Source: Billgrantia ethanolica (GTDB lineage: Bacteria > Pseudomonadota > Gammaproteobacteria > Pseudomonadales > Halomonadaceae). Taken from it: a stretch of 64,000 bases of DNA. The DNA is taken from NCBI RefSeq assembly GCF_021404305.1, contig NZ_JABFTX010000001.1:1302001-1366000 (forward strand), read 5' to 3'. Below are positions 1 through 64,000 of this stretch, in pieces. Made by a program: the position numbers and the translations under genes. The number at the start of each line of letters is the position of its first letter. Position 1 is the first letter of the stretch. Under the pieces are notes generated by a model. That model was given only the letters and a program-made list of their open reading frames with translations. It had not been told where the DNA came from and ran no database searches.

Positions 1-124
1 CCTCCGCTGGAAACACCACCCGGCGACCGTCCAGGCTATGGGCCAGCACCTGCCCCACCCGACCCTCGTAGTGGGCCAGGCAAGCCTCGGCGGAAAGCTC
101 GATGACGACGTCGATACTCGGCAT
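1..124 (-). CDS. DUF2835-like small protein, 3' part missing (window edge)
   Basis: The minus strand reads from an ATG at 124 to the window edge as 41 residues beginning MPSIDVVIELSAEACLAHYE, followed by a short HSLDGRRVVFPAE segment. This resembles the N-terminal half of the small DUF2835 proteins of gammaproteobacteria (about 70 residues, pattern 'xxYYxGxxxxVxxxxxDGRRVxFPA'), whose function is unknown. An alternative in-frame ATG lies at 136. No clear ribosome binding site is visible before either start. The C-terminal half lies outside the window, so the family call rests on a partial sequence. Confidence 0.55.
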   Translation of the reverse strand, partial: MPSIDVVIELSAEACLAHYEGRVGQVLAHSLDGRRVVFPAE

Positions 125-417
125 GAAAAAGGGCATCCGGAAGAACGAAACGCTTCCATACTACCGTTTGCGTTACCAAGATACCCACCGTTGCGCTTGC
201 AGGGACGAACTGCGAGATAACGCTGCCGGGGTGGAAAGCGCCCCCGGCCCGTCGTCAACCTGCATCTACGCTACAAGCCCACCGAATGAATTAGAATAAT
301 CAACTAATCGAACCGGCCCTGAGTAGCTCACGCACAAACCCCAATGGCGAGGTGTTCCTTGAGCAGGACGGAACTATGTAAAGGTTCATCGCTGCCCCTT
401 CCTTATTTAACTTCCTC
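125..417. other. Intergenic region without a recognisable gene
   Basis: About 290 bases separate the partial DUF2835-like gene from the end of the large glycosyltransferase gene. I see no convincing coding region, tRNA or strong hairpin here. It presumably holds the promoter of the leftward small gene, but no good -35/-10 pair stands out. Confidence 0.5.
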
Positions 418-3400
418 TCATTCTGGGTTCTTTGCGTACTGCTTCCACACAGCATGCACTTGCTCAAGCCTGACCCCATCCTTGACCTTGAAAAGCCCGG
501 CCGACTCTACACTTTCCTCGACATCCAAGAAATCGAGTACCGCGTGGTAGCTGGGACGATTCCAGAAATCATGGATAAAAATACGCGCCTTTTGGGAACC
601 TTCCAAGTGCTCCAGAATGTGCTGAATAGCCGCCATGGTACAAGCAACGCGGAAACGACCATCCACCAAGACAAGATCAAACATCTCTTCATGACTATGT
701 ATTGCCTGGCTATAGGCCGGAAACTTATCGGAATCCTTCATCGACACCGGATAGCCCCACGCTTTTGTGGGACCAATATCCACCGTTTCAATCCGACACT
801 TATCGCCGAGCTCGGCTTTCAAGGCCTCGACCCACTTGGCGTCGCTCTCGACACCATACACCGCCAATCCCTCACGGACTGCCCATACAGTGGATCCACC
901 CGAGCCAAACTCAAAATAGCGATTGGCCTGCCCAATCGCGCGCTTGAAAAGCGAACGCTCCGCATCAGACATGAAAGGCGCGTCAGGCACGTCGAACACT
1001 GGCTTCGCAGAAGATTCTTCGCCTTTGGCTTCGCCTCCAACCGCAGGAGATAAAATCCCCTCCTTACCCAAGTATTCTTGAGCCCTTTCTTCGTCGATGT
1101 CGGCTAATAGCGCATATGCCATATCCTTGACCTGGTAAACGGCATGCAACAAGAACGCCAGTTTGAGACGCTGCGCTGACTGCATACCATTCCTTCTCGC
1201 TCGTGTCGGAAGGAACAAGGCGAAGGCACCTTCAAGGTCCGTCGCCTGCCGCATGGCCTTCGGCACGCTGGCGGGAAAGTGACTGCGGTGCTGCAAGTGA
1301 TTGAAGCGATAAAAGCTGAATCCATGCTGGCTGGCCCAAGCCAAGACCTTGCTGAAGTCAGAGTTCGTGCACTCAGGACCAAACCCAACATAAACTTCAA
1401 CCAGCAAAGTATTCGCCAACGCTTTTGAAGCGTTCTGCAGAATTGACAAATTATCGCCAGCATCGCCCAGGCTCAGCAGGTCGATGTTGGGCAATCCCTG
1501 GATGGCATCAAGGGCTACACTAGGGATTGGCTCGGGCTCACCTTGTACTGAGCCTTCCACTGGGTCACTCGTCGCCTGCTCGCCGTGCCCACGGAGCGAA
1601 ACCGGCTGGCCATTGCCAAGGCTGGTGCCAGGGAAGTGCTGAATCTCACCATAAAGAGACAGAGGATCTACGCTTTCCAGACTGCTACGCGGGTCGAAGC
1701 TCAGCATGGCAATGCATTCAGTACCCAATAACTCTCTCGCATCAGGGCGCGAGGCCAACACCGCCCCGTTATCCACGGCAAGTGCCGGGCTATCGAGGCG
1801 CCAGTCGAAACCACCCTGCTGTCTTGCCATAACCAGCCTGACTGGCTGGTCTTCATCAGCGAAGCGAGCCATGCCAGTTTTGGTGAACGTCAAGGCCTCT
1901 GGTGCCTTGCCCTCACAATGCCGCTGCCAGATGGCGCGCAGCGCTGCCGTAAGGTGGTTGGCGAAACGAGGTCCATCACAAACGGGGGATTCCGTTAGGA
2001 TGGTGCGCAGTGCGGCACGGATAACGGCCAGGTTAGGCAGGTCGGCAGCAAGCTCCTTGGCACGCTTGCGGAAATCATCCCAGCTGTCCGTCACTAGCTC
2101 TGGGAGGCCGGCATTGACCAGATGCGATGCGCTATGGCGCCCGGCAAAAGTGGGGCCGACACGAGTGACTACCGGCACTCCCATCATCAGCGCCTCACAG
2201 GTGGTCAAGCCACCAGAATAGGGCCAGGTGTCCAAGGCGATGTCGATACGCTGGTAGGTAGCCATGAACTCCTGGTGCTGAGCCGGCCCTTCCATCAAGA
2301 GACGTTCCGCTTCGATGCCATGCCCTACCAGAATACCGGTAATCTTTTCTCGATAGCGCTCGCTTTCGAACTGTATTCCGCGAAGGAGCAGTTTGCTGTT
2401 GGGCACCTCCTTCAACAACTTAGCCCATTCCGCCAGCATCGGCGGTGACAGCTTGGCAGGATTGTTGAGGCAGCCAAAGGTAATATAGCCATTACTCAGC
2501 GCAGGGAGTGCACTGCAGGAAGGAGCGTGGCCGGGGATTTGATAGCAGATATAGTCGTCAGGAAGACGGATCAGTTTCTCCGTATACAGTCCGTCTACCC
2601 CCTCAGGCGTCTCGATGCTGTCGCTCAAGAGGTAGTCGAAACAGTTTAGTCCAGTCGTATTGATCAAGCTTCCTACCCACTTGACGATCAAGGGAGCAGG
2701 CTCACGGATCAAGGTATCGTAACGCGTCCCTTCACCCGCGCCATTCATGTCGATCAAAATATCGATAGCATCATCACGGATTTTTTTATCAAGCCGCCCT
2801 GCGCTTAGCCCTTCAACAATCTCCCAACGATGTACGACACCTTGTATTTCCCTAGCCAACTTATCCACGATCTGATTGGTACTGTAAACAATAAGTTCAA
2901 AATACTGACTAGGTAAATTCTTTAGCGCCGGCAAGATCATCTGTCCGACAGGATGCACCCTCAAGCCCCCCGAAAGCAGGCCAATACGCAACTTTTTTTT
3001 GGCATCTCTCAGGGTGCTGGCACGTTCTACAAAGGAGCCATGAGCGAAGCGCTCATTCCACTCCGTCGCCTTGGAAAAGAGATCTTCTGCGCTGTACATG
3101 GGGTTATAATGCGAAGCTACCAAGAGGTTACCATGCACTTTACCACTCTCTGGAGCCAGCTCCAATTCCTTGGCATAAAGCGCTTCCGCCTTATTATAAT
3201 CCCCCTCTTTTACGAATAGGGTCGCCATATGGTTATACACCCCGACACGCTTTGAATTGACGTGCAATAGGGTTTCCAATGTACGCATACACTCATCATG
3301 ATGCTTGAGTTGATCAAGGATACGAGACCGCCACAGCAGCGTCTCTTCATGACGAGAATCAATCATCATGGCCTTATCATTGACTTCAAGAGCCTTGCCA

Positions 3401-3822
3401 TTATCACCTATCTGGTGATAAGCACGACTCAACCAAGCCAGCGCCATGATATGGCCAGGCTGTGTTTCGAGAACATCACCGAGGACCTTGACCGCATTCC
3501 TCGCCCTGCCTGCCAGCACCTGGTATTGCGCCAGCTTGAGATGCTGACTGGGATCAAGTGCTACTGCCATTTCGACCACTTTGCCCATGGCTTCGCAGGC
3601 TGCATCCAGGCGCTCCAGACGCCCAAGCGCATTGGCCTTGAGCTCCCAGGCCTGAAGATTCTGGGGATGCCGCTCCAACATGGCTTCGGCCAGTCGTAGC
3701 GCCTTGACGTAGTCGCCAGCGGAGAAGGCCACATCGAAGGCATTCAACTGTGCCACCGGCAACGCAGAATTCGCTTGGGGAACGCGAGGCGCTGAACCTC
3801 GCCGAGCTTGTTTCTTGGACAT
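418..3822 (-). CDS. TPR / GT41 (OGT-like) glycosyltransferase with C-terminal methyltransferase-like regions; candidate flagellin glycosyltransferase
   Basis: 1134 residues. Residues about 25-245 are tetratricopeptide repeats. Residues about 270-640 match the SPINDLY/O-GlcNAc-transferase (GT41) catalytic region, with signatures such as LLSGGLRVHPVGQM, FGCLNNPAKLSP and WPYSGGLTTCEALMMGVPVV. GT41 enzymes transfer a sugar from a nucleotide sugar to Ser/Thr. The region around 700-860 (IDLLSLGDAGDNLSIL followed by LLVEVYV) resembles the C-terminal half of FkbM methyltransferases. The last 166 residues contain YFEFGSGGSTVWAV at about 969, like the glycine-rich SAM loop of a class I methyltransferase, then FDLVLVDGR. 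The gene lies directly downstream of fliC on the same strand, so flagellin is the likely acceptor by inference. It could also modify other surface proteins. Confidence 0.75.
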   Translation of the reverse strand: MSKKQARRGSAPRVPQANSALPVAQLNAFDVAFSAGDYVKALRLAEAMLERHPQNLQAWELKANALGRLERLDAACEAMGKVVEMAVALDPSQHLKLAQYQVLAGRARNAVKVLGDVLETQPGHIMALAWLSRAYHQIGDNGKALEVNDKAMMIDSRHEETLLWRSRILDQLKHHDECMRTLETLLHVNSKRVGVYNHMATLFVKEGDYNKAEALYAKELELAPESGKVHGNLLVASHYNPMYSAEDLFSKATEWNERFAHGSFVERASTLRDAKKKLRIGLLSGGLRVHPVGQMILPALKNLPSQYFELIVYSTNQIVDKLAREIQGVVHRWEIVEGLSAGRLDKKIRDDAIDILIDMNGAGEGTRYDTLIREPAPLIVKWVGSLINTTGLNCFDYLLSDSIETPEGVDGLYTEKLIRLPDDYICYQIPGHAPSCSALPALSNGYITFGCLNNPAKLSPPMLAEWAKLLKEVPNSKLLLRGIQFESERYREKITGILVGHGIEAERLLMEGPAQHQEFMATYQRIDIALDTWPYSGGLTTCEALMMGVPVVTRVGPTFAGRHSASHLVNAGLPELVTDSWDDFRKRAKELAADLPNLAVIRAALRTILTESPVCDGPRFANHLTAALRAIWQRHCEGKAPEALTFTKTGMARFADEDQPVRLVMARQQGGFDWRLDSPALAVDNGAVLASRPDARELLGTECIAMLSFDPRSSLESVDPLSLYGEIQHFPGTSLGNGQPVSLRGHGEQATSDPVEGSVQGEPEPIPSVALDAIQGLPNIDLLSLGDAGDNLSILQNASKALANTLLVEVYVGFGPECTNSDFSKVLAWASQHGFSFYRFNHLQHRSHFPASVPKAMRQATDLEGAFALFLPTRARRNGMQSAQRLKLAFLLHAVYQVKDMAYALLADIDEERAQEYLGKEGILSPAVGGEAKGEESSAKPVFDVPDAPFMSDAERSLFKRAIGQANRYFEFGSGGSTVWAVREGLAVYGVESDAKWVEALKAELGDKCRIETVDIGPTKAWGYPVSMKDSDKFPAYSQAIHSHEEMFDLVLVDGRFRVACTMAAIQHILEHLEGSQKARIFIHDFWNRPSYHAVLDFLDVEESVESAGLFKVKDGVRLEQVHAVWKQYAKNPE

Positions 3823-3969
3823 GGCCAGGACACCTTGGCAGGAAAGAGAAATGATAGCGGGCAGGATAGCGTGCCGTGCACACCGGGATATGCAAGATAA
3901 AGGCTCTCCCCGCTACCCTTTTTGCCTCTTAGGTACCTACGCTGCTCGCTAATCGACTCTACAACGAAG

Positions 3970-3995
3970 CGAGGCTGGCCAATTGGCCAGCCTCG
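3970..3995 (-). terminator. Perfect hairpin after fliC
   Basis: An 11-bp perfect inverted repeat (arms 3970-3980 and 3985-3995, AATT loop) sits 47 bases downstream of the fliC stop. On the minus strand it is followed by CTTCGTTG, only moderately U-rich. It is probably the fliC terminator or an mRNA 3' stabiliser, and it would separate fliC from the glycosyltransferase gene. Confidence 0.65.
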
Positions 3996-4041
3996 AAGGG
4001 GGGGGTTGCATGGAGCAATCGGCCCGATACTGCGACTTTGA

Positions 4042-4860
4042 TTAACCCAGCAGAGAAAGTACCGACTGCGGGGTCTGGTTGGCCTGGGCCAGCATGGAGG
4101 TACCGGCCTGCTGCAGGATGTTGGCGCGGGTCATATTGGAGACTTCGACCGCGTAGTCGGCATCTTCGATGCGCGAGCGGGCCTCGGTCAGGTTGGTGAT
4201 GTTGGTGGTCAGGTTCTCGATCACCGAGTCGAAGCGGTTCAGGGTCGCACCCAGGGTGGCACGCTGGTCGTCGATGTCCTGCAGGGCTTCATCGATAGCG
4301 TCAATAGCAGACTGAGCAGCTGCGAAGTTGCTAACGCTAAGGGCATTGACGCTCAGGTCGGTGGCTGTCATCGATACCGTATCAACCTCGATTGCGTCGG
4401 CATCTTCGGTGTTGGCACCTACCTGAATGTTCAGCGTAGCTTCTGTGCTGAGCAGAGCAGTACCGTTGAAGGTGGTCGCTTCGGCGATACGAGTGATCTC
4501 CTCGACCCGCTCGTCGATTTCCAGTTGGATGGAAGAGCGGTCTTCCGCAGAGAGGGTATCGTTGGCACCCTGGACCGCCAGCTCACGGATACGCTGCAGG
4601 TTGTCGCTGATCTGGTTCAGGCCGCCTTCCATGGTCTGCACCAGGGAGATGCCGTCGTTGGCGTTACGCTGTGCCTGCTGCATGCCCTTGATCTGGGCGG
4701 TCATGCGGTTGGCGATAGCCTGGCCGGCGGCGTCATCGGCAGCGCTGTTGATGCGCAGGCCGGATGAGAGACGCTCTTGCGCCTTCGCCAGAGCGCTCTG
4801 AGAAGTCTTCAGGTTGTTCTGACCGATCAGGGCGGTAATGTTGGTGTTGATCACGGACAT
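4042..4860 (-). CDS. fliC: Flagellin
   Basis: 272 residues, a short flagellin. The N-terminal D0/D1 region begins [17 protein letters not shown] and continues with the canonical [20 protein letters not shown] segment. The C-terminal D1/D0 region ends [18 protein letters not shown]. The surface-exposed central part (about 140-195) is reduced and Ser/Thr-rich, which leaves possible O-glycosylation sites. Flagellin is exported by the flagellar type III system and polymerises into the filament. AAGGAA lies at good distance before the ATG. A sigma-28-type promoter lies about 110 bases upstream and a hairpin follows the gene. No second flagellin is present in the window. Confidence 0.97.
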
Positions 4861-4970
4861 GGTGTCATTCCTTCTCTACGTTGAGGGCTCCATCGACGGG
4901 CCCACTGAACCTTATTTCTTGGCCCAGCATGTCGGGCCTGTCTCAACGGCGCCGTTGGCCGTTACCCTGA

Positions 4971-4997
4971 ATAACGGCACGGTAGGGACAAACTTTA
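4971..4997 (-). promoter_or_regulatory. Sigma-28 (FliA) promoter of fliC
   Basis: On the minus strand TAAAGTTT (4997-4990), an 11-base spacer, and GCCGTTAT (4978-4971). The enterobacterial FliA consensus is TAAAGTTT-N11-GCCGATAA, so the -35 is perfect and the -10 matches at 6 of 8 positions. Confidence 0.9.
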
Positions 4998-5080
4998 GGG
5001 AATGAGAGAAAAATTTTTTTGGCTTTGAAGAACTGGCTCATAGCCAACTCCAGTGCAGCAAGCCTGACCCGTGGAAATGA

Positions 5081-5112
5081 CAAAAAGCAGCCCGGTTCAT
5101 ACCGGGCTGCTT
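5081..5112 (-). terminator. Rho-independent terminator of the upstream fliD gene
   Basis: A perfect 12-bp stem (5085-5096 with 5101-5112, loop TCAT) is followed on the minus strand by a run of five T. It lies 23 bases after the stop of the fliD gene ending at 5135, and between that gene and the fliC promoter. Confidence 0.9.
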
Positions 5113-5134
5113 GGATTAGAAAAGCTAAATCTGC

Positions 5135-6502
5135 TTACCTTTTTCTACCGAGCTGGGCATTCATGATGTCGAACTGCTGAGAGAGATAGGCACTCATCGA
5201 GTTCATCTGGGCCATCATCATGTCAAGCTGACCGAACTGCCTGCGGTAGCGCTCTATCGAACGGTCGATCGTTCGCTCCATTCGCTCGAAGCGGTCCTTC
5301 AAGCTCTCGATCCGGGTTTCAGAACTGGTAATCGAGCTCTTGATCAGCCCATCGTCACCCAGAAACCGCTTCATCGAGTCCTCCAATCGACCGGCCAGAC
5401 CCGCTTCCTTGCTGTCACCCGCAAAGAAATCCGCCACTGCCTGCTGGTTGGTGGCTATCGCTTCATCGAGCTTGCTTTCATCCAGCTCCAGGCGGCCATT
5501 GGGGCGCAGCGAAATGCCTAACTGCGACATCATCGTGATATCGCCGCCAGGTACGATATCCGTGAGGTCGCGACTCAAACGTGACTCGATGGAGCGTATT
5601 ACCCTGTCACCTATCAGCTCACCCGCCGAGGTAGAGTCGGTGCCTACTGCCGTCATCCGCCCGATGGTGGACTTCATCTCGTTGTATGCGGAAACGAAGC
5701 CCTGTATGGCTTCCTTCAGCGACTCGGTATCGCGCTGGACCGTGACGCCAAGCGTCTTGCCGGCTGAATCCGCACTCAGCTCCAGCGTCACGCCCTGAAT
5801 GGCGCCTTCAACCCGGTTGGTGGCGCTGGTGATGGTGATACCGTTGATATTGAGCTCGGCATCACGCCCCGCCTGACGGGCAGCAGTATCTTCAGCCAGG
5901 GCGCCCGGATCGGACAAGCCGGCAAAGCTGACGCCCGTTACGCCGGCATCGACGCCCGACTCACGCGACGAGAGCACCAGTCGATGCCCTTGCCCATCGA
6001 AGATGATGGAGGCATTCACCCCTGCATCGGCATCGGCGTTGATGGCGTTACGCATGTCAGCAAGGGTAGCGCCTTCGTCAAAGGTCACCGTCCTGGTGGT
6101 GCCATCGCCGAAGCTCAGCTCGAGGGAGGCGTTGGGCCCAGCAAGCGCCGCACTGGAATCCGTGACACGGGTAGTGGCCACACTACCGGCCCGTGCGGTA
6201 TTCAGCACCTCGACCTCGTAATTGCCAGGCGTCGCGGTGGCGCTTGCCGTTGCCGTCATGCCATCGCCACGCACCTGGGTCGTCAGCCCCTGGTAGAGCT
6301 TGGGATCGTTGAGCTTGGCAGTAGCATCCTGGAACTTGTTCAGCGCCGACTGTAGCCGTCCGTACGCCGAAATCTTGGCCTGTTCCTGAGTCCGCTGCGC
6401 CACGATCGGCTGCAGCTTCTGGCGCTCTGCGGCGCGCAGCTGGTCAAGAAGTCCTGTGAGATCGAGGCCGGAGCCTACGCCAAGCGCTGATATCGAAGCC
6501 AT
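5135..6502 (-). CDS. fliD: Flagellar filament cap protein FliD (paralogue 1)
   Basis: 455 residues. The N-terminus MASISALGVGSGLDLTGLLD is the typical FliD start, and the C-terminal region is heptad-like, ending LSQQFDIMNAQLGRKR. FliD pentamers cap the growing filament and fold incoming flagellin; in several species they also act in adhesion. A second fliD of nearly identical length lies directly upstream on the same strand, and each copy has its own sigma-28-type promoter. The central surface regions of the two proteins differ clearly while both ends are conserved. No fliS or fliT chaperone gene follows in the window. Confidence 0.95.
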   Translation of the reverse strand: MASISALGVGSGLDLTGLLDQLRAAERQKLQPIVAQRTQEQAKISAYGRLQSALNKFQDATAKLNDPKLYQGLTTQVRGDGMTATASATATPGNYEVEVLNTARAGSVATTRVTDSSAALAGPNASLELSFGDGTTRTVTFDEGATLADMRNAINADADAGVNASIIFDGQGHRLVLSSRESGVDAGVTGVSFAGLSDPGALAEDTAARQAGRDAELNINGITITSATNRVEGAIQGVTLELSADSAGKTLGVTVQRDTESLKEAIQGFVSAYNEMKSTIGRMTAVGTDSTSAGELIGDRVIRSIESRLSRDLTDIVPGGDITMMSQLGISLRPNGRLELDESKLDEAIATNQQAVADFFAGDSKEAGLAGRLEDSMKRFLGDDGLIKSSITSSETRIESLKDRFERMERTIDRSIERYRRQFGQLDMMMAQMNSMSAYLSQQFDIMNAQLGRKR

Positions 6503-6543
6503 CTTGGTTCACTTCCCTGAGTGATATGACATGAGTAATGACC

Positions 6544-6570
6544 TTATCGGCAGCTGCACGAGGAACTTTA
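6544..6570 (-). promoter_or_regulatory. Sigma-28 promoter of fliD paralogue 1
   Basis: Minus strand: TAAAGTTC (6570-6563), 11-base spacer, GCCGATAA (6551-6544). The -10 is a perfect FliA consensus and the -35 matches 7 of 8. The promoter lies in the 100-base gap between the two fliD genes. Confidence 0.93.
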
Positions 6571-6602
6571 GCCCGGCACGCATTCTGTTTCCAAACCGGT
6601 TT

Positions 6603-7973
6603 TTACTGCCCCGACATACCACCACCCATTTGCGCATCGAGCATGCCGAGCTGCTGCGTGAGGTAAGCGCTGGTCTGGTTCATTTGCGCCAACATGGCAT
6701 CGAGTTGGCCGAACTGGGTCTGGTAACGGGCAATGGTCGTGTCGATGCGCTGCTCCATGAGCTGATAGCGATCGCCGAGGCTCTCGATGCGGTTTTCCGC
6801 ACCGCTCACCGCACTTTCCAATGCCCCATCTTCATCGAGCAGTTGAGACAGGGTCGCGTCCAGTCGCCCAGCCAGGCCATCGGCCTCGTCAGCTCCTAAG
6901 AAGAACGCTCCCACGGCTGCCGGACTTTCTGCCAGCGCAGCATCCAGCTTCTGCTCATCCAGCTCCAACCTACCGTCTACACTCAGCGAGATGCCGAGTT
7001 CGTCCAGCCGCTGGTACCCCTCCTCACCGCCCAACTCATTGCCCAGGTCGCTACGAAGTCGAGACTCGATGATTCGAACCGTGCTGTCGCCGATGAGCTC
7101 ACCTGCCTGACCCTCTTCACCATTGAAGGCCGTAAGGCGCCCTGCGGTGGATTTCAACTCATTGTAGGCGGTGATGAAGCTGTCGATTCCTTCGCGCGCG
7201 GGCTGAGTATCCTCCTCGACGAGCAGGCTGCTCTGGCCGGTCGACTGGAGATCCAGCACCACCCCTTGTATCGCGTCGTCCACCTGATTGGTGGCACTCT
7301 CGATCGAGATACCGTTCACGCTAAAGGTGGCATTCTGCCCGGCTTGTGCGATCGTAACATCGGTCAGCGTGGCATCGCTTGCCATCTCGGCAAAATCGGT
7401 AGCGAGCAGGGTGGCGTCACTGCCGCTCTGCTTCGACATCAATGCGAGTCGGTAGCCGCTTCCGTCATTGATGACCGACGCGTTGACTGCTGCCTGCGGG
7501 TCCGCGTTGATGGCGTCTCGCACGTCCTGCAGCGTGCTTCCCGCCTCGATCGTCACACGCTGGTTAAGCTCAGCGTCGGCAAAGGTGAGATTGAGTTCGC
7601 TGTCAGCTTCCGTCAGAACCGTATCCAGGCCGTCGACCCGCTGGGTGGCAATGCTACCCGCCGTGGCAAGGGTATCGACGCTGACGTCATACCGTCCCGG
7701 GCTGGCTTCGCCATCCGCCGCTGCCTGCACGGCATCGCCGCTGATGGAAGTGGATAGACTCTGGTAAAGGGCATTCTCGTTGAGCGCCTGGGTGGCATCA
7801 TGGAACGCAGAGAGCGCGCCCTTCAGCTCACCGTAAGCGGATATCTTTACCTGTTGGCTCTCGATCTGCTGCCCGATGGGCTCGAGCTTGCTGCGTTCGG
7901 CTACGTAGAGTTGGTCGAGAAGTCCGTTGAGGTCGAGCCCGGAGCCGATGCCGAGTGAAGAAATGCTGGCCAT
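6603..7973 (-). CDS. fliD2: Flagellar filament cap protein FliD (paralogue 2)
   Basis: 456 residues, beginning MASISSLGIGSGLDLNGLLD and ending in a FliD-type C-terminal helix region (LTQQLGMLDAQM). It is clearly paralogous to the downstream fliD along its whole length. The middle is more acidic and diverged, which suggests an old duplication or recruitment, not a recent repeat. The role should be the filament cap. Whether the two make mixed caps, act at different stages or cap different filaments cannot be told from sequence. A private sigma-28-type promoter lies upstream. Confidence 0.93.
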   Translation of the reverse strand: MASISSLGIGSGLDLNGLLDQLYVAERSKLEPIGQQIESQQVKISAYGELKGALSAFHDATQALNENALYQSLSTSISGDAVQAAADGEASPGRYDVSVDTLATAGSIATQRVDGLDTVLTEADSELNLTFADAELNQRVTIEAGSTLQDVRDAINADPQAAVNASVINDGSGYRLALMSKQSGSDATLLATDFAEMASDATLTDVTIAQAGQNATFSVNGISIESATNQVDDAIQGVVLDLQSTGQSSLLVEEDTQPAREGIDSFITAYNELKSTAGRLTAFNGEEGQAGELIGDSTVRIIESRLRSDLGNELGGEEGYQRLDELGISLSVDGRLELDEQKLDAALAESPAAVGAFFLGADEADGLAGRLDATLSQLLDEDGALESAVSGAENRIESLGDRYQLMEQRIDTTIARYQTQFGQLDAMLAQMNQTSAYLTQQLGMLDAQMGGGMSGQ

Positions 7974-8018
7974 AAAAAACTGCCTTTGGGTCGGTGTATT
8001 TACCTCCTATACCCTCTC

Positions 8019-8045
8019 TACTCGGCGGCTAACCATAAAACTTTA
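8019..8045 (-). promoter_or_regulatory. Sigma-28 promoter of fliD paralogue 2
   Basis: Minus strand: TAAAGTTT (8045-8038), 11-base spacer, GCCGAGTA (8026-8019). The -35 is perfect and the -10 matches 6 of 8. It lies about 45 bases before the start codon. Confidence 0.88.
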
Positions 8046-8155
8046 GCGCTCAGGAGAAAAATTTCTCTGCTGCGTCGGCCGCATCCTTGCGGCTCGACGG
8101 TTCCTGCACGCTGCGATAGCTTCGCCTGCCGGCAGGAAACAAACGCAGGGTGCCG

Positions 8156-8161
8156 TATAAT
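8156..8161 (+). promoter_or_regulatory. Candidate -10 element of the fic gene
   Basis: A TATAAT hexamer lies 30 bases before the fic ATG. No good -35 is visible at 16-18 bases upstream, so this is only a candidate. Confidence 0.4.
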
Positions 8162-8191
8162 GGCGGCATTCGCCCCTTTTGAGTCTGCCAT

Positions 8192-9280
8192 ATGCCGGAA
8201 AGCACCGCCTATCGCCCACCGTTCACGCTAACGCCATTAGCGCTCCGCCTTGTCGCGGAGATCAGCGAGGCTGTCGGGCGCTATGCGATCCTGGCCGAAT
8301 ACAGCCTCACTCCTCAGCTGCGTCGAGAGAATCGACTACGAACGATCCATGCATCGCTTGCCATCGAAAACAACACCCTCTCGCTGGAACAGGTCAGCGC
8401 TGTCATCGATGGCAAGCGTGTACTCGGCCATCCGCGAGAGATCCAGGAGGTGCGAAACGCATTCTCCGCGTATGAAGCCATGCCAGGATGGGAACCCGAC
8501 TCGCTGCAAGATCTGCTCAAAGCTCATGGCCTGCTGATGCAAGGGCTTGTCGATGATGCCGGCTGTTTTCGCGCTGGCGGAGTAGGCATCTACAAGGGCA
8601 ATGAACTGGTTCATATGGCCCCACCCGCTCCGCGAGTGCCTTTACTTGTCGAAAACCTTCTGACGTGGTTGGCCGGCACTGAAGAACACCCGCTGATTAC
8701 AAGCGCCGTAGTGCATTATGAACTCGAGTTCATCCACCCCTTTGCCGATGGTAACGGCAGGATGGGTCGCCTGTGGCAAACCTTGATTCTGCGTCGCTGG
8801 CGGCCACTGCTCGGCTATCTGCCTGTCGAGACGGTCATTCGCGACCGACAGCAGGAGTACTATGACACCCTGGCAGAAGCCGATCAGGCAGGAGAAGCCA
8901 CTCCTTTCATCGAGTTCATGCTCACCGCACTGCGCGACGCCTTTACGGAAGCGATTGAAAGCGAAGCCGGTGCTTTCTTCTCCACCATACGGCAGGATAG
9001 TTCTGTAGCCGACCCAGCTTGCGACCCAGTAGCCGACCCAGCTTGCGACCCAGTTGAAAGATTGGTGAAACTCCTCGCCGAAGGAGAAGCCGGCACGGCT
9101 GCTTTGATGGCTGCCCTTGGACTGAACCATCGCCCAACGTTTCGCAAGAATTACCTAACCCCCGCCCTTCATGGGGGATGGATCGAACCCACTCATCCTG
9201 AAAAACCCAACAGTCCCAAGCAGCGATACCGGCTGACAGCAAAAGCGAAACGCTGGCTGAAACAGCAGGAAAGCCCTTAG
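8192..9280 (+). CDS. Fic-domain protein (putative AMP-transferase) with C-terminal winged-helix-like region
   Basis: 362 residues. The Fic core motif HPFADGNGR is complete at 182-190, including the catalytic His and the phosphate-binding Asn/Arg. Upstream at 55-60 is SLAIEN, matching the (S/T)xxxE(G/N) inhibitory-helix motif of class II Fic proteins, so activity is probably self-restrained. The C-terminal part, after a duplicated linker, reads like a winged-helix module (LMAALGLNHRPTFRKNYLTP). Fic enzymes typically transfer AMP to a hydroxyl of a target protein. The target here is unknown. The gene stands alone, divergent from fliD2 and convergent with the MotB-like gene, so a flagellar role is not shown. 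Confidence 0.88.
   Translation: MPESTAYRPPFTLTPLALRLVAEISEAVGRYAILAEYSLTPQLRRENRLRTIHASLAIENNTLSLEQVSAVIDGKRVLGHPREIQEVRNAFSAYEAMPGWEPDSLQDLLKAHGLLMQGLVDDAGCFRAGGVGIYKGNELVHMAPPAPRVPLLVENLLTWLAGTEEHPLITSAVVHYELEFIHPFADGNGRMGRLWQTLILRRWRPLLGYLPVETVIRDRQQEYYDTLAEADQAGEATPFIEFMLTALRDAFTEAIESEAGAFFSTIRQDSSVADPACDPVADPACDPVERLVKLLAEGEAGTAALMAALGLNHRPTFRKNYLTPALHGGWIEPTHPEKPNSPKQRYRLTAKAKRWLKQQESP
9005..9052 (+). repeat. Exact 24-bp tandem duplication inside fic
   Basis: Two adjacent identical 24-base copies (9005-9028 and 9029-9052) encode VADPACDP twice. They sit in the linker between the Fic domain and the C-terminal region, are in frame, and are probably slippage-prone. Confidence 0.95.
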
Positions 9281-9288
9281 CTCTGCCG

Positions 9289-10329
9289 TCACCGCGCGTG
9301 AATGATCACTTCCACCCGACGGTTCTGGGCGCGACCCTCAACCGTCTCGTTGCTACCCAGGGGTCGGGTATCTGCCAGGCCTACCGCCCGCAAGCGCTGC
9401 GACTCGACGCCGGAACGCTCCAGCTCATGAACGATGGCGATGGCCCGAGCACTGGAGAGTACCCAGTTGGAGGGGAAATCGTTGGTCTGGATCGGCCGGC
9501 TGTCGGTGTGCCCCTCTACGGCCACCTCGCCGTCGTGGCGCTGGATCACCTCGACCAGGCGCTGAATCAGCGCCTCACCCTCTGCGGTAAGCTCGGCGGC
9601 GGCAGTGGGGAACAGCAGCCGGTCCTCTACGCGCAGCTTGATGCCCTCGGCAACACGGGTCGCCTCCACCCCTTCCAGGTCGGGCAGGTAAGGTGCATCG
9701 TGCAGGTCTTCATCCAACGACTGTTGCAGCAGCTGCGAAGCCGCAATGGCGGGCTCATCGATCTGCTGCATGCCGCCCGGGGGTCGGTCGGTCAGCACCA
9801 GGATGAAATCACCGCGCGAGTTGGGCAGGACATCGTTGGCCGCGAGTAGGGGCTGCAGCGGTGGCTGTAATGGCGCAAGCGTAGGCGGCGCCTGATGCTC
9901 CAGCAGGGCCAGCGGTGTTGGCGGCGCCATGAATGCGGGCAAAGCGGCAGGCGCCGGCAACACTCGACGCGGCAGGCCGGCCACGCCAAGCGCCGCTGCA
10001 ATGGCCGACTGGCTCAGCCGTCCGGTAACGGACCGGGGTGCCTCGGCAGAGGGCAAGGCAGCATCGACGGCAGGCGGGGCCTGGACCAGCTCACTGGGCA
10101 AAGGAATCGCGAAAGGCACCCGCGCCGCCAGCGACTCGCTCTCGGCATCGGTGCGACCGAAGCTGGAAAGGGTGAGAATCAGCACCATCAGCGCTACCAG
10201 CAAGGTCATGATGTCCAGATAGCCGATCATCCAGGCACTGTCCTGGTCGTGATCGTGATGACTGGGCAAGAGCGATTCGTGGCGCATGGGACCACGATGG
10301 TCGCCGCTGCTGGCTTGCAGGGGGCTCAT
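9289..10329 (-). CDS. MotB-like OmpA-family membrane protein (orphan)
   Basis: 346 residues. Near the N-terminus is a single membrane segment, MIGYLDIMTLLVALMVLIL, carrying an Asp at residue 39 in the position expected for the proton/sodium-binding Asp of MotB-type stators. A long Pro/Ala-rich stretch of about 150 residues follows. The C-terminus is an OmpA/MotB peptidoglycan-binding domain (VEGHTDSRPIQ, NWVLSSARA, NRRVEVII). No motA partner is adjacent. It may be a stator subunit working with a MotA elsewhere, or an envelope anchor. The start is uncertain: residue 15 is also Met and no strong ribosome binding site marks either one. Confidence 0.75.
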   Translation of the reverse strand: MSPLQASSGDHRGPMRHESLLPSHHDHDQDSAWMIGYLDIMTLLVALMVLILTLSSFGRTDAESESLAARVPFAIPLPSELVQAPPAVDAALPSAEAPRSVTGRLSQSAIAAALGVAGLPRRVLPAPAALPAFMAPPTPLALLEHQAPPTLAPLQPPLQPLLAANDVLPNSRGDFILVLTDRPPGGMQQIDEPAIAASQLLQQSLDEDLHDAPYLPDLEGVEATRVAEGIKLRVEDRLLFPTAAAELTAEGEALIQRLVEVIQRHDGEVAVEGHTDSRPIQTNDFPSNWVLSSARAIAIVHELERSGVESQRLRAVGLADTRPLGSNETVEGRAQNRRVEVIIHAR

Positions 10330-10431
10330 CGAAACGGTTTGTCATCCGAGGGGAGATGGCAGGCTAGCGTAACGGCTGGAGGCACTGAGTGAAACGGCGA
10401 AAAGCGCGATTCGCGAGCGCTTCCTCGGGCT

Positions 10432-12954
10432 TCAGCTGGTACTTTCGGGTAATCCGCTGCGTGACATCAGGTAGCGGCTGGCAAAGAGATCTGCCGGCAC
10501 CGCTCGGCCACTGAGATAGCCCTGGATCAGCTCGACCCCGTGACGCCCGAGAATCTCGCGCTGAGTCTCGGTTTCGACTCCCACGGCGGCCAGACGCAGC
10601 TCCATTTCACGTGCCAGCCCCGCCACGGCAGCGACGATAGCGGCACTGCCTTTCTGGCCGCTGTCCAGCCGCTGCACGAAACGCCGATCGATCTTCAACA
10701 TGGTGATGGGCAACTCATGCAGGTAGCCGAGCGCAGCATAGCCGGTGCCGAAGTCGTTGATGGCGACATCCCCTGCCAGGCGTCGCAGGCGTTTGAGCAC
10801 CACGGCGGCCTGCTGAGGTTTCTCGAGTAGGGTGCGTTCGGCGATCTCGAAGCCCAGCAGCCCGGGCTGCAGATTATGCTGCTTTAGCTTGGTCGCTACC
10901 CTTACGGGCAGGTCGGTCTGCCAGAACTGACGGGCGGAAAGATTGATGCTGATGGGTAGCGGCGCGGCACCGACGCCATTCCATGCGACCAGTTGGGCGC
11001 AGACCTGCTCCAGCATATATTCGTCCAACTGCGGCAGCAGCCCCGCACGCTCGACCAGCGTCATGATATCGACCGGCGGCACGCTGCCCAGCAACGGATG
11101 ATGCCAGCGCAACAGGGCCTCGGCACCGTACAGCCAGCCGCCTTCACGCTCGAAGATGGGCTGATAGTGCAGCTGCAAGCCTTCACCCGTGATGAAGGCA
11201 TCCTGCAAGGCCTTCTCGAGCGCTCGCTGGCGGTCGTCCTGCAGGTTCATCTCGTTGCGGTAGAGGCGATAGCCGTTGCGGCCTTCCTCCTTGGCCCGAT
11301 ACATTGCCACGTCGGCATTGTGCACCAGAGCTTCCGCTGTGGTCGCATCGTCCGGGTAGAGACTGATACCCAGGCTGCAGCCGATGCGAAACTCCTGGCC
11401 TTCGATCACGCAGGGCTCGCCCACGGCTTCCACCAGGCGACGCGCAATTCGGGTCACCTCGTCGACCTCCTCGAGATCGGGGAGCAGCACCAGGAACTCG
11501 TCACCGCCCAGGCGAGCCAGGGTGTCGTCTTCACGCAGACGCAGTTGCAGCCGTTCTGACATCATCACCAGCAGCTCGTCACCAAAGGCGTGGCCGAGCG
11601 CATCGTTGACCTCCTTGAAGTGATCGAGGTCGACGAAGATCACCGCCAGGCGGGTCTGATTGCGGTGGGCATGCCGAATCGCCAGCTCCAGGCGATCCTC
11701 CAGCAGGCGACGGTTGGGCAGGCCGGTGAGGGCATCGTAATAAGCCAGCTTGCGGATGCGCTCTTCGTTCTCACGCATATGGGTGATATCGCTGAACAAC
11801 GCCGCGTAGTGGGTCACCGCTCCGCTGTCGTCGGTGATCGCCGTGATGGTCAGCATTTCTAGATAGAGCTCGCCGCTCTTGCGCCGATTCCAGATCTCAC
11901 CCCGCCAGTAACCGCTGCGCTTCAATGCATCCCACATCTGGCCGTAGAAGGCAGCATCATGACGGCCCGATGAGAGAATCTCCGGGGTTCTGCCAATCGC
12001 TTCTTCGGCGGTATAACCCGTCATGTGGGTAAAGGCACGATTGACGAATTCGATCCGGTTGCCTGGGTCGGTAATGATGATGCCTTCCAGCGAGGAGTCG
12101 ATCACCCGCTCGGCCAGCTGCAGATTCTCTCGCGACTTGGCAAGCGCCTGATCACGCTGCTCCAGCGCCTCACGCAGATCCTGCATGTAAAGGTACTCGG
12201 CACTGGCCAGCATATCGCGAAAGCCCAGCAGCCCGACTACCTCATCGCTGTCGTCGAGCACCGCGAGATGGCGTACCCGGTGGTTCATCAACAGGTCACG
12301 GGCGGCAATCAGGGTATCGTCCTGATAAACCGTCAACAGTGGCCTGCTGGCCAGCCCGTCGATGGGCGTATTGCCCGGGTGGCGCGCCACGAACCGCACC
12401 AGATCGCGTTCCGTGAGAATGCCCAGCTCACCGTTCTCGCACTTCACTACCACGGCATCGCATTCGGATAGCCGCATCGAACGGGCCGCCTGGGCCAACA
12501 GCTGCGTGCCGTCGAGCACCAGAGCACGCTGACGCATCGCCGCCTGCACCTCGCGCAGACGCAGGTAGGGTTCGAGCCCCTGGTTCAGGGCGACATCCGT
12601 CTGCGACAGGATGCCGACCGGCGTCCCGGCATCATCGATTACCAGGAAGTGGCGCCGCCGTTCGGCGTTGAAGCGCAGCGCCGCTTCGCTGATCGACGTG
12701 GTGAGGTGCAGACTCGCTACCGGTCGGCTCATGACCTCCGAGACCGGCTGACGTACGGCATCCGGGTCGGCAAAATTGACGGCCAGCGCATCGTGCTCGG
12801 TCCAGATACCCAGCGGCTGTCCGGCCTTTACCACGATGATGGAGCTGCATTGACGCGCCGCCATGCGTTCTGCCGCCATCCACAGCGGCGTCTCGGGCTC
12901 GCAGGTGAGAAGCCCGGTCTGCATGATGCGTTCGATGGGTAGCTCTTGGCTCAT
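10432..12954 (-). CDS. Four-CBS, PAS, GGDEF, EAL protein (c-di-GMP signalling)
   Basis: 840 residues: two CBS pairs (about 10-135 and 140-265), PAS (about 285-395), GGDEF (about 410-570), EAL (about 585-830). The GGDEF motif (483-487) is intact and preceded by an RxxD inhibitory site (REDD), so diguanylate cyclase activity is plausible. The EAL domain keeps EAL at 612 and NLSARQF. However, the DDFGTG metal motif reads NDFGTG (Asn733), and the usual AEGVE reads AVGVE, so phosphodiesterase activity is doubtful. CBS pairs often bind adenine nucleotides or SAM, suggesting energy-state input. No membrane segment is seen. It lies between the MotB-like gene and flaG, a context that fits motility control. 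Confidence 0.9.
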   Translation of the reverse strand: MSQELPIERIMQTGLLTCEPETPLWMAAERMAARQCSSIIVVKAGQPLGIWTEHDALAVNFADPDAVRQPVSEVMSRPVASLHLTTSISEAALRFNAERRRHFLVIDDAGTPVGILSQTDVALNQGLEPYLRLREVQAAMRQRALVLDGTQLLAQAARSMRLSECDAVVVKCENGELGILTERDLVRFVARHPGNTPIDGLASRPLLTVYQDDTLIAARDLLMNHRVRHLAVLDDSDEVVGLLGFRDMLASAEYLYMQDLREALEQRDQALAKSRENLQLAERVIDSSLEGIIITDPGNRIEFVNRAFTHMTGYTAEEAIGRTPEILSSGRHDAAFYGQMWDALKRSGYWRGEIWNRRKSGELYLEMLTITAITDDSGAVTHYAALFSDITHMRENEERIRKLAYYDALTGLPNRRLLEDRLELAIRHAHRNQTRLAVIFVDLDHFKEVNDALGHAFGDELLVMMSERLQLRLREDDTLARLGGDEFLVLLPDLEEVDEVTRIARRLVEAVGEPCVIEGQEFRIGCSLGISLYPDDATTAEALVHNADVAMYRAKEEGRNGYRLYRNEMNLQDDRQRALEKALQDAFITGEGLQLHYQPIFEREGGWLYGAEALLRWHHPLLGSVPPVDIMTLVERAGLLPQLDEYMLEQVCAQLVAWNGVGAAPLPISINLSARQFWQTDLPVRVATKLKQHNLQPGLLGFEIAERTLLEKPQQAAVVLKRLRRLAGDVAINDFGTGYAALGYLHELPITMLKIDRRFVQRLDSGQKGSAAIVAAVAGLAREMELRLAAVGVETETQREILGRHGVELIQGYLSGRAVPADLFASRYLMSRSGLPESTS

Positions 12955-13282
12955 GTCGCCTCACTGCTGGCTGCTGCTCGATGCCTGGCTACAACGCCCC
13001 GAACCCAAGAGCATCCGCCTGTCATCTGCATGTTCGGGAGTGGCGCAGTCTAAATGTAGCCAACTGTTACAGCATTTTATCCGCTTGGCGTAACTTTGCA
13101 TCAACGAATGCCGAAAACCACCAACGCTGCGACAACACACCACCATGAAAAAAGTGACAATCTGCCCTAAAGACGGCTTTTCTTCGGCCGATATAACCTG
13201 TGGGAGAGGCTGTCTATGAACGGCCTTGGGGGAGATGCTGGGTGCCAGCATCAGCAGGACATATACAAAAGGAAAACAGTCA
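12955..13282. other. Divergent control region between the CBS-GGDEF-EAL gene and flaG
   Basis: About 330 bases with no gene. It contains the sigma-28-type flaG promoter at 13168-13194 and a weaker look-alike at 13091-13117 (TAACTTTG-N11-GCCGAAAA). I see no clear promoter for the leftward CBS-GGDEF-EAL gene. Confidence 0.6.
13168..13194 (+). promoter_or_regulatory. Sigma-28 promoter of flaG
   Basis: TAAAGACG (13168-13175), 11-base spacer, GCCGATAT (13187-13194). The -10 matches 7 of 8 and the -35 shares TAAAG with the consensus. It lies about 90 bases before the flaG ATG. Confidence 0.75.
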
Positions 13283-13648
13283 ATGTCTTCGCCACTGACC
13301 GACGCCACCAACGCTTTGAGCACGTCAGCACTGCACGACCTGACACCACGTCAGCGCAAGGAGAGCGTTCTGGCCTCCTTGCCCAGCGCCGGCTCCATGC
13401 TGGCCCAGGCCGAGAGCCACGCAATGGCGCCCAGCCAGGCCGACCTGGTGGAGCCAGTCCAGCGCATCAACGAAGTGTTGCGCCAATACGGTGTGGAATT
13501 CGAGCTCAACGATACGTCACGTGTCATTACCCGCATCGTGGACCGCGAGTCAGGAGACGTGCTGCGCCAGATCCCTTCAGAAGAGGTCTTGGCCATCGCC
13601 GATCGCCTTGACGAACTCAAGGGAAACCTGATCAGCCTGAAAGCCTGA
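13283..13648 (+). CDS. flaG: FlaG family flagellar protein
   Basis: 121 residues from the ATG at 13283, chosen because AAAGGA lies about 10 bases upstream; an in-frame earlier start at 13226 would fall outside that signal. The C-terminal half has the FlaG fold signature: INEVLRQYGVEFELNDTSR, then RIVDRESGDVLRQIPSEEV. The N-terminal part is disordered. FlaG proteins influence filament length in Pseudomonas, Vibrio and Campylobacter and often sit beside fliD. Here flaG is separated from the fliD pair by about 5 kb but appears to share the sigma-28 control. The gene converges with fliE. Confidence 0.9.
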   Translation: MSSPLTDATNALSTSALHDLTPRQRKESVLASLPSAGSMLAQAESHAMAPSQADLVEPVQRINEVLRQYGVEFELNDTSRVITRIVDRESGDVLRQIPSEEVLAIADRLDELKGNLISLKA

Positions 13649-13714
13649 TCTGAATGGCAGCCTCGATGATTCTCGAGCGCTGAAATAAGCGGCTAGCAAA
13701 AGGGCTTTCCAGCC

Positions 13715-14044
13715 TCAGACCTGCATGTTCATGACGTCACGATAGGCGGTAACCAGACGATTACGAACCTGCAGGCCCATCTGGAAGGCCACGCTGGCCT
13801 TCTGCATGTCGACCATGACGTCATTGAGCTCGACGTTGGGATCGCCGGCCTGAAAGGCCATGGACTTGGCGGCGGAAGTCTGCTGCAAGCGATTGATACG
13901 CTGAATCGAAGCCTGCAGCTCGCTGGCGAAGCCGCCCTGCCCCACCTGAGTGGAAACCTGCTGACCCTTGGCAACCGGCCCGCCGGCCTGGGCCGCCATG
14001 ACCTGCATTTGCGCCAGCGCCGACTGGATGGCAGGTGTAGTCAT
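13715..14044 (-). CDS. fliE: Flagellar hook-basal body complex protein FliE
   Basis: 109 residues from the ATG at 14044, which is preceded by GAGG at good spacing; an in-frame GTG lies three codons earlier at 14053. The C-terminal half carries the FliE signature (PNVELNDVMVDMQKASVAF, then QVRNRLVTAYRDVMNMQV). FliE joins the MS ring to the proximal rod and is the first rod protein exported. The gene is divergent from fliF, as in many enteric-type flagellar systems. Confidence 0.95.
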   Translation of the reverse strand: MTTPAIQSALAQMQVMAAQAGGPVAKGQQVSTQVGQGGFASELQASIQRINRLQQTSAAKSMAFQAGDPNVELNDVMVDMQKASVAFQMGLQVRNRLVTAYRDVMNMQV

Positions 14045-14340
14045 GTTCCGCACCTCATCTCGTATTGATTGGCAGGCTCATGCGGTCCTACCGGAATGTA
14101 GAGCAAGACTATCAGCTTGCGGCGCTTACCAAACGACCAATTGGAAGGTAAAAAAGGGGCTTTTCCCGCCTTTGGAGTGGATGGCGGCTCGCATAATAGC
14201 GTTCATCACAGTTGCGCCCCCTGTGGGCAGCCAGAACGCGGTGAACGGATGCAGTCGATGCCATCTTCCAGTAACACACTTCACGCAGCCCAGCGCGCGC
14301 CTCATGCAGTCGCCAAACGCGTGCCTATGCGGGGGCAAGC

Positions 14341-16074
14341 ATGAGTAACGGCGCCACGACGCAGGAGCGTCAGGATCCCTCAGCCAGCGGCTCTGCCGCA
14401 ATGGTCGAGCGACTCCAGCAACAGCTGCGAGGCAACCCCTTGATCGCCCTCCTGATCGGCGGCGCCGCGATGATTGCTATCGTGGTCGCGCTGCTGATGT
14501 GGGCGCGTGCACCTGAGTATCGCGTCCTCTACAGCAACCTTACCGAGGCCGACGGCGGACGTATCATCAGCGAGCTGGAAAGCCGCGGCGTGCCGTTTCG
14601 CTTCAGCGAAGGCGGCACTGCACTGCTGGTGCCCGGCGATGCCGTACACAGCCTGCGCCTGCAGCTGGCCGAACAGGGGCTGCCTCGCGGTGGCAACGTC
14701 GGCTTCGAATTGATGGACAACCAGGCCTTCGGCGTCAGCCAGTTTGCCGAGCAGGTCAATTTCCAACGCGGTCTCGAGGGCGAGCTGTCGCGCTCGATCG
14801 AATCCCTGGGCCCGGTGTCGCGCGCCCGCGTGCACCTGGCCATGGCACGCTCCTCGGTCTTCGTGCGCGACCGTGAACCCGCCAAGGCATCCATCATCGT
14901 CACTCTGGAGCCGGGCCGAGTCATGGGCGACGGCCAGGTCAGCGCCATCGTCCACATGGTATCCAGCAGCGTTCCCGATCTGACCGCAGAGAACGTCACC
15001 GTGGTCGATCAGAGCGGGCGCCTGCTTTCGCAAACCAGCTCCCAAGGACGCGGCCTCGATGCCACCCAGCTCGACTACATTGCCGAGGTGGAGCGCTCCT
15101 TCCAGCAGCGCATCGAGAACATCCTGGCGCCGATCCTCGGCCGCGAGAGCATCAGCGCCCAGGTCGCTGCCCAGATCGATTTCTCCCGACGCGAAGAGAC
15201 TTCCGAGCGCTTCGGCCCCAACCAGCCGCCCAACGAAGCCGCGATACGCAGCCGACAGTCGAGCCTTACCTACAACGGCGGCGACGGCATGGCACTGGGA
15301 ATCCCCGGTGCGCTAAGCAACACGCCGCCCGGCGTGGCCCCTTCGCCCATCGACCTGCCCACCGACGAAGACGGTGAGCTCACCGAAGAGGCACAGCAAA
15401 GCCTGCAGGCATTGAACAACCTGCGCCAGGATGACGTGGTCAACTTCGAGGTCGACCGCAACATCCAGCACATTCAGCACCGTCAGGGCGCGGTGACACG
15501 TCTTACCGCCGCCGTAGTCGTGGACTACCGCGAAGAGCGGAACGAAGACGGTGAATGGCAGCGTGTGCCGCTGAGTGAGGCCCAGATCGCTCAGATCGAG
15601 CGCCTGGTGCGTCAGGCCATCGGTTTCTCCCCGGCGCGTGGCGACGAAATCGAAGTGGTCAACAGCCCCTTCAGCCGCGACGTGGCGGAAACCGAAGAGT
15701 TCGAGTGGTGGCAGTCGCCCGAGGTGCATTCACTGGCTCTGACCATCGGCCGTTATCTGCTGGTGGCACTGGGCATACTTCTCGGTTACCTGCTGGTCCT
15801 GCGTCCGCTGATCAAGCGTCATACCGAGCAGCCCATGCTCGTCAGCGCCCCGGGCACCGGCCTGCAGGTACGCGTGGGCGACGACACTGAGCCGGCCGAG
15901 GGCGAACTGCAATCAGCCGAAGGCGAGGACGAACTGCGGCCGTACCAGAAGCCGAAGCGCAAGCGTCGCTCGTCGGCCTATGAAGACCATCTGTCCGAGC
16001 TGCGTGAGCTCGCCCAGGAGGATCCCCGCATGATCGCCATGATCGTACGCAGTTGGATGAGCAAGCATGAGTAG
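14341..16074 (+). CDS. fliF: Flagellar MS-ring protein FliF
   Basis: 577 residues. The first membrane helix is at about 38-60 ([20 protein letters not shown]), followed by ring-building domains ([27 protein letters not shown]) and a low-complexity periplasmic region. A second membrane helix at about 465-485 ([16 protein letters not shown]) precedes a cytosolic C-terminal tail that docks FliG. FliF forms the MS ring that houses the export gate. It is the first gene of a long plus-strand operon through fliR. Its stop overlaps the fliG start by 8 bases, implying translational coupling. Confidence 0.97.
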
Positions 16075-17071
16075 TGCCAAAGCGATGAGCGGCACTCGCC
16101 GCAGCGCCATCCTGATGCTGGCCCTCGACGAGGACAGCGCGGCTGAGGTGTTCAAGTTCCTCTCGCCCAAGGAAATCCAGCAGTTGAGCATGGAAATGGC
16201 GGAGATGGGGCAGGTCTCCCATGAAGACATGCAGCAGGTGATGCTGGAGTTCCACCGCGAGACCGAAGAGTTCATCGCCCTGAACCTCAACTCCAGCGAT
16301 CACATTCGTTCGGTGTTGACCAAGGCACTGGGCAGCGAGCGCGCCACCAGCATCATCGAGGACATCCTGGAGTCCTCCGGCTCCAGCAGCGGTATCGATT
16401 CCCTGAATCTGATGGAAGCCTCGATGGTGGCCGAGCTGATCCGCGACGAACACCCGCAGATCATTGCCACCATCCTGGTACATCTGGAGCGTCATCAGGC
16501 GGCCGATATCCTCGAGCTGTTCGACGACAAGCTGCGTAACGACGTGGTGTTGCGTATCGCCACCTTCAGCGGCGTGCAGCCAGCCGCCCTGCAGGAGCTG
16601 ACCGAGGTGCTCTCGGGTATGCTCGACGGCCAGAACCTCAAGCGCAGCAAGATGGGCGGTGTGAGGACGGCGGCCGAGATCCTCAACCTGATGAACTCTT
16701 CGCTGGAAGAGACCGCCATCGAGACGGTGCGCGCCCACAGCGAGGATCTGGCACAAAAGATCATCGACGAAATGTTCCTGTTCGAGAACCTCATGGATCT
16801 CGACGACCGCAGCATCCAACTGGTGCTCAAGGAGATCGACACCAACTCACTGGTAGTGGCACTCAAGGGCGCCCCCGAAGGGCTCATGGAGAAGTTCCTG
16901 CGCAACATGTCGCGCCGTGCCGCCGATCTCATGCGCGAGGACATGGAGGCCCGCGGGCCGATTCGCGTCTCGCAGGTGGAAGCCGAGCAGAAGGCCGTTC
17001 TGCAGGTGGTACGTCGCCTGGCCGACTCCGGCGAGATCGTGTTGAGCGGTGGAGACGACACCTATGTCTGA
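16067..17071 (+). CDS. fliG: Flagellar motor switch protein FliG
   Basis: 334 residues. FliG couples stator torque to the rotor and sets rotation direction with FliM and FliN. The middle domain carries the EHPQ motif at about 128 used for FliM contact. The C-terminal torque domain has the charged pattern [18 protein letters not shown] followed by RMSRR-type residues ([10 protein letters not shown]). The start overlaps fliF by 8 bases and the stop overlaps fliH by 8 bases. Confidence 0.97.
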
Positions 17072-17810
17072 GCGGGCGACCGGCTCGGAACGCCACGCGC
17101 CCTGGCGGCGCTGGCAGATGGACGAACTGCATGCCGAGCGCCCGGAAGAAAACGCCCGGCAGGCACTGGACCCGGCCGTGGAAGCCCGCCGCCGCGAGGC
17201 CTTTCAACGCCAGGCGGAACTGAAGGCGCTACGCGAGAAAGTGATGCAGGAAGCCCGCGAGGAGGGCTATCGCGCCGGCTTCGAGGAGGGGCGTCAGGCG
17301 GGGCATGCCCAAGGCCTGGATGAGGGTCGCCTGGTGGCCAAGGAAGAGCTCGCAGAGCGGGTACGTGACACCGTGTCGCCGCTGAAGCCATTGGCTGAGC
17401 AGTTCAGCGAGGCGCTCGAGCAGCTGGATGAGGAGGTTGCCAACGACCTGGTGGAGCTGGCTCTCGCCACTGGCCGCCAGCTCGCCGGCGAAGCGCTCAA
17501 GGCGCGCCCGCGTCAGGTGCTGGAACTGATCACGGCATTACTGCATACGGAGCCGCCGCTGGTGGGGCAACAGCGGCTGTGGCTGCACCCGCAAGATCAC
17601 AAGCTGGTCGAGGAGCACCTGGGCGCCGAGCTGGCCGCGGCCGGCTGGAAACTGCAGCCCGATACCCAGCTCACCCGCGGTGGCTGTCGGGTCACCAGTG
17701 CCAACGGTGAGCTGGATGCCACCTGGGAGACCCGTTGGCAGGCGGTGAAATCCCAGGTCAGACGTCGGCGCGTGACACCCACCGACGACAACAGCGACAA
17801 CGAAGAGTAG
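17064..17810 (+). CDS. fliH: Flagellar export ATPase regulator FliH
   Basis: 248 residues from the ATG at 17064, preferred over an in-frame GTG at 17049 because GGAG lies 10 bases upstream and the overlap with fliG then matches the neighbouring 8-base overlaps. FliH holds the FliI ATPase inactive and tethers it to FliN at the C ring. It contains the characteristic GxxxG-like helix ([20 protein letters not shown]) and a C-terminal FliH/HrpE-type domain ([15 protein letters not shown]). Confidence 0.92.
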
Positions 17811-17820
17811 AGACGGCGCA

Positions 17821-19218
17821 ATGAGCGAAGCGGCAGTGACCACCAATGCGCATCAAGCACGCTGGCAGCAGACGCTGCGGCACGTGCGTACGCGGGTGGA
17901 AACGGTGCCCGGCTATCGCACCAGCGGCCGGGTGCTGCGCGCCACCGGCATGGTGATCGAAGCCGTTGGGCTGCGCGTGGCGCTGGGCAACGCCTGCCGC
18001 ATCGAGCTGCCCTCCCCCGGTGGCAACGAGCCGCCACGCTTCGCCGAGGCCGAGGTGGTCGGTTTCAACGGCGAGCGCCTGCTGCTGATGCCGCTCACGG
18101 AAATCGCCGGCCTGATGCCCGGCGCGCGAGTCTTCCCGCTGGGCGACGGCCCTGATCATGCGGCACGCCGCTTCCCGCTGGGAGAATCCCTGCTCGGCCG
18201 TGTGGTCGATGGCAACGGCGAACCGCTGGACGGCCTCGGCCCGCTGGATGAAGCCCCCCGTGCCCCGCTCTCTACCCCACCGCTCAACCCGCTGAAGCGC
18301 GCTCCCATCGATGAGCAGATCGACGTCGGCATTCGTGCCATCAATGCCCTGCTCAGCGTCGGTCGCGGTCAGCGCATGGGGTTGTTCGCCGGCTCCGGTG
18401 TCGGCAAATCGGTATTGCTCGGCATGATGGCCCGCTATACCGGCGCCGAGATCATCGTGGTCGGTCTGATCGGCGAGCGTGGCCGCGAGGTTCAGGACTT
18501 CATCGACAACATTCTCGGCCCCGAGGGGCGCCGACGCGCTGTGGTGGTGGCAGCGCCGGCTGATACCTCACCGCTGCAGCGTCTGCAGGGCGCGGCCTAC
18601 GCCACGCGGCTGGCGGAGGGTTTTCGCGACCAGGGCAAGAACGTACTGCTGATCATGGATTCGCTGACCCGCTACGCCATGGCCCAGCGCGAGATCGCCC
18701 TGGCCATCGGCGAGCCGCCCGCCACCAAGGGCTATCCACCCTCGGTGTTCGCCAAGATACCCAGCCTGGTGGAGCGCGCCGGCAACGCCGAGCGCGGCCG
18801 CGGCTCGATCACCGCCTTCTATACCGTTCTCACCGAAGGCGACGATCAGCAGGACCCGATTGCCGACTCGGCGCGTGCCATCCTCGACGGCCATATCGTG
18901 CTGTCGCGCACCCTGGCGGAGGCCGGTCACTACCCCGCCATCGACATCGAGGCTTCGATCAGCCGGGTGATGACACACATCATCGACGATCGCCAGTTGA
19001 GCATGACTCAGGCGTTCAAGCGCCTGTTCTCGCGCTACCAGCGCAATCGCGATCTGATCAGCGTCGGCGCTTACAGCCCGGGGCATGACCCCCAACTGGA
19101 CGAAGCGGTGCAGCGCTATCCACAGCTGGAGCATTTCCTCCAGCAAAGCATGAACGAGAACGCCTCGATCGAGGCCTCCAAACAGGTTCTGGCTGAAACC
19201 CTAGGAGTCAGACAATGA
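17821..19218 (+). CDS. fliI: Flagellum-specific ATPase FliI
   Basis: 465 residues. This is the type III export ATPase, homologous to the F1 beta subunit. The Walker A motif GSGVGKS is at 191-197, Walker B is in [17 protein letters not shown], and the catalytic-Glu region is in [13 protein letters not shown]. The gene follows fliH by 10 bases and overlaps fliJ by 4 bases (ATGA). Confidence 0.98.
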
Positions 19219-19670
19219 GTGCATCGTCACAACTCGCCATGCTGAGCGATCTTGCCCGTGACGCTCGCGATCAGGCTGGGCAGCTACTGGCAGGCGAGCG
19301 TCAGAGCGAGCGTCAGGTCGCCGCCCAGCTGGAGTCGCTCAATCGTTACCGGCTCGAATACGCAGAGCGCCTGCAACAGGCCATGCACGAAGGCATCGAC
19401 CCGGCCAGCATGCATAACTATCAGCAGTTCCTGGCATCCCTGGATGCCGCCCTGCTGCGCGCCAGGCAAGCGCTGGACGCCCAGCAGCAGCGGGTAGAGC
19501 AGAGCCAGCAGCATTGGCAGCAGGAGCAGAAGCGGCTCTCGGCCTTCGATACCCTGGTATCGCGGCGCGATGCCGAGCGACTGCGCCAGGAGGCGCGTCG
19601 CGATCAACGTATCAGTGATGAAATGGCAGCCGGACGGCTACTACGCCAGCGCGCCGGTCACACCTCGTGA
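19215..19670 (+). CDS. fliJ: Flagellar export chaperone FliJ
   Basis: 151 residues, almost entirely coiled coil and very Gln-rich ([17 protein letters not shown]). FliJ sits in the centre of the FliI hexamer like the gamma subunit of F1 and links it to FlhA. Sequence identity in this family is low, so the call relies on size, coiled-coil character and position between fliI and fliK. Confidence 0.9.
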
Positions 19671-19687
19671 GCGGTAAGGAGAAGACC

Positions 19688-20944
19688 ATGAACATTCAGA
19701 TGATTCTGTCCGCCCTGCCGAATCAGCTTCCCGGCAAACATGAAGCCGGCGTGGCACCGGAGCACTTCGCACTGGCGCTGAACAAGGCAAGCAATGGCTA
19801 CCAAGTCGGGGGGAGCTCCCTGCCGGCGGCGCTGTCCGCTTCCGCGCACGGCTTGCCGGAAACCATGGCCGCACAGCAGGCACTGCTGCAGGCCCTGAAT
19901 ACGAACATCGATCATCCGCTTGGCGAGCAGGGTCACTCCGACGCCAACGCCCAGCTCGACGAGATCATGGCACGTCTGGCTCTGATCGACGGTAGCTTCG
20001 TTCAGGAGCAGGATGCCGTCGGCGTGCAGGCTTCAATGCCACAGACCGATGCCGAGCTGAAGATCGCCAGTGACGTCAAAGCTGCCGATCAGACCGAACA
20101 AACTGCCACCCTCGCGGCCGCTGCCGTGGCAGCCCCGAGCAGCACCGGTGAAATGCGTATGGTGCACGGCGACACCGCCTCACTCACTACTGCCGGACAG
20201 GCAGCCGCTGGCCAGGGCCAAACTGCTCAGGCCACTGCCCTGCCCCAGGCAACCATGGCCGTCGAACGGGGCCTCGCCGTCAATGCCGACGAAGCCCCGT
20301 TGCGCGCCGCCAACGCGGCAACCGAGTTCACCACCACCTTCGCCAGAACGGCACAGGACGGCGGCGAACTCCGTGCGATGACACCGGACGCACCCCGCGC
20401 CGGCTTCGTGCCGGAAGCCACCCACATGGCACAGTCCGTTAGCGCCCCGACAGGCCAGGCCCAGGCTGCTGCGCAACCCGCACTACCCACCCAGGCCACT
20501 CTCACCGCCCCGCTGCAGAGCCCCAACTGGCCCACCCAGTTGGGTCAGCAGCTGGTGCAGTTTGCCCGCGTCGGCGGCGAGCAGCAGGTCGAGATGCGCC
20601 TGAACCCGGCGGAACTTGGCCCGCTCTCGGTAACGCTGAAGATGACCGAGCAGGGCGCCCAGGCGCAGTTCCTGGCATCACATGCACAGGTTCGCCAGGT
20701 GCTGGAGCAGGCCATTCCGCAACTGCGTGAAGCACTGGCCGAGCAAGGCATCACTCTGGGGGAGACCTCGGTAGGCGAGCAGCGTCGCCAGGATGCACAA
20801 GCTTTCGCCAATCAAAATGGCCAGCAGGGCCAGGGCGGTTCGGCTTCAGGCGAGGAAGAGGCCGCTCTGGCCGCTGCCGACGAAGCCGCAACGAGTACGG
20901 CCGCCACCCTGTCGATGGACGGTCGGGTGAATCTCTACGCCTGA
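19688..20944 (+). CDS. fliK: Flagellar hook-length control protein FliK
   Basis: 418 residues from the ATG at 19688, chosen over the GTG at 19667 because AAGGAG is 6 bases upstream. The N-terminal two thirds are Ala/Gln/Thr-rich and flexible, the ruler part. The C-terminal Flg_hook domain reads QVEMRLNPAELGPLSVTLKM, then VLEQAIPQLREALAEQGITL. FliK measures the hook and switches export specificity through FlhB. FlhB is not encoded in this window. Confidence 0.93.
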   Translation: MNIQMILSALPNQLPGKHEAGVAPEHFALALNKASNGYQVGGSSLPAALSASAHGLPETMAAQQALLQALNTNIDHPLGEQGHSDANAQLDEIMARLALIDGSFVQEQDAVGVQASMPQTDAELKIASDVKAADQTEQTATLAAAAVAAPSSTGEMRMVHGDTASLTTAGQAAAGQGQTAQATALPQATMAVERGLAVNADEAPLRAANAATEFTTTFARTAQDGGELRAMTPDAPRAGFVPEATHMAQSVSAPTGQAQAAAQPALPTQATLTAPLQSPNWPTQLGQQLVQFARVGGEQQVEMRLNPAELGPLSVTLKMTEQGAQAQFLASHAQVRQVLEQAIPQLREALAEQGITLGETSVGEQRRQDAQAFANQNGQQGQGGSASGEEEAALAAADEAATSTAATLSMDGRVNLYA

Positions 20945-21052
20945 GACAAAAAGCCAAGATAAGCCCTTTCGCGCGGCTTGTTCCTGTCATCGCAGGCCGC
21001 GCAGCTTGGCATAATCTCTCCAACAGCTGGATAACACACGAAAGGCAAGGCA
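20945..21052 (+). promoter_or_regulatory. fliK-fliL gap with imperfect hairpin
   Basis: A 10-bp stem (20971-20980 with 20993-21002, one G-U pair) lies in this 108-base gap and lacks a following T run, so it may be an attenuator or mRNA-processing site. CATAAT at 21010-21015 could be a -10 for fliL, but no convincing -35 is seen. Confidence 0.4.
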
Positions 21053-21529
21053 ATGGCAAAATCGACGGGTGGCTCCTCCAAGCTCCTGTGGTTGATGGTG
21101 CTACTGGTACTGCTCTCCATGGCAGCAGCGGGAGCGGCCATCTACATGGTCATGAGCGAGCGTGACGGCAGCGAAGGCGGCAACGCGCAGACGCAGCAAC
21201 TGCAGCGTCAGACACCGATCTTCGTCAAGATCGACCCCTTCACGGTCAATCTCGCCGACGACAATTTTGGCTCGCGGTTGCTCTATACCGGCATCTCGCT
21301 GAAGGTCGGCAACAACGAGACACGCGAGATTCTCACCGAGCACATGCCGCAGGTTCGCAGCCGGCTGCTGATGCTGTTCTCCGGCAAACAGGCCAGCGAG
21401 CTGACCACTCCGGATGGCAAGCGCCGTCTCGGTGAGGAAGTGATCGCCGTGCTCTCCGAACCGCTGTCCCAGCCTCAGCCGTCCCTGGATATCCGAGACG
21501 TGCTGTTCACCGAGTTCATCGTGCAATAA
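21053..21529 (+). CDS. fliL: Flagellar basal body-associated protein FliL
   Basis: 158 residues. A single N-terminal membrane helix (LLWLMVLLVLLSMAAAGAAIYMV) is followed by a FliL periplasmic domain (FVKIDPFTVNLADD, ending DVLFTEFIVQ). FliL rings surround the stator and increase torque. A 108-base gap separates it from fliK, so a second promoter or processing site may start the fliLMNOPQR part. Confidence 0.95.
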   Translation: MAKSTGGSSKLLWLMVLLVLLSMAAAGAAIYMVMSERDGSEGGNAQTQQLQRQTPIFVKIDPFTVNLADDNFGSRLLYTGISLKVGNNETREILTEHMPQVRSRLLMLFSGKQASELTTPDGKRRLGEEVIAVLSEPLSQPQPSLDIRDVLFTEFIVQ

Positions 21530-21548
21530 ACCGGGTGCCCCTGCCACC

Positions 21549-22595
21549 ATGTCCCAAGACGATCTGCTGTCACAGGATGAGATCGACGCCTTGCTCAAGG
21601 GCGTCAGCGGCGACGACGAGCCCGTTGCACGAAACGACGGCGAGACTCGCGTACGTCCTTACGACCCGGCGACCCAGCACCGCGTGATTCGTGAGCGCCT
21701 GCAGGCGCTGGACATCATCAACGAGCGCTTTGCGCGGCACTTCCGCATGGGGCTGTTCAACCTGCTGCGGCGCAGCGCCGATATCACCGTCGATTCGGTG
21801 CGCTACCTGAGCTACAGCGAGTTCTCGCGTAACGTGCCGGTGCCGACCAACATCAACATCATTGGCATGAAGCCGCTGCGGGGCTCGGCATTGATCGTGT
21901 TCCCGCCGAACCTGGTGTTCATGGTGGTCGACAACCTGTTCGGCGGTGACGGTCGCTTCCTGACCAAGTCGGAAGGTCGGGAATTCACCAATACCGAGCA
22001 GCGCATCATCCAGCGCTTGCTGAATCTGGCCATCGACGCCTATGAAGAGTCGTGGAAGTCGGTCTATCCGCTGCAGATCAGCTACCTGCGCTCGGAGATG
22101 CAGTCGAAGTTCGCCAACATCACCAACTCGCCCAACGAGATCGTGGTGAACACGAACTTCAACATCGAGGTGGGCAATCTCGCCAGCAGCTTCCAGATCT
22201 GCATCCCCTACTCGATGGTCGAGCCGTTGCGCGATCTGCTGGCCAATCCGCTCAGCGATGGCCATCACAACCAGGACGGCTCCTGGACCAAGCGCATGGC
22301 CGGCGAGCTGCGCCGTTCCGAAGTGGAAGTGATCGCCAACTTTGCCGACATCCCTACCCGCATTGCCCATGTCATGGCGCTGAAGGTAGGCGACGTGCTG
22401 CCTCTCGAACTTCCCGAGACCGTGACCGCCAGCGTGGATGGGGTGCCGGTAATGGAGTGCGACTACGGCAGCCAGCACGAACAGCGCGCGCTGCGCGTCA
22501 TCCGCATCATCGACCATGGTGCACAGAACCCGGTGTCGAAGGACGCCTTCATCAAGGGCGCAGCGCCTCAAGCCAAGGAATCCAAGCATGACTGA
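21549..22595 (+). CDS. fliM: Flagellar motor switch protein FliM
   Basis: 348 residues. The N-terminal CheY-P-binding motif is present as LSQDEIDALLKG (consensus LSQxEIDALL). The middle CheC-like domain contains the GGxG-type loop (LFGGDGRF), and the C-terminal SpoA domain contacts FliN. The stop overlaps the fliN start by 8 bases. Confidence 0.97.
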   Translation: MSQDDLLSQDEIDALLKGVSGDDEPVARNDGETRVRPYDPATQHRVIRERLQALDIINERFARHFRMGLFNLLRRSADITVDSVRYLSYSEFSRNVPVPTNINIIGMKPLRGSALIVFPPNLVFMVVDNLFGGDGRFLTKSEGREFTNTEQRIIQRLLNLAIDAYEESWKSVYPLQISYLRSEMQSKFANITNSPNEIVVNTNFNIEVGNLASSFQICIPYSMVEPLRDLLANPLSDGHHNQDGSWTKRMAGELRRSEVEVIANFADIPTRIAHVMALKVGDVLPLELPETVTASVDGVPVMECDYGSQHEQRALRVIRIIDHGAQNPVSKDAFIKGAAPQAKESKHD

Positions 22596-23160
22596 TCCCA
22601 AGAAACCCGATCAGAACGTTTCCGACGACGACTGGGCCGCCGCCATGTCCGAGCAAGAGGATAAGGAGCCGGCCAGCGACGACGACCCCTGGGCCGAAGC
22701 CATGGCCGAACAGGCCGAAGCCGAGCAAAGCGCAGGCAGCGCTGACGACGACCCGTGGGCGGAAGCCCTGGCCGAACAGGAGGCATTCGAGTCGTCTGCC
22801 GACGAGGCGCCTGTCGCCGCCGCGCCGGCAGCAGCCCCGCAGTCCGCAGGAGACCGGGTGTTCCGGCCGCTCGACAGAGGCAAGGAAGGCGGGGCTCCCC
22901 GCGACCTGGAAATGATCATGGACATCCCGGTCAAGCTGACCGTGGAGCTGGGCCGTACCAAGCTGACCATCAAACAGCTCCTCGAGCTGACCCAGGGCTC
23001 CGTCGTCGAGCTCGACGGTCTGGCCGGCGAGCCGATGGACATCCTGATCAACGGTTACCTCATCGCTCAAGGCGAAGTGGTAGTGGTCGACGACAAGTAC
23101 GGCATCCGCATCACCGAGATCATCACCCCCTCCGAGCGGGTGCAAAAACTCAACCGATGA
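22588..23160 (+). CDS. fliN: Flagellar motor switch protein FliN
   Basis: 190 residues from the ATG at 22588. The C-terminal SpoA domain is typical: MDIPVKLTVELGRTKLTIKQ, then GEVVVVDDKYGIRITEII. The N-terminal about 95 residues are an unusually long, very acidic extension with three imperfect repeats of DDDPWAEAMAEQ type. The short enteric FliN lacks this extension, but many Pseudomonas/Halomonas-type proteins are longer. The gene overlaps fliM by 8 bases and fliO by 4. Confidence 0.96.
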   Translation: MTDPKKPDQNVSDDDWAAAMSEQEDKEPASDDDPWAEAMAEQAEAEQSAGSADDDPWAEALAEQEAFESSADEAPVAAAPAAAPQSAGDRVFRPLDRGKEGGAPRDLEMIMDIPVKLTVELGRTKLTIKQLLELTQGSVVELDGLAGEPMDILINGYLIAQGEVVVVDDKYGIRITEIITPSERVQKLNR

Positions 23161-23594
23161 GCAACACGCCTAATCCCGAGAACGGCACAGGACTCGAAGC
23201 GCTGGCTGTGGGCGGCGATGCCCTGGTGGGCATGGCTACCCTCGGCAAGACGGCCGCGGCCCTGGCGCTGGTCATCGCCATCATCCTGATCTGCACCGCC
23301 TTGCTGAAGCGCTGGAATCCTCAACAGCGGGCGGCGGGCGGGCATCTGCGGGTGGTGGGCAGTGCTGCCGTGGGCGCTCGCGAAAGAGTGGTCATCGTCG
23401 AGGTTGAAGGCACCTGGCTGGTGCTCGGGGTCGGTGGCGGCCAGGTCAACAAGCTGCACGAGCGGCAGGCACCTTCTCGCCCCGCCGACGAAACGCCTGG
23501 CAAGCAAGCCGAAGACGAACGCTTCGCCGCTCGCTTTGCCCGCGCCTTGAAGCAGAACGCCGGCCTGGGTGGCTCCAGGCGGGGAGAATCATGA
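23157..23594 (+). CDS. fliO: Flagellar biosynthesis protein FliO
   Basis: 145 residues from the ATG at 23157, overlapping the fliN stop by ATGA. It has one membrane helix ([19 protein letters not shown]) and a C-terminal FliO domain ([20 protein letters not shown], then WLVLGVGGG). FliO helps FliP assemble into the export gate. The 3' end overlaps fliP by ATGA. Confidence 0.93.
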
Positions 23595-24334
23595 TTCGCT
23601 CGCTGGTCCTCTTAGCAGCCCTGTTGCTTGTCCTGCTGCCACTCGGCGCCCATGCCCAGCAGATTCCCGGCATCATCAGCCAGCCCCTGGACAACGGTGG
23701 CCAGCAGTGGTCGATTCAGCTGCAGACGCTTCTTCTGCTCACCTCGCTGGCCTTCCTGCCGGCGGCGCTGCTGATGATGACCAGCTTCACCCGTATCATC
23801 ATCGTGCTCAGCCTGCTGCGCACCGCCATGGGCACCCAGGCCACGCCACCCAATCAGGTATTGCTGGGTCTGGCCCTGTTCCTGACTTTCTTCGTCATGT
23901 CACCCGTGATCGGGTTGGTATACGACACCGCCTGGGTGCCGCTGACCGCCGACGAAATCGATTTCGAGCAGTTCCTGCTCCTTGCCCAGGAGCCGTTCCG
24001 CGAATTCATGCTGGCTCAGACTCGCGAACCGGACCTGGCGCTGTTTGCACGCCTGGCCGAAGTCGGTCCCATGCAGGGGCCGGAGGACGTGCCGCTGCGT
24101 ATTCTGGTGCCGGCCTTCGTCACCAGTGAGCTCAAGACGGCGTTTCAGATCGGCTTCACCATCTTCATCCCGTTCCTGATCATCGACCTGGTGGTTGCCA
24201 GCACCCTGATGTCGCTAGGCATGATGATGGTGCCGCCGGCCACCATCTCGCTGCCGTTCAAGCTGATGCTGTTCGTGCTGGTGGACGGCTGGCAGCTGAT
24301 CATCGGATCGCTGGCCGAGAGCTTCTTCGTATGA
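23591..24334 (+). CDS. fliP: Flagellar export gate protein FliP
   Basis: 247 residues with an N-terminal cleavable signal peptide (ending GAHAQQ), as usual for FliP, and four membrane helices. Family signatures visible are [36 protein letters not shown] and [15 protein letters not shown]. FliP forms the core of the FliPQR export channel. Confidence 0.98.
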
Positions 24335-24380
24335 ACGCCGTCAAGAGAGGCCGGACGCGCCGCGCCGGCAAGGAGTCACG

Positions 24381-24650
24381 ATGACACCGGAAATGGTCAT
24401 GGGCATCGCCTACCAGGGCATGCGTGTCACGCTGTTCCTGGCCGGCCCGCTGCTGATCACCGCCCTGCTCACGGGTCTTACCGTGAGTCTGTTTCAGGCT
24501 GCCACCCAGATCAACGAAATGACCCTCTCGTTCATTCCCAAGATTCTCGGCGTGTTCACCGTTCTGGTGCTGGCCGGCCCCTGGCTGCTGAAGCTGATCG
24601 TCGACTTCACCCGCAACCTCTTTACCAGCATCCCCAGCATGCTGATGTGA
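24381..24650 (+). CDS. fliQ: Flagellar export gate protein FliQ
   Basis: 89 residues, two membrane helices, with the FliQ signature FQAATQINEMTLSFIPKI. It wraps around FliP/FliR in the export gate. It begins 46 bases after fliP and ends 7 bases before fliR. Confidence 0.97.
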   Translation: MTPEMVMGIAYQGMRVTLFLAGPLLITALLTGLTVSLFQAATQINEMTLSFIPKILGVFTVLVLAGPWLLKLIVDFTRNLFTSIPSMLM

Positions 24651-24657
24651 GCTGCTC

Positions 24658-25449
24658 ATGGTCGAGGTGACCTTCGATCAACTGCACGCCTGGCTGGTGC
24701 TCTTTCTCTGGCCCTTCGTGCGTATCCTGGCATTTTTCCAGGCTTCTCCGCTGTGGGGACACTCCAGCGTACCCAACCAGGCCAAGATCGGGTTGGCATT
24801 TCTCATCACGCTGGTGATCGCCCCGGTACTGCCACCCATGCCCGACGTGCCTCTCGTCTCCTGGGCCGGTTTCGGCATTTTGGTGGAGCAGATGCTGATC
24901 GGCATCGCCATCGGCCTGGTCATGCATGTGGTCTTTGCCGTGGTACAGGCAGCCGGCGAGTTCATCGGCCTGCAGATGGGCCTGGCCTTCGCCACCTTCT
25001 TCGATGCCGGCAGCGGTACCAACTCCATGATCCTGTCGCGCATCTTTTTCATGGTCGCCCTGCTGATGTTCCTTGCGCTGGGTGGCCATCTGATGGTGCT
25101 GGAAGCACTGGTCGCGAGCTTTTACGGCCTGCCCATCGGTATCGGCGCATTCAATCCTGCCGCGTTCGAGATGATGGTGCGCTACGGCGGCACCATCTTC
25201 GTCGCCGGTATGTCGCTGGCGCTGCCGCTGGTAGGCTCCCTTCTGATCATCAACCTGGCCATGGGCATTCTGAACCGCTCCGCCCCGCAGTTGACGGTAT
25301 TCAACATCGGCTTCCCCACTTCACTGACCGTTGGCCTTATTCTGCTGATGGTACTGATGACCGACATGTCGCGTTTTCTGCAGCGCCTGTTCAGCAACGG
25401 CATTCAATTCATCTATTCGTTGATCGAGGCCTTGGCGCCGCTGACCTGA
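24658..25449 (+). CDS. fliR: Flagellar export gate protein FliR
   Basis: 263 residues, about six membrane helices, with FliR signatures (FVRILAFFQASPLWG, QMGLAFATFFDAGSGTN, INLAMGILNRSAPQLTVFNI). It is the last gene of the fliF-fliR run. flhB, which usually follows fliR in many species, is not here: the next gene is flgL on the opposite strand. Confidence 0.97.
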   Translation: MVEVTFDQLHAWLVLFLWPFVRILAFFQASPLWGHSSVPNQAKIGLAFLITLVIAPVLPPMPDVPLVSWAGFGILVEQMLIGIAIGLVMHVVFAVVQAAGEFIGLQMGLAFATFFDAGSGTNSMILSRIFFMVALLMFLALGGHLMVLEALVASFYGLPIGIGAFNPAAFEMMVRYGGTIFVAGMSLALPLVGSLLIINLAMGILNRSAPQLTVFNIGFPTSLTVGLILLMVLMTDMSRFLQRLFSNGIQFIYSLIEALAPLT

Positions 25450-25452
25450 AAC

Positions 25453-25487
25453 GAAAAAAAACCGCCCCGGCCAAGAAGCCGGAGCGG
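25453..25487 (-). terminator. Terminator of flgL (hairpin with T tract on the minus strand)
   Basis: A 10-bp stem with one mismatch (25462-25471 with 25478-25487) is followed on the minus strand by eight T. On the plus strand it lies just after the fliR stop but has no T run, so it mainly serves the leftward flgKL transcript and may also mark the 3' end of the fliR mRNA. Confidence 0.8.
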
Positions 25488-25494
25488 CAAAACG

Positions 25495-25530
25495 AGATCC
25501 CGTGGTTTGAATAATTTAATCACGGGATCT
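25495..25530. repeat. Perfect 10-bp inverted repeat between fliR and flgL
   Basis: The arms AGATCCCGTG (25495-25504) and CACGGGATCT (25521-25530) are perfect complements with a 16-base AT-rich loop. No T run follows on either strand. It lies between two convergent gene ends, beside the flgL terminator. Confidence 0.85.
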
Positions 25531-25590
25531 GCAGGGAAGCTTAGCCGTAGTGACCCACGGCTCGATGGATTGGCGTCCCTGCCTGAGTTC

Positions 25591-26853
25591 CTACAGGAAA
25601 TTGAACAGCGACATGCTCTTCACATCGACGAAGGCCTTCTGAGCCGCCTGCAGCCCAACCTGGCGCAGGCTGTATTCGGCGATGGCCTTGGAATAATCCA
25701 GATCGACCAGATCGGAGAGCGTCTTCTCGTAGTTCATCATACGGTTGCCACCGACGGCATCGACCACGTCCAGTTCGTTGAGGCGCGCACCCATGGAGGC
25801 ACGTACCGTCAGCACGTTGTCGAGGCTGTTATCGAGCTCGCGCATGGCGGTGCGAAGCGTATTGCGCAGCTCGGCTTTCTCCGTTGGCGTGGCGGCGGGA
25901 TTCTCGAGTACGCCGAGCGCCTTTTCCATGGTCTTGAAAAGGTCGTGGTTCATCTCGTTCGCAGTGGCAACGCGGACCCCATCGCCATCTTCAGGCGTTC
26001 CTTGCAAGGAAAGCCGTAACCCTCCAACGCTGATGGTCTGTCCGGCCGGATCGTAAGCCTCATCGTTCAGCGGCGGTACCGTTTCGACCCAATCGCCGTT
26101 ATCGTCCTGCATCCTGACGGTAAACGTAATGTCGACTCCATCATTGGCGAAATCGACACGAAACGCGCGGCCGTGATGTGGATCTGAATTATTGACGATC
26201 TGCGGGCCGGAGAAGGTGACATCACCTTCGTTTTGCGCTCCGATGCTGCCATCGGCGGTCAACCTGCCTGCCTCGGACAGGTAACCCGCACCGCTCGCCA
26301 CGCTGTTGAAGATACGGATTCCGTTATCCGATACGGGCATTTCACGCGAGGCATCGATACGCTGAGCGCGGGCCTGGTTGTCACCCACGTAGGTGATTCC
26401 ATTTTCGCCACGCACGAAGGGCGAACTCGAGTCCTGGTAACCGCCAAACAGGTAGCGGCCGTTGCCATCGGTAGCGTTGGCCTGACCGAGCAGTGTCTCG
26501 TAGATACCACGCAGTTCAGAGGCCACCGACTGACGGTCGGAGTCGCTCAGAGTGTCGCTTGAAGCCTGCACCAGCAGCGTCTTGGCACTGGTAATGGCAT
26601 CGGCAACGCTGTTCAGCACGCTCTCCCCCTGAGCCAGGGAGTTGCGCGCCGACACGCGGGCATCTGCATATTGCTGAGTCACGGCCTTGGCCTGGGAGAC
26701 CCCGACCGCCCGGGCTGCCGACTGGGGGTCGTCGGAGGGGTTGACGACCCGCCGGCCGCTGGCGATCTGCTGACCGACCTTGAGGAAGTCGCCTTGCTGA
26801 CGGTTCATGGCCGACACGCTCTGATCGAACATGGTCACTGTGCTGATACGCAT
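25591..26853 (-). CDS. flgL: Flagellar hook-filament junction protein FlgL (HAP3)
   Basis: 420 residues. The N-terminus MRISTVTMFDQSVSAMNRQQ and the following QIASGRRVVNPSDDPQSAAR are typical of FlgL, and the C-terminal helix ends QKAFVDVKSMSLFNFL. It forms the junction layer between FlgK and flagellin. It lies 20 bases downstream of flgK and shares the flgK sigma-28 promoter. Confidence 0.96.
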   Translation of the reverse strand: MRISTVTMFDQSVSAMNRQQGDFLKVGQQIASGRRVVNPSDDPQSAARAVGVSQAKAVTQQYADARVSARNSLAQGESVLNSVADAITSAKTLLVQASSDTLSDSDRQSVASELRGIYETLLGQANATDGNGRYLFGGYQDSSSPFVRGENGITYVGDNQARAQRIDASREMPVSDNGIRIFNSVASGAGYLSEAGRLTADGSIGAQNEGDVTFSGPQIVNNSDPHHGRAFRVDFANDGVDITFTVRMQDDNGDWVETVPPLNDEAYDPAGQTISVGGLRLSLQGTPEDGDGVRVATANEMNHDLFKTMEKALGVLENPAATPTEKAELRNTLRTAMRELDNSLDNVLTVRASMGARLNELDVVDAVGGNRMMNYEKTLSDLVDLDYSKAIAEYSLRQVGLQAAQKAFVDVKSMSLFNFL

Positions 26854-26873
26854 CGTATTGGGCTCCCTGAGGA

Positions 26874-28820
26874 TCAGTTACGCAAACCAAGAATGGTATC
26901 GAACACCGTGGAGGCGGTATCGATAACCCGGGCGTTGGCCATGTAGAACTGCTGGAATCGGATCAGATTGGCCGCTTCTTCGTCCAGGTTGACGCCGGAC
27001 TCGGACTGCTGAACTGCCTTGAGCTGGTCGGTCAAGCCCTGACGCGCATCGAGATTGACCTTGACGATATTGGTACGATTGCCCACATCGCTGACCATGC
27101 CCGCATATGCCTGGTTAAGCGATGCTCGCCCCCCCACCAGTGACTTGCTCTGCAGGTTCTGCAGGGCCAGGGCATTGCGGTTGTCGCCGGTGCCGGAAGC
27201 AGCGATGCTGAGATCCAGCGTGAACTCACCCTGAGCGGCACTGGGCAGCTTCACCTTGAAGCTCACCCCATCCACCGTCAGCGTCGCTCCGGCAGTCAGC
27301 GGGTCGCCACTGATCGTTCCATCAGCGTTCACGGTGCGCTCTTCGCCATCGACCAGAACGGTAGCAGGCATTTCCTGGCCTACTGCCGAGCCGAAGGTCA
27401 ACGCCCCAGCGCTATCCAGCGTGATCGCGTATCTTTCACCGGCCTCGAGCCCGCCGAGCGCTCCCGATTCGGCACGCACCTGGCCGGCGATCATGTCACT
27501 GGTGGCGGAAACGAAACTGCCGGCGGCGATCTTGTCCAGATCGGCAATCTCCGCTTCGAGATTCGCTGCTACGCGGCGCACCGGCTGCACTTCATAGCGG
27601 TCGCCAGAATCCGGCGGGCCGCTGAAGGTCAGCGTAATACCACCGAAGCTGAGAACGTTGTCTTCCCAGCTGATTTCATCGGCAGGCACCGCCTGGCCAT
27701 TGTCCTTGCGAATCACCTGAGGCGGATCACCCGGCTCGCCAAAGCGCACCGTATAATCAGTAGCCCTCAGCTTGTCGATATTGGTCGCATCGAAGCTGGC
27801 CGCCGTCACTTCCGCATCGCTGGTGTTGCGCGGAAAGGAGTAAGCTCGGGGCTGTCCGATGCTGAAGAAGTCACCGCCCTGGTTGCCGTCGAGGTCCTGG
27901 CCCAAGCGATGCTGCTCGTTGAAACCTACCGTCAGCGATACGGCGAGCTGGCCGATCTGGTTCTGTGTCTTGTCCAGAGTCTCGGCGCGGAAGGTCATCA
28001 GACCGCCTAACGTGCCTCCCTTGATGGTGCTCTCGGACAACGCCACCAAGCTGCCACCGGAGTCACGGTAGCCAAGCACGGTACGCTGCGGGTCGTTGGG
28101 TGCATCCATCGCCTCGAGGCGGTAGTGATTGGTACCCGACACCAGCGGCTGCCCGTTCGGCAGGCTGACGTTGTAGCTCTTGCCGTCCTGGATCTCCAGG
28201 CGAATGTCCATGCGCTCGCTGAGTTCGGCAACTAGCTGATCGCGCTGATTGAGCAGACTGTTAGGAGCCTCACCGCTGCGTGCCCGAGCCAGGGCAATCT
28301 CACGATTCAGCGTTGCCAGCTGTTCGGTCATGTTGTTGATCTGGGTGACTTCATCCTTGATCTGACCATTGACGCCTTCCTGCATGTCCTGCAGGTAGCT
28401 GTCGAAGGCACGGAACTGGGCGGACAAGGTATTGGCCGTGCCCAGCAGTCCTTGGCGGGCCGACGGATCGGAAGGCGCGCCGGCGAGATCCTCGAGAGAC
28501 GAGAAGAAGTTCTGCAGCAGCGGCGCCAGGCCCGCATCGCGATCGGCCAACAGGTTGTCGATCTGGCTGATCTGGCTCTCATAGGTCTTCAGCGCACTGG
28601 AAGCACTGATCGAAGAATTGAGCTGGTTGGCCACGAACTGATTGAACTGGCGCTGGATGGCATTGACCTGCACACCGGCATCGGCACGACTCTGGCCAAG
28701 AATCGTCAGTTCACGATTGTAGCCGGGCGTGTAGACGTTGCTGATGTTGTTGCTGGTGGTATTCAGCGCGTTCTGGGCGGCATTCAGTCCGCTCAGGCCG
28801 ATGGAAAAAATGGTGCTCAT
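26874..28820 (-). CDS. flgK: Flagellar hook-filament junction protein FlgK (HAP1)
   Basis: 648 residues from the ATG at 28820 (MSTIFSIGLSGLNAAQNAL). This start was chosen because AAGGAAA precedes it; an upstream in-frame ATG at 28841 lies before that site. The C-terminus has the FlgK signature SGVNLDEEAANLIRFQQFY. FlgK is the first hook-filament junction protein. A strong sigma-28-type promoter lies 30 bases upstream, so flgKL are late genes here, separately controlled from flgB-flgJ. Confidence 0.97.
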   Translation of the reverse strand: MSTIFSIGLSGLNAAQNALNTTSNNISNVYTPGYNRELTILGQSRADAGVQVNAIQRQFNQFVANQLNSSISASSALKTYESQISQIDNLLADRDAGLAPLLQNFFSSLEDLAGAPSDPSARQGLLGTANTLSAQFRAFDSYLQDMQEGVNGQIKDEVTQINNMTEQLATLNREIALARARSGEAPNSLLNQRDQLVAELSERMDIRLEIQDGKSYNVSLPNGQPLVSGTNHYRLEAMDAPNDPQRTVLGYRDSGGSLVALSESTIKGGTLGGLMTFRAETLDKTQNQIGQLAVSLTVGFNEQHRLGQDLDGNQGGDFFSIGQPRAYSFPRNTSDAEVTAASFDATNIDKLRATDYTVRFGEPGDPPQVIRKDNGQAVPADEISWEDNVLSFGGITLTFSGPPDSGDRYEVQPVRRVAANLEAEIADLDKIAAGSFVSATSDMIAGQVRAESGALGGLEAGERYAITLDSAGALTFGSAVGQEMPATVLVDGEERTVNADGTISGDPLTAGATLTVDGVSFKVKLPSAAQGEFTLDLSIAASGTGDNRNALALQNLQSKSLVGGRASLNQAYAGMVSDVGNRTNIVKVNLDARQGLTDQLKAVQQSESGVNLDEEAANLIRFQQFYMANARVIDTASTVFDTILGLRN

Positions 28821-28849
28821 GGTGTCGTTTCCTTTCGCCAATGCCCTTT

Positions 28850-28876
28850 ATATCGGCCTGAAGCTGGACAACTTTA
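28850..28876 (-). promoter_or_regulatory. Sigma-28 promoter of flgKL
   Basis: Minus strand: TAAAGTTG (28876-28869), 11-base spacer, GCCGATAT (28857-28850). Both boxes match the FliA consensus at 7 of 8 positions. It sits in the short flgJ-flgK gap. Confidence 0.93.
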
Positions 28877-28881
28877 GGGGT

Positions 28882-30024
28882 TCAGTAGCTGAAAAAGACC
28901 AGCGAATCCCGCTGCTGCACCGGCCCCATGCTGCTCATCACCGCGATCAGCTTGTCGGCATAGGCCGGGTCGGTGGCATAGCCGCCCGCCTGCAGCGCAC
29001 GAGCGGCCTGTTCGGCACTACCCGCCGTGGTTACCGCTGCATAGCGCGGGTTGTTGCCGATCAACCGTGCGTAATCGGTGAAGGCTTCCTCGAACGAGTT
29101 GTAGACGCGGAAGGTGTCCACGACCCGGGTACGCTGACCGTTGATGTACTCATGGGTCACGATGTCGGTAGTACGACCCTGCCAGCTGCTCCCCGCCTTG
29201 ATGCCGAACAGGTTGTAGCTGTTGCGTCCATCGGCCGTGGCGATCTCGTGGCGTCCCCAGCCGGTTTCCAGCGCCGCCTGGGCCAGAATCAGCTCGGCCG
29301 GCACCCCAGTCTTGCGGCTGGCGGCCTGGGCGGGAGCGGACAGCCGCTCCATGAAACGCTGCACATGCTCCTGCCCCTGACCTGTCGAGGCGGAACGGGC
29401 GCTCGCTCTCGCCGTAGACTGGTTAGCCGCAGACTGGTTACCTGCCGGCTGTGCAGGTGCCTGGGCGGAAGCCGGCAGCTTGGCATCCAGCGCCGCCATG
29501 AAGCCGCCGCGTACGGTCTCCAGCTCTTCGAGGAAGTTCACCGGCATCGGGACCGGGTCCGCTTCATGCTGCGAACTCGTGGCGGCCCGTTCGCTCAGGC
29601 GCTCTTCGCTCTCTGCCGTAGGCTGCAGCGCATCCTGAAGGACGCGAGGCGTGCCGCGCGGTATACCGGCAATCAGTTCACTCAGTTCACGATCCGCCAC
29701 GCCGGAGCGGGGGGACGCGATGCCCAGTTGGCTTTCCAGCTGTGCCACGAGATGATCGGCCAGACCTATGCCGCGGCCGGCCATGGTCTGGGCCCACTGC
29801 TGATCCATCATCGACTGGTAGAACTCGGTCTGCTGACTGTCGAGCAGCCCACCCGACGGGATGGTGTCACGCATGCTCTTGAGCATCATCTGCAGAAACA
29901 GCGCCTCGAACTGCTGTGCGGCACCGCGTAAACCCGCCGCTTCGTCATTTCTCGCGGTGTGCTTGAGCCGTTCGAGCCCCTGCACGTCGAGGGCGAACTG
30001 GCCGCCCATGTCCTGGATGCTCAT
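28882..30024 (-). CDS. flgJ: FlgJ, rod-cap and peptidoglycan hydrolase
   Basis: 380 residues with the two-domain form. The N-terminal rod-cap domain contains AAQQFEALFLQMMLKSMRDT. A variable Ala/Ser/Gln linker follows. The C-terminal glucosaminidase domain (about 215-375) contains PAELILAQAALETGWGRHEI and YINGQRTRVVDTFRVYNSFE. It cuts peptidoglycan so the rod can pass. The start shares one base with the flgI stop. It is the last gene of the flgB-flgJ run before the flgKL promoter. Confidence 0.96.
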   Translation of the reverse strand: MSIQDMGGQFALDVQGLERLKHTARNDEAAGLRGAAQQFEALFLQMMLKSMRDTIPSGGLLDSQQTEFYQSMMDQQWAQTMAGRGIGLADHLVAQLESQLGIASPRSGVADRELSELIAGIPRGTPRVLQDALQPTAESEERLSERAATSSQHEADPVPMPVNFLEELETVRGGFMAALDAKLPASAQAPAQPAGNQSAANQSTARASARSASTGQGQEHVQRFMERLSAPAQAASRKTGVPAELILAQAALETGWGRHEIATADGRNSYNLFGIKAGSSWQGRTTDIVTHEYINGQRTRVVDTFRVYNSFEEAFTDYARLIGNNPRYAAVTTAGSAEQAARALQAGGYATDPAYADKLIAVMSSMGPVQQRDSLVFFSY

Positions 30025-31163
30025 CAGATGATCTCCAGGTCGGCACGCAGCGAGCCTGACGCCTTGAGCGCTTCGAGAATCGCCATGAGGTCGCTGGGCG
30101 TGGCCCCGAGGGCATTGAGAGCATTGACCACATCGACCAGATCGGCCCCTTCTACGACGCGCAGATAGGCGTCCTGTTCCTGCAGCTCGATCTCGGTGTC
30201 GGGTACGACCACGGTCTCACCTTGACCGAACGGTGCCGGCTGACTGACCAGGAAGCGGGTATCGATGACGATCGACAGGTTGCCATGGGCCACGGCGGCA
30301 CGCCGCAGGGTCACGGCACTGTTCATCACCACCGAGCCGGTACGGGCGTTGAAGATCACCTTGGCCGGCGCCTCCATCGGCGTGACGCGGATGTTCTCCA
30401 CCTGAGCCATGAAGTTGACCCGGGAGTTGGGGTTGGTGGGGCCATCCAGGGCAATGACTCGCCCATCACGCGCCGCCGCCACCGGGCGACCGAACTCGTT
30501 GTTGATGGCGTTGACCACACGCTGCGCGGTGCCGAAATCCGCCTGCTTGAGTTCGAGCTCGAGCAGACCGGCGTTGGCGCCGAGGTCCAGCGGCACTTCA
30601 CGCTCGACCATGGCCCCACCGGGGATACGCCCGCCGGCTAGCTGATTGACCTGTACCTGAGCGCCACCCGCCTGGGCTCCGGCGCCACCCACCAGCAGGT
30701 TGCCTTGTGCGATCGCGTAGGTATCGCCGTCGGCACCCTTGAGTGGCGTCATCAGCAGCGTCCCGCCACGCAGGCTGCGGGCGTTGCCGATCGAAGACAC
30801 GTTGATGTCGAGCCGCTGCCCCGGACGCGAGAACGGCGGTAGGTCGGCGGTTACCATTACCGCGGCCACGTTACGCAGCTGCATGTTGGTGCCCGGCGGC
30901 ACGGTGATGCCTAGCTGCGACAGCATGTTGGTGAGGCTCTGCCCGGTGAAGGGCGCCTGCATGGTCTGGTCGCCGGTGCCGTCGAGCCCAACCACCAGGC
31001 CATAGCCGACCAGCACGTTGTCGCGCACGCCGGCGAAGTTGGCGATTTCTCGGATACGTTCTGCCTGAGCCGGCAGCGCCAGCAGACAAAGCCATGTCAG
31101 CAGCAGGAGCTTCTTTGCCACCGAAGCGAAACGGTTTGGCTTGGTCATCATGAAGTCGGTCAT
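30024..31163 (-). CDS. flgI: Flagellar P-ring protein FlgI
   Basis: 379 residues. It has a Sec signal peptide (LLLLTWLCLLALPAQA, cleavage before ERIRE). The mature N-terminus IREIANFAGVRDNVLVGYGL is typical, and VIFNARTGSVVMNSAVTLRR is the FlgI C-terminal signature. It forms the P ring in the peptidoglycan layer. Start at 31163 because GAGG lies 6 bases upstream; Met5 and Met6 are alternatives. Confidence 0.97.
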   Translation of the reverse strand: MTDFMMTKPNRFASVAKKLLLLTWLCLLALPAQAERIREIANFAGVRDNVLVGYGLVVGLDGTGDQTMQAPFTGQSLTNMLSQLGITVPPGTNMQLRNVAAVMVTADLPPFSRPGQRLDINVSSIGNARSLRGGTLLMTPLKGADGDTYAIAQGNLLVGGAGAQAGGAQVQVNQLAGGRIPGGAMVEREVPLDLGANAGLLELELKQADFGTAQRVVNAINNEFGRPVAAARDGRVIALDGPTNPNSRVNFMAQVENIRVTPMEAPAKVIFNARTGSVVMNSAVTLRRAAVAHGNLSIVIDTRFLVSQPAPFGQGETVVVPDTEIELQEQDAYLRVVEGADLVDVVNALNALGATPSDLMAILEALKASGSLRADLEII

Positions 31164-31178
31164 GGTCGCCTCGCCCGA

Positions 31179-31895
31179 TCAGAAAGGCGAAATATTGAGG
31201 AAGAAGCGCTGCAGCCAACCCATATGTTGCGCTTCGCTGATATAGCCGTTGCCCACGTACTCGATTCGCGCGTCGGCCACGGACGTGGAAGGCACGGTGT
31301 TCTGGCCGGTGATAGTGCGCGGATTGACCACGCCGGAGAAACGGATGAACTCCACGCCCTGATTGATGGCGATCTGCTTCTCGCCGCGCACTCGCAGATT
31401 GCCGTTGTGCATCACCTCGAGCACCGACACGGTAATCGTACCGGTCATGCTGTTGCTGGCCTGGGAGCCACCGCCCCCAGCGAAGTCGCTGCTGCCTGAC
31501 ATGTTGCCCGAGAGGTCGATGCCTTGCTCGGCCAGTCGCTCCAGCACATCGGGCAGCGCTGAGATATCGAGCCCCGCCGAACCGTTGCGATTCATGTTGG
31601 ACTGCGAGTTCTTGCTGGCGCTGACCTGCTCGTCCAGCACGATGGTCAGAATGTCACCGACCATGCGCGGACGCCGGTCCTCGAACAGCGGCTGGGAGCC
31701 ACGGTGAGCCTGGTAGATGGAGCCGTTGGCTGCCCGCGGTGGCGGCTCGGAAATAAAAATCTGTTCCTGCTCGCCGACTACCGAGGCGCGCGGCACCTGA
31801 GCGCAGCCACCCATTGCCAGCACGGCCATGGCGACCATCGCCATGACCAGTCGCCCCGTCACACCAGAGTTGGTAACCGAATCTTTCATTCTCAC
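31179..31895 (-). CDS. flgH: Flagellar L-ring lipoprotein FlgH
   Basis: 238 residues. The lipobox LAMGGC marks lipid attachment at about Cys31. Family signatures include [33 protein letters not shown] and [20 protein letters not shown]. It forms the outer-membrane L ring. It is encoded 15 bases before flgI. Confidence 0.97.
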
Positions 31896-31944
31896 TCGCT
31901 TCCGGCCGAACGCTGCGGACCAGGACGTTGCTTCGTTGTCACGA

Positions 31945-32727
31945 TCAGAGCTGGCTCAGGCGCGCCAGCATTTCATCGCTGGTCTGCACCGCGCGGCTGT
32001 TGATCTCGTAGGCACGCTGGGTCTGGATCATGCTGACCATCTCCTCCACCACGTTGACGTTGGAGGTCTCGACATAACCCTGGAACAGCCGGCCGGCGCC
32101 GTTCATTCCCGGCATGGTCTCGTTACGCGGTCCTGAGGCGGTGGTTTCCTGATACAGGTTGCCGCCCATGCTCTCGAGGCCAGTGGCGTTGACGAAGGTG
32201 GAAATCGTGATCTGGCCCACTTCGAGGGCCTGGCTCACGCCCGGCTGAGTCACCGAAACCACGCCATCCTCGCCGATGGAGATTGACAGAGCGTTGTCGG
32301 GAATGATGATGGCAGGCTCCAGCGGATAACCGTTGGCCGTCACCATCTGGCCGTTCTCGTTGAGCTGGAAGCTGCCATCGCGGGTATAGGCGGTGGAACC
32401 ATCCGGCATCAGCACCTGGAAGAAGCCGTTGCCGTTGATCGCCAGGTCGCGGGAGTTACCGGTCTGCTCGAGCCCACCTTGGGTATGCAGACGCTCGGTG
32501 GCCACCGGACGCACCCCGGTACCCACCTGCATGCCCGAAGGCAGACGGTTCTGCACATCGTTCTGCGCACCAGGCTGGCGCAGGTTCTGATACAGCAGAT
32601 CTTCGAATACCGCCCGCGAACGCTTGAAGCCGTTGGTGCTGACGTTGGCCAGGTTGTTGGAGATGACGTCCAGCTTGACCTGCTGGGACTCCAGGCCGGT
32701 CTTGGCCGTCCACAGTGACTTGATCAT
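31945..32727 (-). CDS. flgG: Flagellar distal rod protein FlgG
   Basis: 260 residues. The N-terminus ([20 protein letters not shown], then [20 protein letters not shown]) and C-terminus ([20 protein letters not shown]) are typical. FlgG builds the distal rod. It belongs to the minus-strand flgB-flgJ operon. Confidence 0.98.
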
Positions 32728-32773
32728 GATTCTTTTTCCTCGACCCTACGGGCCTCGGCTCCGCTGGGAGCCG

Positions 32774-33529
32774 TCAGCCTTGGATGGAAAGCAAATTGTT
32801 GGCCCGCTGGGCGTTCTCATCGGCGGTGCTGATGACTTTCATCTGCATCTCGTAGCGCCGGGCCACGTCGATCATGGCGACCATGGCCTCGACCGCACTG
32901 ACGTTGCTGCCTTCCAGCGCACCGCTGGCAAGGCGAGCTTCGTCGTCGGCTTCGAGTGCCGGCACGTCACCCTCGGCGTTGATTGGCATGCGAAACAGGC
33001 CATCGTCACCCCGCTGCAGCGCCTGCTCCGGCGTGACCAGCTTGAGCCTGCCCACGTCGACCAGGGCCTCGGGGCCTTCACCCTCACCGATGGCGCTCAA
33101 AGTGCCGTCGGCCCCGATGGTGACGCTCGAGCCCAGCGGCACGATGAGGGGGCCGCCCTCGCCGATCACCGGGCGTCCCACTATGGTGACCAGGCCGTCG
33201 CCATCCACCTGGAGATCGCCGCGGCGGGTGTAGGCCTCGGTGCCGTCGTTCGCCTGCACGGCAAGCCAGGAGTTGGCTCCCAGCGCCACGTCCAGCTCAC
33301 GCCCGGTATGGGTAATCGGCCCCGGGCTGAAGTCGCTTCCCGGGGTAGTGGCGGCTACCGACACGCGGGTCGGCAGCGCGGCTTCGCCCTGCACCGGCAC
33401 TGCACGCATGGCATGCAACTGGGCGCGAAAACCGCTGGTCGAGACGTTGGCCAGGTTGTGGCTGACCACCGCCTGCTGATCCATGGTCTGCTTGGCCCCG
33501 CTCATGGCGGTATAGAGAATGCGATCCAC
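32774..33529 (-). CDS. flgF: Flagellar proximal rod protein FlgF
   Basis: 251 residues, beginning MDRILYTAMSGAKQTMDQQ with the VSHNLANVSTSGFRAQL rod motif. The C-terminal helix contains NVSAVEAMVAMIDVARRYEM. FlgF is a proximal rod protein located between flgE and flgG. Confidence 0.97.
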   Translation of the reverse strand: MDRILYTAMSGAKQTMDQQAVVSHNLANVSTSGFRAQLHAMRAVPVQGEAALPTRVSVAATTPGSDFSPGPITHTGRELDVALGANSWLAVQANDGTEAYTRRGDLQVDGDGLVTIVGRPVIGEGGPLIVPLGSSVTIGADGTLSAIGEGEGPEALVDVGRLKLVTPEQALQRGDDGLFRMPINAEGDVPALEADDEARLASGALEGSNVSAVEAMVAMIDVARRYEMQMKVISTADENAQRANNLLSIQG

Positions 33530-33564
33530 GACTCAGGCTCCCTTGGCGCTCGGCATCAGAGCGC

Positions 33565-34830
33565 TTAGCGCAGATTGATGGCGGTTTGCAGGAGCTCGTC
33601 CTGGGTCTTGATGGTCTGCGAGTTGGCCTGGTAGGCCCGCTGCGCCACGATCATGTTGACCAGTTCACGGGCCATGTCGACGTTGGAGGTCTCGACGGCA
33701 CCGGAAACGATGCCTCCCAGCAGGCCGGTACCCGGCGCACCAACCAGCTCCTGACCCGACTCGTTGGAAGCACGCCACACGTTGTCGCCGGCGGGCGTCA
33801 ACCCCTCCGGATTACGGAAGGTAGCCAGAGCGATCTGACCGGCGGGACGCGACTCCTCGTTGGAGTAGTTGCGCATGATTACACCATCTTCGTTGATGGT
33901 GATGCCTACCAGGGTGCCGGAGGTATAGCCGTTCTGGGTCAGGCTGCTCACGGTTGAGGTATTACCGAACTGGGTGGAGCCAGCGAGGTTGAGCTCGAAA
34001 GTAAGGTTCTCAGGCTCTCCATTAAAGAACTCGGCAGAGGTGAACTGAATGCCCGGAATCGCTCCATTGACGACACTACCAGCATTTTGCAGCTTACCGT
34101 TGGCATCGAAGGACAACGTGAATGTAGTAGCGGTATCAGGCGTCACCCCACCCAATGCTTGCCCATCCAACGTCATCTTGGCGGTCCACTCATTGGAGTC
34201 GACCTTCTCGTAATACACCGTGATATTACGCGGGTTGCCCAGCGAGTCGTAGACGGTGAAGTTGTTCGAGTAGTGATAGTCGATCGACACCGGGGCGCCA
34301 TTCTCGTCACGCGCCTCGACGGTGCTCATGTCGTCGGAGCCCGGCACCTTGCGCGCATCCAGGTTGATGGTAGTACCGACACGGGTGGTGGCACTGGCCG
34401 CCAGCTCCTCAGCCGAAACGTTGAGCGGCACCGGCTGGCCGCCCACCTGCACCTGACCGGCTGCGTTCAGGCCATAGCCCATGATCTGGAAGCCCTGAGC
34501 GTTCACCAGGTTGCCGTTGGACTGCATGTTCAGCTGACCGTTACGCGAGTAGACCACCTCGCCGCTGGTATCCATGAAGCGGAAGAAGCCGTTACCGGCC
34601 ACCGCCAGGTCCAGGTTGCGGTTGGTGGACTCGATGTTGCCTTCATTGAAGTTCTGCAGCACGGCGGAAACCCGCGTACCCAGACCCACTCTGGAATTGG
34701 CGAAGACGTCGGAGAACTGGACGCTGGAGCCCTTGAAGCCCACGGTCTGGGAGTTGGCGATGTTGTTGCCGATGGCTCCCAGTTTCTGCGACTGGGAGTT
34801 CAGGCCACTCAGTGCTTGTGAAAAACTCAT
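33565..34830 (-). CDS. flgE: Flagellar hook protein FlgE
   Basis: 421 residues. The N-terminus MSFSQALSGLNSQSQKLGAI with GNNIANSQTVGFKGSSVQF, and the C-terminus VNMIVAQRAYQANSQTIKTQ, are hook-protein signatures. The length matches the enteric-type hook protein (about 400). FlgE polymerises into the hook using FlgD as cap. Confidence 0.98.
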   Translation of the reverse strand: MSFSQALSGLNSQSQKLGAIGNNIANSQTVGFKGSSVQFSDVFANSRVGLGTRVSAVLQNFNEGNIESTNRNLDLAVAGNGFFRFMDTSGEVVYSRNGQLNMQSNGNLVNAQGFQIMGYGLNAAGQVQVGGQPVPLNVSAEELAASATTRVGTTINLDARKVPGSDDMSTVEARDENGAPVSIDYHYSNNFTVYDSLGNPRNITVYYEKVDSNEWTAKMTLDGQALGGVTPDTATTFTLSFDANGKLQNAGSVVNGAIPGIQFTSAEFFNGEPENLTFELNLAGSTQFGNTSTVSSLTQNGYTSGTLVGITINEDGVIMRNYSNEESRPAGQIALATFRNPEGLTPAGDNVWRASNESGQELVGAPGTGLLGGIVSGAVETSNVDMARELVNMIVAQRAYQANSQTIKTQDELLQTAINLR

Positions 34831-34904
34831 GTTTCGTTCCTCTGCCTACCGGCTGAATGTGCCGCTATGCGCGGTTCTATTGTCTGAATCAAAGAATGTC
34901 TGAA

Positions 34905-35597
34905 TCAAAGAATCTGCTTGATCTGATCGAGTCCGACCTGGCCATAAACGGCCCCCAGGTCGAGCCTCACACCACCGTTCTTGTCCGGCGGCGTCACCCC
35001 CCCGACCACGGCGTAGTTCAACGTGCTGGCATCGATCGCCTTGCCATCGCTGGTGGCTTCGATGCGCACACGATAGGAACCCGGCGCGGCGGCCTCGCCC
35101 TCACTGGTACGGCCGTCCCAGGTAAATGACTCCACCCCCGCCTTGACCGGCCCGATGTCGTAGCGGTTGATCACCTGGCCGCTGGCACTGGTGATCACCA
35201 CGCGCACGTTGTCGGCCGACTGGGGCAGCTCGAGGCCGAACGGGGTGGTGTACAGCTCACCCTCCTCGCCATGTTCGAGCAGCAGACGGTCACCCGGCAC
35301 CAGCACGCCCTGGCCGATCAGGGACGTGGCCTGCAGCATCTGGCCAGCGTTCATCTGCTCGGTGATACCTTTCAGCGTCTTGTTCAGATCCTCGATGCCG
35401 CTGACCGTGTTGATCTGGGCCAGCTGCGTGGTCATCTCATGGTTGTCCATGGGATTGAGCGGGTCCTGATGTTGCATCTGGGCGATCAGTAGCGTCATGA
35501 AGTTGTTGCGCAACTCGGCCGACTGGCTAGCATCGCGAGAGGCAGGGCCGCCCTGATTCAGGCGCGAGACGACGTTGGTATCGATGGTGTTCGACAT
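34905..35597 (-). CDS. flgD: Flagellar hook cap / assembly protein FlgD
   Basis: 230 residues. The N-terminal segment NNFMTLLIAQMQHQDPLNPM is the FlgD signature, followed by the FLG/TUDOR and FnIII-like domains (ESFTWDGRTSEGEAAAPGSY). It caps the hook during growth. It lies 5 bases after flgC. Confidence 0.97.
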   Translation of the reverse strand: MSNTIDTNVVSRLNQGGPASRDASQSAELRNNFMTLLIAQMQHQDPLNPMDNHEMTTQLAQINTVSGIEDLNKTLKGITEQMNAGQMLQATSLIGQGVLVPGDRLLLEHGEEGELYTTPFGLELPQSADNVRVVITSASGQVINRYDIGPVKAGVESFTWDGRTSEGEAAAPGSYRVRIEATSDGKAIDASTLNYAVVGGVTPPDKNGGVRLDLGAVYGQVGLDQIKQIL

Positions 35598-35602
35598 GGC
35601 GA

Positions 35603-36010
35603 TCAGCCCTCACCCAGCGTGAGCGTCTTGAGCATCATCTGCTTGCTCGTGTTCATGACCTCGACGTTGGCCTGGTAGGAGCGCGAGGCGGAGATCATAT
35701 TGACCATCTCGTGCACCGGCTCCACGTTGGGCATGGCCACATAGCCCTCTTCGTTGGCCAGCGGGTGCTCGGGACGGTACTCCATGCGCAACGGCGAGGG
35801 ATCCTCGACCACTTCGCGCACGCCGACGCCACCGATGCCATGCCCGCCCTGCAGGCGTGACTCGAACAGCACCTGCTTGGCACGGTAGGCCTGGCCATCG
35901 GGGCCGGCCACGCTGTCGGCATTGGCCAGGTTGCTGGCGGTAACGTTCATGCGCTGGGACTGGGCGCTCATGGCCGAGCCGGCGATATCGAACACGGAAA
36001 ACATCGACAT
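35603..36010 (-). CDS. flgC: Flagellar proximal rod protein FlgC
   Basis: 135 residues. The N-terminus [20 protein letters not shown] with ASNLANADS, and the C-terminus [20 protein letters not shown], are diagnostic. It is a proximal rod protein encoded between flgB and flgD. Confidence 0.98.
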
Positions 36011-36041
36011 GGTAAGATCTCTCTTCCTTTGTTCCGGCCTG

Positions 36042-36455
36042 TTATTCCGGCTGCATGGCGTTCTTCAGCCCCTGGATCCGGCTGTTCATGATGGTCAGTG
36101 CCGCCTGGTAGCGCACCGCGTTGTCGGCGAACTGGGTACGCTCGCGATCCATGTCCACGGTATTGCCGTCCAGGCTGGGCTGATCGGGAATGCGATAGAG
36201 CAGCTCCTGCCGGGACGCCGACATGCCCTGACCCGCCAGATGGCGCTCGGAGGTACGCGCCAGCGAGAGGCCGCCGCTGGACGTACGCCCCTGCTCGACC
36301 GCCTTCTTGAGCTCGCTGGCAAAGTCGAAGTCGCGCGCCTTGTAGTTGGGCGTATCGGCGTTGGCGATGTTGCTCGCCAGCACCTTGTGGCGCTGCTGGC
36401 GCAGCCCCAGCGCCTGCTGGTGGTAATTAAAGGCGGCTTCGAGCTGGTCGATCAT
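36042..36455 (-). CDS. flgB: Flagellar proximal rod protein FlgB
   Basis: 137 residues with [20 protein letters not shown] and the C-terminal [20 protein letters not shown]. It is the first gene of the minus-strand flgB-flgJ operon and is divergent from flgA, the same layout as in enteric bacteria. Confidence 0.97.
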
Positions 36456-36549
36456 GCCGGCACTCCCCCGTGCGAAACCTTGATTGAAGACAGGTTGAAG
36501 ACATACGGAACTTCTTGAGGTTGAAGAGTAACGACGCTCTTGTCACATC

Positions 36550-36598
36550 AATGGCAGAAACAGGCCTCTTTTCATCGCTCATTTCCGCTGTTTCAGCC
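36550..36598. promoter_or_regulatory. Candidate FlhDC operator between flgB and flgA
   Basis: AATGGCAGAAACAGGC (36550-36565) matches 13 of 16 positions of the enteric FlhDC half-site AATGGCAGAAATAGCG. An inverted partner CTGTTTCAGCC lies at 36588-36598. The cores GGCnGAAACAG and CTGTTTCnGCC form an imperfect inverted repeat with a 24-base gap, about 8-10 bases longer than in the enteric site. Its location in the flgB/flgA divergent region is where FlhDC binds in E. coli. flhDC itself is not in this window. Confidence 0.55.
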
Positions 36599-36650
36599 CA
36601 GCGCCGCCCGCTAGAATCCTGCCAATACCCATGCTGGATGGCTCCGTCCC

Positions 36651-37340
36651 ATGCGCCTTACCCGCTTTGCCCTGCTGCTACCGACACTGCTGGCCGGCCT
36701 GCTGTCGCTGCCGGCCGCCTCGGCCGACGACGGCGAGCTGCTGCAAGCCGTGCATGGCTTTCTTCATGAGCAGACCAGCGCGCTGGGCGACGAACTCATC
36801 ATCGAGCTGCGCCCTCCTTCCGCGCGGCTACCCACCTGCGAATCGCCGGCGCCCTTCCTGACACGCCCCGGCGAAGTGCCGCTGGGTCGTATCTCCGTCG
36901 GCGTACGCTGCGGCGACGACGGCCGTCAGGTGCGCTACCTGCAGGCCGAAATCGGCGTGATCGGCGAGTACCCCGTGCTCGACACTCCCCTCTCTGCCGG
37001 CGAGACGGTGCGGCGTGAGCATCTGGTCATGCAGTCGGGCAATCTCGCCGAACTCCCCAATCGTGTCCTGCTCGAGGTCGACCGCATCGTCGGACAAGTG
37101 GCTACACGGCCGCTCAGCCCAGGGCAGCCGCTGCTGGAGCATCAGTTCCGCAACCTGCCGTTGGTGGAAAGAAATCAGCGGGTGGTCGTAGAAGCCAGGG
37201 GAAAAGGGTTTCGCATTGCCCGCGAGGGGCAGGCGTTGGAGCCCGGCGCGCTCGGCGATCGCATTCGGGTTCGTTTCGACAACCGCGAAGTCATGACCGC
37301 CGAGGTGGTCGGAGAAGGCGCCCTTGTCGTAGACTTCTGA
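36651..37340 (+). CDS. flgA: FlgA, periplasmic chaperone for P-ring assembly
   Basis: 229 residues with a Sec signal peptide (about 1-24, cleavage after AASA). The C-terminal SAF/FlgA domain has DTPLSAGETVRREHLVM and GFRIAREGQALEPGALGDRI. FlgA assists FlgI assembly in the periplasm. It is divergent from flgB and transcribed towards flgMN. Confidence 0.95.
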   Translation: MRLTRFALLLPTLLAGLLSLPAASADDGELLQAVHGFLHEQTSALGDELIIELRPPSARLPTCESPAPFLTRPGEVPLGRISVGVRCGDDGRQVRYLQAEIGVIGEYPVLDTPLSAGETVRREHLVMQSGNLAELPNRVLLEVDRIVGQVATRPLSPGQPLLEHQFRNLPLVERNQRVVVEARGKGFRIAREGQALEPGALGDRIRVRFDNREVMTAEVVGEGALVVDF

Positions 37341-37420
37341 CACGGGTCGTCGCACCTCGATATACCCCTGAACGGGAATGGGTAGCTTCGCCCGGGAAAC
37401 TCGTGCCGCAAAATCAGGCC

Positions 37421-37447
37421 TAAAGTTATCCCTCGCCCTGCCGATAG
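37421..37447 (+). promoter_or_regulatory. Sigma-28 promoter of flgMN
   Basis: TAAAGTTA (37421-37428), 11-base spacer, GCCGATAG (37440-37447). Both boxes match 7 of 8 positions of the FliA consensus. It lies 34 bases before the flgM start, giving autoregulated production of the anti-sigma factor. Confidence 0.93.
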
Positions 37448-37480
37448 CAGGTAAAAGCATTCGGTCATGAGGCCATTAAC

Positions 37481-37762
37481 GTGAAGATCAACAGCCAAAA
37501 CCCCCTGACTCGCCCGACCCAGACGCAACCGCGCGAGGAGGCTCAACCGGTCAAGGGCGCTACCCCCTCGGGGCAGCAGGAGCCCGGGCCTTCGGCCGCT
37601 ACGCATCTGAGCCAGAAGGCTACCGATGCCTCCCGCGATATCGACAAGGCGCGAGTCGAGGAGATTCGTGAAGCCATCCGCGAGGGTCGCCTGGAAATCC
37701 GCGCTGAGCGCATTGCCGATTCCCTTATCGAATCGCTGTCCGCCGAGAGCCGCAAGGCATGA
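37481..37762 (+). CDS. flgM: Anti-sigma-28 factor FlgM
   Basis: 93 residues with a GTG start preceded by GAGG. The C-terminal helices match the FlgM sigma-28-binding region: RVEEIREAIREGRLEIRAER, then IADSLIESL. The N-terminal half is disordered, as expected for an exported protein. FlgM holds sigma-28 inactive until the hook is complete and FlgM is secreted. It overlaps flgN by ATGA. Confidence 0.95.
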   Translation: MKINSQNPLTRPTQTQPREEAQPVKGATPSGQQEPGPSAATHLSQKATDASRDIDKARVEEIREAIREGRLEIRAERIADSLIESLSAESRKA

Positions 37763-38208
37763 GCCTGGCAAAGCTTCTCAAGGAACAGCAGCAGCGTCTG
37801 AGTGAGTTCACCGAACTGCTCATGCGCGAACGAGCGCTGCTGGCCAGCGCTGACATCGAAAGCGAGACCCTCACCGAGGTTGCCCAGCGCAAGCAGGGGC
37901 TGCTGGCCCGCCTGGAAGCGAGCGAAAAGCTGCGCCAAGGCGTTCAGCAGCGCCTGGGCTATGCCGATGGTGCCGCGGGAGCCCATCAGGCCGCGCTGGA
38001 TGCAGGCTGCGAAGAGGCTTGGATGCAGACCCTGGAAATGACTCGCGAAGCTCAGCGCCTCAATACGCTGAACGGCGAGCTCGTTGCCTTGCGCATGGAG
38101 CAGAACACACGCCTGCTCGACTTCATTCACCAGGCGGCAGAGAAGACTGTGTACCGCGCCAGCGGTCGTGTCGCGGCGCAGACAGGACGCATCAACGCTT
38201 CGGTCTGA
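37759..38208 (+). CDS. flgN: Flagellar export chaperone FlgN
   Basis: 149 residues, helical, starting MSLAKLLKEQQQRLSEFTEL with many heptads. FlgN is the export chaperone for FlgK and FlgL. The call rests on size, helical character and the fixed flgM-flgN order with a 4-base overlap. Confidence 0.92.
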   Translation: MSLAKLLKEQQQRLSEFTELLMRERALLASADIESETLTEVAQRKQGLLARLEASEKLRQGVQQRLGYADGAAGAHQAALDAGCEEAWMQTLEMTREAQRLNTLNGELVALRMEQNTRLLDFIHQAAEKTVYRASGRVAAQTGRINASV

Positions 38209-38401
38209 TGCCAGTGCCGGCAACCGCTACGCAGCTTCCGCTAAGCCACTAACACTGTGCGCTGCTACCACTTCGCAGCTACCAGCAGGCAGTTTCACAC
38301 ACCCGCTATCGCACTTTCCTGACGGCCTCTCCTGGCGCACCCTCCTGTCGAACTGCCCTTTTGCACGCGCCTTTGCCCACTTTCGCATGTCGCCGCCCAT
38401 C

Positions 38402-40435
38402 TCACCACAAACTGTCGATCAGGTCGTCGTCCGACGCGGTGACCACCACGGCGTTGCGACCGTCGGCCTTGGCCTGGTAGCTGGCCTGATCGGCTCGCGC
38501 GAACACGGATTCGATAGCGTCATCGCCCTCCCGCAGTGACGTGACGCCCATGCTCAGCGTGATACTGTAGGTCTTGCCGGCATTGCTGACGGTGACCTCG
38601 GAAACGGCACGCCGCAGAGATTCGGCAATTTCTTCCGCCTGCTTGAGCGTGCAGCTGGGTAGCAGCACGGCAAACTCATCCCCACCCTGGCGGGCGACAT
38701 GGTCGCTGCGCCGCACCTCCCACGCCACCACCTGAGCGACGCGCCGCAGCATCTCGTCACCCAGGGCGTGGCCGCCTTCGTCATTGATCGGCTTGAAGTG
38801 GTCGAGGTCGAACAGAATCAGCACGGATGGCGTGCCGGTCTTGGAGTATTCGGCCAGCGCCTCCTCCAGGCGCCGCTCGAACCCGCGGCGATTGAGCAGC
38901 CCCGTCAGCGGATCGTGCTCGGCCTCCCAGCGCTGCAAAGCCTCCTGCTGCCGCCGTTCGGTAATGTCCTTGACCATGCCGACGAAGCCCAGCGGTTGGT
39001 CGTTGCCCAGCACCTGGCTGGCGTGCACCTCGACCCACAGCGTCACACCGTCGGGATGCAGGAAGCGAAGCTGGCGTACGAAGTCGCTGCCGGTGGCCAA
39101 GGTGTAACGCCACATGTCCTCGGTGCCACGCCGGTCGTCGGGGTGGATTCGCTCCCACCAGTCGCGGGCCTCATGCGTCTGTTCGAGACCGAGCAGCTCG
39201 AGCAGTGCCGGGTTCAGATAATTGATTCGCCCGCTCAGATCCGCCACGAACATGCCGATGGGCGTCGAGCCGAGCACGGCATCGAGAAAAGCTTGCCGAT
39301 CGCGAAGATGCTCCAAGGCGGCAAGTCGCTCATGCTCGAGTCGGTTGAAGCTGCCGGCTACCTGTCGCAACTCGTGCATGCTGGTAGAGAGCTCGAGATA
39401 GCGCCGCTCTCCCGCACCGACCTGCGCAATCTGCCGTTCCAGTCGATGCAGCGGTAGCAGCAGCCTCCTGACCAACCAGCGCATGGTGATGAGCAGCAAG
39501 ATGGCCAGCGCCAGCCAGGCCCACCACAAGCGTGCCAGAAAGTCGCCCAACGGGGCCTGTACCTGTGTCTGAGGAATGGCCACCTTGACGATCCAGTTTG
39601 CCGGCCAGATCTGACGATAAGCCATCAGGGTCGGAATCCCCTCTTCGCTCGATGCAATGGCTTCTCCCTGCCAGCCGTCCAGCGCCTGTTGCAGGGTGTC
39701 AGTTTCGGCGGCACTCCCCAACGACCGACCGAGAGAAGAAACCCGGGCGCGGCGAGGTTGAAAGAGCAGCTCACCAGTGGCCGTGAAGACAGACACATAG
39801 CCGGCATCCCCTAGCCTGATCTCCTCCAGACGGCGGAACATGCCACCATGGGTGAGGTTGATCATCCCCCCCACCGTGCCATTGAAGATACCCTGATCGT
39901 CGAAACGAGGAACCAGCATCAGTACCAGCGAGTCGCCGCTGGCCCTGCCGATGAAAGGTTGGCTCACATAGGGCCAGGGCGAATGACGCAGCATGCGGAA
40001 ATACTCCGTCGCTGTGGTTTCCAGCCCTGCACGCCCCGGCACGATGGGCCAATCGGCCACGACACGACCCTCGGCATCGGTAACCATGAGCCCTTCGAAC
40101 CATTCCAGTAATACCTGGGCATTCTCCAGCCGAGCAGTTATCTCGCTTGCCGGCACATTACGCACCCCCTGCTCCAGTCGCTCCAACGCGCGCAGCCTGC
40201 GCTCGACCTGCTCGGAGAGATCGCCGGCGATCAGCTGGGACTCATAACGCAGATGCGCCAGATTGGCATCGTCGACGAGCCCCTTGCCGAACTGCCAGGC
40301 CAGCAGCAGTACCAGCCCGACGATGACCAGCCAGGTCATTGCCAGGCCCGCCAGCAGGCGTCCCTGTAGCGAGCAGATCGAGCGAGCCAGGACCCCGATA
40401 CGCGCCGGTAAGTGCAAGAAGATATCCTCTGTCAA
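38402..40435 (-). CDS. Membrane diguanylate cyclase: dCACHE, PAS, GGDEF
   Basis: 677 residues. One membrane helix is at about 28-50 and another at about 305-325, flanking a periplasmic dCACHE-like sensor (about 52-300). A PAS domain (about 375-490) and a GGDEF domain (about 510-670) follow. The GGDEF motif at 584-588 is intact and an RxxD inhibitory site (RRSD, 575-578) precedes it, so it should make c-di-GMP with product inhibition. No EAL domain. A sigma-28-type promoter lies upstream, and the divergent neighbour is another c-di-GMP-type protein with its own sigma-28 promoter, so expression with late flagellar genes is likely. Confidence 0.93.
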   Translation of the reverse strand: MTEDIFLHLPARIGVLARSICSLQGRLLAGLAMTWLVIVGLVLLLAWQFGKGLVDDANLAHLRYESQLIAGDLSEQVERRLRALERLEQGVRNVPASEITARLENAQVLLEWFEGLMVTDAEGRVVADWPIVPGRAGLETTATEYFRMLRHSPWPYVSQPFIGRASGDSLVLMLVPRFDDQGIFNGTVGGMINLTHGGMFRRLEEIRLGDAGYVSVFTATGELLFQPRRARVSSLGRSLGSAAETDTLQQALDGWQGEAIASSEEGIPTLMAYRQIWPANWIVKVAIPQTQVQAPLGDFLARLWWAWLALAILLLITMRWLVRRLLLPLHRLERQIAQVGAGERRYLELSTSMHELRQVAGSFNRLEHERLAALEHLRDRQAFLDAVLGSTPIGMFVADLSGRINYLNPALLELLGLEQTHEARDWWERIHPDDRRGTEDMWRYTLATGSDFVRQLRFLHPDGVTLWVEVHASQVLGNDQPLGFVGMVKDITERRQQEALQRWEAEHDPLTGLLNRRGFERRLEEALAEYSKTGTPSVLILFDLDHFKPINDEGGHALGDEMLRRVAQVVAWEVRRSDHVARQGGDEFAVLLPSCTLKQAEEIAESLRRAVSEVTVSNAGKTYSITLSMGVTSLREGDDAIESVFARADQASYQAKADGRNAVVVTASDDDLIDSLW

Positions 40436-40524
40436 GGTGGTTGGCGCCCGCCGAGCAAGTCAGACAGGACATGCCGCCTCCCCTGGCAGCCCCGCGCATC
40501 GGGAAACAGATTTCCATTGCTCTG

Positions 40525-40551
40525 TTATCGGCACATCCAAAGCGAACTTGA
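40525..40551 (-). promoter_or_regulatory. Sigma-28-type promoter of the dCACHE-GGDEF gene
   Basis: Minus strand: TCAAGTTC (40551-40544), 11-base spacer, GCCGATAA (40532-40525). The -10 is a perfect FliA consensus and the -35 matches 6 of 8. It lies about 90 bases before the start codon. Confidence 0.82.
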
Positions 40552-40619
40552 GCATCTTGGGAAGATCGAACATGTTACCCAAAGATTGAATTGCCTTCTC
40601 AACGGAAGGCCTAACGCCC

Positions 40620-40646
40620 TCAAGTTCAGCCAACTTTGGCCGATAG
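40620..40646 (+). promoter_or_regulatory. Sigma-28-type promoter of the degenerate GGDEF-EAL gene
   Basis: TCAAGTTC (40620-40627), 11-base spacer, GCCGATAG (40639-40646). It has the same -35 sequence as the divergent promoter at 40525-40551. It lies 37 bases before the start codon. Confidence 0.8.
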
Positions 40647-40683
40647 AATACGCAGGCAGGAATACATCGGTGACAGCATATAA

Positions 40684-42429
40684 ATGAACCATCACGGCAA
40701 CCGCCCACCGGGCAAGCAGGCCACGCTCCTAGCCCAGCACCCCGCCCGGCTGGTGAAAGATGCCTTCGAGCAGAGCCAGACCGGCATGGTCATCACCGAT
40801 GCCGAGGGGCGCATCATGATGGTCAACGACGCTTTCTGCCGTATTGCCGGCAGCGACAGGGCGGAGACGACCGGCTGGCCGATCGAGGACTTTTTCGTTT
40901 CGCTGCACCCATTCTCAGGTCTCCCCGGCTCGGGAGACGACACCCACAACACGGCTCTCTCCTGGCAGCAGGAGGTACTGTGCCGCCAGAGCGACGGCGA
41001 GTCGGTGCCGGTTCTGATGCTGGTCGACACTCTGCAAGACGACCAACATGTCCCACGCGGCCGACTCTACTCCTTCGTGCGCTTCACCACTCCGGGTGGA
41101 GAGCTGCTGGACGAGCGACACTGGGTACACATCGACCCGATGACCGGACTGCCCAACTGGTTGCTGCTTCGGGATCGCCTCGATCACGCTCTGGCCCAAG
41201 CCGAGCGTGCCGACACCACGCTCGCCTTGCTGTTCATCGATATCGACCGCTTCAAGGCGGTCAATGATGCAGTGGGCCATATCGAGGGGGACCGCATACT
41301 CGGCGATATCGCCAGACGGCTGCAGCAGGTGGTGCGCAGCAAGGATACGCTCGCCCGGCTCGGCAGCGACCAATTCGTGGTACTGCTGGAGAAGGACGGC
41401 ACCGCCGAGGCAGCCCAGGTCGTGGCTGAGCGGCTGCAGGAAGCCCTGGAGCCGCCTTTCAACAGCGGGGATCGATACCTGCTGCTGACTTCCTCTATCG
41501 GCGTAGCGCTCTACCCCGGCGATGCCGAGGATCTCGAGACACTGGTCCACGCTGCCCGTGGCGCCGTTTTCACGGCACGCAAGAAGGGCCCAGGACGGCT
41601 GGCTTTCGTCGATCACCGTCTGACTTCGCGACTGAAAGAGAAGTACCGGCTCGAGAGCCAGTTGAGCGAAGCCATCCACCTGCCGGACCGGCACTTCGCG
41701 CTGCACTACCAGCCCGAGTTCGATCGCAACTCGCTGCGCTGCACCGGTATGGAAGGCACGCTGCGCTGGAAGCACCCCGAACGCTGGCAGCAGCCACCAA
41801 GCCATTACCTCGACGCGATCGCACGGCTGGGGCTCGGCGTACGCCTCAACCGCTGGATGATTCGGGCAATCATTGCCGACCATCGCCAGTGGAGCGACGA
41901 CGCTTCGCCGCTGGCCCAACTGCCGATCTCACTTTACCTGTGCGAGGCACACCTGGCACAGGACACTTTCGACAGTCGTCCCCTGGACCACTTTCTGAGA
42001 CATCTGGACACGCCGTCATTCGAGTGGCTGACTCTCAAGGTGCCCGCTCAGGGCCTAGGCAGCGATCTGGACAGAGCCACTCACATGCTCAAGCGGCTCG
42101 AGCAGCTCGGCATTCGCCTTGCCGTCGAGGAGCTCGGCAGCACTCCGGTGGATCTTGCCTGGCTGTCGCGTCTGCCTTTCCACAAAGCGACCGTCGACGC
42201 ACAGCTGACACGTGCACATCGCGATGGAAGACGCTTGGTTGAGGCATCGTGCCGCATGCTCAACTCCCTGGGCATCGAGCCCGTGATCGTTGGTATAGAT
42301 GACGAAAAGGTGGCAGCCGACATGGAAGCTACCTCCGCTCGTCTGGTCCAGGGTGATCTGTACTGCCCAGCCTTGAGCGCCAAGGCACTAACCGCATGGC
42401 TCGACGAACACCAGCCCCCCGAGGAGTGA
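40684..42429 (+). CDS. PAS-GGDEF-EAL protein with both catalytic motifs degenerate; probable c-di-GMP receptor or motility regulator
   Basis: 581 residues: PAS (about 18-130), GGDEF-like (about 150-310), EAL-like (about 325-575), no membrane helix. The GGDEF motif reads GSDQF at 227-231, but the RxxD inhibitory site (RSKD, 218-221) is intact. In the EAL region EAL reads EGT (357-359), NLS is lost, DDFGTG reads EELGST, KID is lost, and AEGVE is lost. It is therefore unlikely to make or break c-di-GMP, and it could bind it at the I-site. The sigma-28-type promoter and the divergent active cyclase suggest a flagellar or chemotaxis role. The ribosome binding site before the ATG is weak. Confidence 0.85.
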   Translation: MNHHGNRPPGKQATLLAQHPARLVKDAFEQSQTGMVITDAEGRIMMVNDAFCRIAGSDRAETTGWPIEDFFVSLHPFSGLPGSGDDTHNTALSWQQEVLCRQSDGESVPVLMLVDTLQDDQHVPRGRLYSFVRFTTPGGELLDERHWVHIDPMTGLPNWLLLRDRLDHALAQAERADTTLALLFIDIDRFKAVNDAVGHIEGDRILGDIARRLQQVVRSKDTLARLGSDQFVVLLEKDGTAEAAQVVAERLQEALEPPFNSGDRYLLLTSSIGVALYPGDAEDLETLVHAARGAVFTARKKGPGRLAFVDHRLTSRLKEKYRLESQLSEAIHLPDRHFALHYQPEFDRNSLRCTGMEGTLRWKHPERWQQPPSHYLDAIARLGLGVRLNRWMIRAIIADHRQWSDDASPLAQLPISLYLCEAHLAQDTFDSRPLDHFLRHLDTPSFEWLTLKVPAQGLGSDLDRATHMLKRLEQLGIRLAVEELGSTPVDLAWLSRLPFHKATVDAQLTRAHRDGRRLVEASCRMLNSLGIEPVIVGIDDEKVAADMEATSARLVQGDLYCPALSAKALTAWLDEHQPPEE

Positions 42430-42451
42430 AACGCCACTCCTCGGGCCGCTG

Positions 42452-43858
42452 TCACACCTGATTCGGCTGCTCGGGAAAGGTGGGCGGATAGGCCTCCAGG
42501 TAAGCCTGGCTGACGCGCAACACGCGGGCATCGTCATGCTTACCACCAGCCAACTGGAAGCCGACCGGCAGACCATCCGGTGTGAAGCCGCAGGGAATGG
42601 ATGCGGCTGGCTGCTGGCTGAGATTGAAGGGATAAGAGAACGGCGCCCACTCTACCCAATCGCGCATGCCGCTGCCCGGCGGCACATCGTGACGAAGGGG
42701 GAAGGGACGCACCGCCACTGAGGGTGTCATCACCAGGTGATAGCGCTGGTTGAAGTGCTCGAGCCCCTCCGTCAGCCGCGCCCGGTCACTGAGCGCATAG
42801 AACATGTCGAGTGCGCTGAGCCGTTCCGCCCGCTTCGCATCCGAGACCAGACCACTGTCCAGCAGCCGACGCTGGCGCTCGCTGTGCTCGCGATAGACGG
42901 CAAGCGAAGCGGTGAACCAGAGCGTATTGAAGATGCGGATTGGCGATTCGAAGCCGGGATCGACCTCCTCCACCACGGCCCCCAGCCCTTCCAGTCGGCG
43001 CGCGGCCTCACGCACGCACTCGGCGACCTCCGGCTCCACCCGGGCGTAGCCCAGCGTGGGTGAAAAGGCGATGTGCATTCCCTCGACACCCCGCCCCAGC
43101 TCCTCCCCCCAATCGGCAGGCTGACCGCGCAGGGCGTAAGGATCGCGATAGTCGTAGCGCCCTATCACGTTCAACATGCGCACCGCATCGGGTACGGTTC
43201 GGGTCAGCGGCCCCAGGTGAGAGAGCGTCGCTTCCTTGGAGCGAGGCCACTCCGGCACCCAGCCGAAGGTGGGCTTGAAGCCGAACACACCGGTGAACGA
43301 GGCCGGTATGCGGATCGACCCGCCCGAATCGCCACCCTGGTGCAGCACACCCATGTTGAGCGCCGCAGCGACCGCGGCGCCACCAGACGAGCCCCCCGGC
43401 GTCAGCCGCGTATCCCACGGATTGGCGGTGGCGCCGAAGACACGATTGTCGGTGATGGCCTTCCACCCGAACTCCGGCGTATTGGTCTTACCCAGAATCA
43501 CCGCACCGGCCTCGCGGAGCATGCGTGCCGGCGGAGAGTCCCGCTCGCAGGGGGCATCCGACACCGTCAACGACCCCTTGCGCGCCGGCAAACCGGCCGA
43601 TTCGGTCAGATCCTTCAATGAGACGGGAATGCCATCAATCGCGCTCAGCGGCCGCCCTGCCTGCCAGCGCTTGCCCGATGCTTCGGCAGCAGCTTCAGCA
43701 CCATCTCGGTCGACCAGCACATAAGCATTGACGGCTTCATTGAAACGGTCGATACGCTCCAGCGCTGCGCGCGTCGCTTCCAGCGGCGACGCCCTGCCGC
43801 TCTTGAACAGCTCCCTCAGTTGGCCAGCATCCATGGCCCCCAGATCGGTATCGCTCAC
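42452..43858 (-). CDS. Amidase signature family protein
   Basis: 468 residues. The Ser-cisSer-Lys triad of amidase-signature enzymes is visible: Lys in GIPVSLKDLTE, the Gly/Ser-rich TPGGSSGGAAVAAALN, and the nucleophile region DSGGSIRIPASFTGVFGFKP. These enzymes hydrolyse amides to acid and ammonia. The absence of gatB and gatC nearby argues against GatA, and the substrate cannot be read from sequence. GTG start with a strong AAGGAGG five bases upstream. It converges with the degenerate GGDEF-EAL gene. Confidence 0.9.
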   Translation of the reverse strand: MSDTDLGAMDAGQLRELFKSGRASPLEATRAALERIDRFNEAVNAYVLVDRDGAEAAAEASGKRWQAGRPLSAIDGIPVSLKDLTESAGLPARKGSLTVSDAPCERDSPPARMLREAGAVILGKTNTPEFGWKAITDNRVFGATANPWDTRLTPGGSSGGAAVAAALNMGVLHQGGDSGGSIRIPASFTGVFGFKPTFGWVPEWPRSKEATLSHLGPLTRTVPDAVRMLNVIGRYDYRDPYALRGQPADWGEELGRGVEGMHIAFSPTLGYARVEPEVAECVREAARRLEGLGAVVEEVDPGFESPIRIFNTLWFTASLAVYREHSERQRRLLDSGLVSDAKRAERLSALDMFYALSDRARLTEGLEHFNQRYHLVMTPSVAVRPFPLRHDVPPGSGMRDWVEWAPFSYPFNLSQQPAASIPCGFTPDGLPVGFQLAGGKHDDARVLRVSQAYLEAYPPTFPEQPNQV

Positions 43859-44222
43859 AAGAACCTCCTTTTTTCCAGTGAGACACTACTGATTGTGGAA
43901 AACAGATGCCCATCAACGCAACCGCAGGCAACGGCAGCACGTTCAGCGTTTCCTTGCCAACCAGCGACCTACCATCAGGGCGGCAGTGGCCGAAGCCGCT
44001 ATCACCCCCCCTGCTCACCAACGTAGTCATGCGGGAAGAAACAGGCGAACCGCCAAGGACCGCAGTAACGCAGCACCGCAGCACCGCCCACGACCTAGGT
44101 CCTGCTGCGCGAAGTCCCGCAAGGAAAGACCCGCAAGAAAGCACCGCATCACATCGCCGTGGCCGAGTACCCAGAGAGTTTCGAGAAGCTTTGGAATGTT
44201 TCCTGAAGTTATTCGGGCACAC
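43859..44222. other. Intergenic region, no gene recognised
   Basis: About 360 bases between the amidase start and the tRNA-Ala terminator. Several frames are open for about 110 codons, but none has a good ribosome binding site, recognisable motif or plausible composition. The amidase promoter should lie here. Confidence 0.5.
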
Positions 44223-44256
44223 GAAAAAGCCGCCTAGAGGGTTACTCTAAGCGGCT
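44223..44256 (-). terminator. Terminator of tRNA-Ala
   Basis: A 12-bp stem with one G-U pair (44228-44239 with 44245-44256, 5-base loop) is followed on the minus strand by TTTTT. It lies 18 bases after the CCA end of the tRNA. Confidence 0.9.
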
Positions 44257-44273
44257 GATTCGTCGAAGCTTGT

Positions 44274-44349
44274 TGGTGGAGCCTAGCGGGATCGAACCGC
44301 TGACCTCAACACTGCCAGTGTTGCGCTCTCCCAGCTGAGCTAAGGCCCC
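44274..44349 (-). tRNA. tRNA-Ala (GGC anticodon)
   Basis: 76 bases with encoded CCA. The acceptor stem GGGGCCT/AGGCTCC contains the G3-U70 identity pair of alanine tRNAs. The anticodon stem CAACA/TGTTG closes the loop CTGGCAG, giving anticodon GGC. A T-loop (GGTTCGATC) is present. Confidence 0.97.
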
Positions 44350-44379
44350 ACATGCACTCGCGATGCGAGAACGAGGCGA

Positions 44380-44408
44380 ATCTTACTTGCCACACACGGC
44401 TTCGTCAA
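44380..44408 (-). promoter_or_regulatory. Sigma-70 promoter of tRNA-Ala
   Basis: Minus strand: TTGACG (44408-44403), 17-base spacer, TAAGAT (44385-44380), followed by a GC-rich discriminator as in stable-RNA promoters. Confidence 0.8.
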
Positions 44409-44601
44409 TACCCCGACGTTGATGACGGCCTTCGTTGAGAAATACCATGGAAACCGGATACTCATTCAATTTCCCTTGTCGGGCGAGTGTGGCAAGCTTG
44501 CCCGGGACTACGTGGGTTCACTCGATAGCATCGCGGAATCCGATCACGAGCCTGCGGCACCCTGCCTGTCGGCGGCCGCCGTAATGACGAGGAATGTCAG
44601 C

Positions 44602-45255
44602 TTGATCAAGGTGCTCATTGTCGATGACCATCACTTGGTTCGTACCAGTCTCGCTCGCCTGCTGGAGAACGAAGAAGACATAGAAGTGCTGGGCGAAGCC
44701 GCCAGCGGCGAAGAAGCCGTTACGCTGTGCCGTACGCTCAAACCGGACGTGATACTGATGGACCTGCGCATGCCGGGCATCGGTGGGCTCGAGGCCACGC
44801 ACAAGATCATGCGCAACAATGAAGACGTACGCATTCTCGCTCTGACCGGCTTCATGGAGGACAATTTCGCTCAGCGCATGCTCGAAGCCGGCGCCGGGGG
44901 GTTCATCAGCAAGGACACCCAGGTGGAAGACATGGTCGAGGCCATTCGCAGCGTGTTTGCCGGCCACCGCTACATCAGCCCGGACATCGCCCAGCGCCTG
45001 GTGTTGTCGCGCTTCGACTCCGAGGAGAATCCGTTCGACAAGCTCTCCCAGCGCGAACTGCAGGTCGCCATGATGATCGTCAACTGCCAGCGGGTCTCGG
45101 AAATTTCCGACCGTCTGTTCCTCAGCCCCAAGACCGTCAACACCTATCGCTACCGGATCTTCGAGAAGCTTGGTGTCGAAACCGACGTGGAGCTGACGCA
45201 CCTGGGATTGAAGCACGGCCTGGTAGAGGGGTTCGACACCACTCCCACCAACTGA
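44602..45255 (+). CDS. uvrY: GacA/UvrY-type response regulator
   Basis: 217 residues from a TTG at 44602, which gives the canonical start MIKVLIVDDHH and has GAGGA 8 bases upstream; an in-frame ATG at 44584 adds six residues. The receiver domain has the phosphoacceptor Asp in DVILMDLRMPG. The C-terminal LuxR-type HTH contains LSQRELQVAMMIVN and SPKTVNTYRYRIFEKL. GacA/UvrY is activated by the GacS/BarA kinase and induces the CsrB/RsmZ-type small RNAs. The uvrY-uvrC-pgsA-tRNA order is conserved in gammaproteobacteria. The gap to uvrC is only 24 bases. Confidence 0.95.
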   Translation: MIKVLIVDDHHLVRTSLARLLENEEDIEVLGEAASGEEAVTLCRTLKPDVILMDLRMPGIGGLEATHKIMRNNEDVRILALTGFMEDNFAQRMLEAGAGGFISKDTQVEDMVEAIRSVFAGHRYISPDIAQRLVLSRFDSEENPFDKLSQRELQVAMMIVNCQRVSEISDRLFLSPKTVNTYRYRIFEKLGVETDVELTHLGLKHGLVEGFDTTPTN

Positions 45256-45279
45256 GCGAGCGTCTGGTATCCTAGCGCC

Positions 45280-47094
45280 ATGAGCTTCGATTCGCGCCAG
45301 TTCCTTGCCAACCTCACCCAGTCGCCGGGTATCTACCGCATGCTGGACGAGCAAGGCGATACGCTCTACGTCGGCAAGGCCAAGCGCTTGAAGGCGCGCT
45401 TGGCCAGCTACTTCCGCGGCGCGCTCAATGCCAAGACCCAGGCCATGGTCTCGCGCATCGCCGATGTGCAAGTGACGGTCACGCGCAGCGAAATCGAGGC
45501 GCTGCTGCTCGAGCAGACGCTGATCAAGGAGCTGCGTCCGCCGTACAATATCCTGCTGCGCGACGACAAGTCCTACCCCTTCGTCTTCGTCACCGACCGC
45601 CATCCGTTCCCGGCGCTGGAGTACAAGCGAGCCCGTCGGCGCCATGAGGACGGCCGCTACCTCGGCCCCTACCCGAGCAGCAACGCCGTACGTGAAAGCC
45701 TGTCGCTGATGCAGAAGATCTTTCGCATACGCAACTGCGAGGACAGCGTCTTCGCCCATCGCACACGCCCCTGTCTGCAGTACCAGATCCGACGCTGCAG
45801 CGCGCCCTGCGTGGGCTATATCGGTGAAGCCGATTATCGTCGCGACCTGGAGCACGCAGTGATGTGCCTCGAAGGACGCAGCGAACAGGTCACCCAGGAG
45901 CTGACCGAGGCCATGGAGACAGCCAGCCGCAATCTGGCCTTCGAGGATGCAGCCCGCCTGCGCGACCAGATCCAACACCTGCGCCAGCTGCAGCATCGCC
46001 AGTTCGTGGACACCGAAGGCGGCGACGCCGACGTCTTTGCTCTGGCCGAACGCGAAGGAGCACTGTGCATCTCCGTCCTGGCGGTTCGTCAGGGGCGGCT
46101 GCTGGGCGCTCGCCATCACGCGCCGGACAATGGCCTGGGGCTCGATCCCGCCGAGCTGCTAGGCGAATTCGTCAGTCAGTACTACCTGGGCCAGGGGCGC
46201 GAGATACCGCGCGAGGTGATCGCCAGCCTGCCACTCCCCGACAGCGACATCCTGGAAAGTGCGTTGAGCAGTCGCGCCGAGCGGCGCGTCCGGGTGACCC
46301 ACAGGGTGCGTGGCCACCGCAGCCAGTGGCTGGAACTGGCCAGAACCAATGCCGAACAGCAGCTCGGCAGCCGACTCGCCAGTCAGGGCGAACTCGACCG
46401 GCGCTTTCATTCACTGCAGACCGCCCTGGGGCTCCCCGCTCCGCCCGAGCGCCTCGAGTGCTTCGACATCAGCCACAGCCACGGCGAGGCCACCGTGGCC
46501 TCCTGCGTGGTATTCGACAGCAACGGCCCACGCAAGTCCGATTACCGTCGCTTCAACATCGAGGGCGAAACCGCGGGCGACGACTACGCCGCCATGCGCC
46601 AGGCGCTCGCTCGACGCTTTCGGCGTCTTGCCGAAGGGGAAGGCATCGCCCCGGACATCCTCCTGCTGGACGGCGGCAAGGGGCAGCTCAATCTAGCCCG
46701 CGAGGTCCTTGCCGAGCTGGGAGTCGGCAACATCTTGCTGCTCGGCGTGGCCAAGGGCACCACCCGCAAGGCCGGCCTCGAGACCCTGTTCATCGAAACC
46801 ATCGATCGCACCCTCGACCTGCCGGGATCCTCGCCTGCGCTGCATCTGATCCAGCACGTGCGCGACGAAGCCCACCGCTTCGCCATCACCGGACACCGCA
46901 ATCGCCGCGACAAGGCCCGCCGCAGCTCCGCCCTGGAAGGCATTGCCGGTATCGGCCCCAAGCGCCGGCGCGAGCTGCTGCGCTTCTTCGGCGGGTTACA
47001 GGGGGTCAAGAAGGCCAGCCGCGAAGAATTGGCCCGGGTTCCCGGCATCAGCGCCGCGCTGGCCGAAGCGATTCATCGCTCCTTGCATGGATGA
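45280..47094 (+). CDS. uvrC: Excinuclease ABC subunit C
   Basis: 604 residues, usual length. The N-terminal GIY-YIG nuclease contains GIYRMLDEQGDTLYVGKAK. The UVR motif region (FEDAARLRDQIQHL) contacts UvrB. The UvrC/RNase H-like nuclease contains ECFDISHSHGEATVASCVVF and LLLDGGKGQL. The C-terminal helix-hairpin-helix repeats include IAGIGPKRRRELLRFFGG. It makes both incisions in nucleotide-excision repair. Confidence 0.98.
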   Translation: MSFDSRQFLANLTQSPGIYRMLDEQGDTLYVGKAKRLKARLASYFRGALNAKTQAMVSRIADVQVTVTRSEIEALLLEQTLIKELRPPYNILLRDDKSYPFVFVTDRHPFPALEYKRARRRHEDGRYLGPYPSSNAVRESLSLMQKIFRIRNCEDSVFAHRTRPCLQYQIRRCSAPCVGYIGEADYRRDLEHAVMCLEGRSEQVTQELTEAMETASRNLAFEDAARLRDQIQHLRQLQHRQFVDTEGGDADVFALAEREGALCISVLAVRQGRLLGARHHAPDNGLGLDPAELLGEFVSQYYLGQGREIPREVIASLPLPDSDILESALSSRAERRVRVTHRVRGHRSQWLELARTNAEQQLGSRLASQGELDRRFHSLQTALGLPAPPERLECFDISHSHGEATVASCVVFDSNGPRKSDYRRFNIEGETAGDDYAAMRQALARRFRRLAEGEGIAPDILLLDGGKGQLNLAREVLAELGVGNILLLGVAKGTTRKAGLETLFIETIDRTLDLPGSSPALHLIQHVRDEAHRFAITGHRNRRDKARRSSALEGIAGIGPKRRRELLRFFGGLQGVKKASREELARVPGISAALAEAIHRSLHG

Positions 47095-47161
47095 TAACGC
47101 CCGGTACAGATAGAATGGGGCCTCTTCGGCTTTCCTGACCTTAGGCAAGGACCTCTCGTCA

Positions 47162-47710
47162 ATGAACATCCCCAACATCCTGACGCTGGCAAGAATCGCC
47201 TTCATCCCGCTGCTGGTGGTGTTCTTCTACCTTCCCTATTCCTGGAGCATGCCGGTGGCGGCCGGCCTGTTCGCCCTGGCCTCCGTGACCGACTGGCTCG
47301 ACGGTTACCTGGCCCGCCGCTGGAATCAATCCACCCCGTTCGGCGCCTTTCTCGATCCGGTAGCGGACAAGCTGATGGTGGCCGTGGCCCTGGCGCTGCT
47401 GATCGAACGCTTCGACAGCATCTGGTTGACCTTGCCGGCGCTGGTGATCATCGGCCGTGAGATCGTGATTTCGGCGCTGCGCGAATGGATGGCCGAGATG
47501 GGCAAGCGCGGCAAAGTGGCCGTTTCCTGGCTGGGCAAGGCCAAGACCACCATGCAGATGATTGCGCTGCTGCTGCTGCTGGCTTTCGCACCCGGCACGC
47601 AGCTTTCTCTGCTGGGTGTCGTGACGCTGCACGCTGCGGCGATCATGACCCTCTGGTCGATGGTGATGTACCTGCGCGCCGCCTGGCCCCACCTGTCCCG
47701 CGCGATGTAG
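47162..47710 (+). CDS. pgsA: CDP-diacylglycerol-glycerol-3-phosphate phosphatidyltransferase
   Basis: 182 residues. The start MNIPNILTLARIAFIPLLVV and the CDP-alcohol phosphotransferase motif (DWLDGYLARRW, then GAFLDPVADK) are clear. It makes phosphatidylglycerophosphate in the inner membrane. It lies downstream of uvrC and upstream of a three-tRNA cluster. Confidence 0.97.
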   Translation: MNIPNILTLARIAFIPLLVVFFYLPYSWSMPVAAGLFALASVTDWLDGYLARRWNQSTPFGAFLDPVADKLMVAVALALLIERFDSIWLTLPALVIIGREIVISALREWMAEMGKRGKVAVSWLGKAKTTMQMIALLLLLAFAPGTQLSLLGVVTLHAAAIMTLWSMVMYLRAAWPHLSRAM

Positions 47711-47737
47711 CCGAGCCCCGCCAGTGCCAACAAGTGA

Positions 47738-47765
47738 TTGACATTAACCGGCTTATCCGTATAAT
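47738..47765 (+). promoter_or_regulatory. Sigma-70 promoter of the tRNA-Gly-Cys-Leu cluster
   Basis: TTGACA (47738-47743), 16-base spacer, TATAAT (47760-47765). Both hexamers are perfect consensus. The first tRNA begins 15 bases downstream. Confidence 0.9.
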
Positions 47766-47780
47766 TCGCTCTCGAGTCGA

Positions 47781-47855
47781 GCGGGAATAGCTCAGTGGTA
47801 GAGCATCGCCTTGCCAAGGCGAGGGTCGGGAGTTCGAATCTCCTTTCCCGCTCCA
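47781..47855 (+). tRNA. tRNA-Gly (GCC anticodon)
   Basis: 75 bases with encoded CCA. The acceptor stem GCGGGAA/TTCCCGC is perfect, and the anticodon stem TCGCC/GGCGA closes the loop TTGCCAA with anticodon GCC. Confidence 0.98.
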
Positions 47856-47869
47856 ATACGACTCACAGA

Positions 47870-47943
47870 GGCTGGATGGCAGAGTGGTTATGCAGCGGAC
47901 TGCAACTCCGTGTACGCCGGTTCGATTCCGACTCCAGCCTCCA
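47870..47943 (+). tRNA. tRNA-Cys (GCA anticodon)
   Basis: 74 bases with encoded CCA. The acceptor stem is GGCTGGA/TCCAGCC, the discriminator is U (cysteine identity), and the anticodon loop CTGCAAC gives GCA. Confidence 0.98.
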
Positions 47944-47982
47944 TTTCTTGTCCCCTTTCAGCTGCCTGCTCGAAACCGTGCC

Positions 47983-48069
47983 GCCCGGATGGCGAAATTG
48001 GTAGACGCAAGAGACTTAAAATCTCTCGGTGGCAACACCGTGCCGGTTCGAGCCCGGCTCCGGGCACCA
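47983..48069 (+). tRNA. tRNA-Leu (TAA anticodon)
   Basis: 87 bases with encoded CCA and a long variable arm, a class II tRNA. The anticodon stem AGAGA/TCTCT closes the loop CTTAAAA, giving TAA. The acceptor stem is GCCCGGA/TCCGGGC. Confidence 0.98.
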
Positions 48070-48157
48070 GGCTCTTCGCTATCCCTCTCTCATCCCTGTC
48101 ATCTCAGGCACCTTTGAGCCAAGCTGGCTGATGCAACAGGCTTCAGCGAGAACCCGC

Positions 48158-49756
48158 ATGGCTCCAAGCATACTGGCTCGTAGCGAACATGACGTACTGG
48201 TCATCGGCGGCGGTGTCGCCGGCCTGACCCTCGCCCTGCATGCCGCCGAGACGCGTCGCGTCACGCTGGTGCGTCCCGCCAGCGACGACCAGGGCGCCAG
48301 CCGCTGGGCCCAGGGCGGCATTGCCGCGGTGCTCTCCCCCCAGGACGACTTCGATGCCCACGTAGCGGATACGCTGGTGGCCGGCGACGGGCTGTGTGAC
48401 GAGCTGGCCGTGCGCTTTACCGTCGAGCAAGGACCCGCGGCCATCGAATGGCTGCTCTCGCTCGGCGTACCCTTCACCCGCGACGACAGCCCCACGGCCA
48501 GCTACCCCTACCACCTGACCCGCGAAGGTGGCCACGGCACGCGGCGCATCATCCACGCCGAGGATGCCACCGGTCGTGCCGTGTTGGATACGTTGAAGCG
48601 CCATGCCGAGGCGCATACCGCCATCACGATACGCGACGACCTGGTGGCAATCGATCTGCTCTCGGACGTCGAGAACCGCTGCCGCGGCGCACGCTGCCTG
48701 GATGAGCGAGGCCGACTGCAGGAACTGGAGGCCAACGACACCGTACTGGCCACCGGCGGCGCCAGCGGCATCTATCGCCACGCCACCAGCCCGCACCCGG
48801 CCAGCGGCGAAGGCATGATGATGGCGGCCGAACTGGGCGCCGAGCTGATGAACCTCGAGTTCCAGCAATTTCATCCCACCTGCCTCTATGATCCGGAAGG
48901 GCCCCCCTTCCTCATCAGCGAGGCGGTGCGCGGCGAAGGCGGACGCCTCTTCAGCACCGACGGCCGCCGCTTCATGCCGGAACTCGATCCCCGCGCCGAA
49001 CTGGCACCGCGCGACATCGTCGCCCGCGCCATCGATGCCGAGATGCAGCGCACCGGCTCGCCCCATGTCTGGCTGGACGTGACACACCTGGGCGAACCGG
49101 CCATACGTCATCACTTCCCCACCATCCATGCCCACTGCCTTGGTCGCGGCCTGGACATCACCCGACAGCCGATTCCCGTGGTGCCCGCCGCCCACTACAG
49201 CTGCGGCGGGATTGCCACCGACCTGGACGGCCGCTCCAGCGTGCCGCACCTGTATGCCATCGGGGAAGTGGCCTGCACAGGCCTGCACGGCGCCAACCGT
49301 ATGGCCAGCAATTCACTGCTGGAGTGTCTGGTCTTTGCCCGCAGCTGCGCTGCCAAGCTGGCGTACCTCGAGGCATCCGGCCCGGCTTCATTGAACTGCG
49401 CGCCTGCGGGGGATGAGTCGATCGATGCCGAACGCATTCAGCAATGGCGTCTGCGTATGCGCGACGTCATGAGCCGTCATGTGGCGATCGTGCGCCGCGA
49501 TGCGGGGCTCGATGCCGCTGCCGGCGAACTGGACACGCTGATACATGAGGTACAAAGCGTCATCGCCAATGCAGCACCCAGCACAGCACTGGCGAGCCTG
49601 TGGCATGCGCTCAGGCTGGCCCGCCTGACCGTCAAGGCGGCGCGCATGCGCCGCGAATCCCGCGGGCTGCACTACAATCCGGACTGCCCAGACCACCTGA
49701 AGGCCGGCCTGACACCACAGCCATCACGCCTGCACCTGCAAGACCTCAGCGTGTAA
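48158..49756 (+). CDS. nadB: L-aspartate oxidase
   Basis: 532 residues from the ATG at 48158, which places the FAD dinucleotide-binding motif (DVLVIGGGVAGLTLAL) about 11 residues from the start as in E. coli NadB. An earlier ATG at 48131 is possible, and anything upstream of 48070 would lie inside tRNA-Leu. Visible signatures are ASRWAQGGIAAVL, EFQQFHPT and PAAHYSCGGIATDLDG. It oxidises L-aspartate to iminoaspartate, the first step of NAD synthesis. Confidence 0.96.
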   Translation: MAPSILARSEHDVLVIGGGVAGLTLALHAAETRRVTLVRPASDDQGASRWAQGGIAAVLSPQDDFDAHVADTLVAGDGLCDELAVRFTVEQGPAAIEWLLSLGVPFTRDDSPTASYPYHLTREGGHGTRRIIHAEDATGRAVLDTLKRHAEAHTAITIRDDLVAIDLLSDVENRCRGARCLDERGRLQELEANDTVLATGGASGIYRHATSPHPASGEGMMMAAELGAELMNLEFQQFHPTCLYDPEGPPFLISEAVRGEGGRLFSTDGRRFMPELDPRAELAPRDIVARAIDAEMQRTGSPHVWLDVTHLGEPAIRHHFPTIHAHCLGRGLDITRQPIPVVPAAHYSCGGIATDLDGRSSVPHLYAIGEVACTGLHGANRMASNSLLECLVFARSCAAKLAYLEASGPASLNCAPAGDESIDAERIQQWRLRMRDVMSRHVAIVRRDAGLDAAAGELDTLIHEVQSVIANAAPSTALASLWHALRLARLTVKAARMRRESRGLHYNPDCPDHLKAGLTPQPSRLHLQDLSV

Positions 49757-49795
49757 CGGCGTCATCCGGCTTGCGCCCAGCCGCTACGCCGTGCG

Positions 49796-50188
49796 TCATC
49801 GCGCCAGGGCGCGGCGCAGCTGGCGTAACGCATCGCCGGGTGCGCTATCGGGCCATAGCCATGCTCTGCGTCCGTCGAGTTTCAGGGCGAGCAACCAGGG
49901 GCCAAGGTAATCGCAAGTCAACCTGACCGGCACCGCCTCTGCGCCCGGCTCAGACTGCCATGACCAACGCCAGTCGCCGGCTGCTTCCGGATGCATGTGC
50001 AATACGCCACGCGTCTGCCCGCACCACAGCCACCACGCCAGCGGCACCAGCCACCCCACGGCCGGCACGGCCAGCCAGCTCGGCCCCAAGTGGAGCACGA
50101 TGCCTGTGACCAGCACGGCCAGCAGGAGCTGACTGCACCACGCCAGCCTAGACCGGGCGATGAGGATCGTTGTCGGCGTTCTCGGCAT
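49796..50188 (-). CDS. ygfX: YgfX/CptA-family membrane protein
   Basis: 130 residues with two N-terminal membrane helices (LLLAVLVTGIVLHLG, VGWLVPLAWWLW) and a C-terminal part with YLGPWLLALKLDG, typical of YgfX/CptA. The gene overlaps the 3' end of sdhE by 41 bases, the conserved sdhE-ygfX arrangement. YgfX has been described as an inner-membrane toxin partner of SdhE (CptB), and its role beside SdhE is debated. Confidence 0.85.
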   Translation of the reverse strand: MPRTPTTILIARSRLAWCSQLLLAVLVTGIVLHLGPSWLAVPAVGWLVPLAWWLWCGQTRGVLHMHPEAAGDWRWSWQSEPGAEAVPVRLTCDYLGPWLLALKLDGRRAWLWPDSAPGDALRQLRRALAR

Positions 50189-50474
50189 GTTGCTGTATCA
50201 GGGTGACGATTCGCTGAAACTCCGGGGCAGGCGGCTCACGCTTCATCAGCCAGGCGAACAGATCCTGATCCTCACCTTCGATCAGGGCCCGGTAGGCAGC
50301 CTGATCGTCGTCGCTCAACTGATCGTAGCAGTGCTCGAGGAAGGGAATCAGCAGCAGATCGAGCTCCCACATTCCGCGTCGTGAGTGCCAGTAGAGCCGC
50401 TTGCGCAAGGCTGCGGCATCGGGGGTGTTCGCTTCGCTCAACGTCGGCCTCGGTGGTCTCAAAGAATGGTCCAT
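50148..50474 (-). CDS. sdhE: FAD assembly factor SdhE
   Basis: 108 residues. The RGMxExD motif appears as RRGMWELDLLLIPFLE, followed by the family pattern LIEGEDQDLFAWLM. SdhE promotes covalent flavinylation of SdhA and related flavoproteins. It is divergent from ihfB and overlaps ygfX. The N-terminal extension of about 20 residues is longer than in E. coli. Confidence 0.94.
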   Translation of the reverse strand: MDHSLRPPRPTLSEANTPDAAALRKRLYWHSRRGMWELDLLLIPFLEHCYDQLSDDDQAAYRALIEGEDQDLFAWLMKREPPAPEFQRIVTLIQQHAENADNDPHRPV

Positions 50475-50643
50475 CAGTATACCGAACCCTCGAGAATACG
50501 GCAGCGCCTACCCTCGCAATGTGCGATTTCCTTGACCATGGTCGTAGTGCGTTGTTTTATCACGATTTGAGCAGTATGCTGAGGGTAGAATAAGAATGCC
50601 GCCCAGTCCCACCGGACCGGGAATCGCCTGGAGAGATGACCCG

Positions 50644-50940
50644 ATGACCAAATCCGAATTGATCGAGCAGATCGCCATGCGACAGCCCGAGCTTTCGATC
50701 AAGGAAGTCGAATCTGCGGTTCGCCTGATCCTCGATGACATCACCGACACCCTGGCCGAAGGCGGACGTGTCGAAATAAGGGGTTTCGGCAGTTTTTCCT
50801 TGCACTATCGAGAGCCGCGGGTAGGTCGCAACCCCAAGACCGGTGATCCGGTCGCGCTGGAGGGCAAGTTCGTGCCACACTTCAAGCCCGGCAAGGAGCT
50901 TCGCGAGCAGGTCAATGCCAGCCGCGCCCTCGGCTATTAA
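50644..50940 (+). CDS. ihfB: Integration host factor beta subunit
   Basis: 98 residues from the ATG at 50644 with GGAGAG upstream. It begins [20 protein letters not shown] and contains the DNA-intercalating arm [13 protein letters not shown]. It bends DNA as a heterodimer with IhfA. In many gammaproteobacteria ihfB follows rpsA. Here the upstream neighbour is the divergent sdhE, and lapA follows after 27 bases. Confidence 0.96.
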
Positions 50941-50967
50941 TTTTTCGAACTTACAAGGGATAGACAC

Positions 50968-51273
50968 ATGCGTTGGCTCAAAGGCCTGATCGTTGCCATC
51001 ATTCTGCTGGCGGTCCTGCTTGTCGGCATCCTCTTTGCCGTCAACAACCAGCAGACGGTACCGCTGAACCTGATCTGGCTGGAGCTGCCGGCTGTCTCGC
51101 TCTCCGTCTGGCTCCTGGCCGCCCTGGTGAGTGGCGTCGTGCTGGGAATGCTGGCGATGACGGGGGTCTGGCTGCGGCTGCGCACTGCACTCTCCCGCGC
51201 CCAGCGGCTGAACCGCCAGCAGCGCAAGGAACTCGACCGGCTGCGCGTTCAGGAGCTCAAGGAACTGCCCTAA
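50968..51273 (+). CDS. lapA: Lipopolysaccharide assembly protein A (LapA/YciS)
   Basis: 101 residues, two membrane helices (LIVAIILLAVLLVGILFAV and VWLLAALVSGVVLGMLAM), then a charged cytoplasmic coiled coil. The LapA-typical NNQQTVPLNLIW lies between the helices. It works with LapB to control LpxC stability. The stop abuts the lapB start. Confidence 0.94.
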   Translation: MRWLKGLIVAIILLAVLLVGILFAVNNQQTVPLNLIWLELPAVSLSVWLLAALVSGVVLGMLAMTGVWLRLRTALSRAQRLNRQQRKELDRLRVQELKELP

Positions 51274-52461
51274 ATGCCCGATGCCCTGCTGCTTGCCCTG
51301 CTGGTGGCTGCCGTTGCCATTGGCTGGTGGCTAGGCCGACGCGAGCGCCAGGGTAACCGAGATCCCGCGCCGCCGAACACGCTGTCGCGGGATTACTTCG
51401 TCGGCTTGAACTACCTGCTCAACGAGCAGCCCGATCGCGCCATCGAGACCTTCGTCAGCGCACTCGAGGTCAACAGCGAAACCGTCGACACCCATATCAC
51501 TCTGGGTAATCTCTTTCGCACCCGGGGCGAAGCCGATCGTGCCGTCAAGATTCACCAGAACCTGCTGGCCCGCCCCACCCTGACCGCACTGCAAAGCGAC
51601 CAGGTGCAGCTTGAGCTCTCCCGCGATTTTCTTCACCTGGGGCTGTTCGACCGCAGCGAGCGCCTGCTCCAGCAGTTGATCCGCGAAACCAGCCATGACG
51701 ACATCCGCCATGCCGCCAAGCGGCTGCTGGCCGACCTGTTCGATCGTGAAGGCGAGTGGCAGGCCGCCTTCGACGTCGCTTATCCCAACTTGGTCCGCCA
51801 GCATGATGACGTACGCCGCGCCGCGGCCCACTGGCTGTGCGAAATGGCCGATCAGGAGCGTCACTCGGCAAGCCCGGGTCTGGCCCGCAAGCATCTGCGC
51901 CGCGCGCTCTCCATCGACCCCCGCTGCGTACGAGCCAACTTGCTGCTGTCGGCCCTGGCACAGGATACCGGCCACTATCGCGAAGCCATTCGCATCCTCA
52001 TGCGCATCCCCGATCAGGACCTGGACATGATGCCGATCGTGCTCGAGCCACTGCATCATGCCTACCGCATGCTCGACGACGAGTCGGGCCTGGTGACTTG
52101 CCTCGAGGAACTGCTGGAGCGCGCCCACGTTACCAGTCTGATCATTCTGCTGGCCGAAACCCAGCGCAAGAGGCTCGGTCTGCAGGTGGCCATCGACCTT
52201 GTCAGCGAACAGCTCAACCGTGCCCCCAGCCTGGGCGCGCTCGATTACCTACTGGATCTTTATCAGCATCAGCAGCAGGAGCGTGGTGCGCCCGACAACC
52301 GGCTGCAGTTACTCAAGCAGCACACCCATGCCCTGTTGGCGGTTCGTCCACGCCACCGCTGCCAGCGCTGTGGCTTCGCCGGCCAACCGCTGCACTGGCA
52401 GTGCCCCAGCTGTCGCAGTTGGGGCACTACCCGCCCCATCACCGGCATTGAAGGAGAGTGA
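51274..52461 (+). CDS. lapB: Lipopolysaccharide assembly protein B (LapB/YciM)
   Basis: 395 residues. An N-terminal membrane anchor (LLLALLVAAVAIGWWLGR) precedes tetratricopeptide repeats (DYFVGLNYLLNEQPDRAIE and following). The C-terminal rubredoxin-type metal site has two CxxC pairs, CQRCGF and CPSC. LapB guides FtsH to degrade LpxC, balancing LPS and phospholipid synthesis. It directly follows lapA without a gap. Confidence 0.96.
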   Translation: MPDALLLALLVAAVAIGWWLGRRERQGNRDPAPPNTLSRDYFVGLNYLLNEQPDRAIETFVSALEVNSETVDTHITLGNLFRTRGEADRAVKIHQNLLARPTLTALQSDQVQLELSRDFLHLGLFDRSERLLQQLIRETSHDDIRHAAKRLLADLFDREGEWQAAFDVAYPNLVRQHDDVRRAAAHWLCEMADQERHSASPGLARKHLRRALSIDPRCVRANLLLSALAQDTGHYREAIRILMRIPDQDLDMMPIVLEPLHHAYRMLDDESGLVTCLEELLERAHVTSLIILLAETQRKRLGLQVAIDLVSEQLNRAPSLGALDYLLDLYQHQQQERGAPDNRLQLLKQHTHALLAVRPRHRCQRCGFAGQPLHWQCPSCRSWGTTRPITGIEGE

Positions 52462-52473
52462 CTCCCCGACGCT

Positions 52474-53175
52474 TCAGCTTGTCGCCAGCTCCTGCTCGAT
52501 CGCAGCCAGCGCGGCCATGGGATCCTGCGCCTGAGTGATCGGCCGACCAATCACCAGGTGCGTGCTTCCCGCCGCCATGGCCTCGGCTGGGGTCATTACG
52601 CGGCGCTGATCGCCATGCTCGGCACTGCGTGGCCTGATGCCCGGCGTCACCTTGAGAAAGTCGCTGCCACACAGTTGCCGCAGTCTGGCCGCCTCCTGAG
52701 CGGAACAGACCACGCCATCCAGGCCGCATTCGCGGGTCAGCAGGGCCAGACGCTCGACATGCTCCGCCGCCGGGGCGGCAATCCCAACCTCGGCAAGATC
52801 CTCAGCCGTCATGCTGGTCAGCACCGTTACTGCGATCAGGTGCGTGTCGAGACCGTTCCGGTCCAACCGCTCGCGCGCTGCCTCCATCATTCGCCGGCCA
52901 CCGCTGGCATGCACGTTGACCATCCACACGCCCTGCTCGGCAGCAGCCTGCACGGCTCCGGCGACGGTGTTGGGAATATCGTGGAACTTCAGATCGAGAA
53001 AAAGCTGAAAACCACGCCCGTGGAGCGCCTCGATGACCTCCGGGCCGCTGCGTGTGAACAGCTCCTTGCCCACCTTGAGGCGACAGCGTGCAGGGTCGAG
53101 CCGGTCGGCCAAACACAGGGCGGCATCGAGGGACGAGTGATCGAGAGCGATGATCAGCGGTGAATCACAGGACAC
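52474..53175 (-). CDS. pyrF: Orotidine 5'-phosphate decarboxylase
   Basis: 233 residues, GTG start with GGAGTG upstream. The catalytic DxKxxDI motif appears as [15 protein letters not shown], and the C-terminal phosphate site includes TPGIRPRS. It converts OMP to UMP, the last step of pyrimidine synthesis. In E. coli pyrF follows lapAB on the same strand. Here it sits next to lapB but points the opposite way. Confidence 0.97.
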
Positions 53176-53368
53176 GTTACGGCACTCCGACGGCGAGTTG
53201 AGCGGCGATTATACCAGCCTGAGAGCGTTAACCCTTCTTCGCCACGTGGACTATCTTCTGAACTATACACTTGCCTAATGCAGTCCCTTGCGATTGCACG
53301 GCGAACCCTGCCATACGGCGATTCAGGTGAAACGACCAAGCCCCGAGCCAATGGACCGGGAGGACTCC

Positions 53369-54520
53369 ATGACAATCGAACAACGCATTGGTCCCATTTC
53401 CCTGCCCGACAACCGTACTCAGCGACTGCTCACGGCACTGCTGGCGGGCTCGGGAGTGACCCTGAACGGCGATGCCCCGTGGGACCCTCAGATCTATCAC
53501 CCCGACTTCTGTTCACGCATCCTGCGTCAGGGCTCCCTTGGGCTGGGAGAGTCCTACATGGACGGCTGGTGGGAATGTGAAAGCCTCGACGAACTGGCCT
53601 GTCGCCTGCTCCTGCACGGCCTCGGCGAACGCGCTCGACCAACCCCCGATCGCATCATCTACCGGCTGCAGGCGGGGCTGCTCAACCTGCAGAGCAAGGC
53701 CCGCGCCTACATGGTCGGCGAGGCCCATTACGATCTCGGCAACGATCTCTTCGAGCGCATGCTCGATCCCACCATGTGCTACTCCTGCGGCTACTGGAAA
53801 GAGGCCGCCACGCTTCACGAGGCACAGCTCGCCAAGCTCGAGCTGGCCTGCCGCAAACTGGAGCTTCGTCCCGGCATGCAGGTGCTGGACATCGGCTGCG
53901 GCTGGGGCAGCTTTGCCGAGTATGCGGCCCGCCACCATGGCGTCTCGGTGACCGGGATTACCATTTCTCGAGAACAGGCGGAACTGGCCAGGCAGCGCTG
54001 CGCCGGGCTGCCCATCGATATTCGGCTCATGGATTACCGCGAACTCGATGGACGCTTCGACCGCATCGTCTCCATCGGCATGTTCGAGCATGTCGGCCAT
54101 CGCAACTACGTCACCTATTTCGAAACCGTGGAGAAGCTACTGGCAGATACGGGTCTCTTCCTGCTGCATACCATCGGCTCGAACAGCTCCGAGATCACCG
54201 TCGACCCCTGGATCGACCGCTATATCTTTCCCAACGGCGTGCTGCCCTCGGCACGAGATATCGCCGATGCCAGCGAAGGCCTGCTGTTGCTTGAGGATTG
54301 GCACAACTTCGGCCCCGACTATGACAGGACGCTGATGGCCTGGCGCGACAACTTCGATGCCCGCTGGCACGAGATAGCCGAACGTTACTCAAAGCGTATC
54401 GAGCGCATGTTCCGCTACTATCTATCGGTGTGTGCCGGCGCCTTTCGTGCTCGCGACATACAGCTTTGGCAGGTGGTGTTTTCCCGCGCACGCACCGAGC
54501 GATACGACGCGCCGCGCTGA
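53369..54520 (+). CDS. cfa: Cyclopropane-fatty-acyl-phospholipid synthase
   Basis: 383 residues from the ATG at 53369, chosen because GGAGG lies 5 bases upstream and the length then equals the E. coli enzyme. An upstream ATG at 53351 is in frame. SAM motif VLDIGCGWGSFAEYAA and the family signatures HYDLGNDLFERMLDPTMCYS and SIGMFEHVGHRNY are visible. It methylates double bonds of membrane phospholipids, usually in stationary phase or under acid/osmotic stress. Confidence 0.97.
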   Translation: MTIEQRIGPISLPDNRTQRLLTALLAGSGVTLNGDAPWDPQIYHPDFCSRILRQGSLGLGESYMDGWWECESLDELACRLLLHGLGERARPTPDRIIYRLQAGLLNLQSKARAYMVGEAHYDLGNDLFERMLDPTMCYSCGYWKEAATLHEAQLAKLELACRKLELRPGMQVLDIGCGWGSFAEYAARHHGVSVTGITISREQAELARQRCAGLPIDIRLMDYRELDGRFDRIVSIGMFEHVGHRNYVTYFETVEKLLADTGLFLLHTIGSNSSEITVDPWIDRYIFPNGVLPSARDIADASEGLLLLEDWHNFGPDYDRTLMAWRDNFDARWHEIAERYSKRIERMFRYYLSVCAGAFRARDIQLWQVVFSRARTERYDAPR

Positions 54521-54691
54521 GAGAACGGCAGGTGGTCAAGAATGGCTTACAAAACGTAGGGACAATTTCTTACAACTGTAGACAGGTGATTTACCCACTG
54601 TTACATCGTATATTAGTCCTTCGCTAAACGGCTCCACCCCGATGCAGGCGTTCGTCGCGCTGCCATCCTACCTGAGGCACTACGCCGAGCC

Positions 54692-54725
54692 GTTATATAA
54701 CAACAGCTTGTATGCAATGTATGCA
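54692..54725. repeat. Short palindrome and direct repeat before a cyclase gene
   Basis: GTTATATAAC (54692-54701) is a perfect 10-base palindrome. It is followed by two copies of TGTATGCA with a 9-base period (54709-54716 and 54718-54725). They lie just upstream of the GGDEF gene at 54749, as operator-like elements. Confidence 0.6.
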
Positions 54726-54748
54726 GCAGGAAAACAAGGGACACCCGC

Positions 54749-55657
54749 ATGCCTTACGACAATGCCATGACGGGTGGGGGGCTGAATGAGCCAATCGGCA
54801 TGCAGGATTTCGCTGAGCGCCTGCCTGGCGTCATCTTTCAGTTTCATCGTGACCCCACCGGTCACATGCACTTCCCCTACCTGGCCGGAAGCGGCACCAG
54901 CTTGCCTGGCATCGACCGTCAGGCCCTGGGCCAGGATGCGCGCCACATGCTCGACCGCCTGGATGCAGAGGACCACCCGCGGGTCATGGCCGCCATCGAA
55001 CGCTCGGCGCGCTGGCGCATTCCCATTGCCACCAAGTTCCGCATCCGTCTCTCGGGTCGTCGCTATCGTTGGGTTGCGCTGCGCGCTCAGCCAGAGGACG
55101 CTCCGACCGGTGTGCTCTGGCATGGCCTGATGATCGACATCACCGAACAGATGGCCGAAGAGGCAAGGCTGCGCAAACTCTCGGACACCGACGACCTGAC
55201 CGGCCTGGCCAATCGCCGGCGCCTGATGTCGCGTCTGGACGAGGAGATCGCCAGGAGCAACCGGCACGGCAGCCCGCTGTCGTTGATGCTCATCGACCTG
55301 GATCACTTCAAGCGAGTCAACGACACCTGGGGCCACCTGCAGGGCGACCAGGTACTCGCCGAGTTCGCCACCCTGTGCCATGAGATGCTGCGCGAAGAGG
55401 ACGTCATCGGTCGCTTGGGCGGCGAGGAGTTCGCTGTGGTCCTGCCGCTGACCCCGCTGGTTGCCAGCAGCCCCCTCGCCGAACGGCTGCGCCGCGAGAT
55501 TGCCGAGTATGACTTCGGTATTTCGTCGGGCCAACTCACGGCAAGCATCGGTCTGGCCGAATACCGCCTAGGCGAGCCGAGAGACGCCTTGATCGAGCGG
55601 GCCGACCGCAGTCTCTATGCCGCCAAACGCCAAGGGCGCAACCGCGTCGTCAGTTGA
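54749..55657 (+). CDS. PAS-GGDEF diguanylate cyclase (soluble)
   Basis: 302 residues. An N-terminal PAS-like domain (about 15-135, ending WHGLMIDITEQMAEEARLR) is joined to a GGDEF domain (about 140-300). The active motif is GGEEF (224-228), with an inhibitory RxxD (REED) five residues earlier, so it should be a product-inhibited c-di-GMP synthase. No membrane helix. It is monocistronic, upstream of a convergent membrane-protein gene. No sigma-28-type promoter is seen upstream. Confidence 0.92.
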   Translation: MPYDNAMTGGGLNEPIGMQDFAERLPGVIFQFHRDPTGHMHFPYLAGSGTSLPGIDRQALGQDARHMLDRLDAEDHPRVMAAIERSARWRIPIATKFRIRLSGRRYRWVALRAQPEDAPTGVLWHGLMIDITEQMAEEARLRKLSDTDDLTGLANRRRLMSRLDEEIARSNRHGSPLSLMLIDLDHFKRVNDTWGHLQGDQVLAEFATLCHEMLREEDVIGRLGGEEFAVVLPLTPLVASSPLAERLRREIAEYDFGISSGQLTASIGLAEYRLGEPRDALIERADRSLYAAKRQGRNRVVS

Positions 55658-55666
55658 GCAAAGCCT

Positions 55667-56278
55667 TCAGTTGGCGTTGCGTCGCGTTTGCCACCAGCCC
55701 ATCACGACATGCAGCGGCAGGTAAAGCACGAGTGGCCAGACCAAGGCCAGCAGGAGCAGGTACAGCCGCGGATCGGCCCAATGCTGCGGAGTGCCAAAAG
55801 GTCCATGCACCCAGTTGATGTTGCGCTCAGGCTCGCTGAAGAGATAAGTGAGCGGCAACAGCAACCAGGTCAGCAGCGTCTGCCATCTCAGGGCGCGAGG
55901 ATCATAGCCCAGCTTTAGCACGGCGTAGCCGGCGACCAGCGGCAAAATCAGGTGATAGAGCGACAGCACCCTGGCCAGCCAGGGATGCTCGGGATCGAGC
56001 ATGTACTCGGTGCCGCCGATCGGGTGCACCCCGGTCAACCAGGCCACGCCGACATCCAGCGACCACAAGGCCCCTACCAGCGTCACCGAGAGCCACTGCA
56101 TCGACAGCAGCAGACGGCTTTCCAGCCACAGGCCGAGCAGGATCAGGAAGCTGGCGACATTGCACAACCAGAAATAGTTCTGCACGCCCAGCATCGCGGC
56201 AAAGGCAGGCGCCCAGAACAGGATCCAGCCGGTGAACGACAGCTTGAGCCAGAGCGGCAAGGCGCTATGCTGATCCAT
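55667..56278 (-). CDS. Uncharacterised multi-pass membrane protein
   Basis: 203 residues from the ATG at 56278, with GGGAGG 9 bases upstream (an in-frame start at 56368 lacks this signal). About six hydrophobic helices are seen, rich in Leu/Trp, with loops such as SEPERNINWVHGPFGTP and HPIGGTEYMLDPEHPWLARV. I do not recognise the family and assign no function. It converges with the cyclase gene and is divergent from phhB. Confidence 0.75.
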   Translation of the reverse strand: MDQHSALPLWLKLSFTGWILFWAPAFAAMLGVQNYFWLCNVASFLILLGLWLESRLLLSMQWLSVTLVGALWSLDVGVAWLTGVHPIGGTEYMLDPEHPWLARVLSLYHLILPLVAGYAVLKLGYDPRALRWQTLLTWLLLPLTYLFSEPERNINWVHGPFGTPQHWADPRLYLLLLALVWPLVLYLPLHVVMGWWQTRRNAN

Positions 56279-56398
56279 TGAATATCGCCTCCCTGACGAG
56301 CCCCGTAGCGATGGGCGGGCCTTGGCTCGGCGCCCACCTTGACTACAGCGTAGCCTTACAGTGACCAACCGGGGCCAAGCGCCTCAGGAGAACCCGGC

Positions 56399-56737
56399 AT
56401 GACCCAACTCTCGCGTCAACCCTGCGAGGCCTGCCGCCAGCAATCCCCCACCGTGTCGGAAGCGGAAATCAAGCTGTTCAAACCCGAGGTGCCCGAGTGG
56501 CAGATTGTCGAACGCAATGGCATCATGCAACTTGAGCGGGTCTTTACCTTCCCCGACTTTCGTCAGGCACTGGCGTTCACCAATCGCGTGGGCGAGATTG
56601 CCGAGGCCGCCGGCCACCACCCGGCGCTCCTGACCGAATGGGGCAGGGTCACCGTCAACTGGTGGACCCACAAGATCAAGGGCCTGCATCGCAACGACTT
56701 CATACTTGCCGCCAGAACCGACGAGGTAGCGAAATAA
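56399..56737 (+). CDS. phhB: 4a-hydroxytetrahydrobiopterin (pterin carbinolamine) dehydratase
   Basis: 112 residues. The PCD signature [19 protein letters not shown] is present, with the conserved His pair and [11 protein letters not shown] at the C-terminus. It dehydrates the pterin carbinolamine formed by phenylalanine hydroxylase. The stop abuts the start of the aminotransferase gene, as in the Pseudomonas phhABC cluster, but no phhA hydroxylase gene is in the window. Confidence 0.94.
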
Positions 56738-57925
56738 ATGTTCGAACATATTGAGCGGGTCCCCGGGGACGCCATCCTCGGCCTGATCGAGGCCTTCAAG
56801 AAGGACACCAATCCTCAGAAGGTCGATCTCGGCGTTGGTGTCTACAAGGACGCCCAGGGCAACACTCCGGTGATGCGCGCCGTCAAGGAAGCCGAGGCCC
56901 TGCTGCTCAAGAACGAAACCACCAAGACCTACATCGGCTCCCACGGCGCGCCCCAGTACGGCGAAGTGGTTCTGCCCATGGTGCTTGGCAAGGACTCACC
57001 GGTGCTGGCCGCCAAGCGCGCCAGTGCCACGCAGTCCCCGGGCGGCACCGGCGCCTTGCGGCTGGCCGCCGACTTCATCAGCGCCCAGCTGCCCGGCAAG
57101 GGTATCTGGGTGAGCGACCCCACTTGGCCGAACCATCACGGCATCTTCACGGCTGCAGGTATCGAGCTGCACAAGTACCCCTACGTCGACGCCGAAAATC
57201 GCCTCGATTTCGAAGGCATGCTGGCAGCCGTCAAGCAGATTCCCGCCGGCGACGTCATCGTGCTGCACGCCTGCTGCCACAACCCCACCGGTTTCGACCT
57301 GGACCACGCCCAGTGGCAGCAGATTCTCGAAGTGGTACGTGAACGCAACCTGCTACCGCTGATCGATTTCGCCTATCAAGGTTTCGGTGAAGGCCTCGAC
57401 GAGGACGCCTACGGCGTGCGCCTCATGGCGGAAAACCTCGACGAAGTCATCATCACCAGCTCCTGCTCGAAGAATTTCGGTATCTACTGCGAGCGTACCG
57501 GCTGCCTGATCATGGTGGCGAAAAACAGCGAGCAGATGGAGAACGTGCGCTCCCAGGTGGCTATCGTGGCACGTGAGAACTACTCAAACCCGCCGGCCCA
57601 CGGCGGCGCCATCGTCAGCGAGATTCTGCACTCCGCCGAACTGGCCGCCCTATGGCGCGAGGAACTCACCGAAATGCGTGACCGCATCAATACCCTGCGC
57701 CGCGACTTCGTCGAGTCTCTCAAGCCCTACGGACTCGACCAGAAATACGCCTGCGTAGCCGAGCAGCGCGGCATGTTCTCCTATACCGGGCTCAAGCCCG
57801 AGCAGGTCGACCGCCTGCGCGACGAGTTCGGCATCTACATGGTGCGCTCGGGTCGCGCCAACGTGGCCGGCTTCTCCCACGAGAACCTGCCCTACCTGGC
57901 CAAGGCCATCGCCGCCGTCAACTAG
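56738..57925 (+). CDS. phhC: Aromatic amino acid aminotransferase (class I, TyrB/AspC family)
   Basis: 395 residues, the usual TyrB/AspC length. PLP-Lys is in SSCSKNFGIYCERTG; the cofactor and substrate sites include HACCHNPTGFDLD and the C-terminal Arg in MVRSGRANVAGF. It interconverts aromatic amino acids (or aspartate) and their oxo acids. Coupling to phhB supports an aromatic role, i.e. phhC/tyrB and not aspC, by inference. Confidence 0.92.
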   Translation: MFEHIERVPGDAILGLIEAFKKDTNPQKVDLGVGVYKDAQGNTPVMRAVKEAEALLLKNETTKTYIGSHGAPQYGEVVLPMVLGKDSPVLAAKRASATQSPGGTGALRLAADFISAQLPGKGIWVSDPTWPNHHGIFTAAGIELHKYPYVDAENRLDFEGMLAAVKQIPAGDVIVLHACCHNPTGFDLDHAQWQQILEVVRERNLLPLIDFAYQGFGEGLDEDAYGVRLMAENLDEVIITSSCSKNFGIYCERTGCLIMVAKNSEQMENVRSQVAIVARENYSNPPAHGGAIVSEILHSAELAALWREELTEMRDRINTLRRDFVESLKPYGLDQKYACVAEQRGMFSYTGLKPEQVDRLRDEFGIYMVRSGRANVAGFSHENLPYLAKAIAAVN

Positions 57926-57946
57926 GTAGCGCTCAGCCGATATCGA

Positions 57947-57969
57947 TGCCCCGGCCTCAGGCCGGGGCA
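57947..57969 (+). terminator. Strong GC hairpin between phhC and the Crp/Fnr gene
   Basis: A perfect 10-bp stem (57947-57956 with 57960-57969) has a 3-base loop and a short T run (GTCCGTTTC) after it on the plus strand. It lies 21 bases after the phhC stop and should terminate phhBC. Confidence 0.75.
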
Positions 57970-58000
57970 GTCCGTTTCAGACAACGGACAACGGCTTTCG

Positions 58001-58747
58001 TCAGCTTTCCTTGTCATCGAACAACGGGCGCATGTTCTCGATCACATAGCGATCGTCGAAGCCTGCCTCCTGCTTCAGCGCTTCCAGGTCGGGTATTTTC
58101 ACCTGATATCGCTCGCGGAACACCAGGCCATCGTCATTGAGCGCAGTAAAGGTTCGGCTGACGTGCACCGGGCTCAGTCCCAGCAGGTCCGCCAGAATCT
58201 CCTGTGATAGAGGCAGGCGCAGACTGTCACTGCCGTTGGCCTCGGTCTGGCGAAGGCGTTGAAACATCTCCAGAATGAAGTGGGCCAGCTTCTGGCGTGC
58301 ATTGCGGCGTGCCAGATTGACCAGGCGCTCGGTGAGCAGCACTTGCTGGCGGCTGGCGATAGCGAACAGGATGGAAGTCAGGGTGAACGACTGGCGAAAG
58401 ATATCGACCAGGTTGCGGTGAGGAAAGAAGCAGACTTCACCATCCTCGATCATCTGCACCCCGGCCAGGCGCTGGGAGAAGGCGAACTCGCGCAGTCCGA
58501 TGATGTCACCCGGCAGGTAGATCTCCAGGATCTGCCGAGTCCCGTTTTCCAGTTCACGATAAGAGAATGCCCAGCCATGCTTTAGCGTGCAGAATTCATG
58601 AGCCTCGTCTCGCTCCTCCCACAGGACGGTACCGGCCCGCACCGGCGTTGCGCTATCCTCCAGCCGGGCAAGCAGTTTGATGTCCTCATCCGACAACGGG
58701 TGGTAATAGCGGAAATGGCGAACGACACAGCTCTTCTCTGAGCTCAT
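58001..58747 (-). CDS. Crp/Fnr family transcriptional regulator
   Basis: 248 residues from the ATG at 58747, with GAGGAG at good spacing. The N-terminal cyclic-nucleotide-type sensor fold (about 20-140) contains LPGDIIGLREFAF. The C-terminal HTH_Crp domain contains LPLSQEILADLLGLSPVHVS. The N-terminal Cys cluster that binds the Fnr iron-sulphur cluster is absent, so it is not an Fnr/Anr oxygen sensor; the ligand is unknown. It is divergent from the NCS2 permease gene and may control it, but this is inference. Confidence 0.9.
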   Translation of the reverse strand: MSSEKSCVVRHFRYYHPLSDEDIKLLARLEDSATPVRAGTVLWEERDEAHEFCTLKHGWAFSYRELENGTRQILEIYLPGDIIGLREFAFSQRLAGVQMIEDGEVCFFPHRNLVDIFRQSFTLTSILFAIASRQQVLLTERLVNLARRNARQKLAHFILEMFQRLRQTEANGSDSLRLPLSQEILADLLGLSPVHVSRTFTALNDDGLVFRERYQVKIPDLEALKQEAGFDDRYVIENMRPLFDDKES

Positions 58748-58807
58748 CGGAACTCTCCTCTCGATACAGACACAAGCCCACACACGTGAACACTCAGAAC
58801 CGTTGCA

Positions 58808-58880
58808 CAAGTATACGACAAAGGCAGTCTTGACCAATCAGTCAGATCCGGGCCAGACTGGACCCGCCTTGTATACAAAC
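58808..58880. promoter_or_regulatory. GTATAC palindromes in the regulator/permease intergenic region
   Basis: TTGTATACAA (58870-58879) is a perfect 10-base palindrome, and a second core GTATAC lies near 58813. They are about 57 bases apart, 22 bases and about 90 bases before the permease start. They look like operator sites. Confidence 0.5.
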
Positions 58881-58901
58881 CCAACACATAAGAGGCTCAA
58901 C

Positions 58902-60434
58902 ATGGCGGCTTCCCCTGTGCACTACCCCTGGTACAAGAAGGAGGACACCGACGCCTTCTTCGCCCTGTTTCAGAACAATATCGCCAACTTCGTCATCATT
59001 GCGATCACCATGTTGGGCATGGGGTTTCCTGCCTCCATCGTCTTCGGCCAGGTGCTGCCAGGAGCCGCCGTCGCCGTGATGGTGGGTAACTTCTACTATG
59101 CCTGGAGCGCGGCCCGCCTGGCACGCAAGGAAAATCGCAGCGACGTCACTGCCCTCTCCTACGGTATTTCCACCCCGGTGATGTTCGTCTTCCTGTTCGG
59201 CGTGTTGCTGCCCGCCAAACAGCTCACCGGCGATGCCACGCTGGCCTGGAAGGTGGCCGTGGCGGCCTGCTTCATCAGCGGCGCCATCGAGGCGGCCGTG
59301 AGCCTGGTCGGCCGCTGGGTCCAGTACCACTTGCCTCGTGCAGCCATGCTCGGCGCCGTCGCTGGGGTGGCGCTGACCTTCATCGCCGGCGAGATGCTGT
59401 TCAAGACGCTGGAAATGCCGGTCATCGGCCTGCTGGTGCTGGCAATCATCATCGTCGGCCTGGTGGCACGCGTTGCCATGCCATTCCGCCTGCCCACCTC
59501 GCTATTCGCCATCGTCATCGGTACCGCCATGGCCTACCTGATCGGCGATGCCGGCGGCGAGCGCTTCAGCGATGCCTTCACCCATCTGGGCTTCTATCCG
59601 TTGCTGCCCAACATGGCCTGGTTCGAGGGGCTGGGGCTGCTGTTCACCGGCATGTTGGCCGTACTCACGGTGGTGCTGCCGATCACGCTGTACAACGCCA
59701 TCGAGACCATGAACAACGTCGAGGCGATGGAAGCCGCGGGCGACAAGTATGATGTGCGCGAGTGCCAAGCCGTTGACGGCGCCGGTACCATGATCGGCGC
59801 ACTGTTCGGGGGCGTCTTCCCGACCACCGTCTATATCGCCACGGTTGGCGCCAAGTGGATGGGAGCGGGACGCGGCTACAGCATCCTCAATGGTGCGGTT
59901 TACGCCTTGGCCACCATGTTCGGCCTGATCGCCGCCCTGGCGGCCATCATCCCGGTCTCGGTGGTTGCCCCGATTCTGGTCTTCGTCGGCATGTCGATGA
60001 TCGCTACGGCCTTTCAGAGCAACGACACGCGCTACTATCCCGCCGTGGCGCTGGCCATGCTGCCCTACTTCGCCAACTATGTGATGACCCGCTTCAACAA
60101 CGCCGCCGGCGAGACGGTCGCAGGCATCTCGAGCGGTATCGTGCCGCTGGGCCAGGGGGCCATGTTCATGGCCATCTTCATCGGCGCCATGACCGTTTCG
60201 ATCATCGATCACCAGTTCCGTCGTGCCGCCGCTTTCGCCGGCGTCGCGGCCGCCTTCTCCTTCGTCGGCCTGATGCATGCGCCCAAGCTGGCCTTCAATG
60301 CGGCTTGGGACTTCACATTGGGCTACCTGGTGATGGGGGCGCTGTTCCTCTATTTCGCCTGGCAGCAAGAGAAGCTGGCCGCGCCACACTCAGCCAACTC
60401 CGCACCCAGCCGACACCCCTCCTCCGCCGATTGA
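58902..60434 (+). CDS. NCS2-family (AzgA-like) nucleobase permease
   Basis: 510 residues from the ATG at 58902, preceded by AGAGG. About 12-14 membrane helices are seen, with NCS2-like features: the early FALFQNNIANFVIIAITMLG, the DVTALSYGISTPVMF segment and the FGGVFPTTVYIATVGAKWMG segment. NCS2 transporters bring in purines, xanthine, urate or uracil using proton or sodium gradients. The exact substrate cannot be told from sequence. It is divergent from a Crp/Fnr-type regulator. A bidirectional terminator follows. Confidence 0.85.
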   Translation: MAASPVHYPWYKKEDTDAFFALFQNNIANFVIIAITMLGMGFPASIVFGQVLPGAAVAVMVGNFYYAWSAARLARKENRSDVTALSYGISTPVMFVFLFGVLLPAKQLTGDATLAWKVAVAACFISGAIEAAVSLVGRWVQYHLPRAAMLGAVAGVALTFIAGEMLFKTLEMPVIGLLVLAIIIVGLVARVAMPFRLPTSLFAIVIGTAMAYLIGDAGGERFSDAFTHLGFYPLLPNMAWFEGLGLLFTGMLAVLTVVLPITLYNAIETMNNVEAMEAAGDKYDVRECQAVDGAGTMIGALFGGVFPTTVYIATVGAKWMGAGRGYSILNGAVYALATMFGLIAALAAIIPVSVVAPILVFVGMSMIATAFQSNDTRYYPAVALAMLPYFANYVMTRFNNAAGETVAGISSGIVPLGQGAMFMAIFIGAMTVSIIDHQFRRAAAFAGVAAAFSFVGLMHAPKLAFNAAWDFTLGYLVMGALFLYFAWQQEKLAAPHSANSAPSRHPSSAD

Positions 60435-60439
60435 GTGAC

Positions 60440-60474
60440 AAAATACGGGGGCGCCGCAGCGCCCCCGTTTTCCC
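60440..60474. terminator. Bidirectional rho-independent terminator
   Basis: A perfect 9-bp GC stem (60446-60454 with 60459-60467, CGCA loop) is flanked by AAAA on the left and TTTT on the right. It ends the permease gene on the plus strand and the repeat-protein gene on the minus strand. Confidence 0.93.
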
Positions 60475-60511
60475 TTGAATGTCTTTCCATAGCTTGCCTT
60501 GCCGCTGAGCC

Positions 60512-61243
60512 TCAGTGGCTCTCGAAGGTGCCTTCCGTTTCCATGTCACCCTCGGCGGAGCCCCTGATGCGATCCCGGTTCGCTTCGATGCGGTCCTGCG
60601 CCGGCTCGGCGGCCCGCTCCATGGCGCGATCCAGCCCTGGGGCCTTGGTACGACTCTCGGTCTCGATATCCGTTTCCGCCTCGGCATCACTGTCCAGGTC
60701 GCCTTCGACCTCACCGTCCAGATCGCCCTCGACGTCACTGTCCAGGTCGCCTTCGACGTCACCCTCGACATCGCCGTCCAGGCCGCCATCGGCATCGCCG
60801 TCCAGGCCGCCATCGGCATCGCCGTCCAGAGCACCATCGGCATCGCCGTCCAGGCCGCCATCGGCGTCGCCGTCCAGGCCGCCATCGGCGTCGCCGTCCA
60901 GACCGCCATCGACATCGCCGTCCACGCCGCCATCGACACCACCGTCAACGCCGCCATCGACACCGCCGTCCACGCCGCCATCGACACCACCGTCAACGCC
61001 GCCATCGACACCACCGTCAACGCCGCCATCGACACCGCCGTCAACGCCGCCATCCACGCCGCCATCGACACCACCGTCAACGCCGCCATCGGCATCTCCT
61101 GCCTGGGCCAGTAACACTGAGCTGGATGCGCTCATCGAAGAAAAGGTGGAAAAGCCATCACCCTGTGTCTCGGCATGGAGTGAAGAGCCGGCCAGACCGG
61201 CAAAAATCAGGGCCATACTGGCAGTTAGTGTCTTGAGCTTCAT
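60512..61243 (-). CDS. Secreted Asp/Gly-rich tandem-repeat protein with DxDxDG motifs
   Basis: 243 residues from the ATG at 61243, with AAGGAGG upstream. A signal peptide of about 24 residues (MKLKTLTASMALIFAGLAGS, cut near LHA) is followed by a short Ser-rich segment. Then come a long run of GGVD tetrapeptides, five 8-residue LDGDADGG units, degenerate DSDVEGD/DGEVEGD units, and a charged C-terminal tail. DGDADG fits the DxDxDG calcium-loop pattern, so a calcium-binding, highly acidic secreted or periplasmic protein is plausible. I recognise no family. Other frames over the repeat are also open because the DNA period is 12 bases. Confidence 0.75.
   Translation of the reverse strand: MKLKTLTASMALIFAGLAGSSLHAETQGDGFSTFSSMSASSSVLLAQAGDADGGVDGGVDGGVDGGVDGGVDGGVDGGVDGGVDGGVDGGVDGGVDGGVDGGVDGGVDGDVDGGLDGDADGGLDGDADGGLDGDADGALDGDADGGLDGDADGGLDGDVEGDVEGDLDSDVEGDLDGEVEGDLDSDAEAETDIETESRTKAPGLDRAMERAAEPAQDRIEANRDRIRGSAEGDMETEGTFESH
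60672..61098. repeat. 12/24-bp tandem repeats within the Asp/Gly-rich gene
   Basis: The GGVD part (about 60910-61098) alternates two 12-base units to give a 24-base period. The DGDADGGL part (about 60770-60905) has a 24-base period. Both are multiples of three, so copy-number change keeps the frame. Confidence 0.9.
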
Positions 61244-61720
61244 AGCGCCTCCTTTCCCCGTTCTCGCTGGGGTCTTTTCAGTGAGAGTCCCTTGAGCGGT
61301 TCGTCGGGACGAAACCGCTTCCACCCTTACCTAGCGAGCGCCATGCCATGAGAAAATTTAATGCTTTAAAAACAGCAAACTAAAAACGAAACGTCGTTCG
61401 ACAACTGTATCATCCCCGTCGCTTGACGGCGTTTTCTGTCGCCGTAAGGAAACGCTCAACCCGTAGGGGCGGCAAAATCACCGGTTTGAAGGTAAGTCTC
61501 GCTGTCGGCTTATCCCGACAAAGCCCAGCGACTGCGCATCGGCATCGCTTTCGCAAATACGCTCACGGAGACCAAGACCCTGCTTGAATAGAACCTGCCG
61601 GAGAAGGCCTTGTTGTATTGGTAAGTACCTGTTTTCACGACGAGGGCGCACGGATGTCAGGTTGCGTGCAGAGAGCGGGAGCGCTGGCGTGATGAGGGGA
61701 AGATAAACGGCGGTGGGGAA
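61244..61720. other. Gene-free region upstream of the repeat-protein gene
   Basis: About 480 bases without a supported gene. The left part, AT-rich near 61350-61400, probably holds the repeat-gene promoter. At about 61495-61590 a 32-codon open stretch on the plus strand reads like protein (SAYPDKAQRLRIGIAFANTL) but lacks a start and is bounded by stops, so it may be a gene remnant. Confidence 0.45.
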
Positions 61721-61752
61721 AGCACAGCGGCTTCATTTTCATGAAGCCGCTG
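61721..61752 (-). terminator. Hairpin terminator of the Spy-like gene
   Basis: A perfect 12-bp inverted repeat (61725-61736 with 61741-61752, TTTC loop) lies about 45 bases after the Spy-like stop on the minus strand and is followed there by TGCTTTCC. Confidence 0.75.
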
Positions 61753-61795
61753 CCGGGACTCGCCGTTAGCGCGAGCCGCTTACTGGGTAAACCCG

Positions 61796-62272
61796 TTACT
61801 GGACGGGCTGGGCAGGCTGTTCGCCACCCTGCTGCTGCTGCATCTGACCCTGCAGGTCCTGCATTTGCTGCTGCTGCTGGGCGATTGCCTCGTCCAGGCG
61901 TTGACGCTGCTCATCGGTGAAAACCGCCTCGATACGCGACTGCAGCAGTACGGTCTCAGCAGTAATCTCGCCGGTCAGGTCGCCCAGCCGCGCCGCATCC
62001 TGACGGATGGCATTCTCATCGAAATCGGGGCCAACGTACTCACCGAGACGCGCCTGCAACGCTTGAGCCTCCTGCTCCTTGGGTGCCAGCTGGCTCTCCG
62101 CCTCGTCGAGCAAGCCACGGATTTCCTGCTGCTGGTTCTCGTCCAGATCGAGCAACTGATCGAGCTGATCCACCTGGTCGCCCTGGGGCGGAGCCTGCAT
62201 CTGCTGTGCTGCCGCAGCGCCAGCGATGCCCAAGGTGAGCGCGAGAGTTGCCACAAATTTGGTGAGCTTCAT
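61796..62272 (-). CDS. Spy/CpxP-like periplasmic protein
   Basis: 158 residues with a Sec signal peptide (ending GIAGAAAAQQ) and GGAG before the ATG. The mature protein is helical and Gln-rich. It resembles the Spy/CpxP/LTxxQ group in size, order and patterns (LLDLDENQQQEIRGLLDEAE and FTDEQRQRLDEAI). Such proteins are periplasmic chaperones or stress sensors. The match is by pattern only, so the assignment is moderate. Confidence 0.65.
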   Translation of the reverse strand: MKLTKFVATLALTLGIAGAAAAQQMQAPPQGDQVDQLDQLLDLDENQQQEIRGLLDEAESQLAPKEQEAQALQARLGEYVGPDFDENAIRQDAARLGDLTGEITAETVLLQSRIEAVFTDEQRQRLDEAIAQQQQQMQDLQGQMQQQQGGEQPAQPVQ

Positions 62273-62355
62273 TGATTACTCCATTCCATCAGAGTTGCTT
62301 TCATGGCTCGTGCCGGTCGAGCCACTACGTCCTTACCCTGACAACACATAGCGCA

Positions 62356-63738
62356 TCAGGTTCGCTCACGCGCCAAAAGTTTCGACTCGGGCCGACCATC
62401 CTGCCCACTTCGGACCAATAAGCGTCGCATGAGTTGCCAAGCGATCAGACCTGCCAAGACGTTCCCCAGGGCTGCCCCCATGGCCAGACCGGCAAGCCCA
62501 CCGAGCCAAGCCCCCAACCACAGGCAAGGGAGATAACAGACGAACAGCCGTGCCGCCGACATCAGCATGGCCCTCAACGGCCATCCCAACGCGTTGCCGG
62601 CGGAGACCACCAGCATGCAGACACCCAGCGCGGCATAGCTTGGCAGCAGGAAGCGAATCAGCAGGGTCAACTCCCCGCGCACCTCCGGGCTTCCAGCCAG
62701 CAGCTGCGCCAGCCAGGGCGCCAGGAGCGCCAGCAGCAGACCGAGCCCAAGCTGCCATGCCACCACAACCCGCAGCGCCAGGCGAATCAGCTGCCGAATC
62801 TGCTGCCAGTCGCCCGCGCCATAGCAACGACCCAACCAAGGCGGTAACGACATGGTCATGGCCAGCACCACGACCAGAGACAACGTCTCGAGTCGGCTTG
62901 CCAGTCCCCAGGCGGCCACCGATGCTTCTCCCAGACCGGCCACCACCGAGATGGCGAGCATCGCCGCCAACGGTGGCATCAACTGGCCCACCATGGCGGG
63001 CCCGGCAATGCCGAAAAAAGGACGCGCTGAAACCGCCAGTTCCTGCCTGAGCCCGCTTCGCGAAAGCCAGTCGTTCTGACGTAAACGCCCTGCCACGACC
63101 AGCAGTCCACAGCCAAAGGCGATTGCCGTGGCCCAGGCCGCGCCGGGAAGCCCGAGCCCCGACCAGGGGCCGATACCGAAGATCAGCAGGGGGTCGAGCG
63201 CCAGGTTGGCCAAGCTGGTGACCACCATCATCTTGCCGGGAAGGCGCGTATCACCGTGGGCGCGGAACAGGCTGTAGATGAAATAGAGCACCGCCCCCAG
63301 CCAGGCCGCAAACAGCTGAGGCGCCCAGTAGGCGCGAATCAGCGGCAGCGTCACCGTATCGGCCCCCAGGCGGGTGAAGATCGGCTCCTGGGCCCACCAC
63401 AGCACGACGGCCAGCAGGGCGATGGTTACGCTGCCCACCGACACCACCAGTGTTCCCAGGCGCCGCGCCCGCGACGTCTCACCTGCGCCCAATGTCCGCG
63501 AGATCAGGGCCGCGATGGCAATGCCCAGCCCCACCTGCACACCGATGATGAGAAAGGTCAGCGGAAAGGTGAACGACTGGGCAGCCAAGGGGGCCGTACC
63601 CAGGCGAGCCACGAAGGCACTGTCCACCAGTTGGAACCCCAGCAGTGACAGCACACCGATGGTCATCGGCCAGGTCTGGCGCCAAAGCGCGGGTCCCAGA
63701 CGCAGCATGGAGCCATCGGGCGATGAACGATATGTCAC
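62356..63738 (-). CDS. MATE-family multidrug efflux transporter
   Basis: 460 residues with about 12 membrane helices in two similar halves, typical of MATE antiporters. Segments include FQLVDSAFVARLGTAPLAAQ near the N-terminus and IGPWSGLGLPGAAWATAIAF. MATE proteins export cationic drugs or metabolites using sodium or proton gradients. The start overlaps the stop of the upstream partial gene by ATGA. The substrate is unknown. Confidence 0.93.
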   Translation of the reverse strand: MTYRSSPDGSMLRLGPALWRQTWPMTIGVLSLLGFQLVDSAFVARLGTAPLAAQSFTFPLTFLIIGVQVGLGIAIAALISRTLGAGETSRARRLGTLVVSVGSVTIALLAVVLWWAQEPIFTRLGADTVTLPLIRAYWAPQLFAAWLGAVLYFIYSLFRAHGDTRLPGKMMVVTSLANLALDPLLIFGIGPWSGLGLPGAAWATAIAFGCGLLVVAGRLRQNDWLSRSGLRQELAVSARPFFGIAGPAMVGQLMPPLAAMLAISVVAGLGEASVAAWGLASRLETLSLVVVLAMTMSLPPWLGRCYGAGDWQQIRQLIRLALRVVVAWQLGLGLLLALLAPWLAQLLAGSPEVRGELTLLIRFLLPSYAALGVCMLVVSAGNALGWPLRAMLMSAARLFVCYLPCLWLGAWLGGLAGLAMGAALGNVLAGLIAWQLMRRLLVRSGQDGRPESKLLARERT

Positions 63739-64000
63739 TGCGGCTGTGACTCCGTATTGGCAAGGGGAGATGAAAACCCGTTAGATGATGTCTCAGGCGT
63801 GGCATCGAGACGAACATCGACACAGAACATGACAGGATTGTCGGTGAACTCGTCGAACATGACATGATAGGAGTAAACGGGGACCTGACGCCCCTGCTTG
63901 TCCTGCAAGACCAGACGCCCCGATGGTATCGAACGGCCTTCATACAGCCAGGCAGAGTGAAGGCGAACCACATCCGCTTTCATTGCATCGGGAATGATGA
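63735..64000 (-). CDS. 3' end of a PAS-like protein, cut by the window edge
   Basis: The frame is open from the window edge to a stop at 63735, so this is the C-terminal part of a longer protein. Residues such as LVLQDKQGRQVPVYSYHVMF followed by VMFCVDVRLD resemble the last two strands of a PAS domain. A low-complexity tail ends the protein. An internal ATG at 63983 is a possible but less likely start. It is translationally coupled to the MATE gene by a 4-base overlap. Confidence 0.6.
   Translation of the reverse strand, partial: IIPDAMKADVVRLHSAWLYEGRSIPSGRLVLQDKQGRQVPVYSYHVMFDEFTDNPVMFCVDVRLDATPETSSNGFSSPLANTESQPQ

Follow-up and report, generated by a model that had tools for sequence, protein, structure and literature searches.

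A degenerate PAS-GGDEF-EAL protein encoded beside flgMN as a possible late-flagellar c-di-GMP receptor of Halomonadaceae

What is the role of a protein that has a GGDEF and an EAL domain, lacks the hallmark residues of both, and is encoded close to flagellar genes and divergently from an intact cyclase? This question arises from a locus of Billgrantia ethanolica within the 64,000 nucleotides of DNA that were analysed here (the window). The protein, designated degEAL (581 aa; 40684..42429, plus strand), has the Pfam domains PAS, GGDEF and EAL, scores 873 bits with the profile of its family, and was modelled by AlphaFold2 with a mean pLDDT of 82. The divergent cyclase (38402..40435, minus strand) was assigned a cache-HAMP-PAS-GGDEF architecture, in which dCache_1 and HAMP score under their Pfam cut-offs. 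Also in the window are flgM, encoding the anti-sigma-28 factor (37481..37762, plus strand; Pfam FlgM), and flgN (37759..38208, plus strand; Pfam FlgN), the synteny marker of our analysis. Translation of the cyclase may start at TTG 40435 or at TTG 40420, which is preceded by AGAGG and results in 672 aa. The gap of 248 bases given in the initial annotation holds for the first start; with the second, which fits at least as well, it is 263 bases.

The motifs of both proteins were read as first described. The cyclase has GGDEF together with an intact RRSD at the I-site. In degEAL GSDQF (residues 227-231; 41362..41376, plus strand) replaces GGDEF, EGT (residues 357-359; 41752..41760, plus strand) replaces EAL, and RSKD (R218-D221; 41335..41346, plus strand) aligns to R359/D362 of PleD and lies five residues before the A-site motif (RSKD-x5-GSDQF). 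The sequence GG(D/E)EF is present in the cyclase and absent from degEAL. The view that degEAL is catalytically dead applies to its two domains with different certainty. Of the nine catalytic and metal positions of EAL domains, for which we assume the RocR-type set, only E357 and Q556 are left, and with seven of nine lost the EAL domain is almost certainly dead. For the GGDEF domain loss of catalysis is only likely, because D186, K191, N194 and D229 are intact, and this domain may still bind GTP.

The I-site is kept almost throughout the family, in line with the idea of a binding site that outlasts catalysis. Among the 59 distinct members collected from Halomonadaceae, R218 is present in 58, D221 in 59 and R250 in 58. 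R250 stands in the same A-E-R context as R390 of PleD, the automatic alignment being offset by one residue, and no residue was matched to R313 of PleD. These residue counts refer to all 59 members, the list of A-site motifs to 58 (two rows for L093 shared a name). L083, a member adjoining flgN, lacks both I-site arginines. By our reading, RxxD is also found in 21 of the 29 other GGDEF domains that were read from the genome (30 of 44 GGDEF matches were read, degEAL among them), and in the Halomonas clade 31 of 154 GGDEF columns equal or exceed R218 in conservation. Part of the I-site conservation could therefore be due to fold or dimerisation.

The two genes are preceded by FliA-type sites arranged back to back, TCAAGTTC-N11-GCCGATAA for the cyclase (40551-40525, minus strand) and TCAAGTTC-N11-GCCGATAG for degEAL (40620..40646, plus strand). 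Such matched sites on both strands had been proposed in the initial annotation and were confirmed by a consensus scan, in which each reached the maximum score of 15; the scan consensus was fixed partly after the sites had been seen. The degEAL promoter has the -35 and -10 elements of sigma-28 promoters with an 11-base spacer, and the FliA sites of E. coli described in PMC4183435 have the same form. A further site, TAAAGTTA-N11-GCCGATAG (37421..37447, plus strand), was found ahead of flgMN by both the consensus scan and an exact-pattern scan. In ten first-order shuffles of the 64-kb window five sites scored 13 and none higher. The exact pattern TMAAGTY-N12-GCCGATA matched 11 times in the 4.57 Mb genome, and its reversed control gave 0 matches. 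Nine of the 11 matches are inside one 77-kb stretch holding flagellar genes, one is located 43 kb further right, where no flagellar gene was recognised by eye, and one is on another contig. FliA itself is encoded in the genome (L184:3837-4544; 310.6 bits versus a cut-off of 201).

Corresponding sites were found in related genomes. Among the matches listed for the 17 Billgrantia-type loci, up to 24 per query, the cyclase site scores at least 13.5 in 16 (the exception is L067) and the degEAL site at least 13 in all 17. Of the 48 Billgrantia and Halomonas members, 44 have a site scoring at least 11.5 within 250 bp upstream of degEAL, compared with one of 11 members of the Litchfieldella group (best score 12) and 1.7% of shuffles. 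The members with lower scores are L019, L082, L083 and L130; in L019 and L082 degEAL is 7 kb from flgN, and start codons were guessed for L130, L018 and L083 among others, which blurs promoter-to-start distances. Shuffles, reversed control and the clade-wide upstream sites led us to reject a chance origin of the promoters. Site scans and flagellar clustering support late-flagellar (FliA class-3) promoters for both genes, and transcription of degEAL would accordingly be predicted to depend on FliA.

Proximity to flagellar genes is likewise conserved, with degEAL standing beside flgMN in flagellated relatives. Within the genus of the window (51 sampled genomes, each at least 90% complete) the family occurs in 32 of 32 flgN-positive and 0 of 19 flgN-negative genomes (Fisher p 2e-14, kinship ignored), and the presence of FlhD follows this division exactly. 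The distance between degEAL and flgN is at most 7.5 kb on one contig in 31 of the 32; in G006 a contig end intervenes. Five of the 40 regions retrieved, L098 to L102, do not belong to the family and served as controls, L098 being shortened by a contig end; for L004, L007 and L011 the stretch or contig ended before flgN was seen. A profile search across 201 Halomonadaceae genomes, limited to the top six candidates of each genome, yielded 43 matches of at least 436 bits in 42 genomes, the next score being 365. On the tree seven outgroup paralogues split from the family with a support of 100. Based on this support and the gap between 436 and 365 bits, mis-scored orthology was rejected for the family overall. 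We found no earlier description of a flgN-linked family of this kind among the listed hits of searches in the open-licence literature, which is no proof of absence; in full-text term counts of PMC5907407, on Halomonas chemosensory pathways, flgM, flgN and EAL were absent.

How the family may have evolved is indicated by its members. All nine EAL positions are present in the Aidingimonas copy, which is basal on the tree, a placement that involves long branches and was flagged as unsure by the program. In the Litchfieldella group EAL residues are lost and GGDEF is kept. The A-site of Billgrantia members forms a series from GGDEF via GGDQF to GSDQF: three of 24 retain GGDEF, and the E-to-Q and G-to-S exchanges are both fixed in 15, including degEAL of the window. 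Halomonas members at the same place near flgN have also lost metal and substrate residues of the GGDEF domain. The order on the tree suggests that the EAL domain decayed first, that the gene then moved beside flgN behind FliA sites, and that the GGDEF active site subsequently decayed twice, in Halomonas and in Billgrantia. RxxD was retained through active-site decay in 58 of 59 members. We put it somewhat below an even chance that these steps produced, from a bifunctional enzyme, a flagellum-dedicated class of c-di-GMP receptors, detected in this analysis only in Halomonadaceae, with two independent losses of the GGDEF active site and the feedback-inhibition site kept as sensor, and with a cyclase that is likewise FliA-driven in Billgrantia. 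If true, the conversion of a c-di-GMP enzyme into a dedicated flagellar sensor could be followed through living intermediates in named species, and its steps are testable.

For degEAL itself, we give even odds to a role as late-flagellar (FliA class-3) c-di-GMP receptor, derived from a PAS-GGDEF-EAL enzyme and acting through the I-site. When the hook is completed, FlgM leaves. FliA would then turn on degEAL along with flagellin and caps, and the resulting protein would probably be unable to synthesize c-di-GMP and almost certainly unable to break it down. Binding of c-di-GMP to the I-site of the GGDEF domain, by R218, D221 and probably R250, would change the contacts of degEAL with a flagellar target, which may be the motor, the export/FlgN side, FlhDC, or a cyclase. 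The divergent FliA-driven cyclase would probably be one local signal source in Billgrantia. Since close relatives retain it together with flagella, degEAL probably serves as a sensor for the adjustment of swimming. We infer FliA dependence, ligand binding, direction of the effect, target, and the cyclase as supplier.

A sender-receiver pair of cyclase and degEAL, as initially suggested, is less secure than the receptor alone. A related cyclase is divergent to degEAL in all Billgrantia-type loci, directly in 16 of 17 genomes and across the contig break in G006. All 10 genomes of the Litchfieldella/Franzmannia/Aidingimonas group (four other genus groups) also have a related cyclase divergently beside degEAL, without a FliA site. 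However, 15 of the 32 flgN-positive genomes of the genus have degEAL and no divergent cyclase. Moreover, the adjacent cyclases of Billgrantia and the Litchfieldella group do not form one clade (AU p 3e-14) in a tree of 49 rows. This tree omits duplicate rows, two second copies (L087 9985 and L122 8743) and L141, which forms a long branch; with L141 kept (50 rows) the outcome was the same. One ancestral cyclase-receptor pair is therefore unsupported as such, although a single early pairing with later duplication of the cyclase elsewhere may have occurred. In G079 (L170) the neighbourhood is of the Litchfieldella type with no room for degEAL, among the matches listed.

The same observations bear on a different role of degEAL, as regulatory partner of cyclases, whose dead GGDEF domain would pair with that of the divergent cyclase, or a paralogue, and damp or localise it. 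Adjacency in both groups agrees with this, as do a cyclase with 43% identity that is encoded in the same orientation about 1 kb upstream in L141 (Halomonas), long matches to the cyclase (E <1e-100), which we counted in 143 of the 201 Halomonadaceae genomes, and the pairing of degenerate with active GGDEF domains reported for E. coli (PMC5635695). Considering the 15 genomes without the divergent cyclase and the finding that the two adjacent cyclase groups do not form one clade, we judge it rather unlikely.

YdiV/STM1344 consists of an EAL domain only. It is still less probable that degEAL has ceased to sense c-di-GMP and regulates by binding proteins, for example as a brake on FlhDC of this kind, although degenerate EAL domains are tied to flagellar control in both cases, FlhD shares the distribution of the family in the genus, and the decayed EAL domain carries an RPLDxFLR motif in Billgrantia members and in most of those from Halomonas. 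STM1344 and STM1697 are reported to bind FlhD and not c-di-GMP (PMC10100727), while the I-site of degEAL is kept almost without exception, which is unexpected without a ligand. In addition, degEAL has PAS and GGDEF domains, a brake expressed by FliA would come only after the cascade has run, and FlhD occurs in 161 of 201 genomes, mostly without the family. That degEAL is still active, as a weak cyclase or with a GGDEF domain that senses GTP, is very improbable: D186, K191, N194 and D229 are intact in 24 of 24 Billgrantia members, three of them with GGDEF, but most of these residues are gone from the Halomonas relatives that share the location near flgN, and both A-site exchanges are fixed in 15 members, including degEAL of the window.

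The proposed c-di-GMP receptor can be compared with known systems. LapD, FimX and CsrD have degenerate GGDEF and EAL domains and non-enzymatic roles. degEAL shares the degeneracy of both domains, but scores far below the NCBIfam cut-offs (LapD, 58.9 versus 1020 bits; CsrD, 57.1 versus 663 bits), and its EAL pocket is decayed in Billgrantia. Among solved structures, those that match it best in sequence and in structure, with GGDEF-EAL fold, are MorA, PA0575 (RmcA), PA0861 and DosP; enzymes of this type use the EAL catalytic residues, most of which degEAL has lost. E. coli CdgI resembles degEAL in combining a degenerate A-site with an intact I-site, and binds c-di-GMP (PMC5635695). Its N-terminal domain is described there as common to DgcT/DgcX, whereas degEAL is a flagellum-linked PAS-GGDEF-EAL protein. 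In Pseudomonas the c-di-GMP receptor gene flgZ is located behind flgMN, and its expression drops in a fliA mutant (PMC3913639). A FliA-influenced gene beside flgMN for a c-di-GMP receptor, predicted in the case of degEAL, is common to both. However, Pfam detects no PilZ domain in degEAL, the ligand site would be the I-site of the GGDEF domain, and the gene is on the strand opposite to flgN in Halomonas and has its own promoter in Billgrantia.

We withdrew the idea that degEAL stands in for a missing YcgR. PF07317 had 0 matches in 51 of 51 genomes of the genus (and in 37 of 37 of an earlier set), and all of its matches, in 20 of 201 Halomonadaceae genomes, are outside it; PF12945 had 0 matches in 37 of 37 genomes of the genus. 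The B. ethanolica genome itself has four PilZ matches, one of them to a 563-aa PilZ and HD_5 protein encoded in the flagellar region beside fliS/fliT. FliA-driven phosphodiesterases are described for E. coli and P. putida (PMC4183435, PMC5300878), and a cyclase behind sigma-28 promoters would, if true, be opposite in sign. Upstream of the PilZ and HD_5 gene, a 1353-aa PAS-GGDEF-EAL protein with intact-looking EAL motifs is encoded, with a FliA-type site at the 5' end of its gene. With this putative phosphodiesterase gene and the PilZ gene present, degEAL would be an extra layer and not a replacement of YcgR.

The interval between flgN, the synteny marker beside flgM (anti-sigma-28), and an amidase gene is occupied by two divergent genes. 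The minus-strand gene (38402–40435) encodes a diguanylate cyclase of cache-HAMP-PAS-GGDEF architecture with an intact GGDEF motif and an RRSD I-site (the RxxD c-di-GMP site of GGDEF domains); its matches to dCache_1 (36.8 bits, cut-off 45) and HAMP (24.6 bits, cut-off 25) are both below the Pfam thresholds. The plus-strand gene (40684–42429) encodes a PAS-GGDEF-EAL protein of 581 aa, designated degEAL, which has GSDQF and EGT in place of the catalytic motifs and RSKD at the I-site. The AlphaFold2 model of degEAL (mean pLDDT 82, pTM 0.61) has no unusual feature and, by structure comparison, resembles MorA and other GGDEF-EAL structures. Sequence reading and a promoter scan confirmed what the initial annotation had described at this locus: degenerate motifs, a retained RSKD and FliA-type sites in the gap.

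Each gene has one FliA-type site in the shared gap, with an 11-base spacer, and both sites reached the top score of the consensus scan (maximum 15). A FliA-type site also precedes the neighbouring flgM, and scanning of the window revealed further sites upstream of flagellin, of flgK and of each of two tandem fliD genes (5135–7973). The downstream fliD copy (5135–6502) lies behind a perfect FliA-type site and the other behind a site of score 13. An exact promoter pattern occurs 11 times in the 4.57-Mb genome, while the reversed control pattern gave no site in the same genome. Nine of the 11 exact sites lie inside 77 kb, together with the window's flagellar genes, flhD, fliS/fliT and fliA. FliA sites of the same form are described for E. 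coli, e.g., before flgKL, flgMN, ycgR and yhjH (PMC4183435).

The plus-strand protein is 91% identical to its relative from B. desiderata and 90% to that from B. aerodenitrificans, which assigns the window to Billgrantia or to its immediate neighbourhood. A family profile, built from the first 21 relatives, was run against 201 Halomonadaceae genomes and matched 43 places in 42 of them at 436 bits or more; paralogues followed at 365. Many other Halomonadaceae have flgN but lack the family (flgN is present in 164 of the 201 genomes, the family in 42). In the window's genus (51 sampled genomes, at least 90% complete) the family was present in all 32 flgN-positive and in none of the 19 flgN-negative genomes, and FlhD divides these genomes in exactly the same way. 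The degEAL family represents real, conserved and flagellum-tied degenerate GGDEF-EAL proteins.

Conservation of the divergent pair near flagellar genes in Halomonadaceae is partial. The order flgN, cyclase (minus), degEAL (plus) was found in 17 genus genomes (Billgrantia type; G006 counted). Four other GTDB genus groups (with named records from Litchfieldella, in two of them, Franzmannia and Aidingimonas) contribute 10 genomes in which the degEAL relative likewise has a cyclase of this kind as its divergent neighbour. In the other 15 genomes of the window's genus (Halomonas type) degEAL points to flgN and has no such cyclase next to it. One further Halomonas, apparently outside the 201 genomes, carries a related cyclase on the same strand, about 1 kb upstream. 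Proximity to flagellar genes applies to 31 of the 32 genus genomes, with degEAL at most 7.5 kb from flgN (in G006 a contig end falls between them; in G028 and G157, both of Halomonas type, 7–8 kb of other DNA separate the two), but not to the 10 genomes of other groups, where the gene lies elsewhere and no convincing FliA-type site was found at it (best score 12). One locus (L170, genome G079) has a Litchfieldella-type neighbourhood and the cyclase, with no space for degEAL between, possibly an empty or lost site.

The order of decay was followed in a tree of 59 family members and 7 paralogues, calculated by a quick method with SH-aLRT support only. The basal branch is a single Aidingimonas copy that retains the complete set of nine EAL positions; this branch is long and its placement unsure. 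Next is the Litchfieldella group, with intact GGDEF and lost EAL residues, and then a clade of Billgrantia and Halomonas (support 99), in which every member is close to flgN if the examined DNA extends far enough. Billgrantia members have GGDEF (three), GGDQF (six) or GSDQF (fifteen, forming a single clade), and Halomonas members have lost the GGDEF motif plus most metal and substrate residues. Parsimony on these motifs indicates that the A-site (the GGDEF active-site motif) was lost twice. Decay is complementary: Billgrantia lacks nearly the whole EAL pocket and retains much of the GGDEF pocket, whereas Halomonas retains much of the EAL pocket and has lost the GGDEF pocket. Aidingimonas lacisalsi (L093:5025–8214, and L125) carries a tandem family pair, one copy with intact EAL residues and one degenerate, both beside a cyclase, a natural before-and-after pair.

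Throughout this decay the I-site residues were kept in nearly all members: R218 in 58, D221 in 59 and R250 in 58 of the 59, the only member without R218 (L083) being also the only one without R250. In total, 39 residues, these three included, are shared by 58 or all 59 members. R218 and D221 align gap-free to R359 and D362 of PleD, which with R390 are described as one subunit's part of the I-site (PMC7288161); R250 matches R390 by A-E-R context only, the automatic alignment being off by one. The argument from conservation is limited, since 31 of 154 GGDEF columns in Halomonas are conserved as much as R218 or more, and RxxD is frequent in the same genome (21 of 29 other GGDEF domains read).

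A flagellar c-di-GMP receptor is, from these sequence comparisons, the best available idea for degEAL. FliA would switch on the PAS-containing protein late during flagellar assembly, c-di-GMP would bind at its putative I-site, and the bound nucleotide would alter a contact of degEAL within the flagellar system. Precedents exist for individual elements of this scheme: CdgI is reported to bind c-di-GMP despite a dead A-site, with its I-site intact (PMC5635695), and expression of the receptor gene flgZ, behind flgMN, is reported to drop in a Pseudomonas fliA mutant (PMC3913639).

The divergent cyclase may supply degEAL with c-di-GMP, but this sender half of the sender-receiver idea is weaker than the receptor half. 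That the two form a dedicated pair appears rather unlikely, because the receptor-like degEAL is retained in Halomonas without a neighbouring cyclase and long matches to the cyclase were counted in 143 of the 201 Halomonadaceae genomes. Replacement of a YcgR-type brake by degEAL, first suggested by the lack of PF07317 matches in the window's genus, was rejected in view of a PilZ plus HD_5 protein (563 aa, L180:6715–8406) in the flagellar region of the same genome.

The gene for the PilZ plus HD_5 protein follows, after 62 bases, a gene (L180:8469–12530) for a PAS-GGDEF-EAL protein of 1353 aa whose EAL motifs look intact. The two probably form an operon near fliS, fliT and flhD, to the left of the window at a distance of 1.5 to 7.3 kb. 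A FliA-type site (score 14.5) at the 5′ end of the 1353-aa gene overlaps its first codons as called from its GTG, and would serve as its promoter only with a start codon further downstream. A phosphodiesterase and a PilZ protein may thus also be under FliA control, in which case the degEAL/cyclase pair would be an added layer.

At the opposite end of the flagellar cluster, beside a motB-like gene, the window encodes an 840-aa CBS-PAS-GGDEF-EAL protein (10432–12954). About 40% identical to it is the product of a second GGDEF-EAL gene that takes the place of the cyclase in Halomonas getboli and a relative (L075, L076, L143), divergent from degEAL and about 1.1 kb away from it. A TPR plus family-41 glycosyltransferase gene (418–4860, 1134 aa) adjoins a flagellin gene and perhaps encodes a flagellin glycosyltransferase. 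Near fliA in the window's genome, a 419-aa HDOD protein (L184:2481–3740) has a weak EAL remnant below the Pfam cut-off, making it a possible further degenerate EAL protein.
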